Virus record (IMG/VR): IMGVR_UViG_3300027508_000036
Span: 1 to 28,014 of that record
From: a virus
DNA length: 28,014 bases
Direction: 5' to 3' (one strand)
The notes under the pieces are model-generated. The model was not told the origin of the DNA, did no database searches, and saw only the letters and a program-made list of their open reading frames with translations. Positions 1-28,014 of the stretch are shown here, piece after piece (position 1 is the first letter of the stretch; every line of letters begins with the position of its first letter). The position numbers were made by a program, and so were the translations under genes.

Positions 1-50
1 GTTAATTCATCAACAGATACACCACTTATAATTGATATACAATGAATCAT
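1..50 (-). CDS. possible start of a minus-strand gene, cut by window edge
   Basis: An ATG on the minus strand at 50-48 opens a frame that stays open for 16 codons to the window edge. It follows the stop of the DnaJ-like small gene by about 47 bases and has the same orientation as the whole left arm, so it may be the next gene. No product can be guessed and no clear promoter is visible. Chance is a real alternative with so few codons. Confidence 0.28.
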   Translation of the reverse strand, partial: MIHCISIISGVSVDEL

Positions 51-96
51 GGTTAATATCTGTTTGTTTCTGATTATTCCAACTATTGTACTACCA

Positions 97-333
97 TTAT
101 GTACTTCGTTTATTTCCATAGCCAGATGACTTGCTATTCTTAGCAACATCTGAATTGCCATCTTTTGTTTTTTTGATTCCATGTTTTTCTTTTTTATCTT
201 GACTTAAACCTGTACCATTACAATCGGGACATTGAAAAAAGATTTCTGCATCTTCATCAAAATCTATCCATCCACCTTCACCGCTACATCTTTTGCAATA
301 GAATATAGGATTAGTTCTCATGTGCTGGTTCAT
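97..333 (-). CDS. small protein with DnaJ-type zinc finger
   Basis: The 78-aa product carries two CxxCxGxG motifs, CKRCSGEG at residues 13-20 and CPDCNGTG at 35-42, separated by an acidic linker. This pair is the signature of half of the DnaJ cysteine-rich domain and can bind one zinc ion. There is no J-domain, so it is not a DnaJ co-chaperone; stand-alone versions are common as tiny phage and plasmid proteins of unknown function. The C-terminal half is Lys/Ser/Asn-rich and probably disordered. The start at 333 overlaps the upstream gene by 23 bases; a second ATG at 321 would shorten both protein and overlap. Function beyond zinc binding is unknown. Confidence 0.7.
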   Translation of the reverse strand: MNQHMRTNPIFYCKRCSGEGGWIDFDEDAEIFFQCPDCNGTGLSQDKKEKHGIKKTKDGNSDVAKNSKSSGYGNKRST

Positions 334-520
334 TTAGATTGTTAGTTACTTCGCCTAAAAATTTTTTCTCTCTTACTGGATTATCTCTCCAGTTGCTGAA
401 CAGGTCATACAACTGCTCGTATCTATCCTGCGAATACCATGCGTTATGGTATAACTCAGCTATGAATATCTGTCTTTCGTATGGCGTAAGGTCTGTGAAT
501 GTTGATAACGTATTTTCCAT
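311..520 (-). CDS. small hypothetical protein, 69 aa
   Basis: The 69-aa product is acidic and aromatic-rich, with a likely helical segment around residues 11-45 (TPYERQIFIAELYHNAWY). I do not recognise a family. It overlaps the downstream zinc-finger gene by 23 bases and follows the 42-aa membrane microprotein by 10 bases, which supports it as part of a compact minus-strand operon. A plus-strand frame over the same bases is less likely because all neighbours read minus. Confidence 0.6.
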   Translation of the reverse strand: MENTLSTFTDLTPYERQIFIAELYHNAWYSQDRYEQLYDLFSNWRDNPVREKKFLGEVTNNLNEPAHEN

Positions 521-530
521 GTTAAAAATT

Positions 531-659
531 TTAAAGATTAGGTAAATTATTTTTTGACATTTGGTATATTGTTATACCAATAGAAAGGATGAAAGCAATT
601 CCGATTCCATAGAAGGAATAGTTTAGTACTTCGTTTAGTTGGATGATTAAATTTTCCAT
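531..659 (-). CDS. membrane microprotein, 42 aa
   Basis: An ATG at 659-657 opens a 42-codon minus-strand frame ending in TAA at 533-531. The product begins MENLIIQLNEV and has one hydrophobic stretch (about residues 15-32, FYGIGIAFILSIGITIY) flanked by polar residues, ending in a short basic/polar tail, as expected for a single-pass membrane peptide. It fills an otherwise empty gap between two minus-strand genes. The ATG is preceded by an A-rich leader (AAAAATCAAAAAAAATCAAC) like those before other genes of this arm. No known family is recognised; expression is inferred from the context and leader. Confidence 0.55.
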   Translation of the reverse strand: MENLIIQLNEVLNYSFYGIGIAFILSIGITIYQMSKNNLPNL

Positions 660-681
660 GTTGATTTTTTTTGATTTTTAA

Positions 682-876
682 TTATAGGTTTGATTGTTTC
701 TTAACTTGTTCTGTATGCCAATCCAATTCTTTTATTTTAGATTCCATCTTATCCCTGACAAACCTACCTAACTCCTCGTAGGACTTCATGCCTAAAATAA
801 TCTGTGCATCTAATGTTATTGTCCTTTTACTTTCTTCATTAAATTGGATTACCTGTTTTGCATAATACTTTTCCAT
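682..876 (-). CDS. small hypothetical protein, 64 aa
   Basis: The 64-aa product begins MEKYYAKQVIQFNEES and is charged, with a probable C-terminal helix (SYEELGRFVRDKMESKIKEL). The central TLDAQIILGMKSYEELGRFV could suit a small dimeric DNA-binding or antitoxin-like fold, but no motif is decisive. It lies 11 bases after the 98-aa gene and is read in the same direction, consistent with one operon. Function unknown. Confidence 0.6.
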   Translation of the reverse strand: MEKYYAKQVIQFNEESKRTITLDAQIILGMKSYEELGRFVRDKMESKIKELDWHTEQVKKQSNL

Positions 877-887
877 GGTTAAATAGT

Positions 888-1184
888 TTATTCTTTACCT
901 GAATTTAATGCTCTGTTTATGATGTCATCAATATCGTTCTCATTTTCAATGTTACCCATGTTGATTATCTGTAGTATTTCCTTTGCTCTGCTATTGATGA
1001 TATTGATTGCTATCTCAATCTCATCATCATCAAGCAACTTCTCAACTTTAGCCATTGTAATAAGGGATGATATAATCCCATCCATAAACTTGTTGTATTC
1101 AGGATTATTCTGTATTGCTACATCAACAACAACCTTTGCCATCGTTGATATAAATAACTCCTGACCTTGCATAGACATTGACAT
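888..1184 (-). CDS. hypothetical helical protein, 98 aa
   Basis: The product (starting MSMSMQGQELFISTMAK) is predicted mostly helical and acidic, with an Ile/Asn/Glu-rich C-terminal half. A longer frame upstream would need a TTG start at 1226 inside the terminator hairpin, so I prefer the ATG at 1184; two further in-frame ATGs at 1178 and 1172 are possible. It lies just beyond the terminator of the amidotransferase gene, so it may need its own promoter or read-through. No family recognised. Confidence 0.6.
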   Translation of the reverse strand: MSMSMQGQELFISTMAKVVVDVAIQNNPEYNKFMDGIISSLITMAKVEKLLDDDEIEIAINIINSRAKEILQIINMGNIENENDIDDIINRALNSGKE

Positions 1185-1204
1185 ATTGGTATAATTTTTT
1201 AATT

Positions 1205-1237
1205 TTAAAAATTGGGGACAGGACAAACCTTGTCCCC
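1205..1237 (-). terminator. rho-independent terminator after the amidotransferase gene
   Basis: On the minus strand a perfect 7-bp stem (GGGGACA at 1214-1220 with TGTCCCC at 1231-1237, 10-base loop) is followed at once by a T/A-rich tract (AATTTTTAAAATT). It begins 20 bases past the amidotransferase stop codon. Confidence 0.75.
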
Positions 1238-1256
1238 GTATTCCTAACCACCATGA

Positions 1257-2243
1257 TTACAAAACTTTCAAATTAGGTTTTGGGTCTTCATAACTCTTGA
1301 TGCACAGGTCACATAAACGCCAATCCTCATGTGTATGTGATGCTACATTTACGTTACAATCATCGCAATAATTTATGTCACCATAATGCTTACCTGTGAT
1401 TGTCTTGGAATAGTTATCCTCATTCTTCACTCCTGTCAATCCGTATTCACCTTCACATTGTTTGCACAATCCCCAATCGTAACTATATTCATGCTTTCTT
1501 ACCCAATCATGACAATCCTGACAATACTCCCAATCATTTGTAGGATTGTTTTTAATCTCACAACAATCTGAATCAACATGAAAATCTAATTTATTCTGAA
1601 CTGGATAGGATGAAAATGTATCCTTATACTTACCTAATTTATTCTTAGATATTGACTTCTTGTCAACTTTCAATCCGCCATAATCCAACCATTCAGTTTT
1701 TCTAAAGTTAGTGTTACTGAACAGGACTCCTGTTTCACCATCAATAACACATGAATGTTCATTGACTACATAAACTTTGTTATCAACAGATAAGAATGCA
1801 AACTTACTACCTGTGATATCACGACTAATCATGTCCATGATACCACTATTCTTGTAAAAATCTTTTGGCAATTTCTTGATGACTTGCTCAATATACTGAA
1901 CTGTATCTGACTTCTGTATCGTTGAAGGAAATTGTCTTAGGATTCCGTTATGCACCATTGATAAACTCTGATTGATTAAGAAGGGATGTGTATTGTTATT
2001 GTTGATAGCACTTCCTGTAGCAATCCTGCCATGACCAATGAAATGTGATTGCGGATATTTTGCTTCAGCATCACAAAACTTCTTCCACATTGATTCAGGA
2101 CTGGGATTGGATGACTTGACAATAACTAATTTTGTTCCTGTAGTGTATACAAATCCAAATCCTTGCGGATTGTTTTCAATGATGTTAAGAAAATGCTCCT
2201 TGTTTAATCTTTGCTTAGGCTTTTTTACGAAGAATGTACACAT
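1257..2243 (-). CDS. class II glutamine amidotransferase with C-terminal zinc ribbons
   Basis: The 328-aa product is an Ntn-type class II glutamine amidotransferase: it should hydrolyse glutamine and hand ammonia to a partner enzyme. Visible hallmarks are the nucleophile Cys2 right after Met1, GHGRIATG at 70-77, THPF at 85-88, VHNG at 97-100 and SDT at 112-114, which match the glutamine-binding and oxyanion positions of the family. The synthetase domain usually fused to such domains (as in GlmS, PurF, AsnB) is absent. Instead the C-terminal third has four CxxC pairs arranged as two similar units (CQDC...DWGLCKQC and CDDC...DWRLCDLC), probably zinc-binding. The nearby amidoligase gene is the obvious candidate ammonia acceptor. 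It has its own promoter and terminator. Fold call is firm; substrate is unknown. Confidence 0.85.
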   Translation of the reverse strand: MCTFFVKKPKQRLNKEHFLNIIENNPQGFGFVYTTGTKLVIVKSSNPSPESMWKKFCDAEAKYPQSHFIGHGRIATGSAINNNNTHPFLINQSLSMVHNGILRQFPSTIQKSDTVQYIEQVIKKLPKDFYKNSGIMDMISRDITGSKFAFLSVDNKVYVVNEHSCVIDGETGVLFSNTNFRKTEWLDYGGLKVDKKSISKNKLGKYKDTFSSYPVQNKLDFHVDSDCCEIKNNPTNDWEYCQDCHDWVRKHEYSYDWGLCKQCEGEYGLTGVKNEDNYSKTITGKHYGDINYCDDCNVNVASHTHEDWRLCDLCIKSYEDPKPNLKVL

Positions 2244-2268
2244 GGTTTGTAATTTTTTGGTTAGAATA

Positions 2269-2299
2269 TAAAGTTAGGAAATAAATTTTGTTTGACAAA
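2269..2299 (-). promoter_or_regulatory. Bacteroidota-type promoter for the amidotransferase
   Basis: On the minus strand TTTG (2299-2296) is followed after 19 bases by TAACTTTA (2276-2269), one mismatch from TAnnTTTG. The predicted start lies about 20 bases before the ATG at 2243. Confidence 0.55.
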
Positions 2300-2337
2300 A
2301 AAATAGTGGGGAATGTTGGATGAATCCTCACCCCACT
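2297..2337 (-). terminator. rho-independent terminator after the amidoligase gene
   Basis: On the minus strand AGTGGGG pairs with CCCCACT (2331-2337 and 2305-2311), with a smaller inner GGAT/ATCC stem, followed by a seven-T tract (2303-2297). It starts 12 bases after the amidoligase stop codon. The T tract overlaps the -33 element of the next promoter. Confidence 0.8.
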
Positions 2338-2348
2338 ACCATCAATCA

Positions 2349-4289
2349 TCATCTTTGTATATTGTAGGTTTGTAAGAATTGTGGTGATTCAATAATCCAT
2401 TGAATTCCTTGACCTTCCATTCCGAATGCACCGAATGTATTGGTATCTGTAACTTCAACTGATAAGAAAAGCATAACACCATTATACATGTAGATGTAAC
2501 CTGATAAGCGATTCCGTATTCTTCTTTTTCTAATTAGGTAATTCAGTATACAGAATGCCATGAATGAAATTTTAATTGCACCATCCGTTACACCTGTTCG
2601 TGATGCTCTAACAAAACCATTTCTGAATGCATGTACCAATTCGGATGGCGTAGCACCTGCGAATGTCTGACTAAATTCATCATCCCTTGAATATCCAAAC
2701 TCATCTAAAGTTTTAGCAAGAATCTGAAAATCTGAAAGAGCTGGTGATGTTTGATTGCACAGATTATCTGCTCTGCCAATCATCAAACGTAAATCATTTG
2801 TATTGGCAGGAGTCCATCCTTCAACCTGTGAAGATGCCATTCTCAGTTCATGTGAATGCAGGAATGAATAAACACTAACTTCCTCTGTATTGCTTTGTTG
2901 CTCTTGTTGATTGTCACATTCAGCAACTTCTGTGATTGTTTCAATAACCTGTGGTGCAGGTACAGGAATGTGGAATACCACATCCTGCATCAACTTGTTT
3001 ACTTTTTTCTTACATGCAAGGGATATTTTGCCACATCCGTATTGCTCTGAATACTTTGCAAACAATCTCAACTTCTCTGTGAACTTAGCAACATCACCAT
3101 TCAGCACCACATTCAGTAAAAAGTTATGGATGTTTGTTGTAGGATTGGCTAACTCAAGCAATACCTTCATAGCTGTTTTCCCATACAGATTACCCATTAC
3201 CATTCGCATCAACTCAATTCTATTCTGTAGTACTTTAACATTCTTGATTGCAGGGAACAATCTAATCTCAAGCACATTCATATTTTTCAGGTAACATGCC
3301 TGATATTTATCCCTTCTTCTAAGGTAGGTAGAGAAATTTCTAACAGGACAATAGCTATTGCCTATTCTTTTTTCATAGATTGAATACAGGATAGGTAAGC
3401 TACCTTTAATTCCTTTAAGGATATCTCTTGACTCAATACCATTCATGGATATATTGAAATGTCCACCACATCTGTCACTTGTCCCTGCATTGAGAAAATC
3501 TGTAACAGGAGCAATACATTCATCAATAACCTGCTGATTGTATAGTGGTAAGATAGGACTGATTAGTTCAAATCCGTATTCACCTAAACTTCCATCTTCC
3601 TCTTTTTTGAATCCTGTTTCATGTGCCAACTTCATAGCAATACCTTCCTCTCTGAATTCGCTGGATGACTTCTCTGCTTCAAATCCAAAGTTGACTGCTT
3701 CAGGACTTTTGTCCATGAATTTAGTGAACTGCTTTTCAATCTCAGGATGCCAATGAGAATGATGATATCTCAGGATTGCTCTGTCACCATAGATTTCAGT
3801 CATACAATCTTTTTTAACCAACTTTCCTCTTTCAATAAAGGACTCCGTTAATCCTTCAGGGATGATTGAATCATCTACAATCACAAATTTTTTGTTTCCT
3901 TCTTCCAAGAATTTCAGGTTAGTTCTTTCAACAAGAAAATCAAAGAATCCTGATGTCACCTTAACATCTTTATCAATCAATCTCAGGTATTGACAATTAC
4001 TCCATGAAGAATTATCAACACAGAATGAACGTAACTCATGCCCATACACATTGGTATTCATTCCTGACATACGAACAAGGGATTTGTAGTTTTCCCTTAC
4101 TGATTGCTCTGACCATCCACCACTAATTGTGGATAGGGCTAACCTGCAATTTTCATCCTCTGAATTGTAGGTATCATTTCTCAATGATAACATGTGATTG
4201 AATGCTGACTCATTCATTGGCAACAGAATCTTTTTTCTGTCTGTTCCTGTGCAGTTGATAACTGCAAACTTTCTGACTAACTTTTTCAT
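2349..4289 (-). CDS. amidoligase-family protein (COOH-NH2 ligase fold)
   Basis: The 646-aa product contains an Amidoligase_2-type domain at about residues 200-370. Its motifs are FGFEAE at 201-206, EDGSLGEYGFELISP at 231-245, CGGHFNISM at 274-282 and VLEIRLF at 339-345; these fit the E.E, DgS..gvElvSP, cG.H.n and EfRlf motifs of the glutamine-synthetase/gamma-glutamyl-cysteine-ligase-like superfamily, which joins a carboxylate to an amine using ATP. About 200 N-terminal and 275 C-terminal residues are unrecognised; the latter includes a helical region and possible membrane-proximal hydrophobic stretches near residues 575-625. The glutamine amidotransferase gene follows. Likely role is forming an amide on a peptide, protein or wall component; the substrate cannot be read from sequence. 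Confidence 0.8.
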   Translation of the reverse strand: MKKLVRKFAVINCTGTDRKKILLPMNESAFNHMLSLRNDTYNSEDENCRLALSTISGGWSEQSVRENYKSLVRMSGMNTNVYGHELRSFCVDNSSWSNCQYLRLIDKDVKVTSGFFDFLVERTNLKFLEEGNKKFVIVDDSIIPEGLTESFIERGKLVKKDCMTEIYGDRAILRYHHSHWHPEIEKQFTKFMDKSPEAVNFGFEAEKSSSEFREEGIAMKLAHETGFKKEEDGSLGEYGFELISPILPLYNQQVIDECIAPVTDFLNAGTSDRCGGHFNISMNGIESRDILKGIKGSLPILYSIYEKRIGNSYCPVRNFSTYLRRRDKYQACYLKNMNVLEIRLFPAIKNVKVLQNRIELMRMVMGNLYGKTAMKVLLELANPTTNIHNFLLNVVLNGDVAKFTEKLRLFAKYSEQYGCGKISLACKKKVNKLMQDVVFHIPVPAPQVIETITEVAECDNQQEQQSNTEEVSVYSFLHSHELRMASSQVEGWTPANTNDLRLMIGRADNLCNQTSPALSDFQILAKTLDEFGYSRDDEFSQTFAGATPSELVHAFRNGFVRASRTGVTDGAIKISFMAFCILNYLIRKRRIRNRLSGYIYMYNGVMLFLSVEVTDTNTFGAFGMEGQGIQWIIESPQFLQTYNIQR

Positions 4290-4317
4290 GATGATTGAAA
4301 TTTGATGATTGATTAAT

Positions 4318-4380
4318 TGTTTACAAACAAACGAAATACTTTTGGGATTGTTGTTTTTTATGTTGTTAAAACTTTGTTAA
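4318..4380 (-). promoter_or_regulatory. duplicated operator-like boxes before the amidoligase gene
   Basis: This segment holds box B (4318-4339, pattern TGTTTACAnACAAACnAAAT on the plus strand) and box A (4363-4380, TTGTTAAAACTTTGTTAA). Both recur upstream of the winged-helix gene: box B with 19 of 22 identities, box A exactly but inverted. No clean TAnnTTTG box is seen, so the amidoligase may be read from the upstream promoter with this as a control or secondary start site. Confidence 0.5.
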
Positions 4381-4571
4381 TGCTTTTTTGACTTCAATTC
4401 TCTGTATGTATCTGCATAGGCATAGCATCCCATAACAGATATTGCAAACAGGATAGACATACAGGTAAGATTGACTCCTGTAGGATTAGTGAACATGATG
4501 AACATGTACGGGATTGCTAAGGACATAAACCCGTAAAAAATAGATGCGAATAAACAGATTGACTTTTTCAT
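4377..4571 (-). CDS. small membrane protein, two helices
   Basis: The 64-aa product has two strongly hydrophobic stretches (about residues 4-27 and 32-53) separated by a short polar NPTG turn, and a basic C-terminal tail (RELKSKKH). This predicts a hairpin inner-membrane protein with both ends cytoplasmic. The ATG is preceded by the shared A/T-rich leader (AATCAATCATC just before ATG). It sits between the 74-aa gene and the amidoligase gene in the same direction. No family recognised; a holin is not excluded but position and small size alone do not argue for it. Confidence 0.65.
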   Translation of the reverse strand: MKKSICLFASIFYGFMSLAIPYMFIMFTNPTGVNLTCMSILFAISVMGCYAYADTYRELKSKKH

Positions 4572-4594
4572 GATGATTGATTTTTGATGATTGG

Positions 4595-4819
4595 TTATAA
4601 ATAGTAAGTAAAATTTTCTGCTTTGATTGTTACGTTATTTTCGTATGGCTTAAGATGCTCTCTCATTTCTCTTTTATCGTAATATGTGACTGCATCCAAC
4701 AACTTGTCACCATTGTACAATTCTGCTTCATAGTATCTGCAATCATCATCATATTCTGTGATGATTCTCACTAAGGTGACTGACTCAAACTTCTCAAACA
4801 AACTCTTAAACTTATTCAT
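4595..4819 (-). CDS. small hypothetical protein, 74 aa
   Basis: The 74-aa product begins MNKFKSLFEKFESVTLVRI and appears alpha/beta with several short strands (RYYEAELYNGDKLLDAVTYY). It is acidic and rich in Tyr. No known family is evident. It lies 39 bases after the winged-helix gene and 23 bases before the membrane-protein gene, so it is most simply cotranscribed from the promoter at about 5230. Confidence 0.6.
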   Translation of the reverse strand: MNKFKSLFEKFESVTLVRIITEYDDDCRYYEAELYNGDKLLDAVTYYDKREMREHLKPYENNVTIKAENFTYYL

Positions 4820-4858
4820 AAAAAATATGCGTTGAATAGTCGCATCCCTATTTTTAAA

Positions 4859-5188
4859 TTATTCAATTATTGATGCTTCCAATTCACCTTCGTTATTCTC
4901 TACCCAATGTTCCACTAATCCCTGTGCTTCATTGTCAAGGTAGATGATTGGTTCCCATGATGGGTCATTTGCTCTGTATCCTACATGGTCTGTCCTGTCC
5001 TCTACCTGTACAAGTTTTTTCTTAACTAAGGATGAAATAACTCCTCTCACAACTTTTGTTTCAATACCTGTTTCCCTTGCAACATCTGTTGCACCAATGT
5101 CTGAGAATCCCCATTCTGCATACATACAATCTGCAATACATTGTAGGACTTGTTTCTCTAATTCGGTAAGATTTTTAATTGCTCTCAT
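4859..5188 (-). CDS. winged-helix DNA-binding regulator
   Basis: The 109-aa product has a helix-turn-helix at about residues 34-57 (TDVARETGIETKVVRGVISS) followed by a charged wing-like hairpin (KKLVQVEDRTDHVGYR), as in MarR-like winged helices; the N-terminal LTELEKQVLQCIADCM fits a first helix. The acidic C-terminus may carry a short dimerisation helix. It is first in the minus-strand block, next to the strong promoter and to boxes A and B, so autoregulation and control of the block are plausible inferences. Family-level call is moderate to good; its actual DNA target is unproven. Confidence 0.65.
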   Translation of the reverse strand: MRAIKNLTELEKQVLQCIADCMYAEWGFSDIGATDVARETGIETKVVRGVISSLVKKKLVQVEDRTDHVGYRANDPSWEPIIYLDNEAQGLVEHWVENNEGELEASIIE

Positions 5189-5226
5189 GGTGATTTTTTT
5201 TTGATGATTGATTAATGAATCGGTAG

Positions 5227-5258
5227 CAAATATAGTGTGTGTTTACATACAAACCAAA
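5227..5258 (-). promoter_or_regulatory. Bacteroidota-type promoter for the left arm
   Basis: On the minus strand TTTG (5258-5255), a 20-base spacer and a perfect TATATTTG (5234-5227) match the Bacteroidota consensus. It reads toward the winged-helix gene 39 bases away. Confidence 0.8.
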
Positions 5259-5290
5259 TAATTTTAAGGATGTTAACAAAGTTTTAACAA
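5240..5290 (-). promoter_or_regulatory. operator-like boxes A and B at the left-arm promoter
   Basis: Box B lies at 5240-5261, over the -33 element, and box A at 5273-5290 (TTAACAAAGTTTTAACAA), an imperfect palindrome with GTTAA/TTAAC ends. Both recur before the amidoligase gene. A protein bound at box B would cover the promoter. Confidence 0.5.
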
Positions 5291-5775
5291 ATCCATAGCT
5301 AAGTAATTGATTCCCAATAAAAGGATTTTTAACAGAATCTGAATGCAGTTTTGAAATAGGTTTCAGAAATATGTAAAGGAAAAAATACAGGTTAGGTTTT
5401 GTGCATACATGCATGTGCAGGATATTAATAATATAAGGCATGGGTAATCTTACACGTTTACAGGTAGGCATAGCTACATAAAACACATAACGCATTGATT
5501 TAGAATGGATTAGGCATGATAGTCATCCACAGATTGACCTACCCACTCAGCAAAACCATTTCCCACAGGGCATGGGCTGGGCTGGTAATATGCGGGAACC
5601 CTATGCTCATACCACTATTTTACATTTTAGTCCCCCACCCGGTAAATCCCCCTGCATATATATCCCCTGAGCTGTCAAGGAATCCTTGACTGTTGGTACA
5701 TTACATAATTCTAGTCCTTTATTTTACATTTTTAGGGTATTTACTGGAACGTAAAAAGGTCGTAAAGCTAAATAT
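5291..5775. other. divergent intergenic region without a convincing gene
   Basis: No frame here has a plausible start or context on either strand. Visible elements are a 10-bp palindrome ACATGCATGT (5407-5416), C-rich runs at 5632-5667 (C5, C3, C5 and C4; four G runs on the minus strand, so a quadruplex is possible), a hairpin at 5674-5690, and a direct repeat TATTTTACATTTT(T)AG at about 5616-5630 and 5719-5735. The region is probably regulatory and may include an origin. Confidence 0.5.
5674..5690. repeat. perfect 7-bp inverted repeat
   Basis: GTCAAGG-AAT-CCTTGAC forms a perfect 17-base palindrome with a three-base centre. It has no T tract, so it looks more like an operator or origin hairpin than a terminator. 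Confidence 0.55.
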
Positions 5776-5833
5776 GGCTATAAGGCTGTAAGGCTGTAAG
5801 AACTATAATAAACTGGACTACTATAATAGACTG
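5776..5833 (+). repeat. iteron-like direct repeats upstream of the RepL-like gene
   Basis: Three tandem octamers (GGCTATAA, GGCTGTAA, GGCTGTAA) at 5776-5799 are followed by an 18-base-period repeat CTATAATAAACTG (5803-5815) and CTATAATAGACTG (5821-5833). Such iterons next to a Rep-like gene can mark a replication origin; regulatory repeats are the alternative. Confidence 0.5.
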
Positions 5834-5893
5834 TAATATATATAAGAAGGAAACCTCATAACTCTATGATTATCAACAACCATAAAACATTAT

Positions 5894-5925
5894 TTTGTTT
5901 TTTAAAACTGAAAAGGATATATTTG
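5894..5925 (+). promoter_or_regulatory. Bacteroidota-type promoter for the RepL-like gene
   Basis: TTTG (5894-5897), a 20-base spacer and a perfect TATATTTG (5918-5925) lie 21 bases before the ATG at 5947. Confidence 0.8.
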
Positions 5926-5946
5926 TAGTCTAAACCAAAGATAGAT

Positions 5947-6405
5947 ATGAAATCAGTTCAAGCATTTCTAGAGAACCCATTTAAGGTGGAGGGTGTTACT
6001 ACAATTACCTACACTCCAAAGGTAGACGAAAAAATTGTAACAGACCCAGAGACGGGTGAGTTGTTTACAATAAGGAAGCTACCCAAGAGCCAGCAGCACC
6101 TGCATGATTCGAGGGTATATGTTAAGCTCTTTCAGGAGAGTCATGAAACCCTGCTCAAGCTTCCGCATGTTTCACTTAAGATATTAATATATGCGATGTG
6201 TAAGGTTAGACCACTTAGTGAGATTGTGTTCTTGCATGTGGATGACTGCATGGTGGCATGTGGTTTTAAGTCAGCTACATCGTACCGGGAAGGTATTCGT
6301 TTTTTGATTGAGCACAATGTTCTTGCAAGGAAGATGGGGTCTACGATGGAGTACTGGATAAATCCTAATATTTTCTTTAATGGAAATAGATTAAGACTAG
6401 CATAG
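5947..6405 (+). CDS. RepL-like winged-helix protein
   Basis: The 152-aa product has a winged-helix region at about residues 56-146 that ends in YWINPNIFFNG (136-146). This resembles the ending of RepL-type plasmid replication initiators, where the wing leads into a Y.iNP..f..G motif, and the helix pair DDCMVACGFKSATSYREGIR (99-118) fits a recognition helix. RepL-like genes also occur in Bacteroidota phages. The protein could start replication at the iteron-like repeats just upstream, or act as a transcription regulator of the same fold. The start at 5947 is the first ATG after a near-consensus promoter. Fold is fairly clear, the exact role is not. Confidence 0.65.
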   Translation: MKSVQAFLENPFKVEGVTTITYTPKVDEKIVTDPETGELFTIRKLPKSQQHLHDSRVYVKLFQESHETLLKLPHVSLKILIYAMCKVRPLSEIVFLHVDDCMVACGFKSATSYREGIRFLIEHNVLARKMGSTMEYWINPNIFFNGNRLRLA

Positions 6406-6407
6406 AC

Positions 6408-6439
6408 TTGTAACAAATTTTGGTGTATTTTTGTTACAA
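6408..6439 (+). promoter_or_regulatory. inverted repeat overlapping a TAnnTTTG promoter box
   Basis: TTGTAACAAA (6408-6417) and TTTGTTACAA (6430-6439) are exact inverse complements around a 12-base loop. The right arm overlaps the -10-like box TATTTTTG (6426-6433), which precedes the next ATG by 14 bases. This could be an operator, or a weak terminator since it begins two bases after the RepL-like stop. Confidence 0.6.
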
Positions 6440-6447
6440 ATAGAATT

Positions 6448-6801
6448 ATGGCAAGTATTGATATAGATGAAGTTGTACAGTCTTTATACTGTGTTAGCGT
6501 TAGTGCACATGTAGCTCATGTAAACACTCGTTCATTTGCACAGCATGAGGCCTTGGGCGACTTCTATGAAAAAGCGAATAGCTTTAAAGATAGATTTATT
6601 GAGTATTGCATGGGGGCTGGGTTTTTAAATCAAGTTCAGCTTGAAGAGATTGAAGCGGAAGATTTGATGGATGAAGCAGAAGAGGCGTGCTACAATCTAC
6701 TAGAGTTTGCTGATGCTACTAAGGATGAGACCATAAAGAATATGGCTGCTGATTTCTTAGAAGCTAAGAATAAGCTGAAGTATATGTTAATGCTTAAATA
6801 A
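6448..6801 (+). CDS. Dps/ferritin-like four-helix protein
   Basis: The 117-aa product carries a segment (about residues 18-53) with His21, His24, His33 and Glu34 in the pattern SAHVAHVNTRSFAQHEALGDFY followed by FKDRFIEY. It resembles the first helices of small Dps-like phage proteins in which H..., ...HkALgefY and vDe..E motifs recur. It is shorter than true Dps (about 150-170 aa), so ferroxidase activity or cage assembly cannot be assumed. The rest is helical and acidic (EEIEAEDLMDEAEEA). Its role in phage is unknown. A near-leaderless transcript from 6426-6433 would express it separately from the RepL-like gene. Confidence 0.6.
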   Translation: MASIDIDEVVQSLYCVSVSAHVAHVNTRSFAQHEALGDFYEKANSFKDRFIEYCMGAGFLNQVQLEEIEAEDLMDEAEEACYNLLEFADATKDETIKNMAADFLEAKNKLKYMLMLK

Positions 6802-6807
6802 ATTTAG

Positions 6808-6930
6808 ATGGCAAGGGCAAAATCAGCTGGGGATAACCGCAAGGTTAAGTTTGGTAAGAGAAGAAAAGGTTCTGCACAGAAGTCATTTAATAAGCATGAT
6901 AGGAAAGACAGAAAGTATAGAAGGAAATGA
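6808..6930 (+). CDS. very basic 40-aa protein
   Basis: An ATG at 6808, six bases after the previous stop, opens a 40-codon frame ending in TGA at 6928-6930; the start codon of the next gene overlaps it as ATGA. The product begins MARAKSAGDNRKVKFGKRRK and is roughly two-fifths Lys/Arg with almost no hydrophobic residues, so it is likely nucleic-acid binding and disordered. The ATGA coupling at the 3' end and the conserved spacing to its neighbour support it as a real gene. No family recognised. Confidence 0.65.
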   Translation: MARAKSAGDNRKVKFGKRRKGSAQKSFNKHDRKDRKYRRK

Positions 6931-7316
6931 GTACCGCAACAAAAACAAATCCTGCATTATGGAAACGAATAGTATCAAGGGTAAAGTCTGGTTCTCGTGG
7001 GGGAGATTCGGGGGAGTGGAGTGCGAGAAAAGCACAATTAGCGGTAGCCTTATACAAAAAATCTGGTGGTGGCTATCAAGGAAAGAAGTCAAGCTCAAAT
7101 TCGTTGTCGAAGTGGACGAAGCAGAACTGGACGACTTCATCTGGGAAACCCTCCAATGGGAAGATGAGATACCTGCCAAAGAAAGCTTGGGAAGCCCTAA
7201 GCCAAAAGGAAAAGGCAGCAACAAACAGAGCAAAGGCAGAGGGGGACAGAAAGGGAAAGCAGTTCGTGGCACAGCCAAAGGAAATAGCAAAAAAGGTAAA
7301 AAGGTATAGGAAATGA
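6927..7316 (+). CDS. basic DUF5872-like protein
   Basis: The 129-aa product shows the pattern LWKRIVSRVK (11-20), GEWSARKAQLAVALYKKSGG (29-48), a KWTKQNWTT segment (62-70), and RYLPKKAWEAL (81-91). I recall this as a DUF5872-type domain, found in phages and large eukaryotic DNA viruses; its function is not known. Its high Lys/Arg content and Trp-containing conserved motifs fit nucleic-acid binding. It is translationally coupled at both ends (ATGA overlaps with the 40-aa gene before and the 102-aa gene after). Two overlapping frames on either strand here are shadows: they lack coupling and family resemblance. Confidence 0.75.
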   Translation: MSTATKTNPALWKRIVSRVKSGSRGGDSGEWSARKAQLAVALYKKSGGGYQGKKSSSNSLSKWTKQNWTTSSGKPSNGKMRYLPKKAWEALSQKEKAATNRAKAEGDRKGKQFVAQPKEIAKKVKRYRK

Positions 7317-7621
7317 TATCAGGAGTAAAGAGAGTGGCTGGCGGTATTATGTACCGTGGGGAAAAGTTTCCCGGCTTTAACAAGCCAAAGAATGCTCCTG
7401 CTGGTGATAGCCATAAAAAAGTGGTACTAGCCAAGAAGGGTGATAAGGTAAAAAAGATTAAATTTGGTTATAGAGGTATGCAGGATTTTACCCAGCACAA
7501 AGACCCGAAGCGTAGAAAAAACTACTTAGCTCGGTCTGGCGGGATTAAAAACAAATCCGGTGCCCTAACTAAAAACGATATATTCTCAGCTAACTACTGG
7601 GCGAGACGTGTTCTCTGGTAA
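7313..7621 (+). CDS. basic virus-type hypothetical protein, 102 aa
   Basis: The 102-aa product has two recognisable parts: a central SHKKVVLAKKGDKVKKIKFG (33-52), and a C-terminal RRKNYLARSGGI...SANYWARRVLW (68-102). I have seen similar basic proteins, with RRKsfrAR and YW..r.LW elements, annotated as unknown in phages and algal viruses; I do not assign a domain name. It is coupled by an ATGA overlap to the DUF5872-like gene and ends the operon at a strong terminator. It is likely nucleic-acid or virion associated, on composition only. Confidence 0.7.
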   Translation: MISGVKRVAGGIMYRGEKFPGFNKPKNAPAGDSHKKVVLAKKGDKVKKIKFGYRGMQDFTQHKDPKRRKNYLARSGGIKNKSGALTKNDIFSANYWARRVLW

Positions 7622-7657
7622 TCTAGCTTTTTTCATGTTTGATTTTTTGGTTGAAAG

Positions 7658-7682
7658 AGCCCTGTTTCTACAGGGCTTTTTT
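7658..7682 (+). terminator. strong rho-independent terminator
   Basis: AGCCCTGT (7658-7665), loop TTCT, ACAGGGCT (7670-7677), then six T residues. It closes the basic-protein operon. Confidence 0.92.
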
Positions 7683-7685
7683 GTG

Positions 7686-7693
7686 TATTTTTG
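7686..7693 (+). promoter_or_regulatory. TAnnTTTG promoter box for the zincin-like gene
   Basis: TATTTTTG lies four bases after the terminator T tract and only four bases before the ATG at 7698. No good -33 TTTG is at the right distance. If used, the transcript would be essentially leaderless. Confidence 0.5.
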
Positions 7694-7697
7694 TGGA

Positions 7698-8141
7698 ATG
7701 ACACTCTATAAAACCTTCAATTATAAGATTCCGATTTTCTATGTTCCCCTCAAGATTGTGGTGGGGATGACGATGAGGGATGCCCTAAAGAGCAAGGTGT
7801 TTAGTAAAGAGGATAGGGAGGAATGTAGCGACTCAGGTGCTCTGGCGTTTACACAAAAGGACTCCATATATCTTGCTATCCCATCTGCTGACGAGGACAT
7901 TCAGTATGTCGTGCATGAAATAATCCATGCCAAGAACTATTTATATAAGATGAGAGGTATACTTCCAGATGTAGAAAACGATGAGAATGAGGCATATCTG
8001 GTTCAATATATCTACGAGAAATGTATTGATGCAAGAAGAAAGTTCTTTAACTTTGTATCCAAACAAAGGGATAATGAAGCTATTGCACAACAAGGCATTG
8101 GTTCTGGTGGACCCGGAAGCCAAGTCGAAGAAGAAGATTAG
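7698..8141 (+). CDS. zincin-like metallopeptidase-type protein
   Basis: The 147-aa product has an HExxH motif, HEIIH at residues 73-77 (YVVHEIIHAKN), and a possible third zinc ligand Glu98 in NENEAYL, an arrangement seen in short phage and mobile-element zincins. Longer in-frame starts at 7608 read through the terminator, so ATG 7698 is preferred. The last 23 codons overlap the next gene. The C-terminal tail is Gly/Gln/Glu-rich. In phage it could process a virion or host protein, but these compact zincins are often annotated only as hypothetical; proteolysis is inferred from the motif alone. Confidence 0.65.
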   Translation: MTLYKTFNYKIPIFYVPLKIVVGMTMRDALKSKVFSKEDREECSDSGALAFTQKDSIYLAIPSADEDIQYVVHEIIHAKNYLYKMRGILPDVENDENEAYLVQYIYEKCIDARRKFFNFVSKQRDNEAIAQQGIGSGGPGSQVEEED

Positions 8142-8646
8142 CACCCCGATGGGTGATATAGAACTCTATATTGCCAGCGACTATTCATGGGACAGCAGGG
8201 TTTCTTCAAGTACAAGCGGTATACTTCTTGAAGATTTTAAGGGTGCACCCAAAGGCTCAGTAGTTATATTCAACCACAGGGCAACCACACAGGATAACGA
8301 GATTGATGACAAAATATATTTAATTGACAATGCATTCATATACTTCTACCTTGATGGGAACGACCCAGTTCCCTTCGCAGGTTATTTTCTCATTTCCCGA
8401 ATCAAGAAACGCAAGTACTCCTCAGAGCTGGTGCATATACCAGACGGATGGGCTGAGGACAACTACGACAATATCTTCAGAATTGAGAGAACTCCGAGAG
8501 GACACACAGATTTTCATGCAGGTCAGGAAGTGATAGCATATAAGTATAGCGACTACGAGATACCCTATGCTGTAAACGGAGTCCATGCAAGTGTGATACG
8601 TCTTAAAGAGGATGATATATTAGCTTTATCATATATGGAATTATAA
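8074..8646 (+). CDS. GroES-like co-chaperonin candidate
   Basis: The 190-aa product starts MKLLHNKALVLVDPE, like the beta-strand start of co-chaperonins, has a GSVVIFN stretch at 61-67 and ends VIRLKEDDILALSYMEL, close to the vlim.esDILAi ending of GroES. It is about twice GroES length, and a second GQEVIAYKY stretch (150-158) suggests a duplicated or expanded barrel, as in T4 gp31-type proteins that help fold capsid protein. This is motif resemblance, not proof. ATG 8074 gives a 68-base overlap with the zincin gene; a later ATG at 8149 would remove the overlap but also the N-terminal strand, so 8074 is preferred. Confidence 0.45.
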   Translation: MKLLHNKALVLVDPEAKSKKKISTPMGDIELYIASDYSWDSRVSSSTSGILLEDFKGAPKGSVVIFNHRATTQDNEIDDKIYLIDNAFIYFYLDGNDPVPFAGYFLISRIKKRKYSSELVHIPDGWAEDNYDNIFRIERTPRGHTDFHAGQEVIAYKYSDYEIPYAVNGVHASVIRLKEDDILALSYMEL

Positions 8647-8951
8647 TGGCAAAGAAAACACTAGAACAAGAACTAGAGTTTTATAGACAGGATGGGATAG
8701 TCGGTCTATACTACTCGCTAAATAAAAAACTAAACGAGCTATCTAAAGCTATAGATGGTTCCACTATAGACTTCTCAAGCAGAGATGATAAATCATTTGA
8801 GAGGCTCATGAAAGCTATGGTGGAGTCTAAGCTTATAGCCGAAAACATGAAATGGCTTCGTACAGAGTTCGCCCTAACTGGGGATGAAGAAAAGGATAAG
8901 ACTGCAACAAGAAGACCATTGATTGAAGAACTTTCAAGAAATGGAAATTAA
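8646..8951 (+). CDS. small helical pre-terminase protein, 101 aa
   Basis: The 101-aa product begins MAKKTLEQELEFYRQDGIVG and is helical and charged. Its start overlaps the preceding stop by one base (TAATG) and its end overlaps the next gene by 11 bases, so it is translationally coupled. Helical YRQDGIVGLYYSLNKKLNEL plus the position two genes before TerL allow a packaging role such as small terminase, but no helix-turn-helix is evident. Function unknown. Confidence 0.6.
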   Translation: MAKKTLEQELEFYRQDGIVGLYYSLNKKLNELSKAIDGSTIDFSSRDDKSFERLMKAMVESKLIAENMKWLRTEFALTGDEEKDKTATRRPLIEELSRNGN

Positions 8952-9540
8952 TTTAAAGAAGCCAGAGATACGAAAGATGGATAAGCAGATGCTAACGAAT
9001 CACGTTAGTAAGATGCAGACGTACCATAAAGATGTAGTGAGGGGCATGATAAAAAAATCAGATGTCCTTAAGAAAAGGATTCGTAATAAGGATGAACTGA
9101 TTAAGAATTTAAGGTACCAAGTTTTTGTGATGACACGAAGGCTGTATGCACAGAAGCTAAGGTATAGTAAAGAGAAGACGATAGCTAAGAATGCAATGTA
9201 TGATAAGGCTATAAACAATATCGTTAGCAAAAGGAAAGAGCTTATTGATATACCTAAGTATCACATGGCTTTGTTTGAGCTAAGTAAAGTTTTTGAAAAG
9301 CCTGAAATGTTCATCATACTTTTGCTTTGGGCAAGTAGATACGAGTACTATTCAAAGAAAGAGTTTGAACTAAACTTCAAGAACTCACCCATTCGTTTCA
9401 CTAAGTATAACAGGATGCTTCTTCGTGAAGGATACGCAAATAAGTGGGAGGTAAAAAGAAGTAGTTACTTTATTTCTGCGAAAGGTAAAGAGCTAGTAGA
9501 GAAAATAAACAAATTTGTTTACAATAGACTGAATGGCTAA
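8941..9540 (+). CDS. coiled-coil and winged-helix-like protein, small-terminase candidate
   Basis: The 199-aa product (starting MEINLKKPEIRKMDK) has a long basic helical region (about residues 15-100) and a compact C-terminal domain (about 105-195) ending in a MarR-like helix and wing (RMLLREGYANKWEVKRSSYF, then ISAKGKELVEKI). The ATG at 8941 is preferred over an upstream TTG at 8923. It overlaps TerL by eight bases. A DNA-binding protein directly before TerL is a good candidate for the small terminase subunit, though small terminases are too variable to call from sequence alone. Confidence 0.55.
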   Translation: MEINLKKPEIRKMDKQMLTNHVSKMQTYHKDVVRGMIKKSDVLKKRIRNKDELIKNLRYQVFVMTRRLYAQKLRYSKEKTIAKNAMYDKAINNIVSKRKELIDIPKYHMALFELSKVFEKPEMFIILLLWASRYEYYSKKEFELNFKNSPIRFTKYNRMLLREGYANKWEVKRSSYFISAKGKELVEKINKFVYNRLNG

Positions 9541-11554
9541 GAAAATAGAGATATATGGCACCAAAATTGAACTTCCTGAAGAAAGGAATGTATTCAAAAA
9601 CTCGACCAAAAGGGATGAGCAAAAATTTGTTAGAATTTCAGTTCCGGATGACTTTTCTTCTTTGGAGTTTGATTCTGAGGGGATACCTATTTATACAGAC
9701 AGTCAAGCTTCTTTTGTTAAGAACGAATACGAAAAAATAAGGAACGGATATTGGTTCTATAATAACGGGGAACCAACATATATAACTGGTCTACACTACT
9801 TCTATCTTAATTACTGGACGCTTGAAGATGGCGGTAAGCCAGATTATAGGGATGCAGACAGAAGATGGTTTTTATTCAGAAATCATTGTGAGGCTTTACC
9901 CCAATGCTTTGGTATCATAAGAATAAAGAAACGAAGGGAGGGTGCTACATCTCAAGAGGCTTGTGCATTAGTGTATAAGGCTATTATGCGACCTAAGTCT
10001 AACTGCGGTATAGTGAGTAAGACTGGTAACCCAGATGCTAGGGATGTGTTTCAGAAGATGATTGTATGGGGATACAAGAACCTACCAGTATTTCTAAAAC
10101 CTTCTATAGAGGATGAGACCTCTAAGACGAGCCTCGTATTCTCTCCTCCAAAGAAAAAGAACAAGACCGTTGTAAGGACTAAGGGAAAAGTGTTTGATGA
10201 TGACATGGGTCTTGAGTCTGTTATTGATTACCGTGCAACAGCTTTAAACTCGTATGACTCAGGTAGGATTACTGCGATATTGATAGATGAGGGAGGTAAG
10301 TGGCCCAAAGACGTACCAATCAATAAATACTGGCCCATCGTAAGAAAAACGCTAACGAGGGGTATGATTAAGGTTGGATTTGCGGTAATACCATCTACGG
10401 TAAACGACTCAGAGAATGGTGGTATAGAGTTCAAGGAACTTTTTGATGGCTCAGACCATCTAGGTCAAGATATTACGGCTACTGGATTATTCCAATACTT
10501 TACCCCAGCCTATGACGGGTATGAGGGATTTATAGATGAGTACGGGATGTCTATTATAGACAACCCAACAGAAAGGCAGAAGCAGTATATAAAGAAGAAG
10601 TTTGGGGTGGATATACAGATGGGTGCAAAGGATTTTCTACTAAAACAAAGAGAGATTATTAAAGACCCTACAGCACTTTCCGAAGAAATACGGATGAACC
10701 CATTCTCTGTTGAAGAGGCATTTAAGATAGATGCTAAGAAGTGCTATTTCAATAGCGACAAGATATACGAACAGATAAACTTCTTGTCAGAGAATCCTGT
10801 AAGGATGAGGAAAGGTAGCTTCTTCTGGAAGGATGGGCATAAGGGTGGGGATGTTTATTTTCAGGACTCATCTGAAGGGATGTGGCATATACTTGAGCTA
10901 CCAACTGTTGAGAATATGTCACAGGTTGGAGATAGGGGTAGGGTACCGGGGAATACACCAATCTACACCATAGGTGTTGACCCTTTTAGAAACTCTATGG
11001 CTAGTTCAAAGTATAGTTCTATGGGTAGTGCTTGGATTTGCAAGAAGTACAATACCACAGACCCAGAAAATACGGGTATGCCGATAGGTCATTTTTACGG
11101 AAGACCAAAGCTGAAAAGTATGTTTGATGAGGAAATGCTGAAAGCTGCGGTTTATTATGGATGTAAGTTGGTGTACGAGCTTGATGCCGGGGATGACGTG
11201 GTTAGGATAGCCTTAGAGAATAAGTTGATTAATTACATGAGCAAGACTCCTAGCTCCGCCATCAAGCCGGGAAGGGAAGGTCAAAAGACAAAAGAGTGGG
11301 GCGTAAAGAGTTCTGACCCATTTGCGATGAGCCAACAGCTAGAACTTGCTATTCAGTTTATTGAAAACCATTGTCATAAGATTTATTATAAAGAATTACT
11401 GGAGGAGCTTCTGGTTTATGACCACATGAATAGAACTATCTTTGATAGAACGGTAAGCTTTATGATTAGTCTTTTGGGTATGGTAGAACATAGGGTCGTG
11501 GAGGAGTCTAAGCCGAAAGTGCTCATGATACAAAAATTTAAGCTTAATTTGTAA
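9533..11554 (+). CDS. terL: terminase large subunit
   Basis: The 673-aa product is the packaging motor and DNA-cutting enzyme, acting at the portal of the empty capsid. An N-terminal ATPase shows a Walker-A-like KRREGATS at 133-140 and a Walker B ITAILIDEGG (246-255, with Asp252 and Glu253). An RNase H-like nuclease is suggested by Asp483 in YTIGVDPFR, Asp551 in VYELDAGDD and Asp638 in FDRTVSF, the usual acidic triad spacing. The segment FSVEEAFKID (391-400) matches a conserved linker motif of phage TerL proteins. It overlaps the putative small subunit, which supports cotranslation. Length is typical for Bacteroidota podoviruses. The Walker A lysine is replaced by the RREGAT pattern seen in many phage TerLs. 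Confidence 0.9.
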   Translation: MAKKIEIYGTKIELPEERNVFKNSTKRDEQKFVRISVPDDFSSLEFDSEGIPIYTDSQASFVKNEYEKIRNGYWFYNNGEPTYITGLHYFYLNYWTLEDGGKPDYRDADRRWFLFRNHCEALPQCFGIIRIKKRREGATSQEACALVYKAIMRPKSNCGIVSKTGNPDARDVFQKMIVWGYKNLPVFLKPSIEDETSKTSLVFSPPKKKNKTVVRTKGKVFDDDMGLESVIDYRATALNSYDSGRITAILIDEGGKWPKDVPINKYWPIVRKTLTRGMIKVGFAVIPSTVNDSENGGIEFKELFDGSDHLGQDITATGLFQYFTPAYDGYEGFIDEYGMSIIDNPTERQKQYIKKKFGVDIQMGAKDFLLKQREIIKDPTALSEEIRMNPFSVEEAFKIDAKKCYFNSDKIYEQINFLSENPVRMRKGSFFWKDGHKGGDVYFQDSSEGMWHILELPTVENMSQVGDRGRVPGNTPIYTIGVDPFRNSMASSKYSSMGSAWICKKYNTTDPENTGMPIGHFYGRPKLKSMFDEEMLKAAVYYGCKLVYELDAGDDVVRIALENKLINYMSKTPSSAIKPGREGQKTKEWGVKSSDPFAMSQQLELAIQFIENHCHKIYYKELLEELLVYDHMNRTIFDRTVSFMISLLGMVEHRVVEESKPKVLMIQKFKLNL

Positions 11555-11562
11555 TATCTTTG
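11555..11562 (+). promoter_or_regulatory. TAnnTTTG promoter box before the portal
   Basis: TATCTTTG lies directly after the TerL stop and 17 bases before the portal ATG (11580). The same TATCTTTGT sequence occurs at 16720 and 27037. No convincing -33 element. Confidence 0.5.
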
Positions 11563-11579
11563 TACACTAAAGGGATGTA

Positions 11580-13868
11580 ATGTCTAATTCAAACGCATTG
11601 CTCAATTTCCACGCTGCACCTTCTAACAAGAAGAAAAGCAAGGACTTTGGGCTAAAGATAGCTAAACATATTGAAGCCCACTTTGCTGGGCAATACTATA
11701 CTGATAGGAATAAACGTATAGAAAAAAACGTAAAGTTTGCTATGGGTAAACAACCCATGCAGGAGTACCTATCTCAAATGAATATTGATGGTAAGGATGT
11801 GTATATCAATCTGGATACCACTCCACCACCCATCGCACCAAAGTTTGTAGAGGTTATTGTGGGTAGCTTAATGAAAAGACAGGAAACTCCAAGAGTTTCA
11901 GCTATCGACCCTATCTCCGTTAAGCAGAGGTTTAATGAGATGGCTGACGCTAAGTTTAGGATGGAAAACAAGGATTTCATTTCCAGCCTAGAACAGCAAT
12001 TGAACCTAAAGCTAACAAACGAGCAAGAATATACTCCAGAAGATAATGATGACCTTAAGTTGTATTTTGAGCTTGAGCATCGTTTGCCGGAAGAGATTTT
12101 CTTTGAAGAAGGATTGCAATATGTATTAGATAGCAACTCTTCAAACGTGGTAAAAAGAAGGCTGATTTTTGATATTATAACTGCCGGATATGCTGCCACC
12201 AAGTCTATCATGGACAGCAACGGAAAGATTAAGATTAAGAGATGTATACCTCAAAACATGGTGTACTCCTTCTCTGAATATGATGACTTTAGAGATAGCT
12301 CCTTTATCGGTGAGGTAACTCCAATGAAGATAAGCGAGCTTCGTGTTTTATACCCAGAAGTTGATGAGCAGTTGTTTTTTGAGATTTCTCAGAAAGTAAA
12401 GGCTAGAAATACAGTAAGCAGATGGGATGAGAAATATCGTTATTCAGATACTAGACCATATGATGAGCTTACAGTTGATGTACTTCAATTTGAGTTAAAG
12501 ACAATAGATAACTTGTTGTATCAAGTTAAGAAGACATCCAATGGCTCTATCGTTGTTGATAAGAAGGAAAATGCACCAGAAAAGATTGGTGATAATAAGG
12601 AGATGATTGATAAGAAAATCTTTGTTATCTACGAGGGTGCGTATGTGATGAATAGTGGCATTATGCTTGATTGGAAGAAGCAACAGAATATGATTAAGCC
12701 TTCTATGCCAGAGAAAATGGCAGAAGCTTACTTCAGTTATTCCATCTTCATGCCAGACAATTACGAGCTGAATAATCTTCCAATGATTCAAAGGATGGAA
12801 ACCTCTATCCGTCAGATGACTTTAACTCATATGAAGATTCAGCAAATTGTAGCTAAGATGAGACCCGCTGGTCTTATCATTGATGTTGACGGTTTGCAGA
12901 ATATCTCTCTCGGAGAGGGTAAGTCTATTTCTCCACTTGAGATTCAAAAGATTTACGACCAAACTGGTAATATATACTATCGTTCAATGACCGAAGAGGG
13001 TCAAAGAGCTGGTTCTCCTATCGCAGAGATTGCGAATAGCGGAAGCGTTCAGCAGTTACAAGAGCTTATTAATATCTTCAACTATTACCTTAATAGGCTT
13101 CGTGAGGAGACTGGTATCAATGAGCTAAGAGATGGGGCTGGTATAAATCCTCGTCTTGGTAACAAACAGCTTCAGGCTGGTATAGCTGCATCTAATAATG
13201 CAACGGACTTTATTTATGACTCGTATATCAACATCATTGAGAATACGATGATGAAATGCGGTATCCTTTTAGCTGATGCTGTTAATTATAGGGTTGCTGA
13301 ATACGCCAAGGTGGTAAAGGCGAACATAACTGGTAGGTATTTTGATATCAAGGTTGATATGTTGCCAGATGACGACTACAGACAATATTTAGAGGGAATG
13401 GTTCAAACGGCTCTATCTTCTGGTCAAATTGACTTTGAAACTGCATTTAATATTAGAAATATTAAGAATATTAAGCTAGGTGAACTATATTTGTCAAGAG
13501 CTACGAAGAAGAAGCAGAAGGAGGCACAAGAACAGGCTATGCAGAATAGTCAAATGAATGCTCAGTCACAGCAGGAGTCACTACAGTTGAAAGCTCAGAT
13601 GGATGCTCAATTAGAGCAGATTCAGGGTGAATACAAAGTGAATACTGTTAAGACTGAACAGGCTATGAGAGCAGAGAGTGATATGCAGATGTTCGTTATG
13701 GATATCCTAAAGAAATCCTACGAAATGGATAAGCCTTTGACTCCAGAACTTCAAAAAATAGTAGACAACTACTTCCAAGCTCAAGAAGCTAGGGCTATTG
13801 CTATGCAACAGCAGATGGCTGCACAGCAAGAGGCTGAAGCCGAGCAAGAGCAAGAACAAGAGCAATAA
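11580..13868 (+). CDS. portal protein
   Basis: The 762-aa product sits directly after TerL and before an acidic scaffold-like protein, the canonical portal position, and its length fits podovirus portals. Its N-terminal region contains INLDTTPPPIAPKFVEVIVG and GSLMKRQETPRVS, typical for the portal start, followed by a helical core and a long C-terminal region with Gln/Glu-rich repeats (about residues 640-762) that may form the barrel or contact scaffold. It builds the twelve-subunit ring at the capsid vertex through which DNA is packaged and ejected. An ATG five bases upstream is followed at once by a stop, so the 11580 start is used; AAAGGG upstream is a fair ribosome site. Confidence 0.85.
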   Translation: MSNSNALLNFHAAPSNKKKSKDFGLKIAKHIEAHFAGQYYTDRNKRIEKNVKFAMGKQPMQEYLSQMNIDGKDVYINLDTTPPPIAPKFVEVIVGSLMKRQETPRVSAIDPISVKQRFNEMADAKFRMENKDFISSLEQQLNLKLTNEQEYTPEDNDDLKLYFELEHRLPEEIFFEEGLQYVLDSNSSNVVKRRLIFDIITAGYAATKSIMDSNGKIKIKRCIPQNMVYSFSEYDDFRDSSFIGEVTPMKISELRVLYPEVDEQLFFEISQKVKARNTVSRWDEKYRYSDTRPYDELTVDVLQFELKTIDNLLYQVKKTSNGSIVVDKKENAPEKIGDNKEMIDKKIFVIYEGAYVMNSGIMLDWKKQQNMIKPSMPEKMAEAYFSYSIFMPDNYELNNLPMIQRMETSIRQMTLTHMKIQQIVAKMRPAGLIIDVDGLQNISLGEGKSISPLEIQKIYDQTGNIYYRSMTEEGQRAGSPIAEIANSGSVQQLQELINIFNYYLNRLREETGINELRDGAGINPRLGNKQLQAGIAASNNATDFIYDSYINIIENTMMKCGILLADAVNYRVAEYAKVVKANITGRYFDIKVDMLPDDDYRQYLEGMVQTALSSGQIDFETAFNIRNIKNIKLGELYLSRATKKKQKEAQEQAMQNSQMNAQSQQESLQLKAQMDAQLEQIQGEYKVNTVKTEQAMRAESDMQMFVMDILKKSYEMDKPLTPELQKIVDNYFQAQEARAIAMQQQMAAQQEAEAEQEQEQEQ

Positions 13869-13894
13869 TTGGGTAATTAAATAAAAACAAATCT

Positions 13895-15046
13895 ATGACT
13901 TCAAATGAATTCAATCCGTTTGCGGAATCCACATGGAATGAGGAACCGCAGAACGAGCAGACAGATTCTTCACAAGAAAAAGAATCACTAAATTCGCAAG
14001 AAAGTAATACTGATGACTCAGAAAAATCAGATGTCGAGGGTAAGAATGATGACGGACAGCCAGAAGGGAAAGCTTCGGATGATTCTGGGCAAGAGCCTTC
14101 AGGAGACGGCAATGCAGCTGGAAGCGATGATTCGCAGGAAGAGGATGAGGACTTTCAACCTGAATTAGACTTCAAGAACGAAGTTTCTAAGAAGGTATTC
14201 GATTCAATAGTATCCGGTAACTACGCAGAGGTTGCTCCTATCATATATGAGCAGACCGTATTATCTAATCTTGATAAGCTATCAGACGAAGAGGTTTTGA
14301 AACTGATGATTCAGTACGAAAACCCAGACATGACTGATACCGATATTCAAAAGGAATATAACGACAGATATTCTCACGAAGAGGAAAAAAAGGATACATC
14401 CTTTATGACCGAAGATGAGGTGGCAGAATACAATAAGTCCGTTGAAAGAGCTAAGAAAAGAGCTCTTAAAGAAGTCAAGAAGGATGCAAGAGATGCTGTA
14501 AAATACCTATCAGAGAAGAAGGTTGATATTGAGCTTCCTAATATTTCTGAATACATGAAGTCTATGGCTCCAAAGTCTGTAGATAATTCAAAAGAGGTAG
14601 AAGAGTATAATAAGTACATCCAATCTGAAAGAGCTAAATACGAGTCTAGCATTGACAATGGATTAGAGGCTGTGAAGCCTTTTGAGATGGATTACAAGGA
14701 TGATGATGTTTCCTTTAAGGTAAACTTTATACCTAACAAGGAAGACCTTACTAGCATGAAGGATGACCTAAAAAAGTTCACTTTAGAGGACTTTTACGGA
14801 CCTAGATACTATGACGCAGAAAAGGGCGAGTACAAGACAAGTGCACTTGCCGAAGACATATATTGGCTAAACAACAGGGATAAAATCATAAAGTCTATAG
14901 TATCTCAGGCTGTAAGCTCCGCTAAGGCTAATATGCTGAAGAACATTAAAGGTGTTTCTATAGGAGATTCCCCTTCATCTAGGTCATCTTCTCAGAGTAC
15001 TAAGAGTGACGTTGATGCTTGGGTTGAGAAACTTTATAGCATGTAA
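13895..15046 (+). CDS. scaffolding-type protein
   Basis: The 383-aa product has a very acidic, Ser/Asp/Glu-rich N-terminal third (about residues 1-95), then a charged helical middle, and a short C-terminal helix (VDAWVEKLYSM). Acidic helical proteins between portal and capsid genes are usually scaffolds that guide capsid assembly and are later removed; no protease motif is visible in it. The gene is 26 bases after the portal stop and ends at a strong terminator, so it is cotranscribed with the portal. Role is based on composition and position. Confidence 0.7.
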   Translation: MTSNEFNPFAESTWNEEPQNEQTDSSQEKESLNSQESNTDDSEKSDVEGKNDDGQPEGKASDDSGQEPSGDGNAAGSDDSQEEDEDFQPELDFKNEVSKKVFDSIVSGNYAEVAPIIYEQTVLSNLDKLSDEEVLKLMIQYENPDMTDTDIQKEYNDRYSHEEEKKDTSFMTEDEVAEYNKSVERAKKRALKEVKKDARDAVKYLSEKKVDIELPNISEYMKSMAPKSVDNSKEVEEYNKYIQSERAKYESSIDNGLEAVKPFEMDYKDDDVSFKVNFIPNKEDLTSMKDDLKKFTLEDFYGPRYYDAEKGEYKTSALAEDIYWLNNRDKIIKSIVSQAVSSAKANMLKNIKGVSIGDSPSSRSSSQSTKSDVDAWVEKLYSM

Positions 15047-15069
15047 ACCGACCCCTTCCCATGCAATAT

Positions 15070-15099
15070 ACCCGGTCTGCAGGTGCAGCCGGGTTTTTT
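15070..15099 (+). terminator. strong rho-independent terminator after the scaffold gene
   Basis: ACCCGG (15070-15075) pairs with CCGGGT (15089-15094), and inside it CTGCA (15077-15081) with TGCAG (15084-15088), with one unpaired T. Six T residues follow. Confidence 0.92.
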
Positions 15100-15125
15100 G
15101 TTTTATAGATATAAAAAAAACATCC

Positions 15126-15133
15126 TATATTTG
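15126..15133 (+). promoter_or_regulatory. TATATTTG promoter for the major capsid gene
   Basis: A perfect TATATTTG follows the terminator by 26 bases; a T-rich element lies about 21 bases upstream. It would create an mRNA leader of about 140 bases before the capsid ATG at 15280. Confidence 0.65.
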
Positions 15134-15143
15134 CATTATCTAT

Positions 15144-15180
15144 TTGGCAGTACGCCAAGCTCTTACGACCAAGTGTGGTC
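15144..15180 (+). ncRNA. two small hairpins in the capsid mRNA leader
   Basis: TTGGC-AGTAC-GCCAA (15144-15158) and GACCA-AGTG-TGGTC (15167-15180) are perfect 5-bp stems. With the tRNA-like element downstream they make a structured leader. They match no riboswitch family I recognise. Confidence 0.5.
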
Positions 15181-15193
15181 AGTTTTACAAAAA

Positions 15194-15247
15194 TCATTTA
15201 TTGGATGTGCGGTTTCGCATGCGAGTTCGATTCTCGTAAATGAACCA
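15194..15247 (+). ncRNA. tRNA-like element in the capsid mRNA leader
   Basis: TCATTTA (15194-15200) pairs exactly with TAAATGA (15237-15243), followed by A and an encoded CCA (15245-15247), as at a tRNA 3' end. Before this stands a T-arm: GCGAG (15221-15225), loop TTCGATT with an exact GTTCGATTC B-box match (15225-15233), and CTCG. One further hairpin, TGCG-GTTT-CGCA, fills the middle. The element is about 54 bases, too short for a full tRNA; D- and anticodon arms cannot both be present, and no anticodon can be assigned. The last acceptor and T-stem pair share a base, so the model is approximate. It may be a tRNA remnant or a functional tRNA mimic. Confidence 0.5.
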
Positions 15248-15279
15248 ATTTTATTTTTAACAATTAAAAGTGCATAAAA

Positions 15280-16629
15280 ATGCCTATTAATCAACCTTCT
15301 GGCGTACAACTTGGTACTGGTGTTGGTCGTCAGTTTGTGAGTGACTTATCACTCTTAAAGCCACAATTCTATGACAAGTTCGTAGAAAAGTATGGCAACC
15401 AGAACTACACTCAGCTTCTTGAGATGATTGGATTGAAAGCTGTAGTACCGGGACGTGAGTTTTTCCACTTCGAGTCTTACGGTAAGCTTCATTCTTCTAT
15501 CAAGATTACTGCTGCATCTACTGTATCTGTAACCAACTCTGGTGTTACAGTTACTTTGACTGCTGGTTCTCACTACAATAGTGGTGCTCAATCTCCAGTT
15601 CGTGTAGGTGAAGTTGTTGAAGCTGCATCTTCTGGTGTTCAGTACAAAATCACAGGTGTTAACAAAACAACTGCAGGTGCTCACACAGCTACTATCGTTC
15701 CGTTGAAGAATGCTTCTTCTACTTTGGCTGCTGGTGAAATTTTGTTGTTCCGTGGCGTAACTGAGGCTGGTGAAGCTTCTTCTGCTGCTGACACAATTGC
15801 TAACCTTACAGAAAAGAAAATCTTCACAACTACCGAGATTCGTGAAGATTACAAAATCACAGACCGTGCTAAGATTGAAGAAATCTACCTGAATTTTGAA
15901 GGTGGTTCTTTCTACACTTACAAAGGTTTGGATGAGGCTGTAAGACGTTTCATGAACAATAAAGAGTTCAAGCTTATCTTCGGTTCTGATGCAGATAACA
16001 TCTCTGGAACTGTAGGTGCTAAAGGTCTTATTCCTCAAATTGAGGCTGGTGGACAAACTTACCAATACGATATCGCTGGTAACACAGTTGGTTTCGGAAT
16101 GGAAGATTTCCATAACCTTGTTCGTCAAATTGACTTTAATGGTGGTGCTCAAGAATACCATTTCTTGATGGATTCTTACTTGAGAACTGCTGTTGATGAC
16201 TCTTTGTTCGCTAAATATCAGAATGGTGCTATCGTTTGGGCTAACGCTGGTGGTTCTCAGGATTTGGCTGTTAAATACGGCTTCGATTCTTTGAAGATTG
16301 ACGGTGTTACCTTCCATCTGAAGAAGTACTTGCCTTTCAACTCTGAGGCTATCTACGGACAGTCTTTGGCAAGTAACGGAAACAAATTTGACTTCTACGG
16401 AGCTTTGATTCCAATGAAAGAAGGACGTGATGCTCAGTCTGGAGATAAAATCCCAGCAGTTCGTATCGTGTCTAACGAAGTTGAGTCAGGTAAGGAAGTT
16501 AAAGTGTGGGAGACTGGTGCTCTTGCTAAGGTTCCGACTTCTGACAAAATGGAATTGAACGTGCATCACATGGCTTACTGCGGATTGCAAGTTTTCGCAG
16601 CTAACCAGTTCATCGTTGTGAAGAAGTAA
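15280..16629 (+). CDS. major capsid protein
   Basis: The 449-aa product follows portal and scaffold and precedes connector genes, the invariant capsid position. The N-terminal SDLSLLKPQFYDKFVEKYG and the middle/late portion (about residues 195-440, ending MAYCGLQVFAANQFIVVKK) look like an HK97-fold capsid; a Ser/Thr/Val-rich beta stretch at about 65-165 is probably an inserted domain. Codon use differs from neighbours: strongly biased to a small set of codons, as for a highly expressed gene, which also makes a 320-codon antisense frame appear. Its own promoter, long structured leader and terminator isolate it, consistent with high, separately tuned expression. Confidence 0.85.
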   Translation: MPINQPSGVQLGTGVGRQFVSDLSLLKPQFYDKFVEKYGNQNYTQLLEMIGLKAVVPGREFFHFESYGKLHSSIKITAASTVSVTNSGVTVTLTAGSHYNSGAQSPVRVGEVVEAASSGVQYKITGVNKTTAGAHTATIVPLKNASSTLAAGEILLFRGVTEAGEASSAADTIANLTEKKIFTTTEIREDYKITDRAKIEEIYLNFEGGSFYTYKGLDEAVRRFMNNKEFKLIFGSDADNISGTVGAKGLIPQIEAGGQTYQYDIAGNTVGFGMEDFHNLVRQIDFNGGAQEYHFLMDSYLRTAVDDSLFAKYQNGAIVWANAGGSQDLAVKYGFDSLKIDGVTFHLKKYLPFNSEAIYGQSLASNGNKFDFYGALIPMKEGRDAQSGDKIPAVRIVSNEVESGKEVKVWETGALAKVPTSDKMELNVHHMAYCGLQVFAANQFIVVKK

Positions 16630-16654
16630 TAGTGTCATAGTTTAATCCCAATGT

Positions 16655-16686
16655 ACCCCTGCAGGTTCTCCTGTGGGGGTTTTTTT
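16655..16686 (+). terminator. strong rho-independent terminator after the capsid gene
   Basis: ACCCCTGCAGG (16655-16665), loop TTCT, CCTGTGGGGGT (16670-16680) form an 11-bp stem with two G-T pairs, then seven T residues (16680-16686). Confidence 0.92.
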
Positions 16687-16695
16687 ATGCATTAT

Positions 16696-16727
16696 TTTGT
16701 AATAAACCAACAAAATGACTATCTTTG
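16696..16727 (+). promoter_or_regulatory. Bacteroidota-type promoter after the capsid gene
   Basis: TTTG (16696-16699), a 20-base spacer and TATCTTTG (16720-16727) match the consensus fully. The next ATG (16749) lies 21 bases downstream. Confidence 0.8.
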
Positions 16728-16748
16728 TTAGTATTAAACTAAAACGCT

Positions 16749-17648
16749 ATGGCACAAAAAACTAAGAGAACCTTAGATGATAATGGTAATCTTGTTGTTG
16801 AGCAAGAGCCAACAATGGAAACGGCACTAAGCTCAATCACCCTAGAAAAGAAAGAAGTTAAAAAAGAGCCTAAGACTTACGTCTTTAAGCTTATCACAAA
16901 TGCTTCACCTAATGACAAGAAGCAGTTCCCTCCAAGATTTATGTTGGCTAATACCGACATCGTTTTTGATGAGGAGGCTGGTTACAAAAGAGCTATGCGA
17001 TATCTTCCGGGAATCAACACCTTATGGGTTGACGAGCAAGATAATCTCCCTGAGAATATCGTTAACCGCAGACCTTCTATCACTTTTGTAGACGGATTCT
17101 TATATGTACCCGCTACGGATAGAATGCTTGTAGAGTTCTTGACAAAAAGTAACAGGTGCTTGAATGCGGAGCATAGAGATGCTAATATGCCAGCAACATA
17201 TGAGATTATGAACTTTGAGGCTATCTCAAAGAAGAATATCCAAAATGTAAAGACTAAGCATGAGGCTATGAAGATTGCACTCTCTGCGTCAGAGCAGTCA
17301 ATGCTTGAACACATTGATTATCTTGGTATCACTAAAATCAATGCACAGGGGATAGAAAAAGACTCTGATGAGCTTCGTGTTGAGTATGTATCTGTGGCTG
17401 AAAATAGACCAGAATTGTTCCTTAAATCCTACAATAATCCGACTACAAAGGCGTTCCATTTGGTTAAAAATGCCTTGGAGTCTGGAATCCTCACCGAGAG
17501 CATAACTCCGGGTCAGGTTCATTGGGCAGAAAGTAGAGGTTTGGCAGCTGTAATCCCAGCAGGTGAAAAAACAGTTGAATACCTTGTTAAGTTCTGTTTT
17601 AAGGAGGGAGAAGGACAACGCTTCTACGAAAGGCTTAAGGGTCTGTAA
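16749..17648 (+). CDS. hypothetical virion-region protein, 299 aa
   Basis: The 299-aa product begins MAQKTKRTLDDNGNLVVEQE and has an Asp/Glu/Lys-rich N-terminal tail followed by a globular part with FMLANTDIVFDEEAGYKRAM and RYLPGINTLWVDEQDN. I recognise no domain, but position directly after the capsid gene suggests a head-associated or connector-related structural protein. It has its own consensus promoter. A completion or decoration role cannot be separated from a non-structural one on this sequence. Confidence 0.6.
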   Translation: MAQKTKRTLDDNGNLVVEQEPTMETALSSITLEKKEVKKEPKTYVFKLITNASPNDKKQFPPRFMLANTDIVFDEEAGYKRAMRYLPGINTLWVDEQDNLPENIVNRRPSITFVDGFLYVPATDRMLVEFLTKSNRCLNAEHRDANMPATYEIMNFEAISKKNIQNVKTKHEAMKIALSASEQSMLEHIDYLGITKINAQGIEKDSDELRVEYVSVAENRPELFLKSYNNPTTKAFHLVKNALESGILTESITPGQVHWAESRGLAAVIPAGEKTVEYLVKFCFKEGEGQRFYERLKGL

Positions 17649-17655
17649 TTTGTGG

Positions 17656-17663
17656 TATATTTG
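17656..17663 (+). promoter_or_regulatory. TATATTTG promoter box
   Basis: A perfect TATATTTG begins seven bases after the stop of the 299-aa gene, 30 bases before the next ATG (17694). The -33 element is poor. Confidence 0.5.
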
Positions 17664-17693
17664 CCTTATATTACTCAATAAAACACAATTTTT

Positions 17694-18422
17694 ATGCTTA
17701 ATGACATGTTAGCAAAAATGGCATCAAAGCTTGGAGCACCCAAGTCAGATGACATGGAACGTGAGGATACGGCTCCAGACCCTAACGGAGAAGATAATCC
17801 TATTGACAAAAGATACAAGGCTGGTGCAGTAATTTCTAGTTTAAGACCAAAGCTTATTGAAGCTCTTAGAAAGAAAGACCCTAAGAAGTTCGACTCTTTC
17901 ATGGAGCAGTATAATACGATACTTAAAGACCAGACTTCTTTGGTTAGACAAGGAAAGTGGGAAGAAGGAAAGAAGAAGCTCATGGAAGCTCAAGACTTCG
18001 CACAGAAATCTGACCTAGAAACATACTTGTCCCCAGATGAAATCAAGAAGACTTTAGGTAATGATTATGATGCTTTCCTAAAAGCTACTATAGATATGGG
18101 GCTTGCACAGAACCCAGAAGAAAAGAGTAAAACTCTTGTTGGCTCTAAGGAGCAAGGTAAAGTAGGTGGACTAGGAGATATTAAGTTTGGTAGAAGATTT
18201 GCTACTATGTTGGCTCCTACTGGTATTGCTGGTGAAGGTTACAGAAAGACATTCAAGTATGACCCTTCAAAGAAGACTGTAGAACTTGACACCGAGAATA
18301 CATTCATCTTAGACGATGCTAAGAAGAGAATGAAAGAGTTAGGTCTGTCCAATTTGGATGATTTAATTAAAATGGATGTTTCTGGTAACAAGCCTATGAT
18401 GTTGGCAGGTGAAAGAGAATAA
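17694..18422 (+). CDS. hypothetical helical protein, 242 aa
   Basis: The 242-aa product has a disordered acidic N-terminus (about residues 15-45), a charged helical centre and a C-terminal part ending DLIKMDVSGNKPMMLAGERE. No family is apparent. It ends 28 bases before a terminator and may be read from the promoter box at 17656. Its place between capsid and connector genes makes a virion or assembly role possible, nothing more. Confidence 0.6.
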   Translation: MLNDMLAKMASKLGAPKSDDMEREDTAPDPNGEDNPIDKRYKAGAVISSLRPKLIEALRKKDPKKFDSFMEQYNTILKDQTSLVRQGKWEEGKKKLMEAQDFAQKSDLETYLSPDEIKKTLGNDYDAFLKATIDMGLAQNPEEKSKTLVGSKEQGKVGGLGDIKFGRRFATMLAPTGIAGEGYRKTFKYDPSKKTVELDTENTFILDDAKKRMKELGLSNLDDLIKMDVSGNKPMMLAGERE

Positions 18423-18450
18423 TTGGCTTTCATATTATTAATTCAATACG

Positions 18451-18468
18451 GGGGGCATTGCCCCCTTT
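18451..18468 (+). terminator. GC-rich hairpin terminator
   Basis: GGGGGC-ATT-GCCCCC (18451-18465) is a perfect 6-bp GC stem followed by only three T, then ATTGTT. The tract is short, so termination may be partial. Confidence 0.7.
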
Positions 18469-18482
18469 ATTGTTAAAAATGT

Positions 18483-18490
18483 TAATTTTG
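18483..18490 (+). promoter_or_regulatory. TAnnTTTG promoter box before connector genes
   Basis: TAATTTTG ends five bases before the ATG at 18496. No good -33 element is present. A start here would give a nearly leaderless mRNA. Confidence 0.4.
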
Positions 18491-18495
18491 TAGTA

Positions 18496-19137
18496 ATGGC
18501 AACAGTTCAGCAATTATATGACACGACCCAATACCTTATAAACAAGTACGATGGGTCATTTATGTCTCAGGATGAGTTTCTTCAGGCATACAATTTAGCA
18601 TCTACCGATTATTTCAATTACTTGATTGACATGTCTTACGCTGTAATGAGTAGAAATAACATATACAGCACTCCGACAAATGCGGATAATCAGACTACCG
18701 AAACATTATCCCCTTTCTTAGTTTTTGAGCAATTATTAGCTTCCCCTTATAACAAGCCAGCAGACTATGCTAGAGCCATCTATTTAAAGACGGCATATCC
18801 CGGTCAGGCTCCTATGAATGGCAAATTTGCAACTAGGATTGAACCAACTGTGCTTGATAGCAAGTTGTATTCCGATATAGATTCTCCTAATGCTGAAGAC
18901 CCCGTATATATTGAGTCTGGTGGTAGTTTTTTCTTTTATCCATCTAGCCCCTCTGTTGGTGTTTGGCTTACTTATTACAAAAAGCCTATAAGGAGAATTG
19001 CTGTAGACGGGACATCTGTTGAATGGGCTGATAATAAAATTAACAATGTTCTATTTCGAGTTCTTGGATACTTAGGTATTAACCTGAAAGACCCAAGTTT
19101 GATTCAATTCGGGAACATCAAAAAGGTTGACGCATGA
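18496..19137 (+). CDS. head-tail region structural protein, 213 aa
   Basis: The 213-aa product starts with a helical MATVQQLYDTTQYLINKY region, then a beta-rich portion (about residues 120-175, VYIESGGSFFFYPSSPSVGVWLTYYKKPI), a pattern of helices followed by a beta-domain that recurs in podovirus connector-ring proteins. It is followed with an ATGA overlap by the next gene, and both precede another connector-like gene, so this is a likely ring or adaptor protein of the head-tail junction. No specific family named. Confidence 0.6.
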   Translation: MATVQQLYDTTQYLINKYDGSFMSQDEFLQAYNLASTDYFNYLIDMSYAVMSRNNIYSTPTNADNQTTETLSPFLVFEQLLASPYNKPADYARAIYLKTAYPGQAPMNGKFATRIEPTVLDSKLYSDIDSPNAEDPVYIESGGSFFFYPSSPSVGVWLTYYKKPIRRIAVDGTSVEWADNKINNVLFRVLGYLGINLKDPSLIQFGNIKKVDA

Positions 19138-19727
19138 AAAGAAGACAAGCTATAGAATTGATAAAAAGAACCCATTATGGTGGGTTGGTTCCAGTTGATG
19201 CATCTCACTCAGATAGAGAAGTCAATATTCTGCTCAACATGGGTATAGCTATTGCTGCCCAGAGAGCATACATGGGTAATATTCAAGTTGATAATGAGGA
19301 GTTTATTGGGGATGCTTTTTACATAACAATTACAGGATTAACTATAGAATCAGATAATTCTGTTGAGCTGGCTTATACTCCTATTAGTGCTAAAATCGGT
19401 GTCGCTATCTCAAACATTAAAGTAAGCGGTCTTGAAAAGCAGCCTATGCCTATCTCATCTCACGAGATTTTTTTATGGGATGAACTTCCTGTAGAAAAAG
19501 GACGTATAGGATACTACATAAACGGAAGTAGGCTTCAGTTTTTATCTAAGATTCCGTTAACAGATAAAACAATGTCTGCAAGACTTGTAGGAACCCCGGA
19601 TTGGAATACATTAGAAGAGGAATTAAATATTCCTGCAGATAATATTCCATTCGCTATTGACTATGCAGTTGGAATGCTTGATAAAAGAAGACAAGAAGAT
19701 TTAGCATCAAGAACAGGTAAAGAATAA
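19134..19727 (+). CDS. head-tail region protein, 197 aa
   Basis: The 197-aa product begins MKRRQAIELIKRTHYGGLVP and contains a long beta-rich central region (about residues 55-150), then a helical C-terminus. It is coupled to its neighbour by an ATGA overlap and precedes a T7 gp11-like connector protein by three bases. Likely part of the connector or tail ring; the evidence is position, coupling and fold impression only. Confidence 0.6.
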   Translation: MKRRQAIELIKRTHYGGLVPVDASHSDREVNILLNMGIAIAAQRAYMGNIQVDNEEFIGDAFYITITGLTIESDNSVELAYTPISAKIGVAISNIKVSGLEKQPMPISSHEIFLWDELPVEKGRIGYYINGSRLQFLSKIPLTDKTMSARLVGTPDWNTLEEELNIPADNIPFAIDYAVGMLDKRRQEDLASRTGKE

Positions 19728-19730
19728 AAA

Positions 19731-20474
19731 ATGAAAATATCAAAGGCAATATACAGGTATATATCTCAAGCTGGCTATAATAATGGTCACTATAGGAGAT
19801 TGTACGACATAGCTGTACGGGGTACCAAAGAGATAGGTCTTGATGTTACATCATCTCCTAAGACCATAAGACTTAATGTACTGCCTAATAAAACGGTACA
19901 ACTCCCAGCAGATATGCTAAACGTATTGAATGTTGGTGTTGTAAACAATGTTGGTCAGATAGCGTCTATAATGAGAGATGATACTGTTACTGCTTTTAGA
20001 AAGTTACAAACGGAGACATCAAGATTTAATGACAATGATTTTGCTACAGCTCCTATTGACAATACACGATTAAGAGATTTTGCTTACTTAAATTCAATAA
20101 ACGGAAGCTCAGACTACAAAGCATTCGGTGCATACACTAAGACTACGTTTATTGGCACATATACCATAGACGAGGACACTATGATTTTAAATCCAGAGTT
20201 CCCGTATGACTATATCATAGTTGAGTATATGGCAACAATAGATGAAGAGGATGTGGAGATTGCGGATATTGCTGAAGAGGCTTTGATAGCTTATATAGCT
20301 TGGAAAGATTCTCAGTATATGCCTACTGGAAGAAAAATGAACTTATCAGAGAAAACAATCAGAAGGACAGAATTTTATAACCAGAAAAGACTTCTTAAAT
20401 CTAGAGTACATCCTTTCCTTCCTTCCGAAGCTAGAGATGTTTCTTTTGACAACGAGAAGCTTATCGTTAAATAA
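19731..20474 (+). CDS. tail-tube-A-like connector protein, 247 aa
   Basis: The 247-aa product shows an N-terminal helix region with ISQAGYNNGHYRRLYDIA, then TIRLNVLPNKTVQLPADMLN (45-64), the k.i.l.......LP.D pattern of adaptor proteins that join portal to tail in T7-like and crAss-like podoviruses. A second beta-domain (about residues 130-160, FIGTYTIDEDTMILNP) and a helical C-terminus follow. It directly precedes the 1317-aa protein, which matches the order tail tubular A then B. Good structural-role call; exact ring position unknown. Confidence 0.7.
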   Translation: MKISKAIYRYISQAGYNNGHYRRLYDIAVRGTKEIGLDVTSSPKTIRLNVLPNKTVQLPADMLNVLNVGVVNNVGQIASIMRDDTVTAFRKLQTETSRFNDNDFATAPIDNTRLRDFAYLNSINGSSDYKAFGAYTKTTFIGTYTIDEDTMILNPEFPYDYIIVEYMATIDEEDVEIADIAEEALIAYIAWKDSQYMPTGRKMNLSEKTIRRTEFYNQKRLLKSRVHPFLPSEARDVSFDNEKLIVK

Positions 20475-20476
20475 AT

Positions 20477-23400
20477 ATGGCACAATTTTCACAGCCTAAA
20501 AGCATTAATGGTGGTCTTAATACAGACTATGACAATGAGTTATTGCCATCTGGTGACTACATTGATGCTAGAAATATAAGCACCTATGGTGGCGTAAATA
20601 ATATAGTTGGTAATGCCGAAATTCAGTTAAAGGATTTAGACGGCTCTACGAACTTTTTTTTAACAAGCAGCCACGTTGTAGTAGGCTCTGTTACAAATAC
20701 GCTAAGAGATTCTATTATTTATCTTATAGCTCATACGGGTGGGAATCACTTAATAACTGAGTATAATCAGATAACTAATATCCACTCAATCATTGTAAAG
20801 TGTGGAACAAATGCACAGAGTGCAGCAATAAACTTATCAACAACTGTTCAATGTCATAACCCAAGAATTATCAATCGTGCAGATACTTCAGAAGAAGGTG
20901 ATTTGCTATTCTGGCTTGATAAAGACGGAGTTCCAAGAAAGCTAAATATAAGAAAAGCTAAGACGCTTGGCTACTTTGGCAACATCATTGAGGAGTTTAC
21001 AACGGTTATAAAGAAGCCACCTATGTTCTCTCCGTCAAATGTAAACCTAGTTAGGGTTAGTGACGGAAGCTTGATTGTGCAAAATAAAATGTACCAATTC
21101 GCATATAGGTACATATACGATGATTATGAGAAATCTGTTTTTTCACCGATTTCAAATACTCTTATCCCATACTACATATTCAATGAAACCAACATTATAC
21201 CTACTGATACTTCTATAGGGTACAATGCGGTAAGGTTTACAATACAATCTGGCTCTGCAAACGTAAAGGAGATTGAGGTAATCTATAGGGAGTATTTTGA
21301 TGGAATATGGAGCAACTTTTACACCATAGATACTATAGTATCAACTGGCTCTCCTATAACATACACCTTTACTGGTGCTGGTCAGAAAATACCTTTAGAT
21401 AATTCTGAGGCACCAGATGTTTTGCAGTTTGACTATGTTCCTATTTCAGCTAAGGCTCAGGAAGTAGTAAACGGAAATGTTATAACATACGGAAACTTTA
21501 AAGAAGGATATAATAAGTCAAACATATCTTCTACTGTTGGTCTAACATCTTCAAATTACGTTAGTGATAATAAGATGTTCTTTGACGACAACTTGAATCC
21601 AGCATCTAATATGATACTGAATCCGGGCGGTAAGTATAAGATTGGAGTGGTATACCTTGATGAGCATGGAAGAAATGTGGGTGTGTTTACTGGGAATAGC
21701 ATGGTTGTTGATGTACCACATATCCATTGGTCTCCATCTCTTTTAGCTGCCGGAACAGGTACTGCTTGGTGGAATACAAGACAGACTTATTTACCATATA
21801 TTCAGATAAGCTCTGCAGCACCATCTTGGGCTAAGTATTTCAGACTAGCTATTACAGAAGATAATAACTATGAGTCAGAGGTTATAACAGATGTTATAGA
21901 TTTTAAATATGGGGCACTCAGTACAAGCGGTTTAACCTGTAGTCTTACTAACATAAGCATACTACCTCAGCCTAATGGCGGACCTGCTGCCGACATACCA
22001 TTTTATAAGTCTTATGGAAGTCATCAATTCTTAAAGGTAACATATAGTAATTGTGACACAAATGCACCAACAACCTCATATTACGATATAAGTCTAAATC
22101 CGCATTCATTGACATATAGGAATAAGCCTATCAATGACCCCGGAAGGATGATTTTTGAGTACAAGAAGCTTGTTTCTGCTGTAGAGAATACGGATTATAC
22201 TGTTACCGTAAATACTCCACCACAAGCTGGAGGATATACAAATTCAATACCTACTAATGATTTTCAGCCAACTATAATATCACCATCTGGTCAGTCTACA
22301 GTATGGACAGTAGAGTGGAGGTATGTTGGCTCTACTAATACATATCAAGATGTAAGATTACAGGTTTACTATACTGGTAGTATATATGGAGCAGCAAGAC
22401 TCCCATCTGACCCTACCGCATATATAAATCTTACCAACCCAGATACAATAGTTCCCAATCAGAACTTCCTGTTCTATACAGATTATAGAGTACTAAACTC
22501 TGGTGACTATATAAGTCAGGCGTTTATTTATTCAGCAAATGAGTATGCACAGGGGGCTAGTGGAACTGTTACTGTTACAAACACATCAGCAGACATTATT
22601 TATGTTTCCTCTGGTGGTGCTTCAGTAGCTATAAATCCGGGTGCTTCTGCACAGATTAGTGTTCAATACGGATATACGATATCTGCTTACAAATATCAGA
22701 CAGTTACTGGTTCTGTGAGTGATTCATATGTTACTGTTACTATTGTAAATAGCGGTGTTCTGCCGTCTAATGACCAAACGGTTCCAAGACAGTTGGCACT
22801 TAGAATAAACAATCTTGGTTATACTTTCCAGAGTGGTGATGAAATATCTATAGTTTATGATTACTATAAGAATAAACTACAATCTGGTGCGTATGATGGT
22901 ATAGGTATCAACGAAAAGGTTTTCAAAGTAATAGACCTTCTTATAGACCCAGAGTTTTATGAGTCTAATGGAACTACTGTTACACTAGATGGTAATTGGA
23001 TTCAAGTAGATGAGTCTGCTAAAGACTTTATGACTGCATGCGGTGATACCTCTGGTGCTACACAAATTATTGGTCTAAAGGCAAAGATTCTTAGAAGAAA
23101 GAAGATTACTTCTACAGGCTCTCAGGGTGATGTATTTTACGAACTACCACATACGTTCCTTTGTAGCTCATACGTTGCTGGAACGCAAATTGAAATGACA
23201 CTAGCTGGTGATTCCATGTTTAAATCTGATTATGTGGTTCTTGAGGGTTCAACGGCTACTCCGGTTGGTGGAAAGACGGATTCGGTTCAACGTGTGTTCT
23301 ATTCAAGTGTACCAACTAAAAACTACTTGATTCAAGAGGACAATCTTTCTCCACTTTTCTTAACTAAGATTAATAAGAACGGAAGACCAGCCGTAGAAGA

Positions 23401-24430
23401 TAAACAAGCTAGACAAAGAGAGTTTCCTGCAACTGTAAGATGGTCGCAGAATCTTGAGTTTAATAGTAATGTCAATGGATTGAATAGGTTTTTATACTTA
23501 GATTTTAAAGACCTAGATGCTTCATTTGGTCCTATTAAAAGATTAAGTGTTAGGGATAGAATGCTGAGAACTTATCAAGAGGATAAGGTTGGTATGCTCC
23601 CTGTCTATCAGTCAATTATTACAAACGCTGCTGGTGGAACGGATTTGACACTATCTACCGAGCTATTTAATAATGTCCAGTACTATGCTGGTAATTATTC
23701 TATAGGTAATGCTACGGGAAGCTTGGTGTCTGATTCTTATGCAGATTATTTTATAGATGATATACGAAAAGCTGTTTGCCGTCTTGGATTAGAAGGTATC
23801 ACACCGATATCCATTACTACAAATATGAACTCTTGGGCTACAGAAAATATCCTTGATGATGCTAAGTATGTTGCTGGATACGACTCTTCTAACAGAAGTG
23901 TTATATTCTCAAGTGAGAAGGGTAGTAATAAGTTCACTATATGCTATTCTGAGAGAACCGAGAGATTCGATTCCTTCTATACATACTACCCGTACACAAT
24001 TAATTCTCTGAATAACAGACTGTACACTTCTTTTAATACTGGAACTTTATGGGAGCACAAGAGTAATGTTAGCTACTGCAACTTCTATGGAGTTCAGAAT
24101 GATGCTAAAATAAGGGTGATTCTAAATGAGAATCCTATTGTAAAGAAGATATTTATGACCTTTACGGAAGTGGCAAATAGTTTATGGGTTGCTGATTATG
24201 TGAAAGGGGCTGCAAACGTGCTAGATTCGTCTATACCGTATTCATTTTTTAGAAATCAAGAAGGGTTCTTTAATGCTCCTTTCTTGAGGGATAGCGGAGC
24301 TGCTACGCCAACAACGGGTAAGCCGATAAGAGGAAACTGGTGTATTATGGAATTAAAAGCTTTAACCCCGTCTAATTATGTAACTTTGCTTATGCTCAAA
24401 TATGGGTATAACGAATCAAAGATAAATTGA
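20477..24430 (+). CDS. giant tail protein, tail-tube-B or stabilisation-like
   Basis: The 1317-aa product begins MAQFSQPKSINGGLNTDYDN with INGGLNTDYDNELLPSGDY and is predominantly beta across its length. Such a start is typical of large podovirus nozzle or stabilisation proteins that follow the adaptor gene (T7 gp12 or P22 gp10-like roles). Between about residues 690 and 765 lies a Thr/Val/Ser-rich stretch (SGTVTVTNTSADIIYVSSGG) resembling an inserted Ig-like or repeat domain. It forms most of the tail below the connector, probably contacting the host. Family not named; a crAss-like muzzle protein is a fair analogy. Confidence 0.7.
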   Translation: MAQFSQPKSINGGLNTDYDNELLPSGDYIDARNISTYGGVNNIVGNAEIQLKDLDGSTNFFLTSSHVVVGSVTNTLRDSIIYLIAHTGGNHLITEYNQITNIHSIIVKCGTNAQSAAINLSTTVQCHNPRIINRADTSEEGDLLFWLDKDGVPRKLNIRKAKTLGYFGNIIEEFTTVIKKPPMFSPSNVNLVRVSDGSLIVQNKMYQFAYRYIYDDYEKSVFSPISNTLIPYYIFNETNIIPTDTSIGYNAVRFTIQSGSANVKEIEVIYREYFDGIWSNFYTIDTIVSTGSPITYTFTGAGQKIPLDNSEAPDVLQFDYVPISAKAQEVVNGNVITYGNFKEGYNKSNISSTVGLTSSNYVSDNKMFFDDNLNPASNMILNPGGKYKIGVVYLDEHGRNVGVFTGNSMVVDVPHIHWSPSLLAAGTGTAWWNTRQTYLPYIQISSAAPSWAKYFRLAITEDNNYESEVITDVIDFKYGALSTSGLTCSLTNISILPQPNGGPAADIPFYKSYGSHQFLKVTYSNCDTNAPTTSYYDISLNPHSLTYRNKPINDPGRMIFEYKKLVSAVENTDYTVTVNTPPQAGGYTNSIPTNDFQPTIISPSGQSTVWTVEWRYVGSTNTYQDVRLQVYYTGSIYGAARLPSDPTAYINLTNPDTIVPNQNFLFYTDYRVLNSGDYISQAFIYSANEYAQGASGTVTVTNTSADIIYVSSGGASVAINPGASAQISVQYGYTISAYKYQTVTGSVSDSYVTVTIVNSGVLPSNDQTVPRQLALRINNLGYTFQSGDEISIVYDYYKNKLQSGAYDGIGINEKVFKVIDLLIDPEFYESNGTTVTLDGNWIQVDESAKDFMTACGDTSGATQIIGLKAKILRRKKITSTGSQGDVFYELPHTFLCSSYVAGTQIEMTLAGDSMFKSDYVVLEGSTATPVGGKTDSVQRVFYSSVPTKNYLIQEDNLSPLFLTKINKNGRPAVEDKQARQREFPATVRWSQNLEFNSNVNGLNRFLYLDFKDLDASFGPIKRLSVRDRMLRTYQEDKVGMLPVYQSIITNAAGGTDLTLSTELFNNVQYYAGNYSIGNATGSLVSDSYADYFIDDIRKAVCRLGLEGITPISITTNMNSWATENILDDAKYVAGYDSSNRSVIFSSEKGSNKFTICYSERTERFDSFYTYYPYTINSLNNRLYTSFNTGTLWEHKSNVSYCNFYGVQNDAKIRVILNENPIVKKIFMTFTEVANSLWVADYVKGAANVLDSSIPYSFFRNQEGFFNAPFLRDSGAATPTTGKPIRGNWCIMELKALTPSNYVTLLMLKYGYNESKIN

Positions 24431-24873
24431 TGAGTGGAGACATCATCATAAGGGAGAACGATGACAGGGTGGATGAGCTTGAGGCTTTTATGGCTGATAA
24501 TTATCAGACTATAGATTTGCCTCTTGTACATAGGTTTACCTCCGGCATGTATATCAGAGAGATATTTATGCCAGCAGGTAGCTTAGTTACGAGCAAGATT
24601 CACAAGACCGAACACCCGTTTACTGTCTCCAAAGGAAAAGTGGCTGTGTCTATTGATGGAAAGGAATGGGAGGAGTTTGAGGCACCGTACACAGGGATAA
24701 CGAAGCCGGGAACGAGAAGGATATTGTATATCATAGAGGATTGCATATGGACGACATATCATGTCAACCAAAGTGATTCTCAGGATTTAGAGGAGATTGA
24801 GGAGAGATTGATAGAAAAGAGAGAAAATGATTTGTTAAAAACTGTATTGGAAAATAAAAAAATAGAGTTATGA
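24430..24873 (+). CDS. cupin-fold protein
   Basis: The 147-aa product carries a cupin motif region: YIREIFMPAGSLVTSK (41-56), then IHKTEHPFTVSKGKVAVSI (57-75, with His58, Glu61, His62) and a closing IWTTYHVN (106-113, with His111). The metal-binding residues of a cupin are therefore present. Such single-domain cupins occur repeatedly in phage tail operons; their role may be a small-molecule enzyme or a structural domain. The ATG at 24430 overlaps the previous stop by one base; an upstream TTG is less likely. The C-terminal 30 residues are a charged helix (EERLIEKRENDLLKTVLEN). Confidence 0.8.
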   Translation: MSGDIIIRENDDRVDELEAFMADNYQTIDLPLVHRFTSGMYIREIFMPAGSLVTSKIHKTEHPFTVSKGKVAVSIDGKEWEEFEAPYTGITKPGTRRILYIIEDCIWTTYHVNQSDSQDLEEIEERLIEKRENDLLKTVLENKKIEL

Positions 24874-25742
24874 GTTTCGCAACAATAGCAATAGTAGGTG
24901 GTGCAACAGCACTTGCAGCAGGTGGTGTTGGAATCGCATCTGGTGCTTCTAGAACAAAAAAGGCTAAGAAGCAAATTGCTGGTCTTGAGTCTAAGGAGCC
25001 TGCTTACAATATACCAGACTTCTATAAGCAAAACATTCTAAAAGCTGAAGAAGCTTCTAGAAAGCAAATGGATTTAGCTAACCAGATGGCTGGTTTAGGT
25101 ACTGACTTTGCTAAAAAACTTCAAGAAGACCAAAAGAGATTTGCAGAGCAATATACCGCTGGTGCAGAAAAAGGGGCAGCTGACATAGAAAGACTGGGCA
25201 AAATGGCTATGATGAGAGGATTAGGTCCTGCTGGTCAGATGGGTGCAGATATTATAGCACAACAGGGTGCTGGTGCTCTTAAGAGTGCTACAGACCGTAG
25301 AATGGGTGGTGCTATGGCTGGCGGACTTCTGAGACAACAACAACAAGGAATCAATTCCTTAGTAGGTCAAGCATATCAAGCTCAAACTGCAGGATTAGGT
25401 CAGTATATGGGTGCTAAACAATATGGAGTTGGATTAAGACAGCAGGCTTTAGGGCTTGGATACCAAACCGGAGTAGAGGCTGGAAGGCTTGGATTTGGTG
25501 CACAGATGTCTGGATTAGAGGCTGTTCAGAAAGCCGGATTAACTGGATTTGGATTAACCTCTCAAGCTGGAAACATGTTGGCACAGGCTGAACTAATGAA
25601 GCAGCAAGCTGATTGGGAAAAGTGGGCAAACAAATATCAATCCGCTAGAGCAGACTTAGCTCAGGGAAGAGCTCAGACATCTTCTGCTCTTGGTGCTTTG
25701 ACTCAGCTTGGCGGAACAGCAATGGGAATGTATAAAGGCTAA
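24870..25742 (+). CDS. ejection-type internal virion protein
   Basis: The 290-aa product has an N-terminal Gly/Ala-rich hydrophobic segment (about residues 5-25, ATIAIVGGATALAAGGVGIA), a basic patch and a long, Ala/Gly/Gln-rich helical body (about 40-285). This is the pattern of podovirus ejection proteins such as T7 gp14 or P22 gp7, which enter the cell envelope during DNA delivery. It overlaps the cupin gene by ATGA and precedes another candidate ejection protein by four bases. Inference from composition and order. Confidence 0.65.
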   Translation: MSFATIAIVGGATALAAGGVGIASGASRTKKAKKQIAGLESKEPAYNIPDFYKQNILKAEEASRKQMDLANQMAGLGTDFAKKLQEDQKRFAEQYTAGAEKGAADIERLGKMAMMRGLGPAGQMGADIIAQQGAGALKSATDRRMGGAMAGGLLRQQQQGINSLVGQAYQAQTAGLGQYMGAKQYGVGLRQQALGLGYQTGVEAGRLGFGAQMSGLEAVQKAGLTGFGLTSQAGNMLAQAELMKQQADWEKWANKYQSARADLAQGRAQTSSALGALTQLGGTAMGMYKG

Positions 25743-25746
25743 TAAT

Positions 25747-27030
25747 ATGAGTAGAAGACTTGAAGTAATACCAACTGGGTATATAGACTATGGTGCTGCT
25801 GCACAAAAGTTCATGACTGGGTTTCAGCAGGGCAGAGCTATGCTTATGCAAGAAGAGGAAAGACAAAGACGCTTGCAGGAACTTGAGAATCAAAGAGCAT
25901 CTATAGCTAATACTATATTCAGACAGCATCAAGCTGACGTAGAAAGATTCGGCACAGACCTTTCTACTTCAGAGAAGCAAGCTTTTACTGCTCAGTTTGA
26001 TGGAATTATGGAAGCCAATCGTGGCGTTCAAGATTTTATTTTGAAGGGTGGTAAGGTTAATTCATCTGAATATATAGCACTTCAAGATGCTATAGAAAAA
26101 CAGAAGAAAGACTTACAGATGCGAATAGGTGCGATAAAAGAGATAAAAGACGGCATGTCGCAGATAGTAACTCTTCAAAAATCAAAGTATGAGGGATTTG
26201 ATGGAGACGCAGCTACCTTGACAGATATGTACAACCGTGTTCTTAAAGGAAGCTATATACCTTCTATAGATATTCCAAATAAAACATCTATTACGCAAAA
26301 AGCATTTGTTGCACCGGGTGTTGTATACGAATCATATATTCCAAAGATTTCTGTTAATCAGCAAGACCATGTGGTAAAAGATTCTAATAAAAAAATTATA
26401 AGAACAGAGAAAAAGCAGATGCCTGTTTATTCTGATTTGGAGACAGTTGCGTATGATGCTGTAAATGCTCCATCAGTTAATTCGTCTGGTGTAATGAGGG
26501 ATTTCAATAATTTCAAAACATTGAATAAGGATGGTCTGACTAAGGATTATCAAACCAGATACGATTTGTACAAAATGTACATGAAGGACAGCAACAAGCC
26601 TGAGAAAGAAATTAAGGACTTCCAGCCAGTTGACTATGTAATGATGGAGATGATTGCTAGGAAGTATAAGCCTGCACCAGATGAAGCGGAGAGATTCTAT
26701 AAAGAAAGCTCTGGTCGTGGTGGCGGTGGTACTATTTCAGCTGAACAAGCAGCATTAATGAACAAGATGATTGCAGACTATTTTAGCGGAGATGCTAAAA
26801 AGAGGACTGGCGTTGTTGACAAACTAGCTGGAGGATTAAAGACCAAAGGATGGTCTATGGGCTTCAAAAATAATGCATTCGATGCCAGTAAAGGAGCCGA
26901 TGAGTGGAATGAAAAGGGTATAAATTACAAGATTGGTATTAATGAAAACAACGAAAATAGGTCTGCATTGATGGCGGTAATTAAAGCTTATTTCTCCGCA
27001 ATAGGAAGTGCTGGAGTTATGCAACGATAA
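25747..27030 (+). CDS. candidate ejection or internal virion protein, 427 aa
   Basis: The 427-aa product starts MSRRLEVIPTGYIDYGAA and has an N-terminal helical, Gln/Glu/Arg-rich coil (about residues 15-60) and a mixed middle and C-terminal region with a Gly-rich RGGGGTIS (about 330). An upstream TTG start (25708) inside the preceding gene is less likely than the ATG at 25747. No enzyme motif is visible. In T7 the corresponding position holds gp15-type internal virion proteins; the assignment here is by order only. Confidence 0.6.
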   Translation: MSRRLEVIPTGYIDYGAAAQKFMTGFQQGRAMLMQEEERQRRLQELENQRASIANTIFRQHQADVERFGTDLSTSEKQAFTAQFDGIMEANRGVQDFILKGGKVNSSEYIALQDAIEKQKKDLQMRIGAIKEIKDGMSQIVTLQKSKYEGFDGDAATLTDMYNRVLKGSYIPSIDIPNKTSITQKAFVAPGVVYESYIPKISVNQQDHVVKDSNKKIIRTEKKQMPVYSDLETVAYDAVNAPSVNSSGVMRDFNNFKTLNKDGLTKDYQTRYDLYKMYMKDSNKPEKEIKDFQPVDYVMMEMIARKYKPAPDEAERFYKESSGRGGGGTISAEQAALMNKMIADYFSGDAKKRTGVVDKLAGGLKTKGWSMGFKNNAFDASKGADEWNEKGINYKIGINENNENRSALMAVIKAYFSAIGSAGVMQR

Positions 27031-27036
27031 ATCTAC

Positions 27037-27044
27037 TATCTTTG
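27037..27044 (+). promoter_or_regulatory. TATCTTTG promoter box before the last gene
   Basis: TATCTTTG follows the 427-aa gene stop by six bases and precedes ATG 27061 by 16 bases. The TATCTTTGTTA context is shared with 16720. No -33 TTTG at the right spacing. Confidence 0.5.
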
Positions 27045-27060
27045 TTAATATAACAAGGAT

Positions 27061-28014
27061 ATGAATTTTGAACAAAATTTTAGCCCTTTAGACACAGAGA
27101 GTTCCGAGTATCAATCTATAAATATAGTACCACTCGTAGAGCCTATTTCTAATCAAACAGACCAAGAGGAGCCTAAGCTACCTTCACTATCTGAGAAAGC
27201 TAAAGGAGTAAAGGATACTATGCCCCCACAGGTTAAGGCTCCAAACTTTGAGAACCTTAAGCTGACTACATGGAAACAGACTGGTGGTCAAAAAATAATT
27301 GATGTTGTTATTACTCCTCAGATACAATCTGTATACGATTCATTTAAGTACTCTCAGGATTATATCAATGCTGTAATTAAGGATAAATTAGATACCCTAC
27401 CACAACAATCACAAGAAAGAGAAAATCTTAGAGGATATATCTACAAAGCCAATGAGGCTAATACCGTAGAAACAGGTGCTGTCAGAACAGAACTCGTTTA
27501 TAATATGATGAACGAATTTTCTGACATTCAAACTAATAATAGAACAAGAGATTCATTTATAAGAAGCCAATATAGTCCAGCGTATCACTCCGAGTCAAAA
27601 GCACTCAGGGATGAGTACGAATCTTCTGAGCTAAAGGGTTTTCTTTCAAAAAGACAATATTCTGCCCTTAAATCTCTTTCATATGGAAAGCAGGCAGACT
27701 ATCAAGAATATATCAAGGTTATAACTGATGATAAAGCTCCTGCGGTAGACAAAGAGTTAGCGTTACTTAATCTAGATAGAATAGGAACAGGTATAGATTT
27801 AGACGCTTCTGCTAAACTGATATTTGACGCTAAATCTGGTCAGATTGATAAATCAAAAATCAATGAAGGGGTAAATCTATACAACAAGTCTACATCAGAT
27901 TTTGCATCAGTTGACGAAAAGATAAAAACACTTGAGCTTAATAATCCATACAATCTAACAGTAGCTAAAGGGATATTTAATCGTGCTATCCAAAGAGGAT
28001 TAGCCGTAGGTGCT
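27061..28014 (+). CDS. large virion-region protein, cut by window edge
   Basis: A frame from ATG 27061 stays open for 318 codons to the window end without a stop. The N-terminus (MNFEQNFSPLDTESSEYQSI) is polar and disordered; later parts are helical and charged (KALRDEYESSELKGFLSKRQ). Position after two ejection-type genes suggests a large internal virion protein, as in T7 gp16 or the big virion proteins of crAss-like phages. Nothing in the visible part shows an enzymatic domain; the missing 3' portion would decide. Confidence 0.65.
   Translation, partial: MNFEQNFSPLDTESSEYQSINIVPLVEPISNQTDQEEPKLPSLSEKAKGVKDTMPPQVKAPNFENLKLTTWKQTGGQKIIDVVITPQIQSVYDSFKYSQDYINAVIKDKLDTLPQQSQERENLRGYIYKANEANTVETGAVRTELVYNMMNEFSDIQTNNRTRDSFIRSQYSPAYHSESKALRDEYESSELKGFLSKRQYSALKSLSYGKQADYQEYIKVITDDKAPAVDKELALLNLDRIGTGIDLDASAKLIFDAKSGQIDKSKINEGVNLYNKSTSDFASVDEKIKTLELNNPYNLTVAKGIFNRAIQRGLAVGA

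Follow-up and report, generated by a model that had tools for sequence, protein, structure and literature searches.

In the phage literature, an amidoligase gene associated with a class II glutamine amidotransferase (GAT-II) gene has already been published for phiEco32, LUZ24-like, Marvin and OM43 phages. The 'peptidoglycan modification module' described for phiEco32, LUZ24/PaP3/tf, RIO-1 and PSA-HP1 consists of an amidoligase and a GAT-II (with GGCT, COOH-NH2 ligase and ATP-grasp as further members), and such a cassette is reported from many podoviruses (PMC5498523, PMC11945000). The genes of LUZ24-like phages are listed in PMC3890496 and PMC3517423. PMC10580990 places PF12224 with a GATase in MEP401, MEP402 and more than 30 viral genomes, and cites Iyer 2009 for a wall change in phiEco32 that blocks superinfection. 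The statement in a preliminary description of the present locus that amidoligases neighbour class II amidotransferases in other elements is borne out for phages (PMC10580990, PMC5498523, PMC11945000, PMC3890496). These cassettes recur in unrelated phages; a substrate was demonstrated for no phage member in the literature covered, and the same holds for action on peptidoglycan.

Here we describe an adjacent amidoligase and GAT-II in a crAss-like phage. The analysed window comprises an entire IMG/VR record (28,014 bases; Table 1). No open-access paper was found that mentions 'crAss-like' and 'amidoligase' together, so the pair is apparently unreported for crAss-like phages in open-access literature; this is weak evidence because most subscription papers lay outside the search.

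Table 1. Features of the analysed window (positions in bases; parts of proteins in residues)
Feature	Position	Strand	Remarks
Whole record IMGVR_UViG_3300027508_000036	28,014 bases		genome fragment
Small conserved protein	888..1226	minus	downstream of GAT in related crAss-like records; association only
GAT-II protein (GAT), 328 aa	1257..2243	minus	intact ORF; Ntn-hydrolase domain 1-200; two CxxC..CxxC zinc-ribbon-like units at 241-263 and 293-314
Bacteroidota-type promoter-like site	2269..2299	minus	TTTG-N19-TAACTTTA; 25 bases before GAT start
Terminator-like hairpin	2297..2340	minus	GGUAGUGGGG..CCCCACUAUU, then U run; between ligase and GAT genes
Amidoligase, 646 aa	2349..4289	minus	intact ORF; divergent N-terminal region ~1-180; Amidoligase_2 core ~199-443; variable C-terminal extension ~444-646
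Hydrophobic protein, 64 aa	4377..4571	minus	probably membrane; just upstream of ligase
Muzzle protein	20477-24430	plus	virion gene; PF25731, E 1e-19
Terminase		plus	virion gene; phrog_6681
Portal		plus	virion gene; phrog_6547

Results

Identity of the ligase

The motifs and coordinates of the ligase were as given in the preliminary description. FGFEAE was found at residues 201-206, EDGSLGEYGFELIS (the DGS..GFE motif) from 231, CGGHFNIS at 274-281 and EIRLF at 341-345, and all were invariant or nearly so in an alignment of 20 homologues; the invariant residues were G202, E204, E206, D232-G233-S234, G239, E241, C274-G275-G276-H277, E341, R343 and F345. When the single sequence was compared with Pfam, PF12224 was matched over residues 214-295 at 15.7 bits (E 0.014), below the gathering cut-off of 22, and only 5 of the 20 aligned sequences matched it at E<=1 (best E 0.0018), so Pfam by itself does not settle the identity of the ligase. 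Sub-threshold matches to PET122, integrase and SPDY were discarded. However, hhalign aligned the ligase alignment with four phage proteins at 97.6% probability (E 2.9e-12), with GxExE, DGS..GFE, CGxH and ExRxF all in register; each of these four proteins individually matches PF12224, two of them above the cut-off by hmmscan. Alignment to accepted Amidoligase_2 members over the catalytic core was obtained profile to profile.

In the AlphaFold2 model, the core (~199-443) was mostly above pLDDT 65 and reached 94, with a dip at 313-328; much of 1-100 and of 444-646 was of low confidence. Foldseek with this model returned 36 viral proteins at E<=0.001, their informative names being mostly 'amidoligase' and including the annotated proteins of phages tf, CW02 and Vp_R1. 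No PDB structure was matched at E<=0.001; the top matches were GmaS, YbdK, glutamine synthetase and Dop/PafA, with GCS lower, and all were weak (E>=0.0018). The core of the 646-aa protein is a divergent Amidoligase_2 ligase, and the model predicts that it has the glutamine-synthetase/GCS fold. The core was 50-74% identical to that of crAss-like relatives and the flanking regions 17-49%, indicating that selection centres on the core.

One catalytic motif deviates. The second His of HxH was replaced by Asn or Thr in all 20 homologues and in phage ctfjg026, the remaining catalytic motifs being conserved. The same position is Asn in two further phage amidoligase-type proteins, StenR_269 and LR756500, showing that the deviation is not unique to this clade.

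Other searches with the ligase gave little. Scanning viral contigs with the single sequence yielded no relative. Bacterial and archaeal genomes, scanned with an alignment, gave none either, so this motif method recovered no cellular homologue. The profile found only chance matches among PDB sequences, and PHROGs gave nothing useful.

Identity of the amidotransferase

GAT matched PF13230 (GATase_4) at 24 bits, over the cut-off of 23. Cys2 (in an MC start), Arg73, Asn84/His86/Pro87, His98-Asn99-Gly100 and Asp113 were invariant in 14 homologues, in agreement with the reading of a stand-alone class II domain with Cys2 and the glutamine-pocket motifs. Residues 1-200 of the structure model were confident and matched the glutaminase domain of GlmS (E 4.8e-6), PurF and EgtC, with GlmS scoring slightly above EgtC. 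Sequence and model together indicate that this part is a class II amidotransferase with the Ntn-hydrolase fold, a predicted glutaminase. No synthetase domain follows it; the two ribbon-like units stand there instead, in the low-confidence part of the model (200-328).

The preliminary description had also mentioned zinc ribbons. Zinc-ribbon-like CxxC pairs are present in GAT (C241/C244, C260/C263, C293/C296 and C311/C314), and both units were kept in all three crAss-like sequences aligned. They are not in the ligase: an N-terminal ribbon is absent, and the sole Cx2-4[CH] match in that protein is the catalytic CGGH.

Conservation of the pair

The two genes lay side by side in the same order in three related crAss-like records (L007, L009 and L010), with 58-66% identity for GAT and 38-50% for the ligase; in L008, GAT was near the contig end. 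Homologues of both proteins in other phage contigs at 38-66% identity show that these are real genes. Marine phage contigs (L016-L040) carried a 316-aa ligase, corresponding to residues 193-469, that overlapped a GAT-II+GGACT fusion. The fusion adjoined the marine ligase in 24 of 25 loci, the exception (L026) ending just past the ligase. In a BLAST search, our ligase matched ctfjg026 at E 2e-8, where a GAT-II+GGACT protein likewise follows; this match is a further line of support for the ligase identity. The 316-aa form had no match in 50,697 named phage records. The marine cassette (4872-6843 in L016, and in L017-L040) sits among recombination and replication genes.

Among named phages, MEP402, Marvin, ctgrD200, StenR_269, RHph_N3_19 and KZY1 have an amidoligase, GS-like or ATP-grasp gene directly adjoining GAT or close to it; the sole exception among those examined was a Bifidobacterium phage, with no such ligase gene near GAT by Pfam. 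Ligase and GAT thus co-occur in the window, the three crAss-like records and 24 of 25 marine loci, and in most other phages examined GAT has an amidoligase or ATP-grasp gene nearby. This recurrent adjacency, with the profile and fold matches, supports the original reading of an amidoligase with a stand-alone GAT-II. GGACT was not found in the window or in four related records (G001-G004), nor was COOH-NH2_lig (PF14395) in the window or G001-G003. ATP-grasp had no match among 20 proteins of a 67-kb relative, the window itself being a 28-kb fragment.

Source phage

The source phage is crAss-like because the virion genes for terminase, portal and muzzle protein are present; the muzzle gene also occurred in the records of L007, L009 and L010. 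The nearest kin of the terminase, at 28-31% identity, were those of Cellulophaga phages phi13:2 and phi19:3, Flavobacterium elemo phages and ctfjg026. This kinship and the promoter form described below suggest a Bacteroidota host. The pair lies on the strand opposite to the virion genes, which fits modification of the host better than modification of the virion.

Some features of the contigs were recorded separately. An open ORF at 27061-28014 runs off the end of the window. Bases 1-8302 of the L010 record (G003) were without any complete ORF of at least 130 aa; they are probably a very long gene leaving the contig end, like that ORF, with stop-codon recoding as the alternative. L009 and L011 are the same ligase/GAT region at both ends of one contig (IMGVR_UViG_3300042306_000227, 73,267 bases), which suggests that a circular ~67-kb genome, similar to L010 (67,211 bases), was assembled with overlapping ends.

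Transcription signals and neighbouring genes

The terminator-like hairpin between the two genes has a G/C-rich counterpart at the same place in L007, L009 and L010. Compared with shuffles, hairpin energies were strong in L009/L010 (z -3.9) but modest in L007 (-1.4) and in the window (-1.8). Exact TTTG-N19-TAnnTTTG, the Bacteroidota -33/-7 promoter form, stood at the same place ahead of GAT in L007, L009 and L010. The conserved hairpin and promoter-like site indicate that the genes probably do not form a single simple operon; one transcription unit for both is disfavoured, and the signals suggest that ligase and GAT are probably transcribed at least partly independently. A standard sigma-70 and terminator scan performed at chance level and was uninformative, its loop limit having missed the hairpin.

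In L007, L009 and L010, a homologue of the 64-aa protein immediately precedes the ligase gene, and several small genes downstream of GAT also had homologues in these records.

Three copies of a 32-base leader, ATTAATCAATCATCAAA..AATCATCATG (minus strand), at least 84% identical, stood at 4286-4317, 4568-4599 and 5185-5216, immediately before the minus-strand start codons of the ligase, the 64-aa protein and a 109-aa protein. Its 14-base core occurred 20 times with up to 3 mismatches, compared with 8.75 expected in shuffles. Exact TTTG-N20-TAnnTTTG was present at 5227-5258, 5894-5925 and 16696-16727, each 21-38 bases before a start codon; the window held four matches (one intragenic), against 1.5 in shuffles (maximum 3). 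The 109-aa winged-helix-like protein (4859-5188), which has both a promoter-like site and the leader repeat, matched TrmB at 21 bits, below the cut-off, and is possibly an early regulator.

Discussion

Function of the pair

In this locus a ligase core of the GS-fold carboxylate-amine type stands next to an Ntn glutaminase domain, and the pairing is conserved. How the two activities are coupled, in which direction the chemistry runs and what the target is, we infer as follows. The ligase would use ATP to activate a carboxylate as an acyl-phosphate, as in glutamine-synthetase/GCS-like chemistry, and join it to an amine, giving an amide. GAT would hydrolyse the gamma-amide of glutamine, or that of a gamma-glutamyl product, and may thereby provide the ligase with ammonia or glutamate or turn over the ligase product, as EgtC removes gamma-glutamyl groups. 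Gamma-glutamyl chemistry is suggested by related loci, where GAT is fused to GGACT, a domain with the gamma-glutamyl-amine cyclotransferase fold. With about even confidence, we propose that the pair is a phage amide-bond module altering a host cell-wall or envelope component during infection. The target would most probably be a peptidoglycan precursor or stem peptide, for which literature proposals are the sole basis (PMC5498523, PMC11945000 and PMC10580990), and the change might serve, for example, to exclude competing phages. The neighbourhood holds nothing specific to peptidoglycan. Counting against the module reading are the sub-cut-off Pfam score, the failure of any PDB structure to match the ligase at E<=0.001, the HxN/T change, the missing PF14395 and GGACT partners and the probably separate transcription signals.

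In a rival reading, GAT reverses the ligase reaction instead of feeding it. EgtA/EgtC serve ergothioneine synthesis and BtrJ/BtrG serve butirosin, each with a ligase and a partner that removes the gamma-glutamyl group. By analogy, the phage ligase may attach a gamma-glutamyl group to an amine that the Ntn-hydrolase later removes, in a cycle of protection or turnover. We consider this rather unlikely. In its favour, EgtC ranks close behind GlmS near the head of the PDB list for GAT, related loci fuse GAT to GGACT, and the promoter-like signal of GAT's own would be expected if the timing of the two proteins differed; but the slight advantage of GlmS runs the other way, the shared pocket residues do not discriminate, and the GGACT fusion of related loci is missing from the crAss-like version. 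A more specific form is improbable in our judgement: the crAss-like pair would be a separately timed switch between gamma-glutamylation and de-glutamylation, in which the ribbon-bearing Ntn-hydrolase, under its own promoter, replaces the removal role of the marine GGACT.

The amide may also be formed on a target other than the cell wall: on a small metabolite or signalling peptide, or by glutamylation or amidation of a phage or host protein. A secondary-metabolite suggestion noted for phage Marvin (PMC10580990) favours the former. For the latter, the Pup system offers a precedent of protein modification by GS-fold ligases, its PafA and Dop appearing weakly in our PDB list, and the long variable N- and C-terminal ligase regions could bind a protein. 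Those regions are little conserved, however, and the early region of the 67-kb relative yielded neither a recognisable tag protein nor biosynthetic partners. We give this reading as a whole a low probability. That the pair hypermodifies phage DNA, so that a base carries an amide as in the 7-amido-deazaguanine or aminated thymidine systems, is very improbable. Some phage base modifications do involve class II amidotransferases (Gat-QueC), and the marine cassette has replication genes around it; but the scanned genes of the window and the 67-kb relative included no recognisable QueC, transglycosylase, nucleotide kinase or base hydroxylase. With neither a QueC-like domain nor a partner found, the Gat-QueC type was rejected. 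Alteration of the host wall or envelope remains our preferred reading, and if the wall is the target, the pair bears on how Bacteroidota phages alter their hosts during infection.

Comparison with known systems

Both the association and the wall hypothesis have been published, so the pair belongs to a known kind. With the peptidoglycan modification module it shares an amidoligase close to GAT-II and apart from the virion genes, the GS-fold motifs and the Cys2 nucleophile. Unlike that module, the crAss-like form shows only two of the enzymes, with GGACT, PF14395 and ATP-grasp partners not recognised, and its ligase carries long extra N- and C-terminal regions. The EgtA/EgtC and BtrJ/BtrG systems likewise combine a ligase with a gamma-glutamyl-cleaving partner, and EgtC is a top fold match of GAT; the analogy is one of logic alone, and no pathway partner was found here.

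Marvin gp105/gp106, the Methylophilales phages MEP401/MEP402 and ctgrD200 resemble the crAss-like locus in having two adjacent genes with no GGACT seen alongside. Their proteins are 18-28% identical to ours and have the standard HxH where ours has HxN. The preliminary description left undecided whether a version with zinc ribbons had been described: the association has, and zinc-ribbon-like CxxC pairs occur in both Marvin proteins and in the ligase of MEP402 (an OM43 phage), but they are placed differently there.

The marine ligases and ctfjg026 (MW202828) are the nearest non-crAss-like relatives, with ~30% identity over residues 193-469 (E down to 1e-30), and the H-x-(N/T) motif is common to them and the crAss-like ligase. 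The marine ligase lacks the extra terminal regions, and its GAT is followed by GGACT where the crAss-like GAT has two ribbons; in ctfjg026, GGACT is accompanied by a single ribbon. The reduced pair and the marine form together suggest that the essential parts are the ligase core and the GAT-II domain, and the two-enzyme crAss-like form with Bacteroidota-type promoters offers a compact pair for in vitro work. The present analysis adds the occurrence in crAss-like phages, the connection to the marine 316-aa ligase form, the location of the ribbons, the replacement of HxH by HxN/T and the separate signals for transcription. The crAss-like pair extends a known theme and opens no new one.
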